This document shows, piece by piece, positions 1-64,000 of a stretch of DNA of 64,000 bases. A program made the translations under genes and the position numbers. The stretch is from contig JAJXWV010000077.1 in NCBI GenBank assembly GCA_021781455.1, positions 1 to 64,000 of the forward strand, in the 5' to 3' direction. Position 1 is the stretch's first letter; each line of letters opens with the position of its first letter. Source of the stretch: Acidobacteriota bacterium (GTDB lineage: Bacteria > Acidobacteriota > Thermoanaerobaculia > Gp7-AA8). The notes under the pieces are model-generated. The model saw only the letters and a list, made by a program, of their open reading frames with translations. It made no database searches and was not told where the DNA came from.

Positions 1-18
1 GGCGTACGATCGCTTTCA

Positions 19-86
19 CTCGAAAAGCCCTCCCCATGTTTCACTCGTTTGTTGACACCAACAATTGAAACACAGGGCTTTTCGAG
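19..86. repeat. Intergenic inverted repeat (hairpin)
   Basis: A perfect 13-bp inverted repeat (CTCGAAAAGCCCT at 19-31, AGGGCTTTTCGAG at 74-86) encloses a second pair of arms, GTTTCA at 38-43 and TGAAAC at 66-71. No run of T follows on either strand, so it is not a clear terminator. The rest of 1-198 holds no gene that I can support. Confidence 0.6.
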
Positions 87-198
87 TTTTTCTGTTTTCT
101 TCGCCTCTCTACTTCGCTTGGTTAAGGTCTAGCGCGGTCGCATCAGGGTTGCGAGATCGCCGAATGATCAACAGAACCAGACGCCGACACCGCAGGCT

Positions 199-231
199 CG
201 AAAAAGAAAGGGCGCACCATGCGGTGCGCCC
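199..231 (-). terminator. Rho-independent terminator of the small basic protein gene
   Basis: A 9-bp GC-rich stem (210-218 with 223-231, four-base loop) is followed on the minus strand by TTTCTTTTTC. It lies just past the stop codon of the minus-strand gene ending at 256. Confidence 0.75.
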
Positions 232-255
232 CAATGGCTTGAAGGCCCGGTGTGG

Positions 256-693
256 TTACTTCCTTAATGCGCCCTGCATTTCCTTAATCGCCGCTTCACG
301 ACCCTTGTCCCTTGCGGTCTTCTGATACTGAGCGCGTTTCGCGGCAGGGATCTGCCGGATGAGGCCGAGATAACGGCCCTGCAGCTGACGCGAGGCAAGC
401 TGCTCCGGCGTAATGATGGAGCGGCGGCGTCTGCGTCCCGGTGCCTTGGCCCGCGGAGCCGCGGCAGCGCGTCCCACCGGCGCGGCGTGTGCGATGCGTC
501 TTGCACCGCCACTGGCCTGCTTGAGCGCCTCGAGCTTTCGCTCCAGATCGGAGATCTCGCGCTGCATGGCGGCGATATAGCGATTGACCTCGCCGTGGGA
601 AATCCGCCGATCTGCAACCAGTCGGCCCAGGATGTAGCTGGCCTGACCCGGCGACACGTGAAGCGGGGGCTGTTCTTTTCTCGGTCTAGGCAT
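256..693 (-). CDS. Small basic hypothetical protein with N-terminal coiled coil
   Basis: A 145-residue protein that I cannot assign to a named family. Residues 15-60 are predicted helical and include a charged, coiled-coil-like stretch (MQREISDLERKLEAL). Residues 60-90 are rich in Ala, Arg and Pro, including a run of five arginines. The C-terminal 50 residues (starting ITPEQLASRQLQGRYLGLIRQ) form a compact, basic, probably helical module. The composition suggests nucleic-acid or chromatin binding, but this is inference only. The start is well supported: AGGAGGT (701-707 on the plus strand, reversed) sits 7 bases before the ATG. A strong terminator follows, so this is a monocistronic gene. Confidence 0.75.
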   Translation of the reverse strand: MPRPRKEQPPLHVSPGQASYILGRLVADRRISHGEVNRYIAAMQREISDLERKLEALKQASGGARRIAHAAPVGRAAAAPRAKAPGRRRRRSIITPEQLASRQLQGRYLGLIRQIPAAKRAQYQKTARDKGREAAIKEMQGALRK

Positions 694-772
694 GTTTCAA
701 ACCTCCTCCACTGTGCGCATTCTTCGTGCAAAGCAGAGGCATTGTCAACATATTGCCTGTTAACCGCGCGCC

Positions 773-806
773 AAAATGAAACGGGCGAGCCTTTGGGCTC
801 GCCCGT
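773..806 (-). terminator. Rho-independent terminator of ahcY
   Basis: An 11-bp perfect stem (781-791 with 796-806, loop TTTG) is followed on the minus strand by TTTCATTTT. It lies 24 bases beyond the ahcY stop codon. Confidence 0.75.
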
Positions 807-829
807 TCTATGACATGAATGTTACGCGC

Positions 830-2329
830 TCAATAGCGGTACTGGTCCGGTTTGTAAGGGCCTGTGACCGGCACGCCGAGGTAGTCGGCCTGCTGCTGAG
901 ACATGACAGTGAGCTCTACGCCGAGATGCGGCAGGTGTAGACGAGCCACTTCCTCGTCCAGCTTCTTGGGCAGTACGTAGACGCGCTTCTGATATTCGCC
1001 CTTGTTCTGCCACAGTGCGAGCTGGGCGAGCACCTGATTCGTGAACGAAGCGGACATGACAAAGGACGGATGACCGGTGGCGCAGCCGAGGTTCAGCAGA
1101 CGCCCTTCGGCGAGAATCAGAACGCTGTGCCCATCCGCGAAGACCCACTCGTCATACTGCGGCTTGATGTTCACCTTTCTGATGCCGGGGGTCTTCTTGA
1201 GACCGGCCATGTCGATCTCATTGTCGAAATGTCCGATGTTGCCGACAATGGCCTTATTCTTCATTCGCGCCATGTGACCGGCGGTGATGATGTCCTTGTT
1301 GCCGGTGGCCGTGACGAAGATGTCGGCCTTGTCCACGACACTCTCCAATGTCCTGACTTCGAAGCCTTCCATGGCCGCCTGCAGCGCGCAGATCGGATCG
1401 ATCTCGGTGATGACCACGCGCGCGCCCTGGCCGCGAAGTGCCTGCGCGCAGCCCTTGCCCACTTCGCCGTAGCCGCAGACCACGGCCAGCTTGCCCGCGA
1501 TCATCACGTCGGTGGCACGATTGAGACCGTCCACGACCGAGTGCCGGCAACCATAGATGTTGTCGAATTTCGACTTGGTCACGGAGTCGTTGACGTTGAT
1601 GGCCGGAAACAGCAGCGATCCTGCTTCCGCCATCTGATAAAGGCGATGAACGCCCGTGGTCGTCTCCTCGGAGACGCCCCTGATGCCGGCGGCCAGGCGC
1701 GTCCAGCGCTGCGGGTCGCGGGCGAGCTCTTTGCGCAGCAGCTCCAGGATCACGCCCCATTCCTCCGGTTCGTCGGCGGACTTGAAATCAGGAACGTGTT
1801 TCTTGCCCTCGAACTCGACGCCCTTGTGCACCAGCAGCGTGGCATCGCCGCCGTCGTCGACGATCAGCGTGGGCCCGGAGCCATCCGGCCACTTCAGCGC
1901 TTCAGAAGTGCACCACCAGTACTCGTCGAGGGTTTCCCCCTTCCAGGCAAACACCGGGATTCCGCGCGGCCTGGCGGCGGAACCTGCCGTTTCGGGACGA
2001 CCAACGACGACGGCAGCGGCGGCGTGATCCTGTGTCGAAAAGATATTGCAGGAGACCCAGCGGACGTCCGCGCCGAGCATCTGCAGAGTCTCGATCAGGA
2101 CTGCCGTCTGCACGGTCATGTGCAGCGATCCCATGATTTTCGATCCGGCCAGCGGCCTGTTGGCGGCGTACTTCTGGCGCAAGGCCATCAGACCGGGCAT
2201 CTCGTGCTCGGCCAGGCGGATCTCGGAACGGCCAAGCGTGGCCAGATTGAGGTCGTGAACCTTGAACGGCTCGCGTCCGGCAGCACGCGCGGCGTCGAAG
2301 GGATGCGTCGTTTCCAGTGTGGCGGTCAT
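830..2329 (-). CDS. ahcY: S-adenosyl-L-homocysteine hydrolase
   Basis: Cytosolic NAD-dependent enzyme that splits S-adenosylhomocysteine into adenosine and homocysteine, removing the inhibitory product of methyltransferases. The 499 residues cover the whole family. Visible landmarks are the substrate-domain [15 protein letters not shown], the STQDHAAAA segment, [16 protein letters not shown], the Rossmann NAD loop CGYGEVGKG near residue 285, and the C-terminal signature KPDQYRY that closes the neighbouring active site. A short extra segment around residues 108-122 ([14 protein letters not shown]) is not typical. ATG is preceded by GAGGAG at good spacing. It stands alone with its own terminator. 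I looked for an SAH riboswitch upstream and saw none. Confidence 0.96.
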
Positions 2330-2488
2330 CGAAACTCCTCGTCGGTGAGATCACGAAAAGTCACGCGGATCAGTCAGAACCGAGCTTCCGACGTCCGTCT
2401 CATGCTTTTCGAAGGCGCGAATTGTACACGGCCCCCGAACCGGGGCGCGCTACGGCTCATTCCGCGATTCCACGGGCGCGTGCTGACG

Positions 2489-2610
2489 GCGGGTCGCGAG
2501 GTCGCGAGGTTGCGAGGTCGCGAGGTTGCGAGGTCGCGGCGTCGCGGCTTGCCTCGTGAGCCCGTGACCTCGAAACCCCGTGACCTCGAAACCCCGTGAC
2601 CTCGTGGCCC
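2489..2610. repeat. Self-repetitive hairpin element (GGT[C/T]GCGA words)
   Basis: The left arm (2491-2545) is a tandem array of the octamers GGTCGCGA and GGTTGCGA. The right arm (2551-2606) is the approximate reverse complement, built from CTCGTGAC and CTCGAAAC words. It fills the gap between ahcY and the dodecin gene. Confidence 0.7.
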
Positions 2611-2612
2611 GT

Positions 2613-2822
2613 TTACTCCAGCCGGAATCCCACCTTCAGCTTCACCTGGTACTCGGCGACCTTGCCTTTTTCGACGCGGCCGCGCATCTCGGCGACCTCG
2701 AACCAGTCGATGTTGCGCAAGGTCTTCGAGGCGCGGGCGACGCCGCTGGAGACCGCGTCGCTGAAGGATTCGCCCGAGGTCCCGACGATCTCGACGAGTT
2801 TGTAAGTCTTGTGATCCGCCAT
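2613..2822 (-). CDS. Dodecin family flavin-binding protein
   Basis: A 69-residue dodecin. These proteins form hollow dodecamers that sequester FMN, FAD or riboflavin in the cytosol. Diagnostic features are KLVEIVGTSGESFSDAV, the ASKTLRNIDWFEVAEMRG segment with the flavin-stacking tryptophan at residue 40, and the final strand EYQVKLKVGFRLE. I chose the ATG at 2822 because it gives exactly the family length and is preceded by GGAGGAAAGAG. Longer upstream extensions would be unlike the family. Divergently oriented to the amidase gene at 2943. Confidence 0.93.
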   Translation of the reverse strand: MADHKTYKLVEIVGTSGESFSDAVSSGVARASKTLRNIDWFEVAEMRGRVEKGKVAEYQVKLKVGFRLE

Positions 2823-2942
2823 CTCTTTCCTCCGGGACGGCGCCTGGTATTGGTTGTCCGCAGCAGCGGCAGCCGTGCCCAATGCGCGCCAAAATACACT
2901 AGAATTGACAGTTACGAGTGGTCCGGAATCGGGTGAGCGGGT

Positions 2943-3953
2943 ATGACTGCGGCACGAAAGGATCGAGTCAAGCGGCGGCTGATCCAACAGGCCTTCGCCG
3001 ATAACCTCGATACGATTCGAGGGCTGCCGCCGCGCGCCGTCCGTCCCCGCAATCGCAACGCGCGGATCTGGATGCGCCGGGCTCCGCTCCTGCTGCTGTT
3101 CCTCACCCTGGCGGGCTCGACGTATCTGGCGTCCAATCCGACTTCAGTCCGCGACACGATCGGCCCCGCAAAGATCGTGATGAACCGGCCGGCGCGGAGC
3201 GCGGGAGTGCCGCCCACCAGCATCGACCCCACGCCGGTCACCGCCGCAGCACTGCAGCTCTCGGTGCGGCGGGTGATCGTCGACGCCGGTCACGGCGGCG
3301 CGGATCCCGGGGCCACTTCGCTGCTCAACGTGCGCGAAAAGGACATCACGCTCGACATCGCCGAACGGCTCGAGGCGCTGCTGAAGAAGAACGGGTTCGA
3401 AGTGGTGGCCACGCGCGAGAGCGACCGCCTGATCCCGCTGCGCGAGCGCGCCCGCATCGCCAACGAATCCAACGGCGACATCTTCGTCTCCATCCACGTC
3501 AACTCCATCATCAAGCACACGGCCTCGCACGGGATCGAGACCTACTACCTCGGCGCCACGAGCGATCCCACGCTGACCCGGCTGGCCGCCGACGAGAATC
3601 GCGTCTCCGGCTATTCGGTCGCCGATCTCCGCAAGCTGCTCGACCGTCTCTATGCCGACGCCCGGCGCGGTGAGTCGGAGCGGCTGGCCGACGAAGTGCA
3701 GCGCCAGCTCGTCGGAAACCTCCGCGCCGCCGATCCCGGCCTCGAGAACTGGGGCGTCAAGCGCGCTCCGTTCGTCGTGCTCGTGGCCACCGACATGCCG
3801 GCCATCCTCGCGGAGATCGGCTGCATGTCCAACGACACCGAAGTGGCGCGCCTGCACAGGCCTGACTATCGGCAGCACATCGCTGAAGCACTCTTTCAGG
3901 GAATTCACGCATATGCGAGCGTCGCTGACGCTTCGCAGAAGAAAGGAATCTGA
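2943..3953 (+). CDS. N-acetylmuramoyl-L-alanine amidase (Amidase_3), membrane anchored
   Basis: Zinc amidase that cleaves the bond between MurNAc and the stem peptide in peptidoglycan, used in cell separation and wall remodelling. The 336-residue protein has a basic cytoplasmic N-terminus, one membrane segment at about residues 42-60 (LLLLFLTLAGSTYL), a linker, and the Amidase_3 domain from about residue 108 to 325. Zinc-binding landmarks are VDAGHGGADPGA (His near 117) and SIHVNS (His near 184); the late glutamate in MPAILAEIGCMSN matches the catalytic Glu. The periplasmic domain is tethered rather than released. The next gene begins 3 bases later, so the two are very likely one operon linking wall hydrolysis with an actin-like filament. 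Confidence 0.9.
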   Translation: MTAARKDRVKRRLIQQAFADNLDTIRGLPPRAVRPRNRNARIWMRRAPLLLLFLTLAGSTYLASNPTSVRDTIGPAKIVMNRPARSAGVPPTSIDPTPVTAAALQLSVRRVIVDAGHGGADPGATSLLNVREKDITLDIAERLEALLKKNGFEVVATRESDRLIPLRERARIANESNGDIFVSIHVNSIIKHTASHGIETYYLGATSDPTLTRLAADENRVSGYSVADLRKLLDRLYADARRGESERLADEVQRQLVGNLRAADPGLENWGVKRAPFVVLVATDMPAILAEIGCMSNDTEVARLHRPDYRQHIAEALFQGIHAYASVADASQKKGI

Positions 3954-3956
3954 TCG

Positions 3957-4982
3957 ATGCCTGAGATCCTCCACGTAGGAATCGACCTCGGCACTTCGCG
4001 GAGCTCGATCTCCGCATCCAACGGCGAGCGCTTCGTCGTCGACAGCTACGTCGGCTGGCCGGTCGACATGGTCGCCAGGAAAGTCCTCAAGCGCGGCGTC
4101 CTCATCGGCCACGAGGCCGTCTCCAATCGCACCATGCTCGACCTCCACCGCCCCCTCGAGCGCGGCCTGCTCAAGGAAGGATCGGAGAAGGACGTCGAAG
4201 CCGTGCGCGAGCTCCTCAAGCACCTGCTCGGACTGGTGGGCGTTTCCAACGGCGGCTCGGTGTCGGCCTCCAACGTGCGCGCGGTGGTCGGCGTTCCGGC
4301 GGCGGCCCTGCGCACGAACAAGCAGTACCTGCGCAACTCGATGAAGGGCATCGTCGACAGTCTGCTCATCGTCTCGGAACCGTTTGCAGTCGCCTACGGG
4401 CTGGACGCGCTGTTGCACACGCTGATCATCGACATCGGAGCGGGGACGACCGACTTCTGCGTCATGCGCGGGCGCTATCCGACCGAGGAAGACCAGCGCA
4501 CGCTGACCGTGGCAGGCGACTCGATCGATGCCCAGCTGTTGAAGCTCATCGAGGAGCGTTATCCCGAAGCGAACGTCACGGTGTACATGGTTCGCGAGTG
4601 GAAAGAGAAGTTCAGCTTTGTCGGCAAGGCTTCGCAGAAGGTGATCGTGACGGCGCCGGTCAAAGGCGTGCCCACTCAGCTCGACATCACGAACGAGATG
4701 AAGGCCGCCTGCGAGTCGCTCCTGCCTCCGGTCAACGAGATGATGCTCGACCTCCTGGCGCGCGTGGAGCCGGAATTCCAGGAGCGGGTCAGGAACAACA
4801 TCATCCTGTCGGGCGGCGGCGGTCTCACTCGCGGACTGCCTCAGGCGCTCGAAGCGGCGCTGAATCAGGTGGGCGGAGGAAAGGTCCGCTACATGGAGGA
4901 TCCGGTGTTCATCGGATCCGACGGCGGGCTGGCCCTGGCCATCGATGCGCCGGACGGCGACTGGGAGAAGCTTTCGGGCTGA
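3957..4982 (+). CDS. MreB/MamK-like actin-family ATPase
   Basis: A 341-residue member of the actin/Hsp70 ATPase fold, closer in layout to the MamK and MreB filaments than to DnaK because the Hsp70 substrate domain is missing. The nucleotide-binding motifs are GIDLGTSRSS (phosphate 1, residue 8), IDIGAGTTDF (phosphate 2, near 160) and LSGGGGLTRG (adenosine motif, near 283). Compared with MreB the segment between motifs is unusual, for example KDVEAVRELLKHLLGL. It probably forms cytoskeletal filaments. Three bases separate it from the membrane-anchored amidase upstream, which suggests that the filament guides or regulates wall hydrolysis. MamK assignment is by motif pattern; no magnetosome genes are nearby. 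Confidence 0.82.
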   Translation: MPEILHVGIDLGTSRSSISASNGERFVVDSYVGWPVDMVARKVLKRGVLIGHEAVSNRTMLDLHRPLERGLLKEGSEKDVEAVRELLKHLLGLVGVSNGGSVSASNVRAVVGVPAAALRTNKQYLRNSMKGIVDSLLIVSEPFAVAYGLDALLHTLIIDIGAGTTDFCVMRGRYPTEEDQRTLTVAGDSIDAQLLKLIEERYPEANVTVYMVREWKEKFSFVGKASQKVIVTAPVKGVPTQLDITNEMKAACESLLPPVNEMMLDLLARVEPEFQERVRNNIILSGGGGLTRGLPQALEAALNQVGGGKVRYMEDPVFIGSDGGLALAIDAPDGDWEKLSG

Positions 4983-4990
4983 TTTTTCAA

Positions 4991-5072
4991 ACGGTTCCGC
5001 GGTTGCGCAGTTCCGCGATTACGCGGTGTTCGTAACCAGCTGCCACCGCGGAACCGCGCAACCGCGCAACCC
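4991..5072. repeat. Self-repetitive hairpin element (GGTTCCGC/GGTTGCGC words)
   Basis: The left arm (ACGGTTCCGCGGTTGCGCAG and onward, to 5026) is answered by CCGCGGAACCGCGCAACCGC (5045-5064) and onward to 5072. Words of about 8 bases are tandem within each arm. It lies between the actin-like gene and the hydrolase gene. Confidence 0.65.
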
Positions 5073-5093
5073 GGCGAGTGTTCCGCACTGTGC

Positions 5094-5099
5094 CAGAAT
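5094..5099 (+). promoter_or_regulatory. Candidate -10 box, leaderless spacing
   Basis: CAGAAT ends 7 bases before the ATG at 5107, so transcription would start at or next to the start codon. No convincing -35 hexamer or Shine-Dalgarno sequence was seen. Confidence 0.35.
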
Positions 5100-5106
5100 C
5101 GCCGCC

Positions 5107-5928
5107 ATGCGGGTGCTCATCGCCACGGCCGGAGCGGCGATCTTCGCCGCGATCGTGCTCTACGCGTATGCGTTGTACCTGCGGCGCACGTCGATGTTCT
5201 TTCCGGATCGCTTTCCGATCGGCGAGTGGGACCGCAGCAGGTACGCCCTCGAGCCGCGGGACGTGCACTTCACGACGGCCGACAACGTCCGCCTGCACGG
5301 CTGGATCATCCGATCCCCGGCGCCTGACGCGCCGCTGCTGGTCTGGTTCCACGGCAACGCCGGCAACATCACCTCGCGAGCACCGGTCGCGGAGGAACTG
5401 GCCCGCCGCGGGATCTCGGTTCTGCTGTTCGACTGGCGTGGCTACGGCCGAAGCGAAGGCTCTCCGACCGAATCGGCACTCCTCGACGACGCCGACGCCG
5501 CCTACCAGTTCGCGACCATGCAGGCCAATCCGCGCAGGATCGTCCTGTACGGAGAATCGCTCGGCGGCCCCTACGCCGCATACGTCGCCAGAAGCAACCG
5601 CGCCTGTTGCGTGGTCATCGAGAACTCCTTCCCATCGCTGCGCGCCCTCGGCAATGCGCTCTATTTCCCGCTTCCGGTCGGATGGCTCGTGCCGCGCGCG
5701 CTGGCCACGGTCCGCTGGCTCAACGCCGCGGGCCTGCCGGTTCTGGTGATGCACGGCCGCCGCGACGAAGTGATTCCCTTCCGCCTCGGCCAGCAGCTCT
5801 ACGACGATCTGCGCGTCCCCAAAGAGATGCTCGTCAGTGATGAGTCCGGTCACAGTGAAATCCCGTCCAGTGAAGGCGAGCGCTATTACGAAACCGTGGC
5901 GAGGTTCGTCCGTACGTCGTGTCATTGA
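5107..5928 (+). CDS. Alpha/beta hydrolase (BEM46/ABHD13-like), membrane anchored
   Basis: A 273-residue serine hydrolase with an N-terminal membrane anchor (residues 1-25, LIATAGAAIFAAIVLYAYAL). The fold is marked by WFHGNAGN (oxyanion region) and the nucleophile elbow GESLGG (Ser near 151). Asp near 220 (GRRDEVIP) and His near 248 (ESGHSEI) complete the triad. The substrate is unknown; family members are esterases or thioesterases. The ATG at 5107 was chosen because the membrane anchor begins there and the upstream sequence is a repeat element. The gene seems to be transcribed alone. Confidence 0.85.
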   Translation: MRVLIATAGAAIFAAIVLYAYALYLRRTSMFFPDRFPIGEWDRSRYALEPRDVHFTTADNVRLHGWIIRSPAPDAPLLVWFHGNAGNITSRAPVAEELARRGISVLLFDWRGYGRSEGSPTESALLDDADAAYQFATMQANPRRIVLYGESLGGPYAAYVARSNRACCVVIENSFPSLRALGNALYFPLPVGWLVPRALATVRWLNAAGLPVLVMHGRRDEVIPFRLGQQLYDDLRVPKEMLVSDESGHSEIPSSEGERYYETVARFVRTSCH

Positions 5929-5934
5929 TAGCAT

Positions 5935-6024
5935 CGCGGGTGTCGGGTCTCAGGTGTCGGGTCAGGTGGTGTAGCTGGCGCCGACACCCCGACACCCGAC
6001 AGCCGACACCCGCGACCCGACACC
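5935..6024. repeat. Self-repetitive hairpin element (GTGTCGG words)
   Basis: The left arm (5937-5967) contains three GGTGTCGGGT-like words. The right arm (5980-6024) contains the complementary CCGACACC and CCCGACA words. The strong ribosome binding site of the M16 peptidase gene follows directly. Confidence 0.7.
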
Positions 6025-6039
6025 TTCAAAGGAGGACAC

Positions 6040-7497
6040 ATGAAGTCACTGCTTCGCCTCGCGGCGATTGCGGCGCTCGTTTGCACGGCGTGCGCAACCA
6101 CCGCCCCGGCGCCGGCCACTGCGCCTGCGCCTCCCCCGCCGGCAGTCATGCCGGCACAATCGACAACGCCGCCGGCGGCTGTCGCCGGTTTCTCGGTACC
6201 GGTCGAGTACCACAAGCTGCCTAACGGCCTGCGGGTCGTCCTCTCGCCCGATCACACGTCGCCCAAGGTGACGGTGGCGGTCTATTACGGCATTGGCTTC
6301 CGCATCGAGCCGAAGGACCGCACGGGTTTCGCGCATCTTTTCGAGCACCTGATGTTCCAGGGATCGCAGAACCTCGGCAAGATGGAGTTCATCAAGCTCG
6401 TACAGTCGAACGGAGGAGTGCTCAACGGCTCGACGCGCTTCGATTTTACGAACTACTTCGAGATCGTGCCCTCCAACACGCTGCAGACGATGCTCTGGGC
6501 CGAGGCCGACCGCATGAAGGGCCTCAACATCACCGAAGAGAACCTGAACAATCAGAAAGCCGTCGTCGTCAACGAGGTTCGGGTGAACGTGCTGAACGAG
6601 CCTTATGGCGGCTTCCCGTGGCTCGACGTGCCGCAGGTGGCGAACGTCAACTGGTACAACGCCCACAACTTCTACGGCGACCTCGCCGACATCCAGGCCG
6701 CCACGCTCGGCGACGCGGCCAACTTCTTCAAGACGTACTACGCACCTAACAACGCCTCCCTGGCCATCGTCGGCGACTTCGATCCCGCACAGGCCATGGC
6801 CTGGGTCAATCAGTATTTCGGGGCGATCCCCGCACAGCCGCAGCCGCCGCGACCGGATATCTCCGAGCCACGGCAGGAACAGGAGCGGCACGGATCGAAG
6901 GTCGACGAGAAGGCCACCCGGCCGGCTCTGGCGATCGCCTATCACTGTCCGGCTGCGGAAACACCCGAGTACTACGCCATGGGCCTGATCGACGAGATCC
7001 TCGCGTCCGGCAAGGACAGCTGGATGTATCAGGACATCGTCCAGAAGCGCGGTCTCACCGACAGCATCGACTCCACCATGAACGGCCTCGGCTCGATGTT
7101 CGACATCAAGGGCCCGACGCTCTACACGATTTCGCTCTTCCACGATCGCAACAAGACGGCCGACCAGATCATCAAGGCCATGGACGAGGACATCGACCGC
7201 CTGCGCACGCAGCCCGTCGACGCTGCAACGCTGGAGCGCGCCCGCGTGAAGATGCGCTCCGATCTGTACAACGAGATCGAGGATACCTTCGGCTTCGGCC
7301 GCGCCGACCTGCTGGCCTCGTACGCGCTCTCCTACGACGATCCCGCCCGCATCAACACCATCGAGTCGCGCTTCGCCAGCATCACTCCCGAACTGATCCA
7401 GAAGACGGCTCAGGATTACCTGCGGCCGACCAATCGCACCATCTTCACCGTCATTCCAAAGGGCGACGGAGCTGCACAGACTCCAGGAGGCAAGTAA
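6040..7497 (+). CDS. M16 family zinc peptidase, active subunit (lipoprotein-like)
   Basis: A 485-residue pitrilysin/PqqL-type zinc endopeptidase of the cell envelope. The inverted zinc motif HLFEH is at residues 99-103 and the distal glutamate lies in NNQKAVVVNEVRVN. An N-terminal export signal (residues 1-20) ends in a Cys-containing segment, VCTAC, so lipidation is possible though the lipobox is imperfect. A Pro/Ala-rich linker follows. AAAGGAGG lies 9 bases before the ATG, one of the strongest ribosome binding sites in the window. The stop codon overlaps the start of the next M16 gene by one base (TAATG), so the two subunits are translationally coupled and probably form a heterodimer. Confidence 0.92.
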   Translation: MKSLLRLAAIAALVCTACATTAPAPATAPAPPPPAVMPAQSTTPPAAVAGFSVPVEYHKLPNGLRVVLSPDHTSPKVTVAVYYGIGFRIEPKDRTGFAHLFEHLMFQGSQNLGKMEFIKLVQSNGGVLNGSTRFDFTNYFEIVPSNTLQTMLWAEADRMKGLNITEENLNNQKAVVVNEVRVNVLNEPYGGFPWLDVPQVANVNWYNAHNFYGDLADIQAATLGDAANFFKTYYAPNNASLAIVGDFDPAQAMAWVNQYFGAIPAQPQPPRPDISEPRQEQERHGSKVDEKATRPALAIAYHCPAAETPEYYAMGLIDEILASGKDSWMYQDIVQKRGLTDSIDSTMNGLGSMFDIKGPTLYTISLFHDRNKTADQIIKAMDEDIDRLRTQPVDAATLERARVKMRSDLYNEIEDTFGFGRADLLASYALSYDDPARINTIESRFASITPELIQKTAQDYLRPTNRTIFTVIPKGDGAAQTPGGK

Positions 7498-8897
7498 TGC
7501 GACGAACGCCGATCATCCTCACTCTCGCCGCGACGCTTCTCGGAGCGGCCGCAGCGCTCGCACAGACCGCGCCGCCGGCGAAGGAGACGCCTCCTCCTCC
7601 TGCGCCTCCGAAGAATTTCTCGCTCCCGGTGGTCCGGAAATTCGATCTGCCGAACGGCCTGAAGGTCAGGCTCGTGTCGTACGGCGAGGTGCCGAAGGTC
7701 ACCGTCAGGCTCGTCACCCAGACCGGCAACGTCGATGAAGGTGCCAACGAAGTCTGGCTCGGCGACGTCACCGGCGAAATGATGCAGCAGGGGACTGCCA
7801 CGCGCTCCGCCGAGGACATTGCCCGGCAGTCGGCGCTGATGGGCGGCGCGTTGAGCGTCAACGTCGGAATGAACCAGACGGTCATCGGGTCGGACGTGTT
7901 CAGCGAGTCGGGTCCTTCGGCGGTGGCGCTGATCGCCGACGTGGCGCGCAATCCGCGTTTCCCGGCCGCGGAGCTGCCGCGCATCAAGAACGATTTCCTG
8001 CGCCGGCTCTCGATCGAGCGCAGCCAGCCGCAGTCCGTAGCGGCCGAGAAGTTCCTGCAGGTCCTGTTTCCGAATCAGGTCTACGGGCACTACTTCCCCA
8101 CTCCGGAGATGCTTCAGGGATACACCCTCGACCAGGTGCGCGGTTTCTTCGATCGCAATTTCGGCGCAGCCCGCTCCAGCATCTACATCGTCGGCCGCTT
8201 CGATGCCACGGCCGTCGAAGAGGCCATCCGCCACAATTTCTCGGATTGGAAAGCCGGCGCGCCGCCAACGAATCCGGCGGTCAATCCGGTCAGCCGCCGC
8301 GCTGTCTACCTCATCGATCGTCCCGGCGCCGTTCAGTCGACGCTCTACATCGGACTGCCGACGTTCGACCCGAGCAACCCCGACTACGTCCCGCTCGTCG
8401 TCACCAACGCGCTGCTCGGCGGCTCGTTCGGCTCGCGCATCACCTCCAACATCCGCGAGCAGAAGGGCTACACGTACTCGCCGTTCAGCCTTCTGAGCAC
8501 GAGGCTGCACACCGGCTACTGGGCCGAGATCGCGGACGTGAGCACCAACGTCACCGGACCGTCGATCAAGGAGATCATCGGCGAGATCGACCGGCTTCGC
8601 AGGGAGCCTCCCACGCCTGCCGAGTTGCGCGGCATCCAGAACTACCTCGCCGGGACGTTCGTGCTGCGCAATTCCACGCGCGACGGCATCGCCGGTCAGC
8701 TGGCGGCCCTCGATCTCTACGGTCTCGGAGAGGATTATCTGCGGAACTACGTCCAGCGCGTCTATGCCGTGACTCCTGCCGACGTGCAGCGCATGACGCA
8801 GCAATACATCGATCCAGCAAAGCTGGCCATCGTCGTCGCCGGCGACAAGAAAGCGGTGGCGGAGCAACTCAAGCCGTACGGCGAAGTCATCGAATGA
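7497..8897 (+). CDS. M16 family peptidase, inactive partner subunit
   Basis: A 466-residue M16 homologue with a classical signal peptide (residues 1-23, ending AAALAQ). Where active members have HxxEH this protein has VWLGDVTGEMMQQGT, so the zinc ligands are gone. The C-terminal M16 half is intact, including the RGIQNYLAG and YVQRVYAVTPADVQRM segments. By analogy with mitochondrial processing peptidase and bacterial M16 pairs, the inactive subunit would help to hold substrates while the upstream subunit cuts. One-base overlap with the preceding gene supports an obligate pair. Confidence 0.9.
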   Translation: MRRTPIILTLAATLLGAAAALAQTAPPAKETPPPPAPPKNFSLPVVRKFDLPNGLKVRLVSYGEVPKVTVRLVTQTGNVDEGANEVWLGDVTGEMMQQGTATRSAEDIARQSALMGGALSVNVGMNQTVIGSDVFSESGPSAVALIADVARNPRFPAAELPRIKNDFLRRLSIERSQPQSVAAEKFLQVLFPNQVYGHYFPTPEMLQGYTLDQVRGFFDRNFGAARSSIYIVGRFDATAVEEAIRHNFSDWKAGAPPTNPAVNPVSRRAVYLIDRPGAVQSTLYIGLPTFDPSNPDYVPLVVTNALLGGSFGSRITSNIREQKGYTYSPFSLLSTRLHTGYWAEIADVSTNVTGPSIKEIIGEIDRLRREPPTPAELRGIQNYLAGTFVLRNSTRDGIAGQLAALDLYGLGEDYLRNYVQRVYAVTPADVQRMTQQYIDPAKLAIVVAGDKKAVAEQLKPYGEVIE

Positions 8898-8906
8898 GTT
8901 GATGCG

Positions 8907-8970
8907 TGCGGCGGGTAGCGTGTAGCGTGTCGGTAGAAAAGCCGATCCTGCCCGCTACCTGCCACCCCGC
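8907..8970. repeat. Self-repetitive hairpin element (GGTAGCG words)
   Basis: The left arm GCGGCGGGTAGCGTGTAGCG (8909-8928) plus GTGTCGG is answered by CCCGCTACCTGCCACCCCGCC (8951-8971). It spans nearly the whole gap before the kinase gene and stops at its start codon. Confidence 0.65.
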
Positions 8971-8972
8971 CC

Positions 8973-10853
8973 ATGAAATGCGTCCGCTGCCACTCTGAAA
9001 TCGACAAGTCCTACATGGCCTGTCCGCACTGCGGGGAGGCCATCACCGATTTCCTCCGCCTCTATCTCGACCAGCCCATCGACGGAAAGTACGAGATCCT
9101 CGAGCGCCTCGGTGCCGGAGGCATGGGCGAGGTCTTCAAGGTTCGGCACACGTACCTCGGCGCGATGCGCGTCATCAAGCTGATCCGGCCGCAGATCGCC
9201 GGCAGCCAGGACGCCAACGACCGGTTCCTGCGCGAGGCTCAGCTGGCGACGAAAGTTCAGCACCAGAACGTGGCCACGCTGCACGATTTCTCCGCGTTGC
9301 CCGACGGCTCTCACTACATGGTCTGGGAGTACATCGACGGCGAGAACGTGGCCCAGCGACTCCGCGTCCGCGGCACCCTTCCGCCACGGACGGCGGTTCG
9401 CATCGCCATCGAGGCGCTGTACGGGCTGGAGGCGATTCATCGCGCGGGCATCGTCCATCGCGACATCAGCCCGGAAAACCTGATGCTCACCGCCGATGGC
9501 GTGAAGATCATCGACCTCGGCGTGGCCAAGGCCGAGGAGGTCGACGGCGGAACGAAGACCGGGATCTTCGTCGGGAAGCTGCGCTACGCATCGCCCGAGC
9601 AGCTCGGATTTCTCGGAGAAGGCGAGAAGATCGACGGGCGCGCCGATCTCTATTCACTCGCGCTCGTCCTCTACGAGATGCTGGCGGGACGGCCGCCGTT
9701 CGAGGCGAAGTCGCCGCACGATTACATGCTGCTGCACTCGCGGGACACGCAGCCACGCCCGCTCGATCTGAGGGCTGACCTCCCGGGCGGCGTCGAGCTG
9801 CAGCGCCTGCTGTCTCGTGCGCTGCAGAACGATCGCACCAGGCGTTTTGCGACGGCGGCCGATTTCGCGGCGGCGCTCGAGCACGTCGAGAAAACGCTCC
9901 CCGACCCTGCCGATGCTCAGACACAGCAGATTCCTTTCGACGCCGATCGCACCATGCGCGTCGCCGACACGCTGCACGCTCCGACGGTTCACGAGGACAC
10001 GACCCGCACGGGTGTCGGGTCGCGGGTGTCGGGTGTCGGGTCTCAGGGCGCAGGCAAGAGAGCCGAGAGCCGGTCGTCCGCGGACGCAGAGACACTCCGC
10101 ACACCACTGCCGCAGGAGCAGGTACGGCAGCGCCGCAGCGTTGCACCGCTTCTCGTCATCATCGCGATCCTTTTCCTCGCCGTGGTGGTGGCGATCGTGA
10201 TCATCGTTCGTCGAGGACAGCCCACGCGGGGCGCTGCCGCCGGCGCTGTTCCTCCAACGACAGTCACGACCGCGACGACCCCCGCTGCCGCAACGGCGCA
10301 GTCGACGATCGAGGTCGTGCCGCCGCCGGCGACGACTTCCTCCGTCACTGCTCCGCAGGCTCCGGTCACGATGACGAACGCTGCTCCGGTCACGACCACA
10401 ACTGCGCCGAAGAAAGTCGCCGAGAAGACGGCGCCGGTCACCGCGACCCAGCCGAAGGAATCGCATCCGGCGGCGGCTCCCGCATCCGTGCCGACGTACG
10501 TCGACGGACATGGCGACTCGAGCGGAAACGACGCCGCCATCCGGCAGCTGCAGGATCAGCTCGCCGGCGTCAAGCGCGTCGCGGTGCGCGGCGGCGATGC
10601 CGATCTTCTCAAGCAGCTCACCGCATCGATCAAGGACAAGGTGACGATCGCCGACGACGCCGACGTCGTGATCGACTTCAGCGGCCATGTGGAGAGGCTC
10701 GGCTTCGGCCGCAAGAAACGGAGCGCCACGGCCACGGTGTCGAAGCACGGCCAGACCGTCTTCCGCTACGAGCTCGCGCCGGAGGAATACCGCGTCGGCG
10801 ACAACCCCGCCGAGGCCTTTGCCCGAGTGCTGAGCGACGCGTTAGACCGATAG
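8973..10853 (+). CDS. Serine/threonine protein kinase with N-terminal zinc ribbon
   Basis: A 626-residue membrane Ser/Thr kinase. Residues 3-20 form a zinc ribbon (CVRC and CPHC). The kinase domain covers about 35-300: glycine loop LGAGGMGEVFKV, catalytic loop HRDISPEN (near 162), DLG in place of DFG (KIIDLGVAK), APE-like ASPEQLG, and DLYSLALVLYEML. One transmembrane helix lies at about 391-411 (LLVIIAILFLAVVVAIVIIV). A long Thr/Ala/Pro-rich extracytoplasmic linker leads to a C-terminal domain of about 120 residues that may sense a signal. Residues 343-358 (TGVGSRVSGVGSQGAG) are encoded by a GTGTCGG repeat element. The gene is probably monocistronic. Confidence 0.92.
   Translation: MKCVRCHSEIDKSYMACPHCGEAITDFLRLYLDQPIDGKYEILERLGAGGMGEVFKVRHTYLGAMRVIKLIRPQIAGSQDANDRFLREAQLATKVQHQNVATLHDFSALPDGSHYMVWEYIDGENVAQRLRVRGTLPPRTAVRIAIEALYGLEAIHRAGIVHRDISPENLMLTADGVKIIDLGVAKAEEVDGGTKTGIFVGKLRYASPEQLGFLGEGEKIDGRADLYSLALVLYEMLAGRPPFEAKSPHDYMLLHSRDTQPRPLDLRADLPGGVELQRLLSRALQNDRTRRFATAADFAAALEHVEKTLPDPADAQTQQIPFDADRTMRVADTLHAPTVHEDTTRTGVGSRVSGVGSQGAGKRAESRSSADAETLRTPLPQEQVRQRRSVAPLLVIIAILFLAVVVAIVIIVRRGQPTRGAAAGAVPPTTVTTATTPAAATAQSTIEVVPPPATTSSVTAPQAPVTMTNAAPVTTTTAPKKVAEKTAPVTATQPKESHPAAAPASVPTYVDGHGDSSGNDAAIRQLQDQLAGVKRVAVRGGDADLLKQLTASIKDKVTIADDADVVIDFSGHVERLGFGRKKRSATATVSKHGQTVFRYELAPEEYRVGDNPAEAFARVLSDALDR
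9998..10047. repeat. Self-repetitive element inside the kinase gene
   Basis: Four tandem GGTGTCGGGT/GGTCGCGG words (10011-10042) match the words of the intergenic element at 5935-6024. Here they are translated in frame as a Gly/Ser/Val-rich stretch in the juxtamembrane linker. Only one arm is evident. Confidence 0.6.
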
Positions 10854-11184
10854 CGCCCTCCCGTCACTCTGAGCCGGTCGGTGTGGGGCAGCCTTTCCAG
10901 CCTGCCCTCCCTGGTGGGCTGGTAAGCCCGCTCCACACGAGCGGCTGGGTCGAGCGGCGGAGCGCGGCGAAGAGTCTCGAGCCTGCTAATCGTCCCGGTA
11001 AGAGATTCTTCGCCGCGCTCCGCCGCCGTTGGCGGCTCCGCCGGCTCAGAATGACGGCAACGCAATCGGGCGGCACGGCCGGCGCACGCACACCCTCCCG
11101 CGACTTCCATCACTTTCGGAATTGAGCTGCGGTATCCTTCCAGCGTTTGAGCCCCCCATACGCTCACGCCAACGGAGGTAATCG
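10854..11184. repeat. Gene-free region with dispersed palindromic repeats
   Basis: No gene seen. A REP-like palindrome at about 10878-10945 (GGGGCAGCCTTTCCAGCCTG and onward) has a second copy at 43043-43107. A larger inverted repeat brackets 10861-11057: GTCACTCTGAGCCGG at one end and CCGGCTCAGAATGACGG at the other, with inner arms GCGGCGGAGCGCGGCGAAGA and TTCTTCGCCGCGCTCCGCCGC. Related copies occur near 22215 and 52700-52815. Confidence 0.65.
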
Positions 11185-12567
11185 GTGGACGTCATCTGGC
11201 TCGCTCGCCTGCAATTTGCCTTCACCGCAATGTTCCACTTCCTCTTCCCGCCGCTGACGATTGGACTGGCCCTGCTGATCGCCATCGTCGAGACGCTCCG
11301 CTGGCGGACGGGGAAAGACGTCTACCGCCGCGTGTCCGACTTCTGGCTGAAGATTTTCGCCATCAACTTCGCCGTCGGAGTGGCTACGGGCATCGTGATG
11401 GAGTTCGAGTTCGGGACGAACTGGGCCGGCTACTCGCGATTCGTCGGCGACATCTTCGGGGCCCCGCTGGCGGCCGAGGGGGTGTTCGCGTTCTTCCTGG
11501 AGTCGGGATTCCTCGGCCTGCTGCTGTTCGGACGGGACAAGGTCTCGTCGTTCGTCCGCTGGCTGGCGGCCACCCTGGTGTGGTTCGGGGCGACACTTTC
11601 CGGTTTCTGGATCATTGTCGCGAACTCGTGGATGCAGACCCCGGCCGGCTTTCGCATCGCAAACGGCCGTGCCGAGCTGACCGACTTCGCCGCCGCGGTA
11701 TTCAACGCCTCGACTCTGCCGCGGTTCGCGCACACGATCGCCGCGGCCTGGGCCTGCAGCGCGTTTTTCATGGCCAGCATCGCCGCGTGGTACGTGCTGA
11801 AGCGGCGCAATAACGACGTAGTCCGTATCTCGCTGCGGCTCGCGGTGATCTCTTCGCTCGTCGCCACCATCCTCGTCTTTGCAACTGGCGACCGCCACGC
11901 GAAGCAGGTCGCGCGGACGCAACAGGCAAAGTTTGCCGCGATGGAAGGCCTCTACTCGACCCAGAACGGCGCGCCGATGGTCCTCTTCTCTCTCCCGCCG
12001 CAACAGCAGCAGGGCAGGCCTTACGGACCCGAGCTCATCGTCACGAATCTGACCTCGTTCCTGGCCTTCGGCAATTTCCAGGCGCCCGTGAAAGGGCTCG
12101 AAGAGTTTCCGAAGGAGGAGTGGCCGCCGATCGCGGTGACGTTTCTCTCGTTCCACAACATGGTCATCGTCGGAAATCTGATGCTGCTCATCGCGCTGGC
12201 GGCCGCAATCCAGATGTGGAGGCACAGGCTCGAGCACTCCCGGCGCATGCTGGCGATCCTGTTCTGGTCGCTGCCGCTGCCGACGCTCGCCATCCAGCTC
12301 GGGTGGATGGGCGCGGAAGTCGGGCGGCAGCCGTGGATCGTCTATGGCGTGATGAAGACGTCCGACGGTGTGTCCAAGGTCGTCCCGGCGGGATCGATCC
12401 TCTTCTCGATCGTTCTCTTCGCGCTCATCTACGCCCTGCTCGGAGCGTTCTGGATTTACCTGCTGCGGAAGGAAATCCTCCATGGCCCGGCCGGAAAACC
12501 GGTCGAGGAGGAGCCCATCCCCGAAGTGCAGCACTGGGAGCCCGCTCCCGCTGCGCCGCGTTACTGA
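11185..12567 (+). CDS. cydA: Cytochrome bd-type ubiquinol oxidase subunit I
   Basis: Membrane quinol oxidase that reduces oxygen to water without pumping protons, giving high-affinity respiration and tolerance to oxidative stress. The 460-residue subunit I carries the hemes. His18 (AMFHFLFPP) matches the heme b595 ligand, the FAHTIAAAW histidine matches a b558 ligand, and FHNMVIVG is the likely place of the b558 methionine. GRQPW lies near residue 380. The region between (QQQGRPYGPELIV to PKEEWPP) is compact, suggesting a short quinol loop. The GTG start is preceded by GGAGGT, 5 bases away. cydB follows after a repeat element. No cydX or cydCD was seen here. Confidence 0.95.
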   Translation: MDVIWLARLQFAFTAMFHFLFPPLTIGLALLIAIVETLRWRTGKDVYRRVSDFWLKIFAINFAVGVATGIVMEFEFGTNWAGYSRFVGDIFGAPLAAEGVFAFFLESGFLGLLLFGRDKVSSFVRWLAATLVWFGATLSGFWIIVANSWMQTPAGFRIANGRAELTDFAAAVFNASTLPRFAHTIAAAWACSAFFMASIAAWYVLKRRNNDVVRISLRLAVISSLVATILVFATGDRHAKQVARTQQAKFAAMEGLYSTQNGAPMVLFSLPPQQQQGRPYGPELIVTNLTSFLAFGNFQAPVKGLEEFPKEEWPPIAVTFLSFHNMVIVGNLMLLIALAAAIQMWRHRLEHSRRMLAILFWSLPLPTLAIQLGWMGAEVGRQPWIVYGVMKTSDGVSKVVPAGSILFSIVLFALIYALLGAFWIYLLRKEILHGPAGKPVEEEPIPEVQHWEPAPAAPRY

Positions 12568-12694
12568 TCGAGCGGGTAGCGGGCAGCAGACCCGGGAGAA
12601 CCCGCTCGCGACGCGCAGAAACGAAGCTCATTGACGAACTGCTGAACGACTCGGGCGGACGGGCCTACCCGCTACCCGCTACCCGCTACCCGCT
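12568..12694. repeat. Self-repetitive hairpin element (GGTAGCG words) between cydA and cydB
   Basis: The left arm AGCGGGTAGCGGGCAGC begins at 12571. The right arm is four tandem CTACCCG words ending at about 12693. The arms are separated by about 75 bases of unrelated sequence. The element makes up most of the 143-base cydA-cydB gap. Confidence 0.65.
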
Positions 12695-12710
12695 TTTTCG
12701 AGGTGCACAC

Positions 12711-13730
12711 ATGAGCGACCTGCAGATCATCTGGTTCCTTCTCATCGGCGTTCTTCTGGTCGGCTACGCCATCCTCGATGGCTTCGACCTCGGCGTGGGC
12801 GTGCTGCACCTGTTCATCGCCAGGAGCGACCATGACCGGCGCGTGCTGATCAACTCCATCGGGCCGGTCTGGGACGGCAACGAGGTGTGGCTCCTCACCG
12901 GAGGCGGCGCAATCTTCGCGGCCTTTCCGAAGGTCTACGCAACGGTCTTCTCAGGTTTTTATCTGGCCTTGATGCTGCTGCTGGCGTGCCTGGTGCTCCG
13001 CGCCGTGTCGCTCGAGTTCCGCAGCAAGCAGCAGAGCCCGCGCTGGCGGTCGGCATGGGACATTGCCTTCGCGGTCGGGTCGATCGGACCGGCGCTGCTG
13101 TTCGGCGTGGCCATCGGCAACGTGCTGCGCGGTGTGCCGATCTCGGCGGACGGAGAGTTCGCCGGATCGTTCCTCGGCCTGCTCAATCCCTTCGCTCTCT
13201 GCGTGGGACTCCTTTCCCTGACCATGTTCGTGATGCAGGGAAGCGCGTGGCTGATGATGAAAACCTCGGACGGGCTGCGGGCGCGGGCCACGGCTGTGGC
13301 GAAAGTCTCATGGATCGCCTTCGTCGCGCTCTGGATCGTCGTCACTGCGTTTTCGAAAGTCGCAGCCCCGCATCTGTGGAACAACTATGAGAATGCCCTG
13401 ACCTGGATTGCGCCCGTGCTGTTCGTGCTCGCCACGGTGGCATTCCTGCTGGCCGTGCGCGGCGGAATGGCTGGAAGCGCCTTCGCCGCCTCTTCGATCT
13501 CGATCGCCACGCTGATCCTGATCATGGGCCAGGGCCTGTTTCCGTACATGGTCCCGTCCTTCGGCAACCTGGCGAACAGCCTGACGATCAGCAATGCCTC
13601 GTCGACTCCGCTGACGCTGAAGACGATGCTGGCAATCGCCTTGATCGGCATGCCGTTCGTGGTCGGCTACACGATCTACATCTACCGGCACTTCACTTCG
13701 AACGTGGTCATCGACGAGCACAGCTACTGA
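12711..13730 (+). CDS. cydB: Cytochrome bd-type ubiquinol oxidase subunit II
   Basis: Structural partner of CydA in the inner membrane, 339 residues with about eight hydrophobic helices. Family marks are YAILDGFDLGVGVLHL, the conserved GPVWDGNEVWLLTGGG loop and MQGSAWLMMKT. The ATG at 12711 was chosen because the first transmembrane helix (IIWFLLIGVLLVGYAIL) begins right after it; longer readings run back into the repeat element. GAGGTG-like sequence upstream is weak. Same orientation as cydA, and the pair is probably co-transcribed. Confidence 0.94.
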   Translation: MSDLQIIWFLLIGVLLVGYAILDGFDLGVGVLHLFIARSDHDRRVLINSIGPVWDGNEVWLLTGGGAIFAAFPKVYATVFSGFYLALMLLLACLVLRAVSLEFRSKQQSPRWRSAWDIAFAVGSIGPALLFGVAIGNVLRGVPISADGEFAGSFLGLLNPFALCVGLLSLTMFVMQGSAWLMMKTSDGLRARATAVAKVSWIAFVALWIVVTAFSKVAAPHLWNNYENALTWIAPVLFVLATVAFLLAVRGGMAGSAFAASSISIATLILIMGQGLFPYMVPSFGNLANSLTISNASSTPLTLKTMLAIALIGMPFVVGYTIYIYRHFTSNVVIDEHSY

Positions 13731-13897
13731 CCCACGGTCCTTCCCCCCGGCTTCTTCACCCGCCTCCCGGCTGCGGCGGAGAGAGGGACGACAAACACGC
13801 GGCGGCCAGACAACAACGTCCTTCCCCGGGATGAGGGGCCGCGCTTTGTCCCGTCATTCCGATCCACGTACGATGCACACGTTTCGTCCTCGTTCAC

Positions 13898-15871
13898 GTG
13901 AACCGACTCCGCCTCATCCGTGGTTCCACAGCGATGGCCGCCTTCGTTGCGTCGCTGGTGGTCTATTTGAAGACGCTCTCACCGACCGTCGGGCTCGTCG
14001 ACAGCGGCGAGTTGACCACGGCGGCGGCCCTGCTGGGCAACGCGCATCCGCCGGGCTTTCCGCTGTACCTGCTGGCTCTTCACGCTGTGATCCGGCTCGT
14101 GCCGGTCGGCACCATCGCCTGGCGCGCCAATCTCGGCACGGCGATCTTCGCCTCTCTGGCCGCCGCGGCGATGTCGTTCGCGGCGGGGGAATTGCTGCTG
14201 GCCCGGCTGGAGCGCAAAGACCATCTCTCTACGCCCGTCCCAGCGCGGCTGGCCCCTGCACTGCCGACTCCCGAACCTGTCGTATTCGCCGCGATCACGT
14301 TGACGGCCGGGCTCCTGCTCGCCTTCTCGCAGACGCTGTGGGCGTATTCGACCGCGGCCGAGGTTTACACCCTCAACACCGCGCTGCTGCTGACGATCCT
14401 CGGCTGCGTGCTGCTGTGGCGGCGCTGCGGAAGGATCGGCTGGCTGTACCTCGCGGCGGCGATCTTCGGGCTCGCTCTCGGCGTTCATCACGTCACGATC
14501 GGGCTGTCGCTGCTCGCCATCGCCTTTCTCGTCTTCCGCACCGCGGGATGGAAGTTCTTCGCCTCGCGACAACTCGCCATCGCAGCCGCGATCTCCATTG
14601 CGGCGCTCGTGGCCGTCTACTCCTACGAGCCGATTGCTGCGTCGCGGCATCCGTTTCTCAACTGGGGCGATCCCGAGAGCTGGCGCAATGTCGTGAATCA
14701 CGTGACGGCCAGGCAGTACCGGCAGTACATGACGACGTCGAGAGCGGGCACGCAGTTCGCGTTTGCGACGAATCTGGTGGCCTCCGACTTCGCCCCGAAG
14801 TGGGTCCCGGCCGTGCTGCTTCTGGCACTCGCCGGCATCGCGCAATCGTTCCGGCGCGACAGAACCCTCTTCGGGTTCATAGGGCTGCTCGCCGTCGCGA
14901 ATCTGGCGTGGCTCTCGATCTATCCGATCGTCAACGACCAGGACGCCTATCTGCTGCCGGCCCTCATCGCTGTCTTGCTGGCGGCGGTCATCGGCGCGAC
15001 GGAGCTCGTTGCACTCGTGAGCACCGGCAGAGCGCGGAGCGGCATCGCGGCCGCGTTTCTGATCCTTCCGATCGTCGCTCTGGCCACGGGCTATCCAACG
15101 CACGATCGAAGCCGGGACTTCATCGCGGAGGACCTCTTCGGCAACACCGTGCGCGCGATCGGGCCGCACGGTGTTCTGCTCACGGACAACTACGAGATCT
15201 GGTCCCCCGCGACCTACTTCATCGGCGTCGAAAAGCGCAGGCAGGACCTGACCGTCATCAACACGGGTCTCATGAACCGCGGGTGGTATCTCGATTCGCT
15301 GAAGGAGCGTTATCCGGACTTGATGGCCAAAGTCGCGCCGCAGTTCGAGGCTTACCGGCCGCTGGTGAGCATCTGGGACACCGTGCCGCTCTCGAAGTGG
15401 TCGCAGATGCCCGACACGCAGCGCGATTTCTTCGCCCGCGTCAACGATCTGCTGGTGGCGATCGTCGAGAAAGCTGCGGAGTCCGGCCCGGTCTACGCGA
15501 CGCGCGAGATCCTCAAACCGGACGACTCCTCGATTCTGCCGATGAAGAGCCGGCTCATGCAGACGTTCGACTTCGTCCCGCAGGGCATCGTCGCGCAATA
15601 CGTGCGGAGGGACGCTCCTCACGTGCTCGAGCCGATTCGGCTGGTGACGCGCGGCCTCGGCGACGGCACGATCCACTACGACTCCCGCGACCCGATCGCC
15701 ACAGAGATCCTTCCGATCTACAAGGACGCCCATGCGGTGCGGGCGCGCTACCTGGTGATCCAGAAGAACTACGCTCCCGCCGTCGCCGAGTACGACAAGG
15801 CCATCGCCCTCGATCCCGACGATTCCATTCTCCAGCGGGAGCGAAGCATCGTCCTGAGTTACGTGCCGTGA
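13898..15871 (+). CDS. DUF2723 family multi-spanning membrane protein (GT-C/TMEM260-like)
   Basis: A 657-residue polytopic membrane protein. The N-terminal DUF2723 signature is clear: YLKTLSPTVGLVDSGELTTA followed by GNAHPPGFPLYLL. DUF2723 proteins resemble GT-C glycosyltransferases and the animal O-mannosyltransferase TMEM260, so transfer of a lipid-linked sugar is a reasonable inference; the SGE acidic motif in the first loop fits a catalytic role. About ten hydrophobic helices are followed by a soluble C-terminal region that ends in a TPR-like helix pair (VIQKNYAPAVAEYDKAIALD). The start is a GTG; an ATG at 13934 is an alternative. No strong ribosome binding site was seen. Confidence 0.8.
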   Translation: MNRLRLIRGSTAMAAFVASLVVYLKTLSPTVGLVDSGELTTAAALLGNAHPPGFPLYLLALHAVIRLVPVGTIAWRANLGTAIFASLAAAAMSFAAGELLLARLERKDHLSTPVPARLAPALPTPEPVVFAAITLTAGLLLAFSQTLWAYSTAAEVYTLNTALLLTILGCVLLWRRCGRIGWLYLAAAIFGLALGVHHVTIGLSLLAIAFLVFRTAGWKFFASRQLAIAAAISIAALVAVYSYEPIAASRHPFLNWGDPESWRNVVNHVTARQYRQYMTTSRAGTQFAFATNLVASDFAPKWVPAVLLLALAGIAQSFRRDRTLFGFIGLLAVANLAWLSIYPIVNDQDAYLLPALIAVLLAAVIGATELVALVSTGRARSGIAAAFLILPIVALATGYPTHDRSRDFIAEDLFGNTVRAIGPHGVLLTDNYEIWSPATYFIGVEKRRQDLTVINTGLMNRGWYLDSLKERYPDLMAKVAPQFEAYRPLVSIWDTVPLSKWSQMPDTQRDFFARVNDLLVAIVEKAAESGPVYATREILKPDDSSILPMKSRLMQTFDFVPQGIVAQYVRRDAPHVLEPIRLVTRGLGDGTIHYDSRDPIATEILPIYKDAHAVRARYLVIQKNYAPAVAEYDKAIALDPDDSILQRERSIVLSYVP

Positions 15872-15932
15872 GCCGCTACGGTCTCACCAACACTCGCTCG
15901 AACCGCTGCCATCAGCAGTCGCCGGGATGGAA

Positions 15933-15966
15933 CCCGGCGACCGGCGGGCAGGATGCCCGCACTCCT
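15933..15966. repeat. 34-bp dispersed repeat, copy 1
   Basis: This 34-base stretch (starting CCCGGCGACCGGCGGGCAGG) is identical to 25192-25225. It contains the palindrome GCGGGCAGGATGCCCGC. Its last bases reach the stop codon of the minus-strand glutamate dehydrogenase gene. Confidence 0.8.
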
Positions 15967-18900
15967 AGCTTTCCACGAGCATCCGCAACTGGCGCGACGC
16001 CACAGTGAGCATGGCGATATCGACGGCCGGGGCGCTCTTGAGATCGTTCATGGTCTGCTCGATCCGCTCCACCGCTCCGGCGTGTTTGGCCATCCACTTG
16101 TCGACCACATCTGCCGTTCCGCGCGCTCCGTTGACCTCGGCGATCACCCGCGAAGCGAGCACGCTCTGGAAGTTGAACAGGTCATCGATGAGCGCGGAGA
16201 CGGCGGCCTTCTGCCACGGCGTGTCGACGGCCATCGACGCTCCCGCCGCGCGCAGACGGTCGAGACCGAATCGGGCGCCGAGGTTGAAGTAGACCCGCGC
16301 CACCTCTTCGACGCCACCCCGGGCCTTCTTCCCGGCCTGGGCGATGCGGACGATGTCGAGCGCCGAGCTCATGACGTCGAGACTGGCCACGCGATGCGCC
16401 AGAGCCCTCGGGATTCCGGCCGAGACGAGCAGAGACTCGCGAGTCTGCAGCGATGTCAGGAGCGAAGCCGGCAACACCTCGTCGAGTTTTTCCGAGAGTG
16501 CAGCGATGCGCGGGCGGAACTCGTTCACGTGGACGCTGATGTCGAGCTTCTCGTACGGATGCCGCAGGATCCAGAGGATGGCGCGCTCCATCAGCGTGCC
16601 CACGGCGAGGAGCATGTCGGTCTGAACTTGCGACGGCAGTTTGTTGTCGAGCGACTCGATCTCCTTCCAGATCGAGCGCAGGTCGAACGACTCGCGGACG
16701 ATCGTGAAGGCCCGGGCGATGTCGGACGGCGACTTGCCGGTGTCCTCCCTCATCTGCTGCACCAGCGTCGGCCGCATGCGGTTGAGCATGTCGTTGGTGA
16801 CGTACGTGGCGATGATCTCGCTGCGCAGCCGATGGCGGCCGATGGCATTGCGGTAGTTCGACCGCACCAGCTCCGGGAAGTACAGCAGCAGGTCGTCGGA
16901 GAGCTGCGGGTCCTGAGGCAGATCGGAGCGCAGCAAGTCCTCGTACAACACCAGCTTGGCGTAGGCGAGGATGACCGAGATCTCGGGACGGGTGAGGCCG
17001 ATGTGAGCGGCGTGGCGCTCGGCCAGAGTCTCGTCGTCGGGCAGACCTTCCAGCGCGCGATCGAGCTGGCCGGCGCGCTCGAGGGCGCGCATGAAGCGGC
17101 CCTGCTCGTCGAGCACGGCTGCGCCGTAGGCGTGTGTCACGGTGATGGCCTGCGTCTGTTCGTAGTTGTCGCGCAGCACCAGGCGGCCCACCTCGTCGGT
17201 CATTCTGGCCAGCAGCTCGTTGCGCTCGGCGATGCCGGCGAGCTCGCCACGGTCGATGGCATCGTAGAGAAGGATCTTGAGGTTGACCTCGTGGTCCGAG
17301 GTGTCGACGCCGGCGGAATTGTCGATGGCGTCGGTGTTGATGCGGCCCCCCGCGAGCGCGTACTCGATGCGGCCGCGCTGGGTGAAACCGAGGTTCGCAC
17401 CTTCACCGACCACCTTGACTCGAAGGGCGTTGGCGTTGACGCGCAGCGGGTCGTTGGCGCGGTCGCGCGCAGCGCTGTCGTCTTCCCAGCTGGCTTTCAC
17501 ATACGTGCCGATGCCGCCCAGCCAGAGGAGATCGGCGCGCGACTTCAGGATCGCGCGCATCAGCTCGATCGGCGTGACCGTCTTCTGGGCCAGATCGAAC
17601 AGCTGCCGCGCTTCCTCGGAAACCGTGATCGTCTTCGCCCGCCGCTCGTAAACGCCGCCGCCCGGCGAGATCAGGCTGGTGTTGTAACCGTTCCAGTTCA
17701 GCCGCTGGTCGAACATCCGCTGCCGTTCGGCGAGGGCCACGGCGGGGTTCGGATCCGGGTCGATGAAGATGTGCGAGTGATTGAAGGCGCCGATCAGCCT
17801 GATGTGCGGCGACAGGAGCATGGCGTTGCCGAAGACGTCCCCCGACATGTCGCCCACGCCCACGACCGTGAAGTCCTGCTCCTGGATGTTCACACCCATT
17901 TCGCGGAAGTGGCGCTTGACCGCCTCCCATCCGCCGCGGGCGGTGATTCCCATTTCCTTGTGGTCGTACCCGGCGCTGCCGCCGGAGGCGAAGGCATCAC
18001 CGAGCCAGAATCCGTAGTCGGCGGAGACCTCGTTGGCGATGTCGGAGAACGTGGCCGTGCCCTTGTCTGCGGCGACGACCAGGTACGGATCGTCGGCGTC
18101 GCGCCTGACCACGTCCTTCGGCGGGAGGACCTCGTCGCCGCGGAGGTTGTCGGTGATGTCGAGGAGGCCGCGCAGGAGGGTCTTGTACGCCTCGACGCCT
18201 TCCTGCTGGAACGTGGCGCGGTCGGCCGAGGGATTCTTCACGACGAATCCACCCTTCGACCCGACCGGCACGATGACCACGTTCTTGACCATCTGCGCCT
18301 TCATCAGGCCGAGGATCTCGAAGCGGAAATCCTCGCGGCGGTCTGACCAGCGAATGCCGCCGCGGGCGACCTTGCCGCCGCGCAGGTGGATGCCTTCCAT
18401 GCTCGGCGAGTAGACGAAGATCTCGAACAGCGGCCGTGGCAGCGGCAGGTTCTTCACGGCCTGGGAGTCGAGCTTGAACGAGTGGTAGGGCTTGCGCTCG
18501 CCGTCATCGCTGCGCTGGTAGTAGTTCGTGCGCAGCGTGGCATCGACGAGGTTGACGTACATCCTGAGGATGCGGTCCTCGTCCGGGTTGGTGACCCTTT
18601 CCAGGGAATCCTCGATCTGAGCGCGGATGCCCAGACCGGCCGTGTAGCGCCCCATCCCCTGGGCGCGGCTCGACGGCTCGGCGTTGCGCAGGACCGTCGG
18701 CCCGAGCTCGGGATCGAAGTTGTTGTGGAAGAGCTTCACGATCAGACGCGTGATCTCGGAATTGCTCGCCAGCGTGGCCTGAATGTAGGACTCGCTGAGC
18801 GGAACGCCGATCTGCCGCAGGTACTTCGCATAGGCGCGCAGCAGGACGATCTCGTGCCACTCCAGCCCGGCGCAGAGCACCAGCCGGTTGAAGCCGTCGT

Positions 18901-20845
18901 TTTCCGCCTCGTGACGCCAGACGCGGGTGAACGTCTCCTGGAACTTCTGCTTCACCGGGGAGAGGTCGTCCTGCATGCCCTCGCCGGAGAGGCTGAAGTC
19001 GCGGATGCGCACCGGGACCGGAGCGCCCAGCGGCTGGACTTCGTACGGCACCTCGGACTGGACCTTCAGCCCCATGTTCTCCAGCCGCGGCATGATCTCG
19101 GAGAGCGGCACCGGCGCGCCGGAGTGGACGATCTTCACGTGAAACTGCCGGTCGTGCTCGCCGCGATGGCGATAGAGATCGACCACGAGATTGCCGCTGT
19201 TCAGGACTTCCTCGACGTGGGCGATGTCGTAGAGCGCGGCCTCGGCGGAGAAGCGCTCCGCGTACGCCAGGGGGAAGGCCTTGTGATAGCGGTGGTGCAG
19301 CTCGATGCCGGCTTCTTCGCCTTTCGCGGCGACGACCGCCGCCAGGAGCCGGTCGCTCCAGGTCAGGGCGGCTTCGGAGAGCTCGACCTCGATGCGCCGC
19401 ACGTCGATGTCCGGAATCTTTCCGGGCGTGGTGCGCACGACGAAGATGCCGCGGGCCAGCGCCGAGGTGGAGACGAAATCGTAGATCTGGGTCTCGTGAC
19501 CGGCGAAGGCGCGTTCCAGGATCGCCTTTGCGCGCTCCTTGAACTCCGGCGTGTAGCGGTCGCGCGGAACGTAGACGTAGCAGGAGACGAAGCGCTCGAA
19601 GACGTCCTTGCGCGTGAAGAGCGCGACGCGGGCGCGCTCCTGCAGCTGCAGGACGCCCCAGGCGATCTGAAAGAGATCGTCGTCGGTGATCTGGAAAATC
19701 TCGTCGCGGGGCAGCGTCTCGAGGATGTCGACGAGGGCCTTGCCGTTGTGGGAATGCGGGTCGAGGCCGGCGCGCTCGAGAACGCGGCGCACTTTCAGCC
19801 GCACCATCGGGATCTCGAGAACACTGCGGCTGTAGGCGGCCGAAGTGAACAGGCCGATGAAACGATTCTCGCCGACGAGGTTGCCTTTCTTGTCGTAGCG
19901 CTTGATGCCGATGCGATCCATCGGCACGGGTCGATGGACCATGCTCACGCTGTTGGACTTGGTGATGATCAGCAGGTTCTTCATCCGCGCGAAGTCGCTG
20001 AATTCGGGTGAGAGCGGCTCCTCGGAGCGGCGGACCGACTCCTTGCGCATGTCGTGCAGGATGCCCAGGCCGGTCTCCGGTTTGGCGGAGAGAAAGTCGC
20101 TTCCGCCTCGGGTCTCGAATCCGTAGCGGCGGTAGCCGAGAAAGACGAAGTTCCCGGTGTCGAGCCAGCGCAGGAACTCGCGCGCTTCGGCGACCTCCTC
20201 CTCCGGCATGGGCAGCGTGGCCTTTTCGAGCTCGCGCGTCTCCTCCTCGAGGCGATCGCGCATGGCCTGCCAGTCGCCGACCGCCTGCCGGACGGCGACG
20301 AGGACGCGCTCGAGATCGCCCCGCAGCGAGTCGTTCTCGGCCTGATCCGTCGCCTGGTCGATCTCGATGTGCATCGTCGACTCGACCACGGCATCGGCCG
20401 GCGCGGCGACGGTCTGCGCGATCTCCAGGCGATTGCCGGCACGGTCGCGGCGCACGCGCACGACCGGGTGCATCAGCAGGTGGATCTTGCGCCCGTGGCG
20501 GGCGATCTCTGCGGTGACGGAATCGACGAGGAACGGCATGTCGTCGTTGATGATCTCGACCACGGTGTGCTCGAGGTCCCAGCCGTTGTGCTCGGGCGTG
20601 GGATTGAAAATGCGGACTCTGGCGGTGCCGAGTTTTCGTTGCGCTCCCAGCTCCCACAGCGACAGGGCGCCGCCGAGAAGCGTGTCGAACGAGGTGTAGA
20701 TGATGTCGTCCGGAGCAACGAGAGCGAAATAGCGGCGGATGAATTGCGCGGCGCTTCCACCCTCGTCGTTTCCGACGCGCGCGCGCGCCTCCGCCGCCAG
20801 CCGGTCGACGAGGTCGACCTTCCGCTCTTCTGCTGTGATTACCAT
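15965..20845 (-). CDS. gdhB: NAD-specific glutamate dehydrogenase, large (180-kDa) class
   Basis: A 1626-residue enzyme of the very large bacterial NAD-GDH class, which deaminates glutamate to 2-oxoglutarate and ammonia mainly for amino-acid catabolism. The N-terminal half holds ACT-like regulatory segments (DDMPFLVDSVTAEI near 100). The catalytic GDH core lies at about 700-1150, with RGGKVARGGIRWSDRREDFR, IVPVGSKGGFVVKN (substrate lysine region) and TARGGWEAVKRHFREMG. The C-terminal 400 residues form the class-specific helical domain. AGGAGAG precedes the ATG. It is the longest gene in the window; all long overlapping frames are shadows. It stands alone on the minus strand, with no amino-acid transport genes beside it. 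Confidence 0.95.
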   Translation of the reverse strand: MVITAEERKVDLVDRLAAEARARVGNDEGGSAAQFIRRYFALVAPDDIIYTSFDTLLGGALSLWELGAQRKLGTARVRIFNPTPEHNGWDLEHTVVEIINDDMPFLVDSVTAEIARHGRKIHLLMHPVVRVRRDRAGNRLEIAQTVAAPADAVVESTMHIEIDQATDQAENDSLRGDLERVLVAVRQAVGDWQAMRDRLEEETRELEKATLPMPEEEVAEAREFLRWLDTGNFVFLGYRRYGFETRGGSDFLSAKPETGLGILHDMRKESVRRSEEPLSPEFSDFARMKNLLIITKSNSVSMVHRPVPMDRIGIKRYDKKGNLVGENRFIGLFTSAAYSRSVLEIPMVRLKVRRVLERAGLDPHSHNGKALVDILETLPRDEIFQITDDDLFQIAWGVLQLQERARVALFTRKDVFERFVSCYVYVPRDRYTPEFKERAKAILERAFAGHETQIYDFVSTSALARGIFVVRTTPGKIPDIDVRRIEVELSEAALTWSDRLLAAVVAAKGEEAGIELHHRYHKAFPLAYAERFSAEAALYDIAHVEEVLNSGNLVVDLYRHRGEHDRQFHVKIVHSGAPVPLSEIMPRLENMGLKVQSEVPYEVQPLGAPVPVRIRDFSLSGEGMQDDLSPVKQKFQETFTRVWRHEAENDGFNRLVLCAGLEWHEIVLLRAYAKYLRQIGVPLSESYIQATLASNSEITRLIVKLFHNNFDPELGPTVLRNAEPSSRAQGMGRYTAGLGIRAQIEDSLERVTNPDEDRILRMYVNLVDATLRTNYYQRSDDGERKPYHSFKLDSQAVKNLPLPRPLFEIFVYSPSMEGIHLRGGKVARGGIRWSDRREDFRFEILGLMKAQMVKNVVIVPVGSKGGFVVKNPSADRATFQQEGVEAYKTLLRGLLDITDNLRGDEVLPPKDVVRRDADDPYLVVAADKGTATFSDIANEVSADYGFWLGDAFASGGSAGYDHKEMGITARGGWEAVKRHFREMGVNIQEQDFTVVGVGDMSGDVFGNAMLLSPHIRLIGAFNHSHIFIDPDPNPAVALAERQRMFDQRLNWNGYNTSLISPGGGVYERRAKTITVSEEARQLFDLAQKTVTPIELMRAILKSRADLLWLGGIGTYVKASWEDDSAARDRANDPLRVNANALRVKVVGEGANLGFTQRGRIEYALAGGRINTDAIDNSAGVDTSDHEVNLKILLYDAIDRGELAGIAERNELLARMTDEVGRLVLRDNYEQTQAITVTHAYGAAVLDEQGRFMRALERAGQLDRALEGLPDDETLAERHAAHIGLTRPEISVILAYAKLVLYEDLLRSDLPQDPQLSDDLLLYFPELVRSNYRNAIGRHRLRSEIIATYVTNDMLNRMRPTLVQQMREDTGKSPSDIARAFTIVRESFDLRSIWKEIESLDNKLPSQVQTDMLLAVGTLMERAILWILRHPYEKLDISVHVNEFRPRIAALSEKLDEVLPASLLTSLQTRESLLVSAGIPRALAHRVASLDVMSSALDIVRIAQAGKKARGGVEEVARVYFNLGARFGLDRLRAAGASMAVDTPWQKAAVSALIDDLFNFQSVLASRVIAEVNGARGTADVVDKWMAKHAGAVERIEQTMNDLKSAPAVDIAMLTVASRQLRMLVES

Positions 20846-20986
20846 GGAGAGGCTCTCCTAACCGCTGGGATTGATGGCCGCCGGGGCAAAAATGCGGCGC
20901 ATATCATAGCGAACCGGTTCGGCGCCGTTTGCATGCCGTGCCAGGAGGGAAGGGGCGGCGATTCAACCACTGACCAGTCCGGTTCC

Positions 20987-22144
20987 TCACCGCGCTGCCG
21001 AATCGTTCCGCTCCCTCTGCGCCGCCGCCGACCGGCGCGGGAAATCGATGACCTTCGCAGCCAGGAGGCGTTTGAGCGTCCGCAGCACCTCGAACTCGCT
21101 GATGGGCGAGATGTGCACGATCTGGCGGACGGTGATCCGGCCGTCGATGCGCGAGAGCAGGAACGCGTCGACGGGAGCGAGGTTCATGTGCGAGAGCGCG
21201 TCGGGGCCGATGGTCACGACCGGGATGTCCTCGAGCGTGAAGTTGTGCTCGTAGACCGAGGCTCGGAATCCGTCGGTCACCTCGAGCAAGGCATCGAGCA
21301 CGTCCTTCCTTCCCGGGTTCGCAGAGGCCAGGCCTTCGAGGATTTCCATCGCGTCGGTCCAGCGGCCATCCCCCGTGGCCCGGCGGGCGTCGGTGAGGAT
21401 CCGCTGGACGCGCTTCTCGCGATCGACGACACCGGTCACGTCGCAAGGCCGGATGAGCTTCTTTTCCAGCAGCTCGGACACGGCGCGGTAGACCTTGTAG
21501 CGGCCGAAGGGAAGCCGTCCCACCAGGTCGTTGACGTTCTCATTCCCGTTGAGGAGCGAGTAGACGCGCGAGGCCATGCGGGCGTCCTCCCACTCGCTGG
21601 TCTCGTCGAAGGGCTCGTCGCTCGGCTCGAAGTAGCTGTTGGGATGGATGAAGGCAGTGATGCGATTCCAAACCTCGGCGCGGCTCACACCTTCCACGAC
21701 CACGCGGATTGGATCGAGGTTGATGGCCAGCGATGCCGCCGTCTGAATCGGCTTCGGCTCGAAGTAGAACTCACCGTCCGGCCAGAGGAAGGCATCGCAG
21801 ATGTCCTCGATGGTCTTGGCCGTGAGCGTGTCGAGCGCCTGCTCGCGGCTGAGCTTTCTTTCGTAGACGAGGACCGCGGCGAACATCGCCCCGGTCCTTC
21901 GGGATACCTCGAGCGCCGCGGCGATGTTCTCCTCGGTACAGAGGCCGAGGTGCTGCAGATAGGCGCCGTAGGTCTCCCGCGCGGCGTTGGTCGAGGAGAA
22001 GACGATGCGGCCGTCGGCCAGGCCGACGTGCAGCTCCTTCCCGTGCTCGTCCCGCAGCCGCAGCACGCCGGTGCGCTGCGCCGTCCTGGCCCACTGCACC
22101 AGATCGGGCATCGACATCGTGGAGAATTTGCCTGAGACGCTCAC
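20987..22144 (-). CDS. DUF4388 domain protein (PatA-like)
   Basis: A 385-residue cytosolic protein. Residues 1-110 match DUF4388, typical of cyanobacterial PatA and of many delta-proteobacterial and acidobacterial regulators: MSVSGKFSTMSMPDLVQWA, then GVLRLRD and GRIVFSSTNAARETYGAYL. The middle (about 190-240) looks like a winged-helix-type segment (VNDLVGRLPFGRYKVYRAVS). The end (RQIVHISPISEFEVLRTLKR) has a second such segment. DUF4388 proteins are linked to two-component and motility signalling, but no partner is next to it, so the role is unassigned. The start is GTG; a possible promoter (CTGACA, 18 bases, TAAGCT) lies just upstream on the minus strand. Confidence 0.78.
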   Translation of the reverse strand: MSVSGKFSTMSMPDLVQWARTAQRTGVLRLRDEHGKELHVGLADGRIVFSSTNAARETYGAYLQHLGLCTEENIAAALEVSRRTGAMFAAVLVYERKLSREQALDTLTAKTIEDICDAFLWPDGEFYFEPKPIQTAASLAINLDPIRVVVEGVSRAEVWNRITAFIHPNSYFEPSDEPFDETSEWEDARMASRVYSLLNGNENVNDLVGRLPFGRYKVYRAVSELLEKKLIRPCDVTGVVDREKRVQRILTDARRATGDGRWTDAMEILEGLASANPGRKDVLDALLEVTDGFRASVYEHNFTLEDIPVVTIGPDALSHMNLAPVDAFLLSRIDGRITVRQIVHISPISEFEVLRTLKRLLAAKVIDFPRRSAAAQRERNDSAAR

Positions 22145-22586
22145 GGACGGGCGCGAAGCTTAGCAAGGCTTTCGTGGCATTGTCAGTTGCAGTTATCCGA
22201 CGCCCTCATTCACCCGTCACTCTGAGCCGGCGGAGCCGTGGGTGGCAGGGGTGGATACGCGGCGGAACGCGGCCAACATGACCCTGTCCAGCCGTTGTTG
22301 CTGTCCAGCCGTTGAAGACAGGCCCGTAGGGCCGATTGATGCTAGCCCAGGGCTTCAGCCCTGGGAATCGAGATTCCTGGTACAACGTCGAGCCGCGGGA
22401 GCGGCGGTTGAGAGGATCTGGTCATGCTTCTCAATCGTCGCTCCGCGACTCGACGCGAATATCACGATCGCTTCCCCAGGGCTGAAGCCCTGGGCTACTC
22501 TCAAACGCCGCTACGCGGCACGAAAGCCTCGAGCGGGGGTCAGTTCCGCCCACGCGGCTCGGCCGACTCGGGAGTGACCGACGTGT
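22145..22586. repeat. Gene-free region with composite palindromic repeats
   Basis: No gene seen in 442 bases. A perfect 22-bp inverted repeat (22344-22365 with 22475-22496), each arm itself palindromic (CCCAGGGCTTCAGCCCTGGG), encloses a second inverted pair: CCGCGGGAGCGGCGGTTGAGA at 22393-22413 against TCTCAATCGTCGCTCCGCG. A copy of the GTCACTCTGAGCCGGCGGAG repeat begins at about 22216. The layout resembles a bacterial interspersed mosaic element. Confidence 0.65.
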
Positions 22587-25061
<2,475 letters not shown>

Positions 25062-25067
25062 GCGGGG

Positions 25068-25073
25068 ATTGTA
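25068..25073 (-). promoter_or_regulatory. Candidate -10 box, leaderless spacing
   Basis: TACAAT on the minus strand ends 6 bases before the ATG at 25061. No Shine-Dalgarno fits between them. Confidence 0.4.
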
Positions 25074-25075
25074 GA

Positions 25076-25225
25076 CGGAGAGCGCGGAACCGGAGAGCGC
25101 GGAACCGGAGTGCGGCCTTCCAGCCCGCCGGCGGTCGGGCATCCTGCCCGACCGCTGTCGCATGACTCTCAGACAGTCGCAAGGCTGGAAGCCCGGCGAC
25201 CGGCGGGCAGGATGCCCGCACTCCT
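25076..25225. repeat. Composite repeat between the two peptidase genes
   Basis: It begins with a tandem GGAGAGCGCGGAACC word (25079-25108). REP-like palindromes follow (GGTCGGGCATCCTGCCCGACC at about 25133-25153). It ends with copy 2 of the 34-bp repeat at 25192-25225, identical to 15933-15966. Confidence 0.65.
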
Positions 25226-25304
25226 CCGCCTCCGTTACCATGTCGCGCACCAATGGCGGCTCGTCCGACCGCCGATCGGTCTGGAGTCGCACAAGGAGAT
25301 TTCC

Positions 25305-27395
25305 ATGAAAGCGTACAAGGCGTTCGCCGGCCTCTTTCTGCTCGCCGCGGCAGCATGGGCCCAACCGATCTTCGTCCCCGCCAAGCAGCCGCTCACGCAC
25401 GAGACGATGTGGCTGATGCCGCGCGTCGGCGCGCCGCTCCTCAGCCCGGACGGCAAGCTCGTCGTCTTCTCCGTGACGAAGCCGTCGTACGACGAGAAGG
25501 AGCAGACCTCCGATCTCTGGATCGTGCCGGCCGACGGCAGCGCAGCACCACGCCAGATCACCTTCAACAAAGCGGCGGAGAGCGACGCGGCCTGGTCGCC
25601 TGACTCGCGTCGGGTGGCGTTTTCCGCGAAACGCGAAGGAGATGACGTCAACCAGATCTACATCCTCGACGTCACGGCCGCCGGCGAAGCTCGACGCGTC
25701 ACGAGCCTCTCCACCGGCGCGCGCTCCCCGCAGTTCTCGCCGGACGGAGAGGCCATCCTGTTCACGACGGTCGTCTTTCCGAACGCGCTCGACGACGAGG
25801 CGAACCGGAAGATCGCCAAAGAACGGAAGGATCGGAAGGTCCACGTCCGCGTCTACGAATCCTTCCCGGTCAAGCAGTGGGACCGCTGGCTCGACGACCA
25901 GCAGGTGCACCTGGCCATCCAGCCGCTCGACGGAAGCGCGAACGCCAAAGACATCCTGGCGGGGACGAAGCTGGTCGCAGAGCCCGGCTTCTCCGGCCGG
26001 CCCGCGGAAGGATCGCGCGACGACATCCCGGCGGAATGGTCGCCGGACGGGCAGTCGATCGTCTTCGCCGTCACGACCAGGAAGAACACCGCCGCCTACG
26101 CCGAAGTGCCGGTCGACCTCTATCGCATCCCGCGCAGCGGCGGCGAGCCGCAGCTGATCGCGCACGAGAACGGCCGCTACGGCCGCCCGAAGTTCTCTCC
26201 TGACGGCAAGACCCTGTACGCGGTCTTCGAGCCTAACAACGGCAAGGTCTACAACCTCGAGCGCATCGTGGCCTTCGACTGGCCGTCGATGAGCAATCGC
26301 CGCGTCGTCACCGCCAGCACCGATCGCTCGGTGGGCGGCTACACCGTCTCCTCGGACAGCAAGACCATCCTCTTCACTGCCGAGGACGCGGGCCTGGTCA
26401 GGATCTACTCGGTGCCTGCCACCGGCGGCGACGTGACGCTCGCCGTCGATCCGCAGCGAGGCGTCTACTCGGACGTGCAGTTCGCCGAGAAAGCGCCGGT
26501 GATCGTCGGCCGCTGGGGCTCGTCGGTCAATCCGGCCGAGGTGGTCCGCCTCGACCTCGCCGGCAAGTCGCACCACAACCTCACCTCGTTCAACGTCGAG
26601 AAGGCGGCCACCATCGACTGGCAGCCGCCGATCCACTTCTGGTTCACCTCATCGCGCGGAGCGAAGATCCACAACTTCATCGTCCTTCCGCCGAACTTCG
26701 ACCAGTCGAAGAAGTACCCGCTGCTCGTCCTCATGCACGGCGGCGCGGCGAACATGTGGCAGGACAGCATCTCCCTGCGCTGGAATTACCACCTCCTGGC
26801 AAAGCCCGGCTACGTCCTGCTGATGACCAACTACACCGGCTCGACAGGCTTCGGCGAGAAGTTCGCGCAGGACATCCAGGGCGATCCGCTCAAGGGGCCG
26901 GGCGACGACATCAACCAGGCCGCCGACGAGGCCATCAAGCGCTTCAAGTTCATCGACGGCACCCGCCAGGCAGCGGCCGGCGCGAGCTACGGCGGCCATC
27001 TCGCGAACTGGATGGAGGCGACGACCACCCGTTACAAGTGCATCATCGGCCACGCCGGCGAGGCCTCCCTGGAGAGCCAGTGGGGCACCTCGGACTCAAT
27101 CTACGGCCGCGAGCTGACCAACCTCTCGCCACCGTGGGGCAGCAGCAAGGTCTGGCGCGAGCAGAGCGCGATCGCATACGGCGGCAATTACAGGACGCCG
27201 GAAATGCTGAGCGTCGGCGAGCACGATTTCCGCGTCCCGCAGAACGAGACGATGATGCAGTGGTCGGCTCTTCAGCGCATGCGCGTGCCATCGCGCCTGC
27301 TGGTCTGGCCCGACGAAAACCACTGGATCCTCAATGCCGAGAACAGCCGCTATTTCTACAAGGAAGTGGCGGAATGGCTGGCGAAGTGGATGTAG
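25305..27395 (+). CDS. S9 family prolyl oligopeptidase / acylaminoacyl-peptidase
   Basis: A 696-residue secreted serine peptidase with a signal peptide (residues 1-21, ending AAAAWAQ). The N-terminal two thirds form a beta-propeller with repeated SPDGK/SPDS motifs typical of WD40-like PD40 blades. The alpha/beta-hydrolase domain starts near 470. The nucleophile is in GASYGG (Ser near 561), with Asp near 640 (EHDFRVPQ) and His near 672 (PDENHWIL). It releases dipeptides or acyl-amino acids in the periplasm. AAGGAG lies 6 bases before the ATG and a TTACCAT -10-like box lies about 60 bases upstream. Confidence 0.92.
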   Translation: MKAYKAFAGLFLLAAAAWAQPIFVPAKQPLTHETMWLMPRVGAPLLSPDGKLVVFSVTKPSYDEKEQTSDLWIVPADGSAAPRQITFNKAAESDAAWSPDSRRVAFSAKREGDDVNQIYILDVTAAGEARRVTSLSTGARSPQFSPDGEAILFTTVVFPNALDDEANRKIAKERKDRKVHVRVYESFPVKQWDRWLDDQQVHLAIQPLDGSANAKDILAGTKLVAEPGFSGRPAEGSRDDIPAEWSPDGQSIVFAVTTRKNTAAYAEVPVDLYRIPRSGGEPQLIAHENGRYGRPKFSPDGKTLYAVFEPNNGKVYNLERIVAFDWPSMSNRRVVTASTDRSVGGYTVSSDSKTILFTAEDAGLVRIYSVPATGGDVTLAVDPQRGVYSDVQFAEKAPVIVGRWGSSVNPAEVVRLDLAGKSHHNLTSFNVEKAATIDWQPPIHFWFTSSRGAKIHNFIVLPPNFDQSKKYPLLVLMHGGAANMWQDSISLRWNYHLLAKPGYVLLMTNYTGSTGFGEKFAQDIQGDPLKGPGDDINQAADEAIKRFKFIDGTRQAAAGASYGGHLANWMEATTTRYKCIIGHAGEASLESQWGTSDSIYGRELTNLSPPWGSSKVWREQSAIAYGGNYRTPEMLSVGEHDFRVPQNETMMQWSALQRMRVPSRLLVWPDENHWILNAENSRYFYKEVAEWLAKWM

Positions 27396-27418
27396 CAATC
27401 GGTGTGGCGCGGGCTTTC

Positions 27419-27544
27419 GGAGTGCGGACGTCCCGTCCGCAACGGCGGGACGTCCCGTCCCGCCGTGAACGAGCGTTCCGTGCGGCGAGCCAACGGGCGC
27501 CGGACGGGACGTCCGGCGCTTGCGGACGAGGACGTCCGCACTCC
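27419..27544. repeat. Palindromic repeat upstream of the selenoprotein gene
   Basis: Perfect 15-bp outer arms (GGAGTGCGGACGTCC at 27419-27433, its complement at 27530-27544) enclose nested GGGACGTCCC-type palindromes. The element ends 18 bases before the candidate -35 box of the selenoprotein promoter. Confidence 0.65.
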
Positions 27545-27562
27545 GCGTTTTCCCATCCGTCA

Positions 27563-27590
27563 CTGACCCCGGCAAGGCGCGTGCTAGCAT
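27563..27590 (+). promoter_or_regulatory. Candidate promoter of the selenoprotein gene
   Basis: CTGACC (-35, 27563-27568), a 16-base spacer and TAGCAT (-10, 27585-27590) lie directly before the gene. Only 8 bases separate the -10 box from the ATG, so the transcript may be leaderless. Confidence 0.5.
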
Positions 27591-27598
27591 CCTCCGCC

Positions 27599-28921
27599 AT
27601 GAAATTTCGCATGATCGCATTGGCGATCCTGCTCGCGGGCACCGCGGCGATCGCATCCGCAAGACAAGTTCTGCCGTTCGTCGAGAACGACTACACCAGG
27701 GCGCTGGCCCGGGCCAAAGCGGACAACCTCCCGTTGTTCGTCGATGCCTGGGCACCGTGGTGACACACGTGCCGCTCGATGCGCGCCTATGTCTTCACCG
27801 ACAAGGCGCTCGGGCGGTACGCCGGACGGTTCGTCTGGCTCTCGATCGACACGGAAAACGCCGCCAATGCCGCGTTTCTGAAGAAATACCCGATTCCCGC
27901 GCTTCCGACGATGCTGGTTGTCGATCCCAGACAGCAGGCCGTGGTCATGCGCTACGCGGGAGGAGCAACGGTCGCGCAGCTGCAGAAGCTTCTCGACGAC
28001 GGTGAGCACGCCTACCGCGCCCGCGGCAGCAGCGCCGACACGCTCCTGAGCTCCGCCGACAACCTTGCCTCGGAAGGCAGGAATGCCGAGGCCGTCAAGG
28101 TGTACGAAAAGGCCATCGCGGCGGCGCCGAAGAAGTGGGGGCGCCTGGGCCGCGCTACGGAGTCGCTCACCTTCACGATGATGCTGAATCGCGAGAGCGA
28201 CCGCTGTGCGACCCTGGCCCGCGACCTCTATCCGCGCCTGAAGGGAACGACCTCGGGCGCGAATGTCGCCAGCACCGGCCTCAGTTGCGCGCTCGACATC
28301 GACGCCCAAAACGCGTCGCGCGCCGTCCTCGTGAAGACGCTCGAAGCGGATACGCGCCAGGCATTCGATGATCCGAGGGTCCGGGCGAAGATGTCGGGCG
28401 ACGACATCTCGGGCCTGTACGACGCTCTGATCTCCGCGCGCGCCGACGCAAAGGACGAAGCCGGCGCGAAGGCGCTTCGCGAGCATTGGGCGGCCTTCCT
28501 CGAAAAAGAAGCGGCCACTGCCAAGACGCCTGAACAGCGCGCCGTGTACGACTCGCACAGGCTGAGCGCTTACCTGGCGCTGAACACGCCGGAGAAGGCC
28601 ATCCCGATGCTCGAGCAGTCGCAGAAGGACTTCCCCGACGACTACAACCCGCCGGCGCGGCTCGCTCTGGCCTACAACGCCATGGGCCGTTTCGACGACG
28701 CCCTCGCTGCCTCGACGACCGCCTTGCGGAAGGCGTACGGCCCGCGGAAGATCGGGATCTACCGCACCCGCGCCGACATCTTCGCCGCCAAAGGTGACAA
28801 GGCCGGCGCCCGCAAGACCATCGAAGAAGCGATCGCGTACGCCAGGACGCTTCCCGAAGCATCGGGCACGACGCGCACCATCGCCGCGCTGGAAAAGAAG
28901 CTCGCCGCGATGCCGCAGTAA
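27599..28921 (+). CDS. Selenoprotein: secreted thioredoxin-fold protein with W-Sec-H-T-C motif (TGA = Sec at 27761-27763)
   Basis: Reading through the single in-frame TGA gives a 440-residue protein. Residues 1-21 are a signal peptide (MIALAILLAGTAAIASA). Residues 25-135 form a thioredoxin fold: FVDAWAPW, then Sec55-His-Thr-Cys58, then RSMRAYVFTD, LSIDTENAANAAFLKKYPI, and the cis-proline strand PALPTMLVVDP. Residues 140-440 are TPR-like helices (DTLLSSADNLASEGRNAEAV; PARLALAYNAMGRFDDALAA). Frame and coding character are unbroken on both sides of the TGA; Cys homologues of this type usually read WAPWCHTC. A tRNA-Sec gene is present at 56446-56543. A periplasmic thiol or peroxide redox role is inferred. 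The alternative is a recent TGC-to-TGA nonsense mutation. No separate start with a ribosome binding site was seen for the downstream part. Confidence 0.85.
27764..27820 (+). promoter_or_regulatory. Candidate bacterial SECIS hairpin after the Sec codon
   Basis: Two foldings are visible just after the TGA. The longer pairs GTGCCGC (27769-27775) with GCGGTAC (27814-27820), GCGCC (27783-27787) with GGCGC (27805-27809), and TGTC (27790-27793) with GACA (27800-27803) around a six-base loop. A smaller hairpin uses 27771-27775 with 27781-27786, with one bulged C. Bacterial SECIS elements vary, and I cannot tell which is used. Confidence 0.4.
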
Positions 28922-28922
28922 C

Positions 28923-29014
28923 TATTTGAGATTTGAGATTGATGATTGATGATTGATGAACCGAGGAGGCCACTCCTTCATCGGTTCATCAATCATCAAT
29001 CTGAGGTCCTAAAT
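28923..29014. repeat. Self-repetitive hairpin element (GATTGATGA words)
   Basis: The left arm has tandem TTTGAGA and TGATTGATGA words (28924-28960) leading to GAACCGA. The right arm TCGGTTCATCAATCATCAAT (28981-29000) is its complement. A related element lies at 34501-34586. It sits between the convergent stop codons of the selenoprotein and protease genes. Confidence 0.7.
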
Positions 29015-29017
29015 AAA

Positions 29018-31450
29018 CTAACGCGCCACGACACGGCGGCGCGTAACACCCGGCGTGACGCTCGCGGCCGTGCTGTTGACGAAGCCGCAGCTGTTGCTGA
29101 TGCGCACCCAGTACGTCTCCTGAGCGTTCACCGCAGGGATGTACAGCCGCGCCAGGCTGTTCCCCACCGGAGCCGTGAAGTCGAAGACCTGTCCTCGATA
29201 CCAGCGGTACTCCAGAGAAGTTCCAGTGGCGGACACGTTCAGGAATGCCGGTGCGCCCGGCGACACCATCACATCCTGGGGCTGCGAGACGATCGCCGGC
29301 GCGATGCAGGAGGGAACGACGGTGACCGTCACGGCCGCCGATTCAGTCGCGGCACAGTCGTTTTTCGCCTGCAGCCAGAACGTCCGGGTCGACACGATCG
29401 AACTGATCGTGACCGTCGCGGTGACTGCGTTCGTCACCGGTTTCGAAGTGTCGCCCGCGTTTCCTTCGTACCACTGCATGAGGATCGGCGCCGTGCCGAC
29501 GACGGTGGCCGACAGAGTGAACGAGCCACCGGAGTCGGCCACGCCTCCCGAAGGCTGGATCACGATGTCCGGCACATCGCAGCGGAGCACTGTGACCGTG
29601 ACGGTGGCGCTGTCGCCGAACGCGCCGCAGGAGTTGGTGGCGCGCATCCAGTACCTGGTCGTGACCTGCGGAGTGACGGTCATGGAAGGAGCGATCGCGC
29701 CGGCGATCGGTGTGGCGGTGCTCCCGCTCGATCCGACGAACCATTGAACCGGCAGACCGGGGGGATTCACGGTTGCGGTCAGCGTGACGCTGTGCCCCTG
29801 CAGGATCGTGACGTCCTGCGACTGTGAGGTCACGAGCGCAGCCGGGCAACCGTTGACGCTGACCGTGGCACTGGCGCTGTCGACGGATCCCGGGCAGCCG
29901 TTCGACACGCGCACCCAATACGACGTGGTCGTGGACGGACTGACGCTGATTTGAGGAGTCGTCCCGCCGGAAACGGCGACCGCGGTGTTGCCGGTCGCGC
30001 CGATGTACCACTGGTATGAAAGCGGGTCGGTGCCCGTGGCCGTCACCGAGAGCACGGCTTCAGACGCTCCTGGACCGAGGTCCTGCGACTGAGGCTGCGT
30101 CGTGATCTGCGGCGTGGTGCACGGTGTACCCCCACCACCACCGCCCCCACCACCGCCTCCGCCACCTCCACCTCCGCCACCCCCGCCGCCGCTTCCACCC
30201 GTTCCATACACGGTCGCGAGCGCCGCCAGATCCCACGCCTGCAGCGCTGCGCCGGTTGGATCGTTGTTGAAGTCGACGCTCGAGTCCATCAGCGCGTTGT
30301 TCGTGCAGTTGAGAGCCGGGTCGCCGGCGCATGAGGCGGTTCCGGCGGGGTTCTGGTCGGAGTGGCGGAAGCCGAGCGTGTGGCCGAGCTCGTGCGCCAG
30401 GACGTGGTTGAAGCCGTTGCCAATCAGACCCGGTCCGCTGATCCCGTCCTGAACGACGAGGTCGGCCTCCACGATGGTGGCAAACGTCTCGCCGTTGAAC
30501 GTGTGGGTCGAGCCATTGACCCATGCTCCGCCGATGGCGAGGACACCCCCCTGGTTCGGATCGAAGGAGCCGGTGATCTCGTTGGACGGGTCGTTGAACT
30601 GGACGCTGTTGACACCGTCTGGAACGTTCGATGCGAATGCCTGCGATACAGTCGTCGTTCCGCCGTACTGAAGGATTACATTCGATCCCGGATCATTCGT
30701 CCACGTGGCCAAGCCCACGATGAGAGCGGTCAGGCCACCGTTGAGTGCGCCCGGCTGGGTGCCGTGGCTCCTGAAGACGACCGGCGTCGGGAAGCTCGGC
30801 CAACGCATGCCCAACGGGTTGGGCATCAGATAGCTGGTCGCCGAATAGGTTGCGTTCGTCGTCGCGTGGCTCGAGGCGGTGACGACCGCAGGATCGTTCA
30901 CCACGTAATCGGCAAACGGCCGCTCGCCCCGTGCGCTCCGGCGGACGAAGTCGAGGAACGGTTGCGCCAGCCGCTGCGGCTCTCGATGAACGCCGCCAGC
31001 GAGGTCCCAGCCGGCGATCTCCCCCCCATCGCGCAGCAGCAGATCGCGACCGTGGCTGTCGGTGGCGAACGAAAACTTCCCGACCGCCATGGCACGCGTA
31101 CACCAGTCGCCACGGTCGTTCGTCTCGAGGAAGACCAGCGCGCGCTGGCCGCTCGGATACTTCGGACTGCCGGCCACCGCGTAACCGGCCTTCCCGACCG
31201 TGCCGCCGAGCTCGACGATGTCGAAGTCGTCGCCGGCCTGGAGCGGGCCCTTGATCGCCTCCTCGATGTGCATCGCGGTGACGGTCTCGATCCAGCCGCC
31301 GCCGGCTGCCCATCGCGACCTCGACTCTCCTGCCGTGGCGACGACGATGGCTTTTGAACCCGACACGAGAATGGCGTCGGGCGGGACGATGAACGTCGCC
31401 GCGGTCAACGGGGCGGCGACGAAAAGGAGGAACGCGATGGACCGCTTCAC
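29018..31450 (-). CDS. Secreted matrixin-like metalloprotease with poly-glycine linker and Ig-like domains
   Basis: An 810-residue exported protein. The signal peptide covers residues 1-18 (MKRSIAFLLFVAAPLTAA). The catalytic part carries the full metzincin motif HELGHTLGFRH near residue 355, and the helix before it (GLIGNGFNHVLA) fits M10/M12-type proteases. About 21 consecutive glycines (near 421-441) join it to four Ig-like domains of about 85 residues. Each has a TQPQSQ- or SQPQD-type entry and a WxR(V/A)SNxCG exit, with repeated cysteines. The C-terminal tail is basic (TRRRVVAR). GTG start, with TAGACT 6 bases upstream. Role: probably extracellular protein degradation or adhesion. Confidence 0.87.
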   Translation of the reverse strand: MKRSIAFLLFVAAPLTAATFIVPPDAILVSGSKAIVVATAGESRSRWAAGGGWIETVTAMHIEEAIKGPLQAGDDFDIVELGGTVGKAGYAVAGSPKYPSGQRALVFLETNDRGDWCTRAMAVGKFSFATDSHGRDLLLRDGGEIAGWDLAGGVHREPQRLAQPFLDFVRRSARGERPFADYVVNDPAVVTASSHATTNATYSATSYLMPNPLGMRWPSFPTPVVFRSHGTQPGALNGGLTALIVGLATWTNDPGSNVILQYGGTTTVSQAFASNVPDGVNSVQFNDPSNEITGSFDPNQGGVLAIGGAWVNGSTHTFNGETFATIVEADLVVQDGISGPGLIGNGFNHVLAHELGHTLGFRHSDQNPAGTASCAGDPALNCTNNALMDSSVDFNNDPTGAALQAWDLAALATVYGTGGSGGGGGGGGGGGGGGGGGGGGGTPCTTPQITTQPQSQDLGPGASEAVLSVTATGTDPLSYQWYIGATGNTAVAVSGGTTPQISVSPSTTTSYWVRVSNGCPGSVDSASATVSVNGCPAALVTSQSQDVTILQGHSVTLTATVNPPGLPVQWFVGSSGSTATPIAGAIAPSMTVTPQVTTRYWMRATNSCGAFGDSATVTVTVLRCDVPDIVIQPSGGVADSGGSFTLSATVVGTAPILMQWYEGNAGDTSKPVTNAVTATVTISSIVSTRTFWLQAKNDCAATESAAVTVTVVPSCIAPAIVSQPQDVMVSPGAPAFLNVSATGTSLEYRWYRGQVFDFTAPVGNSLARLYIPAVNAQETYWVRISNSCGFVNSTAASVTPGVTRRRVVAR

Positions 31451-31456
31451 TGCATG

Positions 31457-31462
31457 AGTCTA
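31457..31462 (-). promoter_or_regulatory. Candidate -10 box, leaderless spacing
   Basis: TAGACT on the minus strand ends 6 bases before the GTG start at 31450. No ribosome binding site fits in between. Confidence 0.35.
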
Positions 31463-31470
31463 CGGGGAGT

Positions 31471-31655
31471 TGGTTACGAGGTCACGAGGTTGCGGGGTTG
31501 CGGGGTTGCGCGGTTACGCGGTTACGCGGTTACGCGGTTACGCGGTTGCGCGGTTCGGACGTTCCGTCTGTTGCTTCGTTCCTCACAGGTAACCAGCGTC
31601 GGCCTCACGCGAAGCCAGACACCGCGTAACCGCGTAACCGCGCAACCTCGTAACC
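31471..31655. repeat. Self-repetitive hairpin element (GGTTACGC/GGTTGCGC words), largest copy
   Basis: The left arm (31471-31555) holds about ten tandem octamers: GGTTACGA, GGTCACGA, GGTTGCGG and four successive GGTTACGC. The right arm (31622-31655) holds CGCGTAACCGCGTAACCGCG and AACCTCGTAACC. The loop is about 65 bases. The rest of the gap, 31656-31844, shows no gene or recognisable site. Confidence 0.75.
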
Positions 31656-31844
31656 GGTAGGGCGGGTGGAAGAAATTGCTCCGGCCGGGTCGGCGCTGTG
31701 AGAGGCGGCTGGCGCCGCATCACAATCGCGTTGGGTCCAGGGAGAGAGAGGCCCGCTGAGAGAGAGCCTTCACGACCACGGCCGGATGCAATGAGACGAA
31801 TTCTAGGTCGAGTGCGGCGATTTGTCCACCCTTATTGAACTCCG

Positions 31845-32114
31845 TCAGACACGCCGCACCAGCCTCCGCGCGAAATAGGCCGCACCGACCACTCCGATTG
31901 CCACCGCCACGAACGCCAGAGCCCGGGCGCTGCCGCCGAACATTCGCGGATAGCGCACCAGGTTCAACACGAACACACCGCTCACCACCAGGTACAGCGC
32001 GATGCGAACGACGTAGAGGATCTGCGACGGCCGGCGTGCGCGCAGCGTGTCGCTCCAGACGATCCAGAGCATGATCGTGATCGCGGCGATGGCCATTCCC
32101 GCCGGCGGGATCAT
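31845..32114 (-). CDS. Small three-helix membrane protein
   Basis: An unrecognised 89-residue inner-membrane protein with three hydrophobic helices: about residues 5-22 (AGMAIAAITIMLWIVW), 34-54 (VVRIALYLVVSGVFVLNLV) and 64-83 (ALAFVAVAIGVVGAAYFA). It has a positive cytoplasmic loop (RARRPSQ) and a basic tail (RRLVRRV). Its ATG overlaps the stop of a 14-codon ORF as ATGA, and that ORF overlaps the upstream [2Fe-2S] protein gene in the same way, so all three are probably one translationally coupled unit. Confidence 0.65.
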   Translation of the reverse strand: MIPPAGMAIAAITIMLWIVWSDTLRARRPSQILYVVRIALYLVVSGVFVLNLVRYPRMFGGSARALAFVAVAIGVVGAAYFARRLVRRV

Positions 32115-32155
32115 TTCTTCGCCAGGTCGAGGTCCATCTCGACTTTCTTCGTCAT
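32111..32155 (-). CDS. Micro-ORF of 14 codons coupled to both neighbours
   Basis: The 14-residue peptide MTKKVEMDLDLAKK is encoded between the [2Fe-2S] protein gene and the membrane protein gene. Its start and stop both form ATGA overlaps with the adjoining genes. It could be a real microprotein, a coupling device, or the remnant of a longer gene. The highly charged sequence has no family match that I recognise. Confidence 0.35.
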   Translation of the reverse strand: MTKKVEMDLDLAKK

Positions 32156-32448
32156 TTCTTCCTCACCCACCAGGCCTCGTCTGGTGAGGCGGCACCGTGG
32201 TTCTCCGGCAGCACGCTGAACCCCCGGCTCCCGGCCGGGCTGCCGTGCTCCGCGAGCATCTCCTGGACATCGGGCGTGCAGCTTCCCCCGCAGTGGCCGG
32301 TCGTGGCTCCGGTCCTAAGGGCGACCTCTTCGACCGTGCCGGCACCCTCGCGGATGGAGCGTTCGATCGTCCTGTATTTAATGTTGTTGCAGCGGCAGAC
32401 GGTCTTCAGCCCGCGGATGACGGGGTGAACGGGCTGGGAATCGTCCAT
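32152..32448 (-). CDS. BFD-like [2Fe-2S]-binding protein
   Basis: A 98-residue protein with the four-cysteine pattern of the BFD (bacterioferritin-associated ferredoxin) fold: VCRCNN at about residues 18-21 and HCGGSC near 50-54, separated by the helical stretch IERSIREGAGTVEEVALRTG. Such domains carry one [2Fe-2S] cluster and pass electrons, for example in iron release or nitrite reduction. The C-terminal 40 residues are an unrecognised extension. The ATG at 32448 is the most economical start; the upstream reading includes a repeat. The stop forms an ATGA overlap with the next micro-ORF. Confidence 0.78.
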   Translation of the reverse strand: MDDSQPVHPVIRGLKTVCRCNNIKYRTIERSIREGAGTVEEVALRTGATTGHCGGSCTPDVQEMLAEHGSPAGSRGFSVLPENHGAASPDEAWWVRKK

Positions 32449-32880
32449 GTCGGCGAGGCTAACACACGGACCGCGCAGCGCGTTCCCATGCGTCTGGAGC
32501 GCGGACATTCCTGTTCGGCCGCTAACGTGCTGGCATCTGGGACTGCTTCGGAACACGGACAGCCGTCGGACAGGAATGTTCGCTCTCCGGTCGGCAAATT
32601 CACTTCTTCTTCGCCGGCACGGTCGAGCGCAACGTCGAAGCAGGTGGCCGTCCCACTTTCGGGTAGGCGGCTGGCGTGGCGCGATGTGGAGGAGTGGGGA
32701 GATTCAGCCTGGGCGGTCTTCGCGAAAGCGAGTACGGCATGCTCGTCGATCGCGGCTGTTGATGAGGCGGCTTGCGCATGGTGGAAAAAAATCGTACTGC
32801 AAACTCCGCTGCGATGCTTTCGCTCCAGGACCGCGAGGCCTGCATGCCGTTCGCTCGAGACGGCCTTGCATTCCGCCCGT
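32449..32880. other. Gene-free region
   Basis: No credible gene in 432 bases. It contains an imperfect palindrome at 32496-32583 with perfect core arms ACATTCCTGT (32504-32513) and ACAGGAATGT (32569-32578). It also contains copy A of a direct repeat at 32721-32783. The frames here lack family resemblance and run through the repeats. Confidence 0.55.
32721..32783. repeat. Imperfect direct repeat, copy A
   Basis: About 63 bases related to 33556-33615. The best-conserved part is CTCGTCGATCGCGGCTGTTGA (32742-32762), which differs from the other copy at one base, followed by a shared TTGCGCATGG. The two copies bracket the hypothetical gene at 32881-33486. Confidence 0.65.
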
Positions 32881-33486
32881 TCAATGCCCGGAATTTCTCC
32901 ATGGAGGCGCGACGTAGCCCGCCCACGGATCGTGATACGCCACCGGCGGATTAGCGAGGAAGTGCGCGAACGTCGCGGCGGCCATCTCGAGATCGTTCTG
33001 GCCGGCCTTTGGTCCCGATGTAATGGGCCCGAACGCCTGTTTCAGCTCTCGAATCGCGCGGTAAAGGTCGCGGTAGCCGACCCTCGTCCCATCAGCGTAG
33101 GTGTCAAATGACACGAGGGCCCACGAAGCCCTGACCGCCGATTGCGGCAGTGGACCGGCACTATCGCCCGGCGATTGGGCGGTGCACTCCGCGCCGCGCG
33201 CGTCGAGCGCCCTCATGACGAGGATCGCCGTCTGCCTCATCTCGGAATCGTAGATCCCATCGGGTCTGGCCGTGTATGGCTCGATGAGCTTGCGAGCCTG
33301 GGCGTACTGCTCGCGCGCCGAGTCACAACCGCCGGTGGTCAGCAGGGCATCGCCTGCGCGTGTGAGCCGCAGAGCGCCGACGTAGTCGCGCAGGAACTTA
33401 GCCGCCGCCGGCGACTCGCTTGCCCAGATCGGAACCGCGGTGGTGAGAAAAAGGAACGCGACAAGCAGTGCTCTTCGCATGCTCAT
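32881..33486 (-). CDS. Hypothetical exported protein
   Basis: A 201-residue protein of unknown family. An N-terminal signal peptide (MRRALLVAFLFLTTAVPIWA) points to export. The mature part is helical, with a TPR-like stretch (GGCDSAREQYAQARKLIEPY) and a C-terminal region rich in aromatic residues (DTYADGTRVGYRDLYRAI, DPWAGYVAPPW). There are two cysteines, in GGCDSA and GAECTA. The ATG at 33486 (MSMRRALL) is preferred because the signal peptide starts there. The gene lies alone between two imperfect direct repeats. Confidence 0.6.
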   Translation of the reverse strand: MSMRRALLVAFLFLTTAVPIWASESPAAAKFLRDYVGALRLTRAGDALLTTGGCDSAREQYAQARKLIEPYTARPDGIYDSEMRQTAILVMRALDARGAECTAQSPGDSAGPLPQSAVRASWALVSFDTYADGTRVGYRDLYRAIRELKQAFGPITSGPKAGQNDLEMAAATFAHFLANPPVAYHDPWAGYVAPPWRNSGH

Positions 33487-33555
33487 AGCGTAGGTCCGGC
33501 GAGCATCCGGCGCCAACGACGCCTTCAGCCACACGACGCAAACGAAAAGCCGCGC

Positions 33556-33615
33556 CGCGAAAGGGAACATGCCGCACTCGTCGATCGTGGCTGTTGAAAG
33601 CTCGGTTTGCGCATG
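33556..33615. repeat. Imperfect direct repeat, copy B
   Basis: Partner of 32721-32783; the core CTCGTCGATCGTGGCTGTTGA is at 33577-33597. Same orientation, about 835 bases apart. Confidence 0.65.
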
Positions 33616-33618
33616 GAG

Positions 33619-33646
33619 TTGAGATCGCGCCCCAATCGGTTAGAAT
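33619..33646 (+). promoter_or_regulatory. Candidate promoter of tRNA-Ala
   Basis: TTGAGA (33619-33624), a 16-base spacer and TAGAAT (33641-33646) precede the tRNA gene by about 56 bases. Confidence 0.55.
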
Positions 33647-33702
33647 GCGCGCCGCAACGAGGAATATCCGCGTTTTCTTCGCGTTAGCTCCCGTTGCCAA
33701 GT

Positions 33703-33779
33703 GGGGCCGTAGCTCAGTTTGGGAGAGCGCCTGAATGGCATTCAGGAGGTCGTGAGTTCGATCCTCATCGGCTCCACCA
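33703..33779 (+). tRNA. tRNA-Ala (anticodon GGC)
   Basis: A full cloverleaf: acceptor GGGGCCG pairs with CGGCTCC, the D-arm AGCTCAGTTTGGGAGAGC, the anticodon arm CCTGA-ATGGCAT-TCAGG with GGC in the loop, and the T-arm with GTTCGATC. The 3' CCA is encoded. Confidence 0.97.
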
Positions 33780-33798
33780 ACTTTGACGAACGATTCGA

Positions 33799-33832
33799 GG
33801 CGACGCCGGCGCGCGTCGCCTTTCGTGTATTT
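33799..33832 (+). terminator. Rho-independent terminator of tRNA-Ala
   Basis: An 8-bp stem (GGCGACGC at 33799-33806 with GCGTCGCC at 33813-33820) is followed by TTTCGTGTATTT, 20 bases after the tRNA. Confidence 0.65.
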
Positions 33833-33900
33833 GAGGCTCTCAGAGAACCGCGGGAGTCATCGCGAATTCGGCAGGGCCGCTCCAATGACAAGATGTAGAC

Positions 33901-34506
33901 ATGCGCGCTCTCAGCCACCTCTTCGCCAACAACCGCGCCTGGGCTGACGAGAGGACCCGGAACGATCCGGAGTTCTTCCGCCGCCTCTCATCCCAGCAGT
34001 CGCCTCAGTACCTCTGGATCGGCTGTTCCGACAGCCGTGTGCCTGCCAACGAGATCGTGGGGCTCCCGCCCGGAGAGCTCTTCGTCCATCGCAACGTCTC
34101 CAACGTGGTCGTGCACACGGACCTGAACTGTCTTTCCACGATCCAGTTCGCCGTCGAAGTGCTGCACGTCGGACACATCATCGTCTGCGGGCACTACGGC
34201 TGCGGCGGCGTGCTCGCGGCGCTCCGCGACGACAAGCTTGGACTGATCGACAACTGGCTGCGCCATGTCCAGGACGTCCGCTGGAAGCACAAGGCCGAGA
34301 TCGAGGCCATCGAGACCGAAGCGGGCCGGCACGAGCGGTTGTGCGAACTGAATGTGCGCGAGCAGGTCATCAACGTCAGCAGGACGACCGTCGTGCGCGA
34401 GGCGTGGGCGCGTGGACAGATGCTGACCATACACGGCTGGATCTACGGCCTTCGCGACGGTCTCCTTCGCGACCTCGGTCTCAGCGTCGACGCGGAGTCT
34501 ATTTAG
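33901..34506 (+). CDS. can: Beta-class carbonic anhydrase
   Basis: Cytosolic zinc enzyme that interconverts carbon dioxide and bicarbonate. The 201-residue protein matches the usual beta-class length. Zinc ligands are Cys42 (IGCSDSRVP), His98 and Cys101 (GHYGCGG); Asp44 and Arg46 form the conserved dyad. The segment HRNVSNVVVHTDLNCLSTIQ is also typical. The last codons and the TAG stop lie in the left arm of a hairpin element (34501-34586), so the element may have replaced the original C-terminus. Single gene behind tRNA-Ala. Confidence 0.96.
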   Translation: MRALSHLFANNRAWADERTRNDPEFFRRLSSQQSPQYLWIGCSDSRVPANEIVGLPPGELFVHRNVSNVVVHTDLNCLSTIQFAVEVLHVGHIIVCGHYGCGGVLAALRDDKLGLIDNWLRHVQDVRWKHKAEIEAIETEAGRHERLCELNVREQVINVSRTTVVREAWARGQMLTIHGWIYGLRDGLLRDLGLSVDAESI

Positions 34507-34586
34507 GATCTGAGATTGATGATTTATGAACCGATGAAGTAGTGGCCTCATCGGTTCATAAATCATCAATCTCAAATCTCAAATAT
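34501..34586. repeat. Self-repetitive hairpin element (GAGATT/GATGATT words)
   Basis: Left arm 34501-34537 and right arm 34550-34586 are near-perfect complements built of GATTGATGATTTATGAACCG-like words. It shares its core with the element at 28923-29014. The left arm contains the carbonic anhydrase stop codon, and the right arm contains the stop codon of the response-regulator remnant on the other strand. Confidence 0.75.
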
Positions 34587-34710
34587 CCGGCTCGTCTTCG
34601 AGGACCGCCCCGGGGCGCACGATGCCGAGGGTGACGATCTTCTGGTGGAGATGCGTGCGCTGGATGTCGAGGAGCTGCGCGGCGCGGCTGACGTTCCAGT
34701 TCGTCAGCCG
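34579..34710 (-). pseudogene. Remnant: C-terminal Fis-type HTH of an NtrC-family response regulator
   Basis: Minus-strand reading from about 34710 to the TGA at 34579 gives RLTNWNVSRAAQLLDIQRT and then HLHQKIVTLGIVRPG, ending EDEPDI. This is the Fis-type DNA-binding helix-turn-helix found at the end of sigma-54-dependent regulators, particularly the NtrX-like form NWNVSRAA-LL-I-RTHLH-K. Nothing upstream in the same frame resembles the AAA+ or receiver domains, so only about 43 codons survive. It is a truncated relic, ending within a hairpin element that may have taken part in the deletion. Confidence 0.6.
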
Positions 34711-35064
34711 ATGAACTGATGTCTCTGATGCTGCGCGCCCTTCTTCTCGTTGTCACTGCGGCTGGCACGATCGCTTCCCGACTCGTTCCAGCGTCTGATC
34801 CACCGCATTCACACAGGCGAGAACCTGACCCAGGGACTTCACGATCTTCGACGTCGTTCTCCACATGCCGTCAGGCAGTCCACCAGCGCCTTCGGATCGC
34901 AGGCAGGAACAACGGATTTCACGGCCTTCGTTAAGCAGGCTTCGTTACTCGAATTTCATCGAAAACACGGCCGTCCGGCCGCGCTTTTTGCATGACGTGG
35001 AAACGAGCGCCACCGCATTTCGCACTCACTGATACCATGCGATTTCGCGGCTGGGGCGTTCGCG
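34711..35064. other. Gene-free region
   Basis: No gene that I can support in 354 bases. A short possible terminator (stem CGGCC/GGCCG at 34968-34981, then CGCTTTTT) faces the plus strand but follows no intact gene. A TACCAT -10-like box at about 35034 may serve the adaptor gene at 35065. Confidence 0.45.
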
Positions 35065-36255
35065 ATGCCTGACGAAGAGGAAGAAAACAACGGCGGCGGC
35101 TGGCGGCGCATCGTCGTCATCAGCATCGCAGTGGCGGCGGCAGTGCTGATCGTGGTGCTGGTGGTGATCGCACTGCGCGCCGGTCCGCCCGTCGTGCACG
35201 CGGCTGCCGCGGATCGCCGCGACCTTCTCGTTCCCATCCTGGCTGACGGCACTCTCGAGCCGCCCGCCGGCGGGGAGATCCGTTCCCCCGATTCAGGCGT
35301 CGTGGCCGAATTCTTCGTCCACGAGGGCGACCGCGTGAAGGCCGGACAGCCGGTGCTGCGGCTCGCCAATCCCGAGCTCGATCAGAAGGTCCTGGCCAGC
35401 CGCTCCGACGTCGCGGCGATGGCACCCGAGGAGTCGCGGGCTCAGGGTGATCTGGATCTGGCCCGGCGCGACGCCGATCGCCTGAAGGCACTCGTCGATT
35501 CCGACGCCCGCCTGCTCCAGGCCGGTGCCATCACCCGGCAGCAGGCGGGCGGCGACGAGCAGCAATACCGCCAGACACTGGAGCGCATCCGCGTCGCGCA
35601 GGCGCAGCTGGCGTCGCTTCGCGAGAGGCGCCGCCTGATCGACAGCTCAACGGCGGAGCTGCAGCGCCGCGCCGCAAAACTCATCGTCCGCTCCCCTGCC
35701 GACGGCGTCATCTACAACCTGCCCCGCACCGTAGGCGAGACCGTGATCATCGGACAGGTCATCGGCACGGCAGTCGACCGTGACCACCTTCGCGTTCGCA
35801 TCCGGGTGGACGAGCCCGATCTCCCCCGCATCCGCACCGGCCAGGCCATCTTCGTCACCTTCGAAGGGATCCCCGACCGGCGCTGGGACGGCCGGATCAC
35901 GCTCGTGCCGCCGGGCATTCGCGAGGTGGGCGGCCGCGACGTCGGAGAGGTCATCGGCATGTTCTCCGATGCCACCGGCGCGCTTCCGCCCAACGCCTCG
36001 GTGAACGTCGAGATCATCGTCGGCGAAAAGAAGGACGCGCTCGTCATACCGCGCGCCGCCCTCTTCCGGGAGGGGGACGTGCGTTACGTTTTTCGCCTCG
36101 ACGGAGCGAAGGCGCGCCGCGTCGACGTGAAGGCCGGCCTCATCGCTCCCAATGACGTGGAGATCCTCGACGGCCTTCGCCCGGGCGACCGAGTCGTCAT
36201 CCCCGGCGTCGTGCCGATCAAGGACGGCCAGAAGGTGGAAGTGCAGTCGTCGTGA
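35065..36255 (+). CDS. HlyD/MacA-like periplasmic adaptor subunit of an efflux system
   Basis: A 396-residue membrane-fusion protein. One N-terminal transmembrane helix (about 16-38, VVISIAVAAAVLIVVLVVIA) anchors it. The barrel-sandwich half-motifs are at GEIRSPDSGVVAEFFVHEGD and IVRSPADGVIYNLPRTVGE, separated by a helical hairpin (about 110-205, rich in Arg, Glu and Gln) that docks on a TolC-type channel. Beta-barrel and membrane-proximal domains follow (GLRPGDRVVIPGVVPIKDGQ). The order adaptor, permease, outer-membrane factor matches MacAB-TolC-type exporters. The substrate is unknown. Confidence 0.9.
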   Translation: MPDEEEENNGGGWRRIVVISIAVAAAVLIVVLVVIALRAGPPVVHAAAADRRDLLVPILADGTLEPPAGGEIRSPDSGVVAEFFVHEGDRVKAGQPVLRLANPELDQKVLASRSDVAAMAPEESRAQGDLDLARRDADRLKALVDSDARLLQAGAITRQQAGGDEQQYRQTLERIRVAQAQLASLRERRRLIDSSTAELQRRAAKLIVRSPADGVIYNLPRTVGETVIIGQVIGTAVDRDHLRVRIRVDEPDLPRIRTGQAIFVTFEGIPDRRWDGRITLVPPGIREVGGRDVGEVIGMFSDATGALPPNASVNVEIIVGEKKDALVIPRAALFREGDVRYVFRLDGAKARRVDVKAGLIAPNDVEILDGLRPGDRVVIPGVVPIKDGQKVEVQSS

Positions 36256-36323
36256 GTGGCTCTGGGCTCCTGGCTCTTGGCTCTTGGGACCTCCCGAGAG
36301 CCAAGAGCCGAGAGCCAAGAGCC
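36256..36323. repeat. Self-repetitive hairpin element (GGCTCTTG words)
   Basis: The left arm has GGCTCTGGGCTCCTGGCTCT-type words (36258-36290). The right arm has GAGAGCCAAGAGCCGAGAGC and further words (36296-36323). It fills the gap between the adaptor and permease genes within the same operon. Confidence 0.7.
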
Positions 36324-36333
36324 GTAGACAGCC

Positions 36334-37539
36334 ATGCCCAGCCGCGAAGTATTCGAGACCGCGACGCATCGGTTCCGCACCCACCCGGTGCAGATGTCGC
36401 TCACGCTGACGGGCCTGGTCGTCGGGACCGCGGCGATCATCATCATTGTCTCGCTGGGCCTGAGCGGCCGCGCCTTCGTGATGGCCCAGATCGAGGCAGT
36501 CGGCTCTCACTCGGTGTGGGCGACCTACGAGGGCAACTCCAACGCCGGCGTGCAGCACGCGAACGACGACATCAACGAAGACGACGTGCGGGCCGTGGCG
36601 GCGCGGCAGGACCTCCTGACCGCCGTGACTCCCCTGGTCGAGCTCCGCGGCGCCGTCAATGTCGAGTCGAAGGCCGTGAACATCGCCGTGCTCGGAACGA
36701 CTCCGAATTACATGGAGGTGCGGAAGAACGTGAACATGCTGGCCGGTCGCTTTCTCGACGACGACGACGTGGAACAGCGCTCGAAGGTGTGCGTGGTCAG
36801 CCGCAATCTCTACGAAAAGCTCTTCGCCAACAGCGATCCGAACAGCGAGAAGACCCTGCGCACGATGGGCATGAGCTTCATCGTCATCGGCGAGTTCGAG
36901 AACCCGGTCGACACCATGGGCCAGGGGGAGATGCGCGCCGACGCCATCTTCATCCCGGTGACGGTGGCCTGGTTCTTCACGCCCACGCACCGCGTGGACA
37001 CGCTTTTCGCCGAAGCACGCGACTTCAACTCCATCCCCCGGGTGGTCAAGGCCATCCAGGAAACTCTCCAGGAGCGGCACCACAGCGGGGCGGTGTACAA
37101 AGTGGAGAGCATGACCATGGTGGTGCGCATGGCCAACGCCATCTCCACCGGGCTGATCATCGTGTTCATCCTGGCCGCCTCCGTCTCGGTCATCGTCGGA
37201 GGAGTGGGGATCATGAACATCCTGCTGGCCTCGGTGGAGCAGCGCACGCGCGAGATCGGTCTGCGAAAGTCGCTGGGGGCGCGCCGCAACGACATCCTGG
37301 CCCAGTTTCTTCTGGAGGCGCTGATCCTCGGCAGCGTCGGATCGGTCATCGGCGTGGCGGTGGGTCTGGGCATCCCCATTCTCACCAGGCTGGTGGTGCA
37401 CCGCGTGACCGTCAACGTCTCGTTCCTCTCGGCTTTTCTCGCTTTTCTCTTTTCGAACCTGGTGACGCTGGTTTTCGGAGTCGTGCCCGCCTATCGCGCC
37501 GCCAACCTCGATCCGACGGAGGCGCTCCGGCATGAGTAG
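36334..37539 (+). CDS. MacB-like ABC transporter permease (FtsX/MacB_PCD)
   Basis: A 401-residue permease of the MacB/FtsX fold. Transmembrane helix 1 is at about 20-45 (LTLTGLVVGTAAIIIIVSLG). A large periplasmic MacB_PCD domain covers about 50-255. Three C-terminal helices are near 272-295, 322-348 and 365-385, with the family motif SVEQRTREIGLRKSLGARRN between the second and third. The first helix differs from classic MacB because no ATPase domain precedes it. No ABC ATPase gene lies next to it, so the nucleotide-binding partner must be elsewhere. It overlaps the outer-membrane factor gene by 8 bases. Confidence 0.88.
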   Translation: MPSREVFETATHRFRTHPVQMSLTLTGLVVGTAAIIIIVSLGLSGRAFVMAQIEAVGSHSVWATYEGNSNAGVQHANDDINEDDVRAVAARQDLLTAVTPLVELRGAVNVESKAVNIAVLGTTPNYMEVRKNVNMLAGRFLDDDDVEQRSKVCVVSRNLYEKLFANSDPNSEKTLRTMGMSFIVIGEFENPVDTMGQGEMRADAIFIPVTVAWFFTPTHRVDTLFAEARDFNSIPRVVKAIQETLQERHHSGAVYKVESMTMVVRMANAISTGLIIVFILAASVSVIVGGVGIMNILLASVEQRTREIGLRKSLGARRNDILAQFLLEALILGSVGSVIGVAVGLGIPILTRLVVHRVTVNVSFLSAFLAFLFSNLVTLVFGVVPAYRAANLDPTEALRHE

Positions 37540-38812
37540 AACGGTCTCGACCGTGGTCGCGCTGGTCCTGGCCTCGGCTGCCGCGGCACAGACCCCTCCA
37601 CCGCTGACGATCCAGCAGGCCATGCAGATGGCCGTGGACCGTTCACCCGACATCACGGCGGCGCGCGCAGCCCAACGTGAGGCTGCAGCATCAGCGGAGC
37701 TGGCCCGCAGCACCTTCCGTCCCCAGGCAACGATCTCCACGACTCCCGGTTACGCCACCGGGCTTCCGGTGTCCGTCCTGGGAAGCGTTCCGGCCATCGC
37801 CACCGTCGAGGCGCACCAGACGCTCTACGACAACTTCGCGCGCACCGACGCACTGGCCGCCGCAGCCCAGGCCGATGCCCGCTCCATCGACGTCGAGAAT
37901 GCCGTGCGCCAGACCGCCGAAGCGTCCGCGCAGGCGTATGCGAAGTACGCCGCGGACCTCGCGCTCGTGGCCGACGCCCGCACGCGGATCGGCGCTCTCC
38001 GCACCGACCTGGCGCGCGTGACGGCGCTGTCTGCCGAAGGACGCGCGACGCAGCTCGACATCGATCGCGCTGCGCTGCAGGTCGATCGCGCCGAGAACCA
38101 GGCCGCATCCGCAGCCATGACCGCAGGCGTCGACGAGGCGCGGCTCCGGCAGCTCACCGGATGGTCGACGCCGGGCTCGATCCCCCTCGCCGCTGCGGAT
38201 CTCCAGGTTCCCGCGGGAACGACCGCCGACCACATCGCGGCGGCAATCGCGAACGACCTCGAGATGCACAGCCTCGACCGGCAGCTGTCTCTGCTGCGCC
38301 AGTCCGTCTCCATCCTCCGCCATCCCTTCCAGCCGAGCATCCAGGCCCAGAGCCAGTACTCCCGGCTGTTCGGACGCTACTCGCGGTTTTACAACGGCTA
38401 CAGGAACGACGACTTCAGCATCGGCGCTTCGGTCGTCATCCCGGTGTGGACGGGTGGGCGCAGGGCCGCTTCGATCGACCGCGTGACGGCACAACTTCAA
38501 CGTCTGGAGGCACAAAGGATGAGCCGTGAGGCCGGGATCACCGACGCCGTCCGGGAAGCGGAATCAGATTTGAATGCAGGCGAAGGTGAGCTTCGCATTG
38601 CACTCCGCGCAAAGCAGATCGCGGAAGAAGGTCTGCGGATCGGCACACTGCTCCAGCAGGAAGGCCGCGGCCGACCTAACGAGGTCACCGCGGGCGAAGT
38701 CGAGTTGAATGATGCGAACGATGAAGTGGCGAGAGCACAGACTCATGTCACGGTTGCCAGGGCGCGGCTCCTGTCCCTGCGCGGCGATCTCACAGCCTCA
38801 CCCGTGCACTGA
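37532..38812 (+). CDS. TolC family outer-membrane efflux factor
   Basis: A 426-residue outer-membrane channel protein with a signal peptide (residues 1-20, ending SAAAAQ). Two repeats of the OEP fold are visible: a first half with long coiled-coil helices (ITAARAAQREAAASAELARS) and strand pair ATISTTPGY, and a second half with QPSIQAQSQYSRLFGRYSRF and VVIPVWTGGRRAASIDRVTA. The Gly-Gly turn and alternating Ala/Arg/Glu helices are characteristic. It would trimerise and connect with the adaptor encoded two genes upstream. Start codon lies inside the permease gene, indicating coupled translation. Confidence 0.9.
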   Translation: MSRTVSTVVALVLASAAAAQTPPPLTIQQAMQMAVDRSPDITAARAAQREAAASAELARSTFRPQATISTTPGYATGLPVSVLGSVPAIATVEAHQTLYDNFARTDALAAAAQADARSIDVENAVRQTAEASAQAYAKYAADLALVADARTRIGALRTDLARVTALSAEGRATQLDIDRAALQVDRAENQAASAAMTAGVDEARLRQLTGWSTPGSIPLAAADLQVPAGTTADHIAAAIANDLEMHSLDRQLSLLRQSVSILRHPFQPSIQAQSQYSRLFGRYSRFYNGYRNDDFSIGASVVIPVWTGGRRAASIDRVTAQLQRLEAQRMSREAGITDAVREAESDLNAGEGELRIALRAKQIAEEGLRIGTLLQQEGRGRPNEVTAGEVELNDANDEVARAQTHVTVARARLLSLRGDLTASPVH

Positions 38813-38837
38813 CAATCCGTTTCAAAGGGCGCCTCGT

Positions 38838-38880
38838 CACACGAACGTGTGATCTTCGGTGAGCGTTTGCGCCTATAGTA
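38838..38880 (+). promoter_or_regulatory. Candidate promoter and operator of the hopanoid cluster
   Basis: A perfect 6-bp dyad TCACAC-GAAC-GTGTGA (38838-38853) lies just upstream of a -10-like TATAGT (38875-38880). No good -35 hexamer is visible at standard spacing, as would fit an activator or repressor site overlapping it. shc begins 36 bases later. Confidence 0.4.
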
Positions 38881-38915
38881 AAGGAAACAACAACAACGGA
38901 CATTTGAGAGGAAGG

Positions 38916-40934
38916 ATGACCGTTCAGCAGTTCTCGACCGGGACATTTCGCGAAATCGAGGAAGTCCATTCCGCAGTCGCAGCGGCGCAGCAGCGGCTGT
39001 TCGAGATTCAGCATGCGGACGGCCACTGGTGTGGCGAGCTCGAAGGCGACACGATCCTCGAATCCGAATACCTGCTGCTCCTCTATTTTCTGGGCCGTGT
39101 CTCGTGTGGCACAGGCACTCCAGCCTGTGCGGACCCTGAGAAGAGTGTCCGGGCCACTGCCGATGAACGCCGCGTCAGCAAAGCGTGCGAGTACCTCCGC
39201 CGCAGGCAGCTGCCTGCAGGTGGCTGGGCGATCTACGAGGGCGGACCGGCCGACGTCAGTTCATCGGTCAAGGCGTACTTCGTTCTGAAGCTCTTCGGTG
39301 ATGATCCCGGAGCGCCGCACATGGTCCGCGCGCGCCAGGTCATCCTGCAGCTCGGCGGCATCGAGGCCTGCAATTCCTTCACGAAGATCTATCTCTCGAT
39401 CTTCGGGCAGTACGACTGGAACCGCTGTCCCGCCGTCCCGCCGGAGCTCGTGCTCTTCCCCGACTGGTTCGTCTTCAACATCTACGAGATGTCGTACTGG
39501 TCGCGGGCCATCGTCGTTCCGCTGTCGATCATGTGGGCCCAGAAGCCGACGTGCACGGTTCCCGAGGACAAGAGGATCGACGAGCTGCGGACACCGCACG
39601 TGCCGCGCAGGCACGTCTCGCATTCGCTGCGGGAAAGGTTCTGGCGCGCGTTCTTCACCGTCCTCGACCACGGGTTGAAGGGCGTCGAGGCGTTGCACTT
39701 TCATCCGCTGCGCCGGCGCGCCCTGGCGCGGGCCCAGGCCTGGATCATCGAGCGTCTGGACGCCAGCGGCGGCCTCGGCGCGATCTTCCCGCCCATCGTC
39801 AACACGATCTTCGCCTTCTCGTCGCTCGGACGTGATTCGGATGACCCGGTGATCGCCAGCCAGCTCGAACAGCTCCGCCGCCTGGAGATCGAGGAAGAGG
39901 AAACGCTTCGACTGCAGCCGTGTTTCTCTCCGATTTGGGACACGGCACTGGGCATTCATTGCCTCTGCGCGTCCGGCGTTCCGGCCGACGATCCGAGCGT
40001 GCTCTCAGCGGCCCGCTGGCTGCTCGCCAAGCAGACCACCACGGTCGCCGACTGGAAGAAGAAGAATCCCGAAGGGCAGCCGGGCGGCTGGTACTTCGAA
40101 TACGAGAACGAGTTCTACCCCGACACGGACGACACTTCAGAAGTGCTGCTTGCCCTGGCCGCCGTGCGCTTCCCGGATGCCGCCGAGGATCGGCGCCGCG
40201 TCGAGGCCATCGATCGCGCCGTGAACTGGCAGCTCACCATGCAGAACGACGATGGCGGGTGGGGCGCCTTCGACAAGGGCTGCGACAACGAAGTCTTCAC
40301 GTTCATCCCGTTCGCCGACCACAACGCCATGATCGATCCATCGTGCGAGGACATCACCGGGCGCACGCTCGAAGCATTCAAGCTGCTCGGCTTCGACGCT
40401 TCGCATCCGTCCATGCAGGGCGCCACGCGCTATCTGCACGACAGGCAGACGGCGCAAGGAACCTGGTACGGCCGGTGGGGATGCAACTACATCTATGGTA
40501 CGTGGCTGGCCGCCCGCGGCCTGGCCGTGGCCGGCGAGCCGGTCAACGGTGAGCGCCTGCAGCGCGTCGTGCGCTGGTTCGCCGAACGCCAGAACGACGA
40601 CGGCGGATGGGGCGAGCTGCAGAGCTCGTACGACGACCCGTCGCTCATGGGCATCGGCCCCAGCACTCCTTCCCAGACCGCGTGGGCCTTGCTCACCCTG
40701 ATCGAGCTCGGCGAAGCCTCTTCGCAGATCGTCGCCCGCGGCGTCGGCTATCTCCTCTCGCGGCAGCACGACGACGGCTCCTGGTTCGACGACACGTGGA
40801 CTGCCACCGGCTTCCCGCGGGTCTTTTACCTTCGCTATCACCTTTACGCGACCTACTTTCCCCTCTGGGCGCTGACCGCGTATCGAAACGCCTCGGGGCT
40901 CTCCAATCCTGAAGCCGCCGCCTTGGCGGGCTAG
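38916..40934 (+). CDS. shc: Squalene-hopene cyclase
   Basis: Monotopic membrane enzyme (HpnF) that cyclises squalene to hopene, the entry step to hopanoids. 672 residues. The protonating Asp motif DTDDTS lies at about 403-408, and several QW-type repeats are visible (QLPAGGW, QNDDGGWG, QTAQGTWYGRWG, QHDDGSW). The segment GRWGCNYIYGTW also matches. The start at 38916 follows GAGGAAGG; the earlier in-frame ATG lacks a ribosome binding site. Residues about 62-88 hold an insertion not expected in SHC (VSCGTGTPACADPEK), which replaces a short loop and coincides with a palindromic repeat. First gene of the hopanoid operon. Confidence 0.95.
   Translation: MTVQQFSTGTFREIEEVHSAVAAAQQRLFEIQHADGHWCGELEGDTILESEYLLLLYFLGRVSCGTGTPACADPEKSVRATADERRVSKACEYLRRRQLPAGGWAIYEGGPADVSSSVKAYFVLKLFGDDPGAPHMVRARQVILQLGGIEACNSFTKIYLSIFGQYDWNRCPAVPPELVLFPDWFVFNIYEMSYWSRAIVVPLSIMWAQKPTCTVPEDKRIDELRTPHVPRRHVSHSLRERFWRAFFTVLDHGLKGVEALHFHPLRRRALARAQAWIIERLDASGGLGAIFPPIVNTIFAFSSLGRDSDDPVIASQLEQLRRLEIEEEETLRLQPCFSPIWDTALGIHCLCASGVPADDPSVLSAARWLLAKQTTTVADWKKKNPEGQPGGWYFEYENEFYPDTDDTSEVLLALAAVRFPDAAEDRRRVEAIDRAVNWQLTMQNDDGGWGAFDKGCDNEVFTFIPFADHNAMIDPSCEDITGRTLEAFKLLGFDASHPSMQGATRYLHDRQTAQGTWYGRWGCNYIYGTWLAARGLAVAGEPVNGERLQRVVRWFAERQNDDGGWGELQSSYDDPSLMGIGPSTPSQTAWALLTLIELGEASSQIVARGVGYLLSRQHDDGSWFDDTWTATGFPRVFYLRYHLYATYFPLWALTAYRNASGLSNPEAAALAG
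39106..39137. repeat. Palindromic repeat inside shc
   Basis: GTGGCACAGGCACTCCAGCC followed by TGTGCGGAC forms a palindrome around CACTCC (GCACAGGC with GCCTGTGC). It resembles the intergenic REP-like repeats at 10878 and 43043 (GGCAGGCTTTCCAGCCTGCC). It is translated in frame as part of an extra loop. Confidence 0.55.
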
Positions 40935-40940
40935 AGAACA

Positions 40941-41945
40941 ATGATGAGATTTCCGCTCCACGTCACGACCGATACGGTCCGCCACCAGTTTCGAAACGCC
41001 CTGCGCGGCAAGACGCGCTACCCGTTCGTGCTCATGCTCGAACCGCTCTACACCTGCAATCTGGCCTGCACCGGCTGCGCGATCGAGCGCCACACCGGCA
41101 AGCTCTCGGACCGTCTTCCGCTCGAGAAATGCCTCGAGTCCGTCGACATTTCCGAGGCGCCCGTCGTGTCGATCTGCGGAGGTGAGCCGACGCTGTATCC
41201 CGAGCTGCCGGAGCTCGTCAGCGAGATCATCCGGCGCAAGCGCCACATCTATCTCTGCACCAACGGGCTGCTGCTCGACCAGAAGGTCTTCGGCGTGATC
41301 GAGCCGCACAAGCGACTCATGATCAACGTCCACCTCGACGGCATGCGCGAGACGCACGACCGGGTCTGCGCACGGGACGGTGTCTTCGACAAGGCCATCG
41401 AGATGATCCGCCAGGGCGTCGCCCTCGGCCATCACATGATGGGCAACATGACCATCTTCAAGGAGACCGAGGTCTCCGAGGTCGAGGAGCTGTGCGATCT
41501 GCTCACCGGCCTGGGCGTGGAAGGACTCCTCGTCTCGCCCGGATACCACTAAGAATCGGTGCCGAACGACATCTTCCTCACCAAATCCGAGATCCAGAAG
41601 AAGTTCCGGCGCGTGCTGGAGATCTCCAAGCGTTACAGGCTGACCTCCACTCCGATGTTTCTGGAGTTCGCTGCCGGAATGCGCGACTACCGCTGCTCGC
41701 CGTGGAGCACGGTCACCTACACGCCGCGCGGCTGGAAGGGACCGTGCTACCTGATCGGACGGACCTACTCACCCTCCTGGGACACGTTCTGGAACGAGAC
41801 CGACTGGGCCTACTGGGAATCGCGTCAGGACACCGCCTGCCAGAACTGTGCGATGCACTCGGGATTCGAAGCGTCGGTGGTCAAGGAACTGCCGCGGCAT
41901 CCCGGCGACATGTTCCGGCTCATGGCCTGGAACTTCCTGGCTTGA
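40941..41945 (+). pseudogene. hpnH: hpnH, adenosylhopane synthase (radical SAM), interrupted by in-frame TAA
   Basis: HpnH attaches the 5'-deoxyadenosyl group of SAM to hopene, the first side-chain step. The [4Fe-4S] motif C39xxxC43xxC46 (YTCNLACTGCAIE), the GGEPTLYPE loop and FSISPGY-type end (LLVSPGYH) are all present, and the C-terminal DUF3463 part (FLEFAAGMRDYRCSPW, TACQNCAMHSGFEAS) follows in the same frame. One TAA at 41550-41552 splits them at codon 204, where homologues usually have Tyr (SPGYxYE). Full read-through would give 334 residues. This is a one-base nonsense change or a sequencing error; a GTG seven bases downstream could restart translation. Gap to shc is 6 bases. Confidence 0.88.
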
Positions 41946-41948
41946 CGA

Positions 41949-42006
41949 AGTCCTGAGTGATGAGTGAAGGACTGACTCAGGACTCAGGACTCAGGACTCA
42001 GGACTT
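41949..42006. repeat. Self-repetitive hairpin element (GGACTCA words) at the hpnH-hpnA junction
   Basis: The left arm AAGTCCTGAGTGATGAGTGA (41949-41968) faces four tandem CAGGACT words (41976-42006). It supplies the first codons of hpnA. It has the same words as the element at 55914-56004. Confidence 0.7.
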
Positions 42007-42997
42007 GGAAATCGACCTCGTCACCGGCGGTACCGGATTCATCGGCGCTCACGTCGTGCGGGCGCTCCTCGAACAGGGACGGAGAGTGCGATGTCTCGTG
42101 CGTGCCACGAGCTCGCGCACGAACCTCGACGGCCTCGACGTCGAGATTGCGACCGGCGACCTGACGGACATCAGCTCACTGCGCGAGGCAATGCGCGGCG
42201 TGAAGACGCTGTATCACTGCGCCGCCGATTACAGGCTGTGGGCTCCCGATCCCCGCGAGCTGTTCCGGAGCAACGTCGACGGGACGCGCAATGTCCTCGA
42301 TGCCGCGGACGCGGCGGGCGTCCTGAGGATCGTCTACACCAGCTCCGTCGCTGCGATCGGCCTGAGCGAGGATCGATCGCCGGCCACTGAGCAAACGCGC
42401 CTTCGCTCGGGCGACCTCGTCGGAGCGTACAAGCAGAGCAAGTACGAGGCCGAGTGCGTGGTCAGGGAGCTCGCCTATCGCGGCGCGCCGGTGGTCATCG
42501 TGAACCCCTCGACGCCCGTCGGTGAGCGCGACGTGAAGCCGACGCCCACCGGCCGCATCATCGTCGATTTCCTGAATCGCAAAATGCCCGCCTACGTGGA
42601 GACCGGGATGAACTTCATCGACGTCCGCGACGTCGCCGCGGGCCATCTGCTGGCAGCCGAGCGCGGGCATCCAGGCGAGCGCTACATCCTCGGCAACACC
42701 AACATGAGCCTGAAGGATCTGCTGGACGCGCTGGCGAACATCACCGGCATTCCGTCGCCGCGGCTGAAGGTGCCGCACTGGATCCCGATGGCGTATGCGG
42801 CCGCTGACTCGGCGATCGCGAAGGTGACGCACCGGGCGCCGGGCGTGCCGCTCGACAGCGTGCGCATGTCGCGGCACACGATGTACTACGACGCTTCGAA
42901 GGCCGTGCGCGAGCTCGGGCTGCCGCAGACGCCGGTCGAGGACGCGCTGGCGAGGGCAGTGGCGTGGTTTCGGGACAACGGATACGTGCGGAATTGA
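41960..42997 (+). CDS. hpnA: Hopanoid-associated sugar epimerase HpnA
   Basis: A 345-residue extended short-chain dehydrogenase of the HpnA type, found in many hopanoid clusters and thought to act on the side-chain sugar; its exact step is not settled. The Rossmann motif TGGTGFIGAHVVRAL lies near residue 21, the active-site YKQSKYEAE near 157-165, and VNPSTPVGERDVKPTPTG is family-specific. The first 16 residues (MSEGLTQDSGLRTQDL) come from the hairpin element; a TTG at 42005 is a plausible alternative start that gives the normal family N-terminus. Lies between hpnH and hpnG in the same orientation. Confidence 0.9.
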   Translation: MSEGLTQDSGLRTQDLEIDLVTGGTGFIGAHVVRALLEQGRRVRCLVRATSSRTNLDGLDVEIATGDLTDISSLREAMRGVKTLYHCAADYRLWAPDPRELFRSNVDGTRNVLDAADAAGVLRIVYTSSVAAIGLSEDRSPATEQTRLRSGDLVGAYKQSKYEAECVVRELAYRGAPVVIVNPSTPVGERDVKPTPTGRIIVDFLNRKMPAYVETGMNFIDVRDVAAGHLLAAERGHPGERYILGNTNMSLKDLLDALANITGIPSPRLKVPHWIPMAYAAADSAIAKVTHRAPGVPLDSVRMSRHTMYYDASKAVRELGLPQTPVEDALARAVAWFRDNGYVRN

Positions 42998-43107
42998 GAA
43001 TTGAGAATTGAGAATTGAGAAGATGATTCGCGCGGGACTCGGTGTAGGGCAGGCTTTCCAGCCTGCCCCCCGGGCGGCGGGCTGGAAATCCCGCCCCACA
43101 CGGGCTG
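42993..43107. repeat. Tandem GAATTGA words followed by a REP-like palindrome
   Basis: Four tandem GAATTGA words (42993-43021) overlap the end of hpnA. A REP-like palindrome at 43043-43107 (TAGGGCAGGCTTTCCAGCCT and onward) is a second copy of the sequence at 10878-10945. Confidence 0.65.
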
Positions 43108-43111
43108 CGCT

Positions 43112-43786
43112 ATGACCATGAGCGACATCCTCATCCTTGCCGCCCTTCGCGAAGAGGTCGCGAAGATTCGCCGGAGCGACCGCGTGACGGTCGCCCTGAC
43201 CGGCGATGGCGCGGCGCGCGCCTGGCGGGGAGCGGCGGCGGCCATTGAGCGCACGGCACCGCGGCTCGTCATCGGCATCGGCATCGCCGGCGCGCTCTCG
43301 TCCGATCTCTGCCGCGGCGACCTGGTGGTGGCTCGTACGATCGTCGACGAGAACGGCGCCTGGAACGCGTGCGATCCGGCGATGGTGACGGTCTCGATGG
43401 AGGCCGGAGGAAAACCGGTGACCCTCGTGACCACGGGCGCGATCGCCACTCCGCTCGAGAAGCGCAATCTCGCCGGCAGCCTGGAGGGGTCCGCAGCGGT
43501 CGATCTCGAGTCCGCCGCCTGGCAGCGCGCCGCGACCGAGCGCTCTCTCCCCTTCACCACCATTCGCTGCATCCTCGACACGGCGGACGAGGCACTCCCG
43601 GCATTTCTCGCGCGCTGCACGCGTGCCGACGGCTCGATCAGCCGTTTCCGGGTCGTGCTCCACGCCCTCCTGCATCCATTCGAAATCCCGCGGCTGATCG
43701 ATCTGCGGCGGCGCACTTCGGAGGCTGCCGCCGTGCTCGCCCGCGGTCTGGAATCGTTCCTGTTCAAGCTCGAGGCAAACGGATGA
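43112..43786 (+). CDS. hpnG: HpnG, hopanoid nucleoside phosphorylase-like enzyme
   Basis: A 224-residue protein of the purine nucleoside phosphorylase (PNP/UDP) fold. HpnG removes adenine from adenosylhopane to give ribosylhopane, the step after HpnH. Visible marks are ILAALREEVAKI at the start, the GIGIAGAL strand turn, the DLVVARTIVDE segment and the catalytic-region AAVDLESAAW (Asp/Glu contacts to the ribose). The C-terminal segment FEIPRLIDLRRRTSEAAAVL is usual in HpnG. ATG at 43112 or 43118. The stop overlaps a 33-codon ORF (ATGA). Confidence 0.88.
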   Translation: MTMSDILILAALREEVAKIRRSDRVTVALTGDGAARAWRGAAAAIERTAPRLVIGIGIAGALSSDLCRGDLVVARTIVDENGAWNACDPAMVTVSMEAGGKPVTLVTTGAIATPLEKRNLAGSLEGSAAVDLESAAWQRAATERSLPFTTIRCILDTADEALPAFLARCTRADGSISRFRVVLHALLHPFEIPRLIDLRRRTSEAAAVLARGLESFLFKLEANG

Positions 43787-43884
43787 GCGACGTCTTGCGC
43801 CACCTGCAACAAAGGCCTACGATCGGTTTCGCCCCAAGCGGAGTGCTGCCCGAGCTTGTCGCGAACGGTGCGAGGAGACGATGA
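43783..43884 (+). CDS. 33-codon ORF coupled between hpnG and squalene synthase
   Basis: ATGA overlaps join it to hpnG upstream and to the squalene synthase gene downstream (ATGA at 43881-43884). The peptide starts MSDVLRHLQQRPTIGFAP and ends basic (NGARRR). No family recognised. It could be a microprotein or only a translational bridge; it also contains the likely ribosome binding site GAGGAG of the next gene. Confidence 0.4.
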   Translation: MSDVLRHLQQRPTIGFAPSGVLPELVANGARRR

Positions 43885-44840
43885 CGGACCTCGACCAGCT
43901 TCTCGAGAAGTCAAGCCGAACTTTTGCGCTGTCGATCCCACCTCTCGATGACTCTCTGCGGCAGCAGGTGACGATCGCCTATCTGCTGTTCCGGATCGCC
44001 GACACGTTTGAAGACGCCGCTGCGTGGCCGCCGGAATCGCGGGTCGCGGCTCTTGCGGACTTCGTGCGGCTGCTTGCTCATCCGGACGAAACAGAGGCCC
44101 GGCTAATGGCGGAGCGATGGGTCGCCAGCCGGCCCACCGAACATCCCGGATACCTGGAGCTGCTGGCCTCGACGCCCGCCGTGCTGGCGCACCTTCTGGC
44201 ACTGCCGGAGCGCACCATGGACGTCATTCGCGAGCACGTGGCCCGCTCGGCGGAAGGGATGGCCGACTGGGTGAAACGCGGCAGCAACGGCGACCTGCGG
44301 CTGGGCGACCTCGCCGATCTGAAGGCCTACTGCTACACCGTCGCCGGAATCGTCGGGGAGATGCTGACGGAGCTCTTCCTGATCGACGCGCCCCAGCTCG
44401 CGCCCGCCGCTGCGTTTCTCAGGGCACGCGCCGCAGCATTCGGAGAAGCGCTGCAACTGGTCAACATCCTCAAAGACTCGGCTGCGGACCGCAGGGAAGG
44501 GCGCCACTACCTGCCCTCAGGTGTTCCCCTCTCGTCGATCTTCTCTCTGGCGCGCACCGACCTCGGCATGGCCAACGAATACATCCGCACTCTGCAGCGC
44601 CAGGGCGCGCCGCGCGGCATCGTGGCCTTCACCGCCGTGCCGGTGCAGCTCGCCTTTGCCACCCTCGCCAAGGTCGAGGTGGATGGGCCGGGATCGAAAA
44701 TCAGCCGGACGGAAGTCTTTTTGCTCATCCGGCAAGTCAACAGCGCACTCGACCACGGGCGGCCCGCAGTGAGGCTCCCGAACGAGCCGCCGCGCTCCCG
44801 TCTGGCCGAGCTGACCTCGATGCTCTTCGGCCGTCCCTAA
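43881..44840 (+). CDS. Squalene synthase (farnesyl-diphosphate farnesyltransferase), single-enzyme type
   Basis: A 319-residue trans-isoprenyl transferase of the squalene/phytoene synthase family. The first Asp-rich motif is DTFED at residues 41-45 (FRIADTFEDA), and the second is NILKDSAAD near 196-204 followed by REGRHYLP. The N-terminus SSRTFALSIPPL and the ADTFED form are closer to the eukaryote-type one-enzyme squalene synthase than to the HpnC or HpnD pair. Since no HpnC, HpnD or HpnE lies in the cluster, this enzyme most likely makes squalene from farnesyl diphosphate directly, supplying shc. Phytoene synthase activity is less likely given the context. Confidence 0.87.
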   Translation: MTDLDQLLEKSSRTFALSIPPLDDSLRQQVTIAYLLFRIADTFEDAAAWPPESRVAALADFVRLLAHPDETEARLMAERWVASRPTEHPGYLELLASTPAVLAHLLALPERTMDVIREHVARSAEGMADWVKRGSNGDLRLGDLADLKAYCYTVAGIVGEMLTELFLIDAPQLAPAAAFLRARAAAFGEALQLVNILKDSAADRREGRHYLPSGVPLSSIFSLARTDLGMANEYIRTLQRQGAPRGIVAFTAVPVQLAFATLAKVEVDGPGSKISRTEVFLLIRQVNSALDHGRPAVRLPNEPPRSRLAELTSMLFGRP

Positions 44841-44842
44841 GC

Positions 44843-46066
44843 ATGGTCCTCCGCATCCTCGAGCTGATCGCGTTCGCGGGTTTCGCCGTCTCGGCGGCGT
44901 ACACGCTGTTCGCGATCGTGTGCGTAGCTCGCAGCTCGCAGCTCTCAGGTCGCAGAAGCGATCGGAAAGAGGTGACCGCACCTCCTGCGGGCTGCGAGCT
45001 GGGAGCTGCGAGCTGCCCCGCGGTCACGATCGCCAAGCCGCTCTGCGGCGATGAGCCGGAGCTGTACGAGAACCTCCGCTCGTTTTGCGAACAGGACTAC
45101 CCCGAGTACCAGGTGGTGTTCGGCGTTCGCGACGCGAGCGATCCCGCTGCGGTCGTGGCGCGCAGGGTGATCGAGGAATTGCCGGGACGCGACCTGCAGC
45201 TCGTCGTCGAAGCGCGCCTTCACGGCACGAATCACAAGGTCAGCAATCTCGCCGCGATGCAACCGTCGATGAAGCACGCCATCATCGCCGTATCCGACAG
45301 CGACATGCGCGTGGGCAGAGACTATCTGCGAGCGGTCGTGGCACCGTTCGCCGAAGATTCAGTCGGAGCGGTCACGTGCCTCTACCGCGGCGTTCCGGCG
45401 CAAGCAAACCTCGCCTCGGTTCTCGGCGCGATGGCCATCAACGAGATCTTCCTGCCATCGGTGCTCGTCGCGCGAACGCTGCAGCCGCTTCGATACTGTT
45501 TCGGCGCCACGATGGCTCTGCGGCGGAGCGCGCTCGAGGCCATCGGCGGCTTCCACGCGCTGGCTTCGCAGCTCGCTGACGACTACATGATCGGAAAGCT
45601 CGTCAGCGATCGCGGGGAGAAGGTGGCCCTGGCCTCGTATCTGGTCGACAACCGCGTCGACGAGGCCTCGATGCGAGAGCTCTTCCTGCACGAGCTGCGG
45701 TGGGCGCGGACGATCCGGTCGATGCGCCCCGCCAGCTACGCCGGAACCGTCCTGACGATGACACTGGCCTGGTCGCTCGCGTTCGCGCTGGCGACGCGAT
45801 TCTCGATCGCCGGTCTCGCGGCCGTCGGCGCCGCGGCCGTGCTCGCGCTCGCTCTGCAGCTGACGGCGCGTCTCGTGCTTGGCGACGGCGTTCCCTGGTC
45901 GCCCTGGCTCATTCCGCTGCGGGCTATACTCAGCGCTCTCATTTACGGCACGGCCCACTTCGGACGGCACGTCCGATGGAAGACGAACAACCTCACAGTC
46001 TCACCGGGCGGTGGCCTGTCCATGGCCGCCGCACCCGGTCGGAGCGGCGCATCACCTGGCGAATGA
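44843..46066 (+). CDS. hpnI: HpnI, hopanoid glycosyltransferase (GT2/GT21-like)
   Basis: A 407-residue membrane glycosyltransferase that adds N-acetylglucosamine to bacteriohopanetetrol. An N-terminal helix (about 5-27) and C-terminal helices (about 295-345) frame the cytosolic catalytic domain. The ceramide-glucosyltransferase-like motifs are DSDMRV, LADDYMIG and the LRWARTIR (QxxRW-like) site. Residues about 28-58 (SSQLSGRRSDRKEV to CELGAASCP) are encoded by a self-repetitive hairpin and are probably a surface loop just after the first helix. Two bases separate it from the squalene synthase gene. Confidence 0.9.
   Translation: MVLRILELIAFAGFAVSAAYTLFAIVCVARSSQLSGRRSDRKEVTAPPAGCELGAASCPAVTIAKPLCGDEPELYENLRSFCEQDYPEYQVVFGVRDASDPAAVVARRVIEELPGRDLQLVVEARLHGTNHKVSNLAAMQPSMKHAIIAVSDSDMRVGRDYLRAVVAPFAEDSVGAVTCLYRGVPAQANLASVLGAMAINEIFLPSVLVARTLQPLRYCFGATMALRRSALEAIGGFHALASQLADDYMIGKLVSDRGEKVALASYLVDNRVDEASMRELFLHELRWARTIRSMRPASYAGTVLTMTLAWSLAFALATRFSIAGLAAVGAAAVLALALQLTARLVLGDGVPWSPWLIPLRAILSALIYGTAHFGRHVRWKTNNLTVSPGGGLSMAAAPGRSGASPGE
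44924..45017. repeat. Self-repetitive hairpin element (AGCTCGC words) inside hpnI
   Basis: The left arm 44924-44955 (AGCTCGCAGCTCGCAGCTCT) and right arm 44985-45017 (CTGCGGGCTGCGAGCTGGGA and onward) are near-perfect complements over 32 bases. The whole element is open in the hpnI frame, 94 bases with no stop. Confidence 0.75.
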
Positions 46067-46067
46067 C

Positions 46068-47486
46068 ATGAAAAAAACCCTCTTTCTGAATCCTCCCTCC
46101 TTCGAAGGTTTTGACGGTGGCGCCGGGTCGCGCTATCAGGCAAAGCGCGAGATCCGCTCGTTCTGGTATCCGACGTGGCTGGCCCAGCCGGCTGCGATCG
46201 TCGAGGGCAGCCGCCTGATCGATGCTCCCCCGCGCGGGCTTTCGGTCGGCGACGTCCTCCCGCTCGCTGCCGATTACGAGTTGCTCGTGATCCACACCAG
46301 CACGCCGTCATTCGCCTCCGATGTGAAGTTCGCCATGGCCGCGAAGGAGGTCAATCCGAAGTTGATGATCGGCTTCGTCGGGGCGCACGTGGCCGTCCTT
46401 CCCGACTCGGCGCTGCAGGCCTCCGACGCCATCGACTTCGTGGCGCGCAGCGAGTTCGACTTCACCATCCGCGAGGTCGCCGAGGGCAAGCCCCTCGACC
46501 AGATCGCCGGCATCAGCTTCGTCCGCGACGGCAGGATCGTCCACAACCCGGAGCGGCCCACCCTCGAGGACATGGACAGCCTGCCGTTCGTCACCGACGT
46601 CTACAAGCGCGACCTCGTCATCGAGGACTACTTCATCGGCTACCTTCTGCACCCGTACATCTCCTTCTACACGGGGCGCGGCTGCCGGTCGAAGTGCAGC
46701 TTCTGCCTCTGGCCGCAGACCATCGGCGGCCATCGTTACCGCGTCCGAAGCGCGGAGCACGTTGCGGCCGAGGTGGCACAGGCGAAGGAGTATTTCCCGC
46801 AGGTGCGGGAGATCTTCTTCGACGATGACACCTTCACCGACAACCGCGAGCGCGCCGAGGACATCGCCCGGCGGTTAGGCGCGCTCGGCGTGACCTGGTC
46901 GTGCAACGCCAAGGCCGATGTGCCCTTCGAAACCCTGAAGGTGATGAAGGATCATGGTCTGCGGCTGCTCCTGGTCGGATATGAGTCGGGCAATCAACAG
47001 ATCCTCAACAACATCCGGAAGGGAACCCGCATCGACATCGCCCGGCGATTCACCGAGGATTGCCACAAGCTCGGCATCCGGATTCACGGCACGTTCATCG
47101 TGGGCCTGCCGGGAGAGACGCCGGAGACCATCGAGCAGACCATCCAGTTCGCGAAGTCGATCAACCCGCACACCATCCAGGTCTCGCTCGCGGCGGCGTA
47201 TCCCGGCACCGAGCTCTACGCACAGGCCCAGCAGAACAACTGGCTTCGCAAGCAGCCTCTGGTCAGCGACGGCGGGATCCAGGTGAGCTCGCTCGAATAC
47301 CCGACCCTGTCGCACCAGGAGATCTTCGACGCGCTGGCGACCTTCTACAAACGGTTCTACTTCCGGCCGGGAAAAATCAGCGAGATCGTGTACGAGATGG
47401 TGACCAGCCCGCACTGGCTGATGCGGCGGCTGCGCGAAGGTGCGGAGTTCTTCCAGTTCCTGCGCGAGCGCGAGGAGAGCGCCTGA
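46068..47486 (+). CDS. hpnJ: HpnJ, hopanoid biosynthesis radical SAM protein
   Basis: A 472-residue B12-binding-domain radical SAM enzyme. The N-terminal part (FVGAHVAVLPDSAL) looks like a cobalamin-binding fold. The [4Fe-4S] motif C206xxxC210xxC213 (GRGCRSKCSFCLWP) and LLLVGYESGNQQILNNI lie in the radical SAM barrel. HpnJ converts the glucosamine head group of bacteriohopanetetrol into the cyclitol ether, acting after HpnI and HpnK. The start at 46068 is 1 base after the hpnI stop and the family begins with KTLFLNPPSFEGFDGGAGSR. The 3' end overlaps hpnK. Confidence 0.93.
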   Translation: MKKTLFLNPPSFEGFDGGAGSRYQAKREIRSFWYPTWLAQPAAIVEGSRLIDAPPRGLSVGDVLPLAADYELLVIHTSTPSFASDVKFAMAAKEVNPKLMIGFVGAHVAVLPDSALQASDAIDFVARSEFDFTIREVAEGKPLDQIAGISFVRDGRIVHNPERPTLEDMDSLPFVTDVYKRDLVIEDYFIGYLLHPYISFYTGRGCRSKCSFCLWPQTIGGHRYRVRSAEHVAAEVAQAKEYFPQVREIFFDDDTFTDNRERAEDIARRLGALGVTWSCNAKADVPFETLKVMKDHGLRLLLVGYESGNQQILNNIRKGTRIDIARRFTEDCHKLGIRIHGTFIVGLPGETPETIEQTIQFAKSINPHTIQVSLAAAYPGTELYAQAQQNNWLRKQPLVSDGGIQVSSLEYPTLSHQEIFDALATFYKRFYFRPGKISEIVYEMVTSPHWLMRRLREGAEFFQFLREREESA

Positions 47487-48334
47487 GACGGCTCATCGTG
47501 ACCGGCGACGATTTCGGCTTGTCGGTCGCCGTCAACGAAGCGATCGAAGAGGCGCATGCCCGCGGCATCCTCACGTCCGCGAGCCTGATGATCGGATCTC
47601 CGGCCGCGGCTGACGCAGTAGAGCGCGCCAGGCGCAATCCTTCGCTGCGTGTCGGACTGCACGTGGTGGTCGTGCGGGGAGCACCGGTGCTGGCGCGCCA
47701 GCGCATCGACCGCATCGTCGATCGTGAAGGCATGCTGCGGCGCGACCTGGTGAGAGCCAGTTTTCGCTGGGCGCTCGACAGGAAGGCGCGCGCGCAGCTG
47801 CACGACGAGATCGAAGCGCAGTTCGAGGCCTACCGCGCCACCGGCCTCTCACTCGACCACGTCGACTCGCACAACCACCTGCACGTTCATCCCATCGTCT
47901 TCGATCTCCTGCTCGAGATCGGTCCGCGTTACGGCATGCGCGCGCTGAGAATTCCGGACGAGCCGGCCCTGGCTTCCTACCGTGCGGCCGGCGATCGCTT
48001 TTTCTCGCGCGCCGTCTGGCCGCTGTTTCTGGCGCCGTGGATGCGCCGCATGCGGAAACGCGCCCGCCGCGCCGGCCTCGTCACCAACGATTTCGTTTTC
48101 GGAATGCGCGATTCGGGACACGTCACGCGCGACCGCGTCCACGGCTATGTGCGGGTGCTGCCGGAAGGCGTGTCGGAGATCTACGCACATCCTTCGACGA
48201 ACGGCGCAAACGGCGATCCACTGGCCGCGGGCTACGATCACGCGGGCGAGCTCGCCGCGCTCGTCGACGCCGGCGTGCGCCGCGCCATCGACGAAGCGGG
48301 CGTCGAGCTCGTAGCGTACGGCGACATCGCGTAA
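47483..48334 (+). CDS. hpnK: HpnK, hopanoid N-acetyl-sugar deacetylase (YdjC/ChbG-like)
   Basis: A 283-residue YdjC-family deacetylase that removes the acetyl group from the N-acetylglucosaminyl hopanoid made by HpnI. Metal-binding and catalytic marks are IVTGDDFGLS, VDSHNHLHVHP and IYAHPS. Homologues begin M-R-R-L-I-V-T; here the codon in the Met position is CTG (47483), with GAGGAG 6 bases upstream and a CTGA overlap with the hpnJ stop. A GTG at 47498 is the alternative but lacks a ribosome binding site and truncates the first strand. Confidence 0.88.
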   Translation: MRRLIVTGDDFGLSVAVNEAIEEAHARGILTSASLMIGSPAAADAVERARRNPSLRVGLHVVVVRGAPVLARQRIDRIVDREGMLRRDLVRASFRWALDRKARAQLHDEIEAQFEAYRATGLSLDHVDSHNHLHVHPIVFDLLLEIGPRYGMRALRIPDEPALASYRAAGDRFFSRAVWPLFLAPWMRRMRKRARRAGLVTNDFVFGMRDSGHVTRDRVHGYVRVLPEGVSEIYAHPSTNGANGDPLAAGYDHAGELAALVDAGVRRAIDEAGVELVAYGDIA

Positions 48335-48344
48335 ACCTTCTGTC

Positions 48345-48432
48345 GGGCACTTCGTGCCCTCGTACGCTGATGCCATCGCTTGCTCCGGCGGCCTGATGGC
48401 CGCCGCTAAATTCTTACGGCGGCTACGCCGCC
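48345..48432. repeat. Cluster of three short hairpins after hpnK
   Basis: GGGCAC-TTC-GTGCCC (48345-48359), CGGCGGCC-TGAT-GGCCGCCG (48386-48405) and GGCGGC-TAC-GCCGCC (48418-48432). None has a T tract. The rest of the 241-base gap shows no gene. Confidence 0.5.
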
Positions 48433-48562
48433 TTGATTTCACCTTGTGAATTTCTTTCATCGTGGGCGCCGACATCACCGAGGTCTAAGAGTGATTCACG
48501 CTGAGCGGCCGCATGATGTTGCGCGGCGCGGGCGCCGCGGCCACCCGGTCGTCTCCCGCGCC

Positions 48563-48568
48563 TACAAT
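48563..48568 (+). promoter_or_regulatory. Candidate -10 box, leaderless spacing
   Basis: TACAAT ends 7 bases before the ATG at 48576. No -35 hexamer fits well. Confidence 0.4.
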
Positions 48569-48575
48569 GCGGCCG

Positions 48576-49580
48576 ATGGACGCGAACGTGGACGATCGGC
48601 GCGGCACGATGTTCTGGCTTCGCCGCGCCCTCCTCGCCGCGGGCGCCATCGCCGCGGCGGTGATGTTGTGGAATCTCGACGTGCACGCCGTCGGGCGCGC
48701 CATCGCTCACGTCGGCTGGGGCCTCCTGTTCCTGCTCGCCATCGAGATCGTCCCGGAGATGCTCTTCACCACCGGCTGGCGCTTCGCCTTCACCCGCGAG
48801 ACCTCGAAGTCTTACGGCACCGGCGAGCTCCTCAAACTCTGGGTCACGGGTGAGGGTGTCAACTATCTCGTCCCTTCCGCGACCATCGCCGGCGAGGTCA
48901 CGCGCGTGGCCATGCTCAACGACTCCCATCCGGCGGACGTCCGGGCCGGCGCGGTGGTGGTGGCGCGGCTCGCCGGCAGCGTCGGCCAGATCGGCTTTCT
49001 GCTGGCCGGGTTCGCGCTGATCCTGCCTGGTTTGCCAATGATGCAGGCTCACGGGTGGATCGCCCCCACGGCCGCCGCCCTGCTCCTTCTGCTGGCCCTC
49101 GGCGTGACTCTGTATGCGGTCGCCGGCTGGCGATGGATCAGCTCACCCGTCCCGAACAATTCCGATGCGACACGAAGACGGTTGCTCCGCGCGGTTCCTA
49201 ATCACGTGCGCGGCTATTTCGCCGCTCATCCCGTCCGCTTTGTCTGCTCCGCCATCGCCTGCCTCTCTGCCTACGCCTGGGGAGGCGTCGAAGCTTTCTT
49301 CATCTGCCGCTTCATCGGCGTGCCGGTCTCGATGTTCACGGCCATGGCCATCGAAGTGCTCTCCGTGACCATCGACGGAATTCTCTTCCTCGTTCCGGCG
49401 AAGGTCGGGACTCAGGAGCTCGGTAAGACGGCGATCTTCTCAATGCTCGGTCTGCCGCTCAGCTCCGGATTCGCGTTCGGCGTGGTGAGGCACATCCGGG
49501 AACTGTCGTGGGCGTTGAGCGGTTTTGTCATCTACACGACCGCCGGCGGCGGACGGCAGCAGGCTGCTGCGGGGCGTTAA
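48576..49580 (+). CDS. hpnL: HpnL family integral membrane protein (UPF0104-like)
   Basis: A 334-residue protein with about eight transmembrane helices of the lysylphosphatidylglycerol synthase transmembrane (UPF0104) superfamily. HpnL-type proteins sit in hopanoid clusters and may move or flip hopanoid intermediates; this has not been shown directly for most. Typical parts are GEGVNYLVPSATIAGEVTRV, VVARLAGSVGQIGFLL, and the late VPAKVGTQELGKTAIFSMLG. I prefer the ATG at 48576 over one at 48513 because of the -10 box at the normal distance. Separated from hpnK by 241 bases, so it may have its own promoter. Confidence 0.85.
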   Translation: MDANVDDRRGTMFWLRRALLAAGAIAAAVMLWNLDVHAVGRAIAHVGWGLLFLLAIEIVPEMLFTTGWRFAFTRETSKSYGTGELLKLWVTGEGVNYLVPSATIAGEVTRVAMLNDSHPADVRAGAVVVARLAGSVGQIGFLLAGFALILPGLPMMQAHGWIAPTAAALLLLLALGVTLYAVAGWRWISSPVPNNSDATRRRLLRAVPNHVRGYFAAHPVRFVCSAIACLSAYAWGGVEAFFICRFIGVPVSMFTAMAIEVLSVTIDGILFLVPAKVGTQELGKTAIFSMLGLPLSSGFAFGVVRHIRELSWALSGFVIYTTAGGGRQQAAAGR

Positions 49581-49745
49581 GCACAAGGCGTCACGGATTC
49601 ATGACCTCACGGGCCGGTCAGATCCGGCTGCCGCGGCTTTTTAGGCGGATTCGATGTTGTATCATCGATTCTCGCTTCAATTGCATGTGCCGCAAGGCCC
49701 GCGGCACCGTCGCCGCGGTGAGCAGGGGCACCACGAGGTGATTGG

Positions 49746-51677
49746 ATGCTCGACCGGATCAATGATCCAAGAGACCTTGACGCGCTCTCCTATCCTCAGG
49801 TCGCCGAAGTCGCACAGGAGTGCCGCGACATCATCATCGAGACGATCTCCAAGCGCGGCGGACACCTGGCCTCGAATCTCGGGGCCGTTGAGCTGACGCT
49901 GGCTCTGCACCGCGTCTTTCACAGCCCGAAGGACAAGCTGGTCTGGGACACCTCCAACCAGACCTACACGCACAAGCTCCTCACCGGCCGCCGCGATGCG
50001 TTTGCGTCGATCCGCACTCCGGGCGGCCTTTCCGGGTTCGCCGAACCCAGCGAGAGCGAGCACGACGCCATCTGCGCCGGGCACGCCGGAACCGGTCTCG
50101 GCTACGCCCTCGGCCTTGCCGCCGCGGTGCAGGACGCACCCGACGATCCTTACGTCGTGGCCATCGTCGGCGACGGCGCGCTGACGTGCGGAACCAGCTA
50201 CGAGGCGCTGAACAACATCGTCCACATCAAGCCGAAGCGCCTCGTGGTCGTGGTCAACGACAACGGCTGGTCGATCTCCGAGAACATCGGCTGGCTGACC
50301 CAGTGGCGCAATCGCATCATGCTCAACCCGCTCTACCAGCGCCTGACCGAGTCGGGTCACAGCCTTCTGTCGAAGTTTCCGCTCGGCGAGCCCGCGTGGG
50401 GCGTGGCGCGCCGGATCAAGTCCTCGGTCGAGGGGCTGGTGTTGCCGAACATGATCTGGGAAGAGATCGGCCTGCGATATGTCGGTCCGATCGACGGCCA
50501 CGACCAGCGGGAGCTGGAGGACGGGCTGCGCGCGGTCAAGGAAGTGGCGCGCGACGGCACGCCGGTCGTCCTGCACGTGCTCACTCACAAGGGTCACGGC
50601 TACAGGCTGGCCGAGGAGAATCCGTCGAAGTTTCATCAGCCGGGGACGCCTTCGGCCGCAGCGGGAGGGGCCACGCGTTACACCTACTCGCAGGTGTTCG
50701 CGAAGACTCTGATCCGGCTCATGGAGAAGGATCCTTCGATCGTCGGCATCAGCGCGGCCATGCTCGAGGGAACGGCCCTGGGCGAGGTCAAGAAGGTATT
50801 TCCGAACCGCGTGTTCGACGTCGGCATCGCCGAGGAGCACGCCGTGATCATGGCCGCGGGCATGGCGCGCGGCGGCATGCGGCCGGTGGTCTCGATCTAT
50901 TCGACGTTCATGCAGCGGGCCTTCGATCAGATCATCCACGACGTGGCGCTGCAGTCGCTGCCGGTCACGATCTGCATCGATCGTGCGGGGCTCGTCGGCG
51001 ACGACGGCAAGACCCATCAGGGAGTGTTCGACATCGGCTACACCCGCGTCGTGCCGAACATGACCGTGGCCGCTCCGCGCGACGAGAACGAGCTCCAGCA
51101 CCTGCTGTACACCGCCATCTACTCGGGGCAGCCGTTTGCGCTGCGCTATCCGCGCGGCACCGGGCTCGGCGTCCCGCTCGATCAGGAACTGAAGATGCTG
51201 CCGATGGGCCGCGGCGAAGTGATCCGCCCGGGGCGCGACCTGATGCTCTTTGCCTACGGCTCGATGGTGGCCGTAGCTTCCGAGGCCGCGGCGAAGCTGT
51301 CGCAGCAGGGCATCGATTGCGGCGTGGTGAACGCACGCTACGCCAAACCGCTCGATCGCGATCTCCTGCTGCAGGCCGTGAAGATGTCGAAGCGCGTCCT
51401 CACTCTGGAGGAACATCTGATCACGGGCGGATTCGGTTCCGCCGTTCTGGAGACGCTCAAAGCGGCCGGCGCCGATGCCTCGGCCGTCTGCGTTCACGGC
51501 ATCCCCGACCAGTTCATCGAGCACGCCCCGCAGGCTGTGCAGCGGGCGTCGTTCGGTCTCGACGCGAAGGGTGTCATCGCCGCCGTGCTGCAGCATTTCC
51601 CCGATCTGCCACAGCATCTCGCCGAGTCGATCGAGGTCTCCGACGGCGCGCCGCCGCGGGAGAAAGTCACATGGTGA
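49746..51677 (+). CDS. dxs: 1-deoxy-D-xylulose-5-phosphate synthase
   Basis: Thiamine-diphosphate enzyme that condenses pyruvate and glyceraldehyde 3-phosphate, the first and often limiting step of the MEP isoprenoid pathway. The 643-residue length is standard. Landmarks are HLASNLGAVELTLALH, WDTSNQTYTHKLLTGR, the thiamine-diphosphate motif GDGALTCGTSYEALNN (near 142), DVGIAEEHAVIMAAGMA and DRAGLVGDDGKTHQG. It overlaps ispH by 7 bases, so the first and last enzymes of the MEP pathway are translated together behind the hopanoid genes, supplying precursors for squalene. Confidence 0.96.
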   Translation: MLDRINDPRDLDALSYPQVAEVAQECRDIIIETISKRGGHLASNLGAVELTLALHRVFHSPKDKLVWDTSNQTYTHKLLTGRRDAFASIRTPGGLSGFAEPSESEHDAICAGHAGTGLGYALGLAAAVQDAPDDPYVVAIVGDGALTCGTSYEALNNIVHIKPKRLVVVVNDNGWSISENIGWLTQWRNRIMLNPLYQRLTESGHSLLSKFPLGEPAWGVARRIKSSVEGLVLPNMIWEEIGLRYVGPIDGHDQRELEDGLRAVKEVARDGTPVVLHVLTHKGHGYRLAEENPSKFHQPGTPSAAAGGATRYTYSQVFAKTLIRLMEKDPSIVGISAAMLEGTALGEVKKVFPNRVFDVGIAEEHAVIMAAGMARGGMRPVVSIYSTFMQRAFDQIIHDVALQSLPVTICIDRAGLVGDDGKTHQGVFDIGYTRVVPNMTVAAPRDENELQHLLYTAIYSGQPFALRYPRGTGLGVPLDQELKMLPMGRGEVIRPGRDLMLFAYGSMVAVASEAAAKLSQQGIDCGVVNARYAKPLDRDLLLQAVKMSKRVLTLEEHLITGGFGSAVLETLKAAGADASAVCVHGIPDQFIEHAPQAVQRASFGLDAKGVIAAVLQHFPDLPQHLAESIEVSDGAPPREKVTW

Positions 51678-52660
51678 ACGAGCGGGCGGAGGGCATCAGG
51701 GTGGAGCGGCTGCTGATTGCGGCGCTGCGAGGCTTCTGCGCCGGAGTGGTGCGCGCCATCGACGTGGTCGAGAAGGCGCTGGAGACCTGCGACGGGCCCG
51801 TCTACGTGCGCAAGGAGATCATCCACAACCGCTACGTCGTCGACGAGCTGCGGCACAAGGGAGCGATCTTCGTCGAGGAGATCGAGCAGGTTCCCGACGG
51901 AGCATGGCTGATTTTTTCGGCGCACGGGATCTCGCCCGCTGTTCGCCTGGCGGCCCGGCAGAAGCGGCTGCGGACGATCGACGCCACGTGCCCGCTCGTC
52001 ACGAAGGTGCACATGGAAGTGATCCGCTACTCACGGGCGGGATTCACGATCGTCTTCATCGGACATCGCAATCACGACGAGGCCATTGGAACGCTCGGGG
52101 AAGCGCCGCAATCGATCTGCCTGGTCGGATCGAAAGAGGAAGCGGAGAGCGTCCGGATTCCCGATCCGGACAAGGTCGTGTACCTGACCCAGACGACCCT
52201 CAGCGTCGACGACACGAGAGAGATCGTCGAGGTCCTTCGACGCCGCTTCCCGAAACTGACCATCCCGCCGAAAGACGACATCTGCTACGCCACCCAGAAC
52301 CGCCAGGACGCGGTGAAGGCGCTCGCGCCGCATGTGGACGCGTTGCTGGTGCTCGGGGCGCCTAACAGCTCGAACTCGCTCCGCCTGTGCGAGGTCGCTG
52401 CCGCCCGCAACCTTCCCGCGCACCTGATCGAGACCGCGGCCGACATCCGCATGGAATGGCTGCAGAACGTCCGCATACTCGGTTTGACCGCCAGCGCCTC
52501 GGCCCCGGAGGTCCTGGTCCGCCAGGTCATCGACTTCGCCCGCGAGCGCCTCGGCGTCACGGAGATCGAAGAGTTCGAGACGGTGAGCGAGGACGTCCAC
52601 TTCACGTTGCCGAACGAGCTGATCGGGGCGATGAACGAGAAACGTCGCGCGGTGGGTTGA
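51671..52660 (+). CDS. ispH: 4-hydroxy-3-methylbut-2-enyl diphosphate reductase
   Basis: Last enzyme of the MEP pathway, reducing HMBPP to IPP and DMAPP with a [4Fe-4S] cluster. The 329-residue protein has the three cluster cysteines: Cys23 (RGFCAGVVRAID), Cys107 (DATCPLVTKVH) and Cys205 (DDICYATQNRQ). Active-site segments are FIGHRNHDEAIG and GAPNSSNSLRL. The ATG at 51671 lies inside dxs (ATGGTGA). Last gene of the hopanoid/isoprenoid block; a large palindrome follows. Confidence 0.96.
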   Translation: MVNERAEGIRVERLLIAALRGFCAGVVRAIDVVEKALETCDGPVYVRKEIIHNRYVVDELRHKGAIFVEEIEQVPDGAWLIFSAHGISPAVRLAARQKRLRTIDATCPLVTKVHMEVIRYSRAGFTIVFIGHRNHDEAIGTLGEAPQSICLVGSKEEAESVRIPDPDKVVYLTQTTLSVDDTREIVEVLRRRFPKLTIPPKDDICYATQNRQDAVKALAPHVDALLVLGAPNSSNSLRLCEVAAARNLPAHLIETAADIRMEWLQNVRILGLTASASAPEVLVRQVIDFARERLGVTEIEEFETVSEDVHFTLPNELIGAMNEKRRAVG

Positions 52661-52672
52661 GAGGGCCTGACA

Positions 52673-52842
52673 GAGAGCGCGGAGGGCAGAGCGCAGTCCC
52701 CCCGTCACTCTCATCAAGGGCAAGACTCCGCGATCGTGCCATCTGGAGACTCTTCGCCGCGCTACGCCGCTCCACCCAACCGCCCACCCGCGGCTCCGCC
52801 GGCTCAGAGTGACGGGAACTGCGCTCTGCCCTCCGCGCTCTC
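52673..52842. repeat. 170-bp nested palindrome after ispH
   Basis: The outer arms are a perfect 25-bp inverted repeat (52673-52697 and 52818-52842; GAGAGCGCGGAGGGCAGAGC and onward). Nested inside are CCCGTCACTCT and AGAGTGACGGG arms and the dispersed GTCACTCT...GGCTCCGCCGGCTCAGAGTGAC repeat also seen at 10861-11057 and 22216. Confidence 0.75.
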
Positions 52843-52901
52843 CGTTGGCCCGCCGATTGCGATAAGTACCCGACAGTCGTCAACGGTCCAGGGAGACAAA
52901 T

Positions 52902-53930
52902 ATGAATAAACCCAGCAAGTTAGCAGTAGGGTTGGCGGGAACGCTGATCGTTGCCTCGCTGCTCGGAACGTCCGCTTTCGCGGAATCGCGTCATCATGAG
53001 CGGACGGACTCCGGCCAGCGGCAGGGCTCGGCTCGGCAGGAGAACCGATCGCAGGGCTGGACGCGCGGCAATCAGGGAGGTCGCGGGTATGACCGCGGCG
53101 GCTCGAGGCCGACGCAGAGCTACGACCGTCAGCGGGCGGGGGGATGGAATCGGGGTTCTGTTCAGGCTCCGCAGGCCGTTCAGCCGCAGCGCGGTCAGTA
53201 CAACAATCCGCAGCGCGGTCAGTACACCAACCCGCAGCGCGGCCAGTACAACAATCCGCAGCGCGGTCAGTACACCTACCCGCAGCGCGGTCAGTACAAC
53301 CAGCAGCAATTCAACAACCGTGGTCCCCGATATGACAATCGCGGCTACGGCAACCGCGGAGGCCAGCAGTACAGCTACCGCGGCACACAGCGTGGCTCGT
53401 ACGGCCACTACAGCTATCCATCCCGTGGCGGCCGCGCCGGGATGGTGATGCAGGGACGCATCAGCCGCATCAACCACGAGCGCGGCGGTTATCGCGTGTG
53501 GCTCGATCGCGGCCGGTACTCGTACTGGGTGCCTGACGCGCGCTTCCGGCTCTGGCCTCTGCGCGTGGGGCTGTCGATTCGCTTCGGCGGATGGTGGAAC
53601 CCTCTGGGCTACTACGACGTGTACGACATGGGTCCGCTGTCGGGTCCGTTCTACACGTCCGGTGATCTGCACGGAGTGGTGGAGAGCGTCGACTACGCCC
53701 GTGGAACCGTAGTTCTGCGCGACGATCTCTCCGGCAGCTTCGTGACTGCGGTTCTCCGCGGCGGCGATCCGCGGCTCGGCGATCTTCGGCCCGGCGACTA
53801 CGTCGATCTTTCCGGCGCATGGACGCGCGGCGGCTACTTCGACGCCTATCAGCTTCAGAATATCCAGAATGGTGGCTACAACGGCGGCTACGTCGGCGGC
53901 TACGACGACGACGACGGCCCGGGGTATTGA
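52902..53930 (+). CDS. Exported Gly/Arg/Gln/Tyr-rich protein with octapeptide repeats
   Basis: An unrecognised 342-residue exported protein. The signal peptide covers about residues 1-27 (AVGLAGTLIVASLLGTSAFA). A low-complexity region (28-180) holds five tandem PQRGQYxx octapeptides at about 94-135 and RGGQQYSYRGTQ-like stretches. The C-terminal 160 residues (about 180-335) look folded: MVMQGRISRINHERGGYRVW, YWVPDARFRLWPLRVGLSIR and two VVESVDYARGTVVLRDD-type beta units, resembling an OB-like or SH3-like surface domain. It ends GGYDDDDGPGY. GGGAGAC precedes the ATG, and a strong terminator follows, so it is monocistronic. Confidence 0.75.
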   Translation: MNKPSKLAVGLAGTLIVASLLGTSAFAESRHHERTDSGQRQGSARQENRSQGWTRGNQGGRGYDRGGSRPTQSYDRQRAGGWNRGSVQAPQAVQPQRGQYNNPQRGQYTNPQRGQYNNPQRGQYTYPQRGQYNQQQFNNRGPRYDNRGYGNRGGQQYSYRGTQRGSYGHYSYPSRGGRAGMVMQGRISRINHERGGYRVWLDRGRYSYWVPDARFRLWPLRVGLSIRFGGWWNPLGYYDVYDMGPLSGPFYTSGDLHGVVESVDYARGTVVLRDDLSGSFVTAVLRGGDPRLGDLRPGDYVDLSGAWTRGGYFDAYQLQNIQNGGYNGGYVGGYDDDDGPGY

Positions 53931-53954
53931 TCCAGGCCCATCGCGCTTTCAGCA

Positions 53955-53979
53955 GGCGCAGGCAGGATTTGCCTGCGCC
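53955..53979. repeat. Hairpin between stop codon and terminator
   Basis: A perfect 10-bp stem (GGCGCAGGCA at 53955-53964 with TGCCTGCGCC at 53970-53979) with a five-base loop; no T tract. Confidence 0.5.
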
Positions 53980-53994
53980 ACACGCATCGAAGAG

Positions 53995-54025
53995 CGCCGG
54001 CGGCAACGCCGGCGTTTTCTTTTTC
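53995..54025 (+). terminator. Rho-independent terminator of the repeat-protein gene
   Basis: An 8-bp stem (CGCCGGCG at 53995-54002 and 54007-54014) with a GNRA-type loop (GCAA) is followed by TTTTCTTTTTC. Confidence 0.85.
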
Positions 54026-54100
54026 GGGACGTGGTCCGCGACGATGACCAGGCCGTTTCCACCACCACGGCCGAGGCTGGCTTCCGCCCCCACGTCACGC

Positions 54101-54106
54101 TAGCAT
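54101..54106 (+). promoter_or_regulatory. Candidate -10 box, leaderless spacing
   Basis: TAGCAT ends 7 bases before the ATG at 54114; the same hexamer and spacing occur before the selenoprotein gene. A weak TGGCTT lies 17 bases upstream of it. Confidence 0.4.
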
Positions 54107-54113
54107 TGGCCTC

Positions 54114-54455
54114 ATGCCGCCACCATTCACGGGGAAACGGATCGCTGCACACGACGCAGCGCGCCATCTCCTTCCGGGCCGACCACCGTTCGCCCGCGTT
54201 TTCGAACACGGCAGCCTGTCGGTGGAGATCTTTTCGCCGAAGAAGATCGACGACCAGCAGCCCCACAGCCGCGACGAGATCTACGTGGTCGTGAGCGGGC
54301 GGGGCGAGTTCGTGCACGGCGACTCGCGCGAAACCGTCGGACCGGGAGATTTCCTCTTCGTCCCCTCCGGCATCGTGCACCGCTTCGAGCATTTCAGCGA
54401 CGACCTCGTGGTCTGGGTCATGTTCTACGGGCCCGAAGGCGGCGAGGCGGCCTGA
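54114..54455 (+). CDS. Cupin domain protein
   Basis: A 113-residue single-domain cupin. The two conserved motifs are visible: the first around QQPHSRDEIYVVVSGRGEF (metal-binding His and Glu near residues 50-54) and the second around GPGDFLFVPSGIVHRFEHF (His near 87). Small cupins bind a divalent metal and serve as isomerases, dioxygenases or ligand sensors; the substrate cannot be told from sequence. It lies alone, behind a terminator and before a hairpin element. Confidence 0.88.
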   Translation: MPPPFTGKRIAAHDAARHLLPGRPPFARVFEHGSLSVEIFSPKKIDDQQPHSRDEIYVVVSGRGEFVHGDSRETVGPGDFLFVPSGIVHRFEHFSDDLVVWVMFYGPEGGEAA

Positions 54456-54461
54456 GTACAC

Positions 54462-54570
54462 CGGTCACGAGGTTTCGAGGTCACCAGGTTTCGAGGCCCG
54501 GTTTCGAAACAAGGACGCCTCGTGACCTCGTAACCCCGCAACCACGCAACCTCGTGACCTCGTGACCTCC
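54462..54570. repeat. Self-repetitive hairpin element (GGTCACGA/GGTTTCGA words)
   Basis: The left arm (54463-54496) has GGTCACGAGGTTTCGAGGTC-type words. The right arm (54517-54569) has CCTCGTGACCTCGTAACC-type words. It begins 7 bases after the cupin stop. The rest of the 329-base gap, 54571-54784, holds no gene; it ends with AAAAGGAGAAGG, the ribosome binding site of exbB. Confidence 0.7.
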
Positions 54571-54784
54571 CGCCATCGTCCACGCCGTTTCACTTCTCAA
54601 AAATCGTGAATTCGAGGAATACCCTCCCGCAACGAACGATTCACGGCAGCGTTTACGGCTGTTGTGTGGCCGTTCAGCAGATCGGGTCGCTGTTCGTAGA
54701 ACGAAGAACGCCCAACCGCCGGATCGTCCCACGGCTGGAATCGGCCTCACCGCGTCGCGCATGAGAAAAGGAGAAGGTTGATCG

Positions 54785-55501
54785 ATGGAAGGAATGAACG
54801 CGAGTTTCAGCCTTCTGGGCATGTGGGCCACCATGAACTGGGTGGCCCGCGGCGTGGTGTTCGTGCTGGCGGCGATGTCGATCTGGTCGCTGACCATCGC
54901 CATCGAAAGAGCCTGGCGGTTTTACAACGCCCGGAACCAGTCCGTGGCCCTGGCGCGCGAGATCACTCCCCTGCTCAAGGAGCACAACCTCGGTGAAGCC
55001 ATCATCCGCACCCGCGACTACCGTTTCCGCCACAGTCACCTGGCGCGCGTGCTCAAAGCGGGGCTGACCGAGTTTCAACTCGACGCCTCGCAGGATTACG
55101 ACGAGGACTTCGACGTCGTCGAGGCCGGCAAGCGGGCCATCGACCGCGAGGCCATGATGACCTCCTCCGAAATGAAGAAGGGGCTCGGCGCGCTGGCCAC
55201 GATCGCCACGACGGCCCCCTTCATCGGCCTGTTCGGGACCGTGGCCGGCATCATCCACGCCTTCCAGGGCATGGCCATCACCGGCTCGGGCGGTCTCGGT
55301 GCCGTCTCGGCCGGTATTGCCGAGGCCCTGGTCACGACCGCCTTCGGATTGTTCGTGGCCATCCCTGCGGTGTGGCTCTACAACTACTTCCTCAACCGCG
55401 TCGACCGCTTCCAGGTGGAGATGGCGAACTCCTCGTCCCAGCTGGTCGACTTCTTCGTGAAGAACGAAGCGCGCGCTCGCGCCAAAGCGGCCCGGGCCTG
55501 A
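54785..55501 (+). CDS. ExbB/TolQ/MotA family proton-channel protein
   Basis: A 238-residue inner-membrane protein with three transmembrane helices: about 15-35 (VARGVVFVLAAMSIWSLTI), 135-160 (ATIATTAPFIGLFGTVAGII) and 175-200 (GIAEALVTTAFGLFVAIPAV). The TAPFIGLFGTVAGI and GIAEALVTTAFGL segments are diagnostic. With the two ExbD-type proteins encoded next it would form a pmf-driven stator that energises outer-membrane transport or envelope integrity. AAAAGGAGAAGG precedes the ATG. Confidence 0.92.
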   Translation: MEGMNASFSLLGMWATMNWVARGVVFVLAAMSIWSLTIAIERAWRFYNARNQSVALAREITPLLKEHNLGEAIIRTRDYRFRHSHLARVLKAGLTEFQLDASQDYDEDFDVVEAGKRAIDREAMMTSSEMKKGLGALATIATTAPFIGLFGTVAGIIHAFQGMAITGSGGLGAVSAGIAEALVTTAFGLFVAIPAVWLYNYFLNRVDRFQVEMANSSSQLVDFFVKNEARARAKAARA

Positions 55502-55513
55502 CGGAGGGGGGCG

Positions 55514-55915
55514 ATGGACTTCGGCAACGGGGGAGAGGTCAAGAGCGACATCAACGTCACGCCGCTCGTCGACGTCTGCCTCGTGCTGCTCATCATCTTC
55601 ATGGTGGTCACGCCGATGCTCCAGCAGGGAGTGGACGTGCTCCTTCCGACCAGCGCGCATGCGGAGAAGAAGGCCGGGAAGGAAGCCGACCTCGTCATCT
55701 CCATCAAGCAGGACGGCACTGTCTTCGTGGGCCAGGACTGGATTCCGGACAGCAAGCTGCCCAAGTACCTCAAGTCCGAGCACGACAAGGACGCCACTCG
55801 CGTGGTGATGCTCAAGGCGGACAAGCGCCTGAATTTCGGCAAGGTGCGCGCGGTCATGAAGGCCGCCAACGACGCCCAGTTCTCGCAGATAGCGATCTTG
55901 ACGGAGAACAAGTGA
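55514..55915 (+). CDS. ExbD/TolR family protein, first copy
   Basis: A 133-residue protein with one N-terminal membrane helix (about 15-35, PLVDVCLVLLIIFMVVTPML), which holds the conserved aspartate of INVTPLVDV used in proton flow. The C-terminal periplasmic domain (VISIKQDGTVFVGQDWI, VVMLKADKRLNFGKVRAVM) follows the usual ExbD/TolR pattern. GGAGGG lies 6 bases before the ATG, 12 bases after exbB. Two different ExbD paralogues suggest a mixed stator. Confidence 0.92.
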   Translation: MDFGNGGEVKSDINVTPLVDVCLVLLIIFMVVTPMLQQGVDVLLPTSAHAEKKAGKEADLVISIKQDGTVFVGQDWIPDSKLPKYLKSEHDKDATRVVMLKADKRLNFGKVRAVMKAANDAQFSQIAILTENK

Positions 55916-56004
55916 GTGCTGAGTCCTGAGTGCTGAGTCCTGAGTAAGGCGGCGCTTTTCTCAGGACTCAGGACTCAAGGCTCAGGACTCAGGACTCAGG
56001 ACTC
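55914..56004. repeat. Self-repetitive hairpin element (GGACTCA words) between the two exbD genes
   Basis: The left arm is tandem GAGTCCTGAGTGCTGAGTCC words (55914-55945). The right arm is tandem CAGGACT words (55961-56004). The arms are long complements around a short loop. AGGA of the last word lies about 8 bases before the ATG at 56008 and may serve as ribosome binding site. Confidence 0.8.
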
Positions 56005-56007
56005 GCA

Positions 56008-56427
<420 letters not shown>

Positions 56428-56445
56428 GGCGCACTACGCCAATTT

Positions 56446-56543
56446 TGGCGGAGGCGTGTCGGAATCGAACCAACCTTTCGACGCTTCCGCGCCGAAACAA
56501 CGGTTTTGAAGACCGCGGGAGCCACCAGACCCCATTCGCCTCC
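56446..56543 (-). tRNA. selC: Selenocysteine tRNA (anticodon TCA)
   Basis: 98 bases with encoded GCCA. The 5' end GGAGGCG pairs with CGCCTCC before GCCA. The anticodon arm is GCGGT-CTTCAAA-ACCGT with TCA (complement of 56507-56509). A long variable arm (GTTTCGGCGCGGAAGCGTCG region) and the T-arm GTTGG-TTCGATT-CCGAC follow. The extended size, the UCA anticodon and the G-rich D-arm (ATGGGGTCTGGTGGC) are specific to bacterial tRNA-Sec. It decodes UGA with SelB and a SECIS hairpin, so this genome should make selenoproteins. Confidence 0.95.
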
Positions 56544-56582
56544 GCAGGTGCGGTGGAATGCGACGATAACACGCGTTTCTTC

Positions 56583-56676
56583 ATTCTGGATTCTGCGTTC
56601 TGCGTTCTGCATTCGGGGTTCATGAATCTCGAACAAAGAAACTGAATTCAGAACGCAGAACGCAGAATTCAGAATG
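56583..56676. repeat. Self-repetitive hairpin element (TTCTGCG words)
   Basis: Left arm 56583-56614 (ATTCTGGATTCTGCGTTCTG and onward) and right arm 56644-56675 (GAATTCAGAACGCAGAACGC and onward) are near-perfect complements. It lies just upstream of tRNA-Sec on that gene's strand and before pilD. Confidence 0.75.
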
Positions 56677-56711
56677 ACGAAGGCGGGCGCGCACCGCGGT
56701 TGACCATCCCG

Positions 56712-56717
56712 TACAAT
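56712..56717 (+). promoter_or_regulatory. Candidate -10 box, leaderless spacing
   Basis: TACAAT ends 7 bases before the ATG at 56725. The TTGACC seen at 56700 is only 6 bases away and so cannot be its -35. Confidence 0.4.
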
Positions 56718-56724
56718 CCCACCG

Positions 56725-57528
56725 ATGCCGTTCCTCCTCGCCTTCTACGCCTTCGCCATCGGCGCGATGGTCGGCAGCTTCCTCAACGTCGTCATCCACC
56801 GCTGGCCGCGCGAAGAGTCGATCGTCTTCCCGGCCAGCCACTGCCCGCTCTGCCTCACGCCGATCAAGCCTTACGACAACATCCCGATCTTCAGCTACTT
56901 GATCCTGGGCGGCCGCTGCCGCGCCTGCCGCGCGCCGATCTCGCCGCGATATCCCCTGGTGGAGCTGGCCAATGCCCTCTTCTACCTGGCCGTCTTCGAG
57001 CGCACCGGGATCTCATGGGCGTTCGTTCCCATCGCGGCGATGGTGTCGATGGCGATCGTGCTGATCTACATCGACGCGGACGTGCAGATGCTGCCCGATG
57101 CCGTGACGCTTCCCGGGGTCGTGGTGGGCCTCGTCGCAGGGGCGCTGTCGCTGGGCGATCGGGTTCCGGAGCTCGCGCTCAGCACGTCGATCGTCGATTC
57201 CGCCGGCGGTGCCATCATCGGCCCGGCCGTCATCGCCGTGATCATTCTCGCCTACTGGCTGATCCGGCACGTGGAAGGCATGGGTTGGGGCGACTCGAAA
57301 ATGCTGGCCATGATCGGCGCCTGCCTGGGCTGGCAATCGCTGTTCGTGGTTCTCTTTCTCGGCTCGATCCTCGGCGCGCTCATCGGCGTGCCGCTGGCGC
57401 TGCGCAGCGAGAAGGGGATGCAGACGGCCCTCCCCTTCGGCGTCTTTCTCGGCCTGGCCATGCTCGCGGTACTTTTTTTCGGCCATACTCTGACCTCATG
57501 GTGGTTGGTCGCCTCGCAGCCCCGCTGA
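56725..57528 (+). CDS. pilD: Type IV prepilin peptidase / N-methyltransferase
   Basis: A 267-residue membrane aspartic protease (GspO/PilD) that trims prepilin leaders and methylates the new N-terminus. A cytoplasmic loop carries two CxxC pairs (HCPLCLTP, GRCRACRAP) typical of the methylase part. The catalytic aspartates are in YIDADVQMLPDA and GMGWGDSKML. About eight transmembrane helices are present. It processes prepilins such as those encoded at 59510-64000. Overlaps the following histidine kinase gene by 31 bases. Confidence 0.95.
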   Translation: MPFLLAFYAFAIGAMVGSFLNVVIHRWPREESIVFPASHCPLCLTPIKPYDNIPIFSYLILGGRCRACRAPISPRYPLVELANALFYLAVFERTGISWAFVPIAAMVSMAIVLIYIDADVQMLPDAVTLPGVVVGLVAGALSLGDRVPELALSTSIVDSAGGAIIGPAVIAVIILAYWLIRHVEGMGWGDSKMLAMIGACLGWQSLFVVLFLGSILGALIGVPLALRSEKGMQTALPFGVFLGLAMLAVLFFGHTLTSWWLVASQPR

Positions 57529-59189
57529 CCAAAATCGGCTTCCGCCGGGACGTGCGGCTCTTCCTGTCGATCCTGGTCGGGTTTCTGGCGCTGTTGATCG
57601 TGGTCCTCGTGTTTCTTCTGCAATCCTTCGCATACAGCATCGAGGCGGCCACTCTGCAGCGATGGAACGCGATCGCCGACTACTGCGCGGCCGACCTGAC
57701 CGCGGCCGCGCGCGGCGGCGACATCGACACGCGAGCGGGCATCCTGGCATCGCGTTACGAACTGGTCCGGATCGAGATCAATGACGGCCGCTCGACGCGG
57801 CAGTTCCCGGGGGGCGCGCCGTCGACGATCGTCAATCCGGTCCGGCGCATCACCACGGCCGGCACGATGACATTCGTCTTCGACGGGTCGCGACTGCGCT
57901 CGTTCGAGAACTCCTTCAAGTACACGGCGGCCATCTGCATCGCCGCGGCGGGATGCGGAATGATCGTCCTCTTCTTCTACCTGCCGCGGATCACGCGCCC
58001 CATCGAGCTGCTGCTCGACCAGGCGCGGGAGATCAGCGACCGCGCGGCGACCGTCGAGGAGGACAAGTACCTCATCGAGACGTTCCGGATGACGATCGAC
58101 ACGCTCAAGGCGCAGGAGCGGGAGCTCCAGCGCCTGCACGACGTGCAGAAGAGCAGGGCGGACGACCTGGAGCGCGTCACCGCCACCCTCACGCGCAGCC
58201 TCACCTCCGGCTTTATCGCCTGCAATGCCACCGGGCGGATCGTCGACATCAACTCCGCCGCGCGGGAGATGCTGCACCTCGACATGACCGCGGATTTCGC
58301 CGGCGCGTCGCTCGGCGAAGTCGTGCACCATGAGGAGTTCGCCGCGGTCCTCGAGAACGCCATGAGCTCGCGCACGGCGGTGTCGAGAAAGGAAGTCACG
58401 CTCGGCGGTCCCGAATCGATGATGGTCGGCCTGACCACCGTGCCTCTCTTCTCCCACGAGCACGCGTACATCGGGCTGCTGGCGTTGTTCACGGACCTGA
58501 CGCCGATCCGCAGGCTGGAGAACCGCGTCCGGGAGATGGAAAAGCTGGCGGATATCGGCGAAATGTCCGCCGGCATCGCGCACGAGTTCCGCAACTCCCT
58601 CTCCACGATCCTCGGATACGTGAGGCTCTCCCGGCGCGAAGAGCTCGCGGCCACGACCGGCGAGCGGCTTCGGAAAATCGAGGATGAAGCGGCGCAGCTG
58701 CGGGAAGCGGTGGAGCGCTTCCTCAATTTCGCGCGGCCGATGAGCATCGAGCGGCGTCCTCTCGATCTGCTGGCGCTCGTCCGAGCCACCGCGGATCGCA
58801 TCGATCTCGAGACTGTCCCCGTGAACATCAGCGGCAATGCCGTCACCTTCAGCGGAGACGCGCCACTCCTCGGCCGGGCCATCGAGAACGTTCTGCGCAA
58901 CGCCGTCGAATCGATCCGGCAGAAGGGCGAGCCCGGCGGTCAAATCGACGTTGCGGTCTCGGACGGTCCGCCCGCCGTCACAGTCGCGGACAACGGCGTC
59001 GGCATCGACTGGCGGAATACCGCGCGGCTGTTCCTCCCGTTCCAGTCAGATAAGCCGGGAGGGTTCGGAATCGGTCTGGCCCTGACACGAAAGATCGTCG
59101 TCATGCACGGCGGCGAGATCCAGATCAGCGGCGAGCCCGGTGTCGGAGCGACCGTGACGATGCGCTTTCCGCCAGCCGACGAAGTCTGA
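57498..59189 (+). CDS. Two-component sensor histidine kinase (NtrB/NtrY-like)
   Basis: A 563-residue membrane sensor. Two transmembrane helices (about 20-42 and 140-162) flank a periplasmic or extracytoplasmic sensor of about 100 residues. HAMP-like (PITRPIELLLDQAREISDRA) and PAS segments follow (CNATGRIVDINSAAREMLHL). The phosphoacceptor is His362 in GIAHEFRNSLSTILGY. The ATPase boxes are NVLRNAVESI, DNGVGIDW and GGFGIGLALTRKI. The order pilD, sensor kinase, pilins suggests control of pilin genes, in the manner of PilS. Its response regulator is not in the window. A CATACT box lies 8 bases before the ATG. Confidence 0.9.
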   Translation: MVVGRLAAPLTKIGFRRDVRLFLSILVGFLALLIVVLVFLLQSFAYSIEAATLQRWNAIADYCAADLTAAARGGDIDTRAGILASRYELVRIEINDGRSTRQFPGGAPSTIVNPVRRITTAGTMTFVFDGSRLRSFENSFKYTAAICIAAAGCGMIVLFFYLPRITRPIELLLDQAREISDRAATVEEDKYLIETFRMTIDTLKAQERELQRLHDVQKSRADDLERVTATLTRSLTSGFIACNATGRIVDINSAAREMLHLDMTADFAGASLGEVVHHEEFAAVLENAMSSRTAVSRKEVTLGGPESMMVGLTTVPLFSHEHAYIGLLALFTDLTPIRRLENRVREMEKLADIGEMSAGIAHEFRNSLSTILGYVRLSRREELAATTGERLRKIEDEAAQLREAVERFLNFARPMSIERRPLDLLALVRATADRIDLETVPVNISGNAVTFSGDAPLLGRAIENVLRNAVESIRQKGEPGGQIDVAVSDGPPAVTVADNGVGIDWRNTARLFLPFQSDKPGGFGIGLALTRKIVVMHGGEIQISGEPGVGATVTMRFPPADEV

Positions 59190-59509
59190 ACTGAGAGGCT
59201 GTGCAGAAATCCAGGTCGGCGACACCGGCCACTGAATTTTCACCCCTTTTTTCTCTGCGAATCTCTGTGCCTCTGCGTCTCTGTGGTTGAAACTCTGGAC
59301 CGAGGCTCGAGTGGTCGGGGGATTTCCGCACAGCCTCTGAGCCCGCCACGGCCATCGCAGAACTGTTACTATTCGTAACACTTTCACGAGATTCGCGCTG
59401 ACGCGAAACAGCGCGGATAATGACAACCAACGCTGGTCCATACACTTATCGCGAACACAGCAGGGCGGCACGTCGCGTGCGTAAAGGGCTGGCTCAATCG
59501 GAGGCTCGC
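59190..59509. repeat. Gene-free region with an inverted repeat
   Basis: Arms 59191-59212 (CTGAGAGGCTGTGCAGAAAT and on) and 59320-59341 (GGATTTCCGCACAGCCTCTG and on) are near-perfect complements. Between them lie tandem CTCTGCG/TCTCTGTG words (59254-59286). The last 150 bases hold no recognised feature other than the ribosome binding site CGGAGG for the pilin gene (59499-59504). Confidence 0.65.
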
Positions 59510-60055
59510 ATGACCACTACGACTACGCAACGCGGGTACTCACTGGCCGAGGCGCTGGTGGTGATCGCGATCGTCGGATTGATCTCCGTGATCACGGTTC
59601 CGCAGTTCATAGCGATGTCTCACGGGATGAAGCTCTCTTCGTCTCTCCGCCAGTTCACGTCCGACATCCGCTCGGCACGAGCGCGGGCGATCACCAGGGA
59701 CCGGTATGCAAAGGTGAGTTTTTCCTCGGGTGTCGGCAACCTGACTTACCACCTTTACGAGGGAACGATCGACCCCGCGACCGGCAACATCGTGTGGAAC
59801 GCCACACCGTGGGTGACGCGCAACCTCCAGCAGAGCACGTACTTCGTCGATCCCGCGGCCGCGGCACCGGCCAGCGTCTGCACCGACATCGACACCCCCG
59901 CGGACGGCGACTACGACATCGTCTTCAATCCCACGGGCGTGCTGCGCAACGCAACGGTGTGCAATCAAATCGTTCTGCGCAGCCAGTTCACGGACGTGGC
60001 GCACCGGTACTACACGATCAACATCTCGGTCCCCGGCAATCTGACGACCAAATAG
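59510..60055 (+). CDS. Type IV pilin-like / pseudopilin (GspH/FimT-like)
   Basis: A 181-residue prepilin. The leader ends QRG and cleavage is expected before YSLAEALVVIAIVGLISV; the Glu at +5 is present. The first residue of the mature protein is Tyr instead of the usual Phe. The rest resembles FimT/GspH minor pilins (SSSLRQFTSDIRSARARAIT). CGGAGG lies 5 bases before the ATG. It starts a minor-pilin operon (FimT, PilV, PilW, PilX order) that primes type IV pilus assembly. Confidence 0.9.
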   Translation: MTTTTTQRGYSLAEALVVIAIVGLISVITVPQFIAMSHGMKLSSSLRQFTSDIRSARARAITRDRYAKVSFSSGVGNLTYHLYEGTIDPATGNIVWNATPWVTRNLQQSTYFVDPAAAAPASVCTDIDTPADGDYDIVFNPTGVLRNATVCNQIVLRSQFTDVAHRYYTINISVPGNLTTK

Positions 60056-60069
60056 CAGGAGCTGGCAAG

Positions 60070-60594
60070 ATGCACCATCGCAATTCGGAGCGCGGGTTCA
60101 GCCTCGTCGAGACCCTGATCGCCATGGCGATCCTCGGGACCGTCCTCATTTCGATCCTGACTCTGTTCGTACTCGGCAGGAAGAACGTCTACTCGGGCAA
60201 GCAGATGTCCCAGGCGGTCGCGGTCGGCACGCGCGTGCTCGAAGACCTCAGCCCGATGACCATCCAGTCGGTCATGACGAACTTCGGGTTCACCGACGCA
60301 ACGGCGCTCACGACCAATGGTGTCGGCGGCGTCAGCTACCCCAATTCCGCCGTCGTGACGACTGTGGGCGCCACGACCGGTTATCTCGGTCGCTGGGCGC
60401 AACTCGTTCCCACCAGCGTCATGACCAACGGCAAGGTCTCCCTCGTGGCGATCCCCACGGACCCGACCAATGCCGGGGCGAAGTGGAGTACCGCTCAGTA
60501 CATGCAAATCATCGTGGTGGTGGAGTGGTTCGAAACCGGCCGTGACCGTACAGCCGTGTTCAGAACGGCGAAGGTTCAGCGTGGACTGGAATAG
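60070..60594 (+). CDS. pilV: Type IV prepilin, PilV-like minor pilin
   Basis: A 174-residue minor pilin. The prepilin motif is SERGFSLVETLIAMAILGTVLIS (cleavage before FSLVE). The body has conserved turn regions (MTIQSVMTNFGF, VVVEWFETGRDRTAVF) like PilV. The start is at 60070, 15 bases after the upstream stop. No cysteines occur, unlike many PilV proteins. Second gene of the minor-pilin operon. Confidence 0.85.
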   Translation: MHHRNSERGFSLVETLIAMAILGTVLISILTLFVLGRKNVYSGKQMSQAVAVGTRVLEDLSPMTIQSVMTNFGFTDATALTTNGVGGVSYPNSAVVTTVGATTGYLGRWAQLVPTSVMTNGKVSLVAIPTDPTNAGAKWSTAQYMQIIVVVEWFETGRDRTAVFRTAKVQRGLE

Positions 60595-60628
60595 CGTGGA
60601 CTGCAACAGAGAAAACGGAGTGCTCCAG

Positions 60629-63600
60629 ATGAACAGCACAGCACAGAGAACGCAGCGCGGATTCAGCCTTGCCGAGATCCTCGTTGCCGTCGCCGTCTTC
60701 ACGATCATCATCCTCGGGGCCCTGATGATGTACGACCGCAGCAACCGCGTCTTCAAGCAGTCGGTCGAAGCGGCGGACATGCAGCAGAACACCCGCGTCG
60801 CGTACGAGAAGATGGTCGCCGACATGCGGATGATCGGCTACGACTTCGATCGCGACGGCGTGCCCACCGGCGTGCCGGTCGTGCAGTGGCAGCCCAACGT
60901 GGCCTACTCCGCCGGGGCCTTCGTCGTCCCGATCAGCGCGAACGGATTCGTCTACCAGGCGACCAGCACGGGGACGAGCGGCGCGAGCTCGCCGACCTGG
61001 AACACCACCGTGACCGGCGACACCACCGATAACACGATCACGTGGAAAACCGAGTCCCAGATCGCCTTCCAGCAGCCGGACGAGCAGATCGAGTACGCAG
61101 GGCCGAACGCCGTCGTCTTCCGCGGCAACTTCAATTACAGCGATCCGACTACGACCGACAACGGCACCGAGCCCTCCTACGAGACGGCGCAGTTTCCGGT
61201 CGTGACGACGAGCAATCAGGAGATCGTGGCCTACGCATTGAGGTCGATGAAAGCCTCGGCGAACACGGGCTCGATCAGCTTCTATGCGGACGTCGCCAAG
61301 CCGCGCGCGGCCTATCCCGGCGGCAGCGCGGAAACACTCGTCACGATCAGCGGCATCGACACGTCGCAGAACGAGGCCAACGCTCCCTACCAGCTGGTGC
61401 GGTTCACGCTGCAGGATGACGGCACCGCCAATGGCGGGGCGAACGTCGGCAAGCCCGACGCCGGCACCGTCGTGGCGGAAAACATCCGCAGCCTGCAGTT
61501 CTACTATTACCAGACAGCCGACGGCCAGACGGTTCTCAACAACGCCGGCGTCAATATCGCCACCGGTCACAACGCCGACGGCTCGACATTCACCGCCCAG
61601 GACACCGCCGGCAATTACACCGGCGCGATCGGCGGCGACGGAAAATACGATCCGGCGAACATCGGCGGCACGACGGACTTCGCCGACCGCCAGCTGCGCA
61701 CCAGCATCAAGTCGATCCGTGTCGCGCTTGTCGGCATGAACGCCTCGCAGGACGCCGCATACACGAACGCCACAGAGACGTCGACAGTCGGCAATCTCAA
61801 GAACTACCGGACGTACAGCCTTTCCACGCTCGTCGTACCGCGCAACCTCGGCCTCTCCGGCTCCGGCGAGGCCAGTCCCGTTACGCCCGGCAACTTCTCC
61901 CTTCTGGGCATTTGTGTCGGGTCGTGTACATTGCCGACGCTCTACTGGTCACAACCGACCACCGGAACCGTCGGCTGGTACGAAGTCCATTGGGACAAAG
62001 TCCTGAACGGGCTGTATTCCAAAATGCAGAATGCCGGCCTCAATACGTCCTTGATGGTGACCTCGCCGCCTCTCACGGCGAACCAGCCGTACTACTTCTA
62101 TGTCGCGGCGTGCAATGAGAGCGGCTGCACGAAGTCGCAGAACTACATCCAGGTCACGCCTTACAGCACGACCAAACCCGGCGCGCCGACCGGGGTAACG
62201 ACGACTGGCGCGGCCAACGTCATCAACCTCCAGTGGACGCCGCCGACGCTGAACGACACCTCCGCCAATACGCTGAGCTGCACTCCGAGCGGCAGTGGCA
62301 GCACCGACGGCACGGCGATCACCGCGCCCATCAATTACAACGTGTGGCGCAGCACCTCGAAGACATTCAACCCCGCGACGCCGGGTCCCGGCGACATCCA
62401 GGTCGTCAAACCGACGAACGCGAGCCAGATCGTCTTCGCCGGCAGCAACGCCACCTGGGCCGACAACGCTACCAACAATCCCGTGAACGGTCCCGCTCCG
62501 TGCGTCGACTACTACTACCGTGTTCAAACGTACTACCCCGGTTGCACGATCGCGAACTCGGACTACAACCTCGCCACGGCGACTTATGACCCGACGCTCG
62601 CCTACAGCATCTATGCCCCGGCCGTCGGCAATGACGCTCAGGGGCCGGTGCAGATGACGAGCAGCGACACGCCGGGCGCTGCCTCGAATCTGCAGGTCAA
62701 TACTGCCGCCTCGAGCTGTAATCCGGCCGCTCCTCCGAACGGCCTCTGCAACGTCGTTCTGACGTGGAACAAGGTGACCCAAAACTCGGCCGCCCAGCCG
62801 ATGTCGATCGATGCGTACCAGATCAACCGCTGGCGCTACAACACGTCCAATCCTCTCGCACCGACCCTGCCTTCGACGTTCATAGTCACAGGTCAGTCTT
62901 CCACGAGCGGAAGCCTCGGAACATGGACCGACACCACGATGGAGGACCACGACGCGACCGGACTGAAATGGATCTACCGATACAGCGTGCAGGCGCTCAA
63001 CCAGTGCAATAACGCGCTCGGCACTGCGTCGGCGACGGTCGACTATCCGTCGAATTGCCCGGTTCCTGTCGTCTACGCTGCGGGTGCCGACCCTGGCGGC
63101 GACGGCACATCACCCGGTGACCCGTGGGTCATGAACGGAGGCGATACGATCGACGTCAACGCGCCTCCGGGCAGCACGATCGCGCAGGTCAACTACGTCG
63201 TGACGGACTCCGGTGGAAACGGAATCGACAACGTGACAACGGCCGCGGGCCCCAACTTCACTTACGCGTGGAAGGACCAGGGCTCTTATGGCGCGTTGTT
63301 CAACGTTGCGATCAACGTGACGTTCAGTACCGGCTGCATCACGCAGACAACCCGCTACGTTGAGCAGAAGCAGCTCGCTTCGTGCCTGACGGTCGACAGT
63401 CCGAACGCCGTATACACCTGCCCTTCGCCCTGCAAGTCCTACACAACTGTGTCGATGACCGTGACCTACACCATTACGAACCCGAACGTGGACCCGCTCA
63501 CGATCACATCCATCTCCCCGAACTCCGGCGTGCACATGTTCTGGGCGCAGCCAGCCTGGGCAACGAACCCAATGACCCTGACCACAGTCGTGTACAACGG

Positions 63601-63859
63601 AACCAAGACGGTCACCGGATCCTTTGCCCCAGGCACATATGACGAGACGGCGGCCAACGTGGCCGCGTTACCGAAGATTCCCGGGAGCGGCACGTACACG
63701 ATCGCGTTCACATTCTCATGGACGCAAGGCGGTATCGTGCCACCGTTCCCCATACCGAGTCCTCTGAGCGATCTGTGCCTTACGTTCACAGACAGTGTGC
63801 AGACGTTCTCGTGCAATATCGTCGGCCCGACTACGAACAACCCGCAATCGTGCAACTGA
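60629..63859 (+). CDS. pilW: Very large PilW-like prepilin with fibronectin-like C-terminal domains
   Basis: A 1076-residue protein beginning with a type IV prepilin leader (QRG, then FSLAEILVAVAVFTIIILGA, Glu at +5). Residues about 30-390 match the PilW minor-pilin region (YEKMVADMRMIGYDFDRDG; TSIKSIRVALVG). From about 420 on there are beta-rich modules resembling fibronectin type III units (TKPGAPTGVTTTGAANVIN; YQINRWRYN) with scattered Cys pairs. PilW proteins are usually about 300-400 residues, so the tail is three times as long and could serve as a surface-exposed adhesion domain at the pilus tip. ACGGAG lies 9 bases before the ATG. Confidence 0.85.
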   Translation: MNSTAQRTQRGFSLAEILVAVAVFTIIILGALMMYDRSNRVFKQSVEAADMQQNTRVAYEKMVADMRMIGYDFDRDGVPTGVPVVQWQPNVAYSAGAFVVPISANGFVYQATSTGTSGASSPTWNTTVTGDTTDNTITWKTESQIAFQQPDEQIEYAGPNAVVFRGNFNYSDPTTTDNGTEPSYETAQFPVVTTSNQEIVAYALRSMKASANTGSISFYADVAKPRAAYPGGSAETLVTISGIDTSQNEANAPYQLVRFTLQDDGTANGGANVGKPDAGTVVAENIRSLQFYYYQTADGQTVLNNAGVNIATGHNADGSTFTAQDTAGNYTGAIGGDGKYDPANIGGTTDFADRQLRTSIKSIRVALVGMNASQDAAYTNATETSTVGNLKNYRTYSLSTLVVPRNLGLSGSGEASPVTPGNFSLLGICVGSCTLPTLYWSQPTTGTVGWYEVHWDKVLNGLYSKMQNAGLNTSLMVTSPPLTANQPYYFYVAACNESGCTKSQNYIQVTPYSTTKPGAPTGVTTTGAANVINLQWTPPTLNDTSANTLSCTPSGSGSTDGTAITAPINYNVWRSTSKTFNPATPGPGDIQVVKPTNASQIVFAGSNATWADNATNNPVNGPAPCVDYYYRVQTYYPGCTIANSDYNLATATYDPTLAYSIYAPAVGNDAQGPVQMTSSDTPGAASNLQVNTAASSCNPAAPPNGLCNVVLTWNKVTQNSAAQPMSIDAYQINRWRYNTSNPLAPTLPSTFIVTGQSSTSGSLGTWTDTTMEDHDATGLKWIYRYSVQALNQCNNALGTASATVDYPSNCPVPVVYAAGADPGGDGTSPGDPWVMNGGDTIDVNAPPGSTIAQVNYVVTDSGGNGIDNVTTAAGPNFTYAWKDQGSYGALFNVAINVTFSTGCITQTTRYVEQKQLASCLTVDSPNAVYTCPSPCKSYTTVSMTVTYTITNPNVDPLTITSISPNSGVHMFWAQPAWATNPMTLTTVVYNGTKTVTGSFAPGTYDETAANVAALPKIPGSGTYTIAFTFSWTQGGIVPPFPIPSPLSDLCLTFTDSVQTFSCNIVGPTTNNPQSCN

Positions 63860-63874
63860 GGCGAGGTGACGCAA

Positions 63875-64000
63875 ATGACTAAGTGGCATAAGACATCCGT
63901 CAGGCGCGGCCACCGGTTCGACCGCGGCTCAGCGATGCTGATCACGCTGATGGTCATCGTCGGCCTGTCTCTGCTGGGCCTCGGCTTCGTGGCCATTTCC
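63875..64000 (+). CDS. pilX: PilX-like prepilin, 5' part only
   Basis: Only the first 42 codons lie in the window. After a basic leader (MTKWHKTSVRRGHRFDRG) comes a hydrophobic stretch, SAMLITLMVIVGLSLLGLGF, the N-terminal form of PilX pilins, which have small residues in place of Phe at +1. ATG lies 15 bases after the pilW stop. It completes the expected minor-pilin order. The gene runs off the end of the window. Confidence 0.8.
   Translation, partial: MTKWHKTSVRRGHRFDRGSAMLITLMVIVGLSLLGLGFVAIS

Follow-up and report, generated by a model that had tools for sequence, protein, structure and literature searches.

A gene in the 64,000-nucleotide stretch of Acidobacteriota DNA analysed here (the window) has an in-frame UGA at codon 55 that, judging from comparative sequence evidence, is almost certainly read as selenocysteine (Sec). 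Its product would be a 440-residue protein in which a predicted signal peptide precedes a UxxC thioredoxin domain and a superhelix of tetratricopeptide repeats (TPR). Sec decoding, the export signal, and the domain architecture are each supported by the comparisons below; the protein most likely works after export as a thiol-disulfide reductase or isomerase, with its TPR part docking a client or partner. We put the probability of this reading as a whole (Sec-decoded, exported, UxxC thiol-disulfide enzyme with TPR docking) at roughly 0.85.

The frame opens with ATG at 27599 and closes with TAA at 28919–28921, and the TGA at 27761–27763 is the sole stop inside it, as a preliminary description of this DNA had stated. 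Codon 55 lies in the context FVDAWAPW-U-HTCRSMR, so that the TGA does stand, as that description had proposed, at the place of the first Cys of a thioredoxin motif, where homologues have Cys or Sec. The signal peptide it had reported is likewise evident (MKFRMIALAILLAGTAAIASA|RQ), and the helical extension of ~300 residues that it had placed after the thioredoxin fold is real, consists of TPR, and is kept with the rest of the architecture across the family. Its 'good promoter' was not recovered: a consensus scan of 27350–29100 gave no sigma-70-like match upstream of the gene, such scans being poorly informative in Acidobacteriota. Just 5′ of the gene, at 27421–27540, GACGTCCCGTCC occurs in three exact copies, two in direct orientation and the third inverted; they may represent a palindromic repeat element. 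The features are collected in Table 1.

Table 1. Features of the predicted selenoprotein gene and its decoding tRNA, in window coordinates
Feature	Position	Strand	Basis
Predicted selenoprotein gene of 440 codons (codon 55 is UGA) and its TAA stop	27599–28921	+	TGA kept in 30 genomes
Predicted signal peptide, residues 1–21, AxA cleavage site 19–21	27599–27661	+	Sequence; most members have a hydrophobic N-terminus
Thioredoxin domain (Thioredoxin_7 / DsbD-gamma-like), residues 28–139	27680–28015	+	PF13899, 42.4 bits; AlphaFold model
UGA codon, predicted Sec55 of WUHTC motif	27761–27763	+	TGA in 30 genomes; TGC/TGT in remaining homologues covering the site
Invariant Cys58, presumed to be the resolving Cys of UxxC	27770–27772	+	Alignment
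Candidate bacterial SECIS stem-loop within coding sequence	27780–27812	+	Pairing in Sec genes 88.9%, in Cys homologues 57.9%
Pro103, invariant, thioredoxin cis-proline position	27905–27907	+	Alignment
TPR superhelix, residues 145–437	28031–28909	+	Pfam TPR families; AlphaFold model; alignment
Cys203 and Cys230, nearly invariant, in TPR superhelix	28205–28207 and 28286–28288	+	Alignment
tRNA-Sec gene, anticodon UCA	56446–56543	-	ARAGORN; Rfam RF01852, 71.1 bits

Assignment to the thioredoxin fold is based on a Pfam Thioredoxin_7 (PF13899) score well above the cut-off of 27 bits, a WxxC-type active site, and a cis-Pro; several TPR families also matched, and the Thioredoxin_7 match was present in all 46 aligned members of the family. 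The AlphaFold model (pLDDT 94.3, pTM 0.90) shows a thioredoxin fold followed by a helical array. Residues W51, W54, U/C55, C58, P103, D268, R354, and G381 are invariant in the family alignment, giving the pattern WxxW-U/C-xxC, and C203 and C230, conserved in at least 90% of members, are located on neighbouring predicted helices. Signal peptides occur in most members, which makes export of the protein very probable. In a few members, the ordinary signal peptide is replaced by a lipobox-like N-terminus (LAAC, FLAC, or LAGC; loci L139–L142 in genomes G257 and G280, and L009), which suggests membrane-anchored forms.

In the mechanism that we propose, SelB and tRNA-Sec would decode the codon-55 UGA as Sec, assisted by the stem-loop just 3′ of it, and the signal peptide would direct export. 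Once exported, the protein would use Sec55 (motif WUHTC) to attack disulfides or oxidised thiols of the substrate, and the resulting mixed selenylsulfide would be resolved by Cys58. Electrons might come from the DsbD-type (DsbD_TM) protein that another part of the genome encodes, and the TPR superhelix may hold a client or partner beside the active site. Some observations count against this reading: no shared operon pointing to a partner was found, the apical loop of the stem-loop lacks a G, an alternative RNA fold is favoured by RNAalifold, and the stem is largely kept in some Cys homologues from the phylum (see below).

The search for a conserved operon, by blastp of the open reading frames of 16 neighbourhoods and the window, gave only one neighbour common to three close relatives. 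Elsewhere in the window, two divergent copies of the little-studied Acido-Lenti-1 RNA family (RF01687) lie 109 bases apart, at 22320–22365 (-) and 22475–22520 (+). Two long open reading frames, 22587–26636 (-) and 25056–27395 (+), overlap by ~1.6 kb on opposite strands; one matches Met-zincin DUF4953 and the other prolyl oligopeptidase S9, and at least one of the two starts is probably misplaced. An ExbB-like and two ExbD-like genes (54785–56427, +) directly adjoin the tRNA-Sec gene.

By sequence, the closest solved relatives of the thioredoxin domain were 2kuc, a putative disulphide isomerase, and 2fwe, the C-terminal (gamma) domain of DsbD. The likeness to such Thioredoxin_7 disulfide reductases is one of thioredoxin-domain sequence; they have no TPR and use Cys rather than Sec, and DsbD is a membrane protein. 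By structure, Foldseek placed E. coli YbbN/CnoX first (E 9e-6), albeit with TM-scores of only 0.22/0.33, and YbbN did not appear among the best 60 profile matches in PDB sequences. CnoX of E. coli and Caulobacter has the same domain order, an N-terminal thioredoxin domain and then a TPR domain, and Caulobacter CnoX combines holdase with oxidoreductase activity (PMC6282202). The window protein could thus be an exported chaperedoxin in the manner of CnoX, with the TPR part as holdase and the Sec-thioredoxin domain shielding or repairing client cysteines, and the two highly conserved Cys residues of the TPR domain would fit such a role. We consider this unlikely, because CnoX is cytoplasmic and passes its clients to DnaK and GroEL (PMC6282202), whereas the window protein, like most of its relatives, has a signal peptide, and because the likeness, at these low TM-scores and without demonstrated homology of the TPR sequences, is one of domain order. 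The active sites also differ, E. coli CnoX having SxxC where the window protein has UxxC and its relatives Sec or Cys, and the TPR part is longer here. Membership of the CnoX family was accordingly rejected on location, poor structural agreement, and undemonstrated homology. Slightly less probable again is a selenium-dependent extracytoplasmic chaperedoxin, in which the TPR superhelix would capture exported proteins that are unfolded or oxidised, and Sec55 would repair or shield them via reversible mixed selenylsulfides; if true, this would be an extracytoplasmic folding factor without a described counterpart.

Peroxide reduction is common among Sec enzymes, as established knowledge and a 2026 review have it (PMC13188914), and the Sec-thioredoxin domain might by analogy be a peroxidase, or a repair enzyme acting on peroxides or oxidised methionine. 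This appears improbable, for the domain's motif, set in a Thioredoxin_7 fold, reads UxxC and not TxxU as in peroxiredoxins or UxxT as in glutathione peroxidases (PMC13188914, Table 1), and Pfam gave no match to any peroxidase or Msr family. A thiol-disulfide reductase or isomerase remains the preferred function.

That the UGA is translated at all is argued by its distribution. The gene was present in 29 of 149 genomes in a same-class search, and sampling of the phylum added further carriers; in all, 30 sampled Acidobacteriota genomes from ten families, the window's included, have TGA at the aligned codon, and five have TGC. Across bacterial and archaeal genomes, a scan recovered 65 relatives, mostly from Myxococcota, among which a Thermoanaerobaculia metagenome-assembled genome (L006, 68% identical) was the only TGA carrier, the others having Cys codons; the scan used six patterns including one Cys-bearing peptide, so Sec forms may be under-sampled in it. 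All non-TGA homologues covering the site have Cys (TGC or TGT; 66 distinct site sequences, mostly from Myxococcota), and no codon besides TGA or TGC/TGT was found there among the sampled homologues. The aligned residue is thus exclusively Cys or Sec, the outcome that the preliminary description had named as the test of its proposal. A diverged homologue (L113, 32–34% identical) from genome G006, which belongs to the same family as the window's genome, also has TGA at this codon, in the motif W-U-YSC. Recoding of UAG was considered for two homologues listed with TAG and dropped: the site is TGC in one, and in the other it is TGA, the TAG lying close to the C-terminus at position 439.

If the UGA were a genuine stop or had arisen by sequencing error, the locus would be a pseudogene or would encode a separate downstream protein from the ATG at 27779, where a 380-codon open reading frame begins that standard gene calling probably records. 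We regard this as very improbable. A protein begun at 27779 would be missing the signal peptide and the first strand as well as both residues of the active site; the identical TGA recurs in 30 independent genomes; Cys-bearing homologues run continuously through the site; and purifying selection is seen on both sides of the TGA. In comparisons of the window gene with four relatives, dN 3′ of the TGA was 0.14–0.36 and dS was 0.6–1.2, which places the downstream codons under purifying selection. Taken together, the TGA shared across genomes, the Cys homologues, and dN < dS speak strongly against both a pseudogene and an error of sequencing.

The genome encodes what Sec decoding needs. Besides the tRNA-Sec gene in the window, correctly identified in the preliminary description, selA (472.6 bits), selB (370.4 bits), and selD (355.1 bits) were each found above their cut-offs, as that description had suggested checking. 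The selA and selB genes have no inner TGA. One in-frame TGA each is present in the SelD gene (L080, G000:C30:12837–13775) and in a full-length gene for formate dehydrogenase alpha, FdhA (L161, G000:C23:94615–97686) of the same genome; both are classical selenoproteins, and these two are probably further selenoproteins of this organism. An altered code, with TGA as an ordinary amino acid organism-wide, could also produce an in-frame TGA but is hardly credible, given that the ExbB-like gene and one of the two ExbD-like genes in the window end with TGA as a normal stop, that selA and selB are free of it and SelD and FdhA have one each, like known selenoproteins, that the aligned residue is Cys and neither Trp nor Gly, and that the genes examined showed no spread of in-frame TGA through unrelated conserved genes.

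A stem-loop follows the UGA, at 17–49 nt after it, and is retained in the Sec members; folding the mRNA after this codon was a check that the preliminary description had proposed. A 61-base segment spanning the TGA and the sequence after it gave a more stable fold than its shuffled versions (z -2.83). Numbered from the U of UGA, the stem pairs 20–25 with 47–52 and 31–33 with 40–42; across 29 Sec sequences it was formed in 88.9% of cells, and none of 500 shuffles was as good, whereas in 29 Cys sequences pairing fell to 57.9%, below the shuffles. Of the six lower-stem pairs, Sec genes kept 5.1, Acidobacteriota Cys genes 3.6 (n=5), and other Cys genes 3.2, counts that are not independent, the sequences being related and coding. 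Nine cells of the Sec set were changed on both sides, all at the single pair 24–48. The apical loop is UUCACC, and the usual bacterial SECIS model has a G there; unguided RNAalifold favoured a weak alternative fold (-2.95 kcal/mol) for the Sec set, and some Acidobacteriota Cys homologues retain much of the stem. The stem-loop is accordingly a good candidate SECIS, short of proven.

A tree of 46 sequences required five changes between Sec and Cys, of which at least four were forced by well-supported branches. Scores above cut-off were obtained for selA in 34 of 37 genomes, nearly all of which carry the gene family, and likewise for selB in 34 of 37. Two genomes with the Cys form, G004 and G005, have both selA and selB, so conversion from Sec to Cys does not simply follow from loss of the machinery, and that explanation of their Cys forms was dropped; the weak tRNA-Sec scores of these two genomes came from only 150 candidates scored per genome.

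The 2026 review inventoried 119 prokaryotic selenoprotein families and subfamilies (PMC13188914). Its entries include a Sec-containing thioredoxin (PF00085, UxxC), verified experimentally in bacteria (PMC13188914, Table 1), which shares the thioredoxin fold and the replacement of the first Cys of CxxC by Sec; it is listed as a single domain, whereas in the window protein the domain is of the Thioredoxin_7 type and is flanked by a signal peptide and ~300 TPR residues. No TPR-fused or Thioredoxin_7 UxxC entry appears among the 119 (PMC13188914, Table 1). Two other listed selenoproteins with NCBIfam models, Trx7/PDZ (NF041199) and TsoB (NF045694), have a Thioredoxin_7-type or DsbD-type part as here, but NF041199 has a CxxU motif and a PDZ domain, and its model gave no match to the window protein, while TsoB matched over the thioredoxin part only, scoring 32 bits where the cut-off is 805. 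There was no full-length match to the window protein among the NCBIfam selenoprotein models, and no earlier description in Acidobacteriota was found in open-access papers. The suggestion that the exported, extended form may be undescribed therefore survives comparison with the inventory (PMC13188914). We rate the protein as a new family with a new architecture within the known UxxC thioredoxin selenoproteins, its separation from the PF00085 and PF13098 UxxC entries of the inventory being by descriptions only.

The finding adds a selenoprotein family, of an architecture absent from the inventory checked, that is spread over the large and little-studied phylum Acidobacteriota. Standard gene calling probably truncates such genes at the UGA, so that what is recorded is just a TPR protein lacking the active site. 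Close Sec and Cys forms occur in genomes with Sec machinery, with at least four switches in the tree. The family thus offers a natural system in which to study the benefit of Sec over Cys in an extracytoplasmic thiol-disulfide enzyme.
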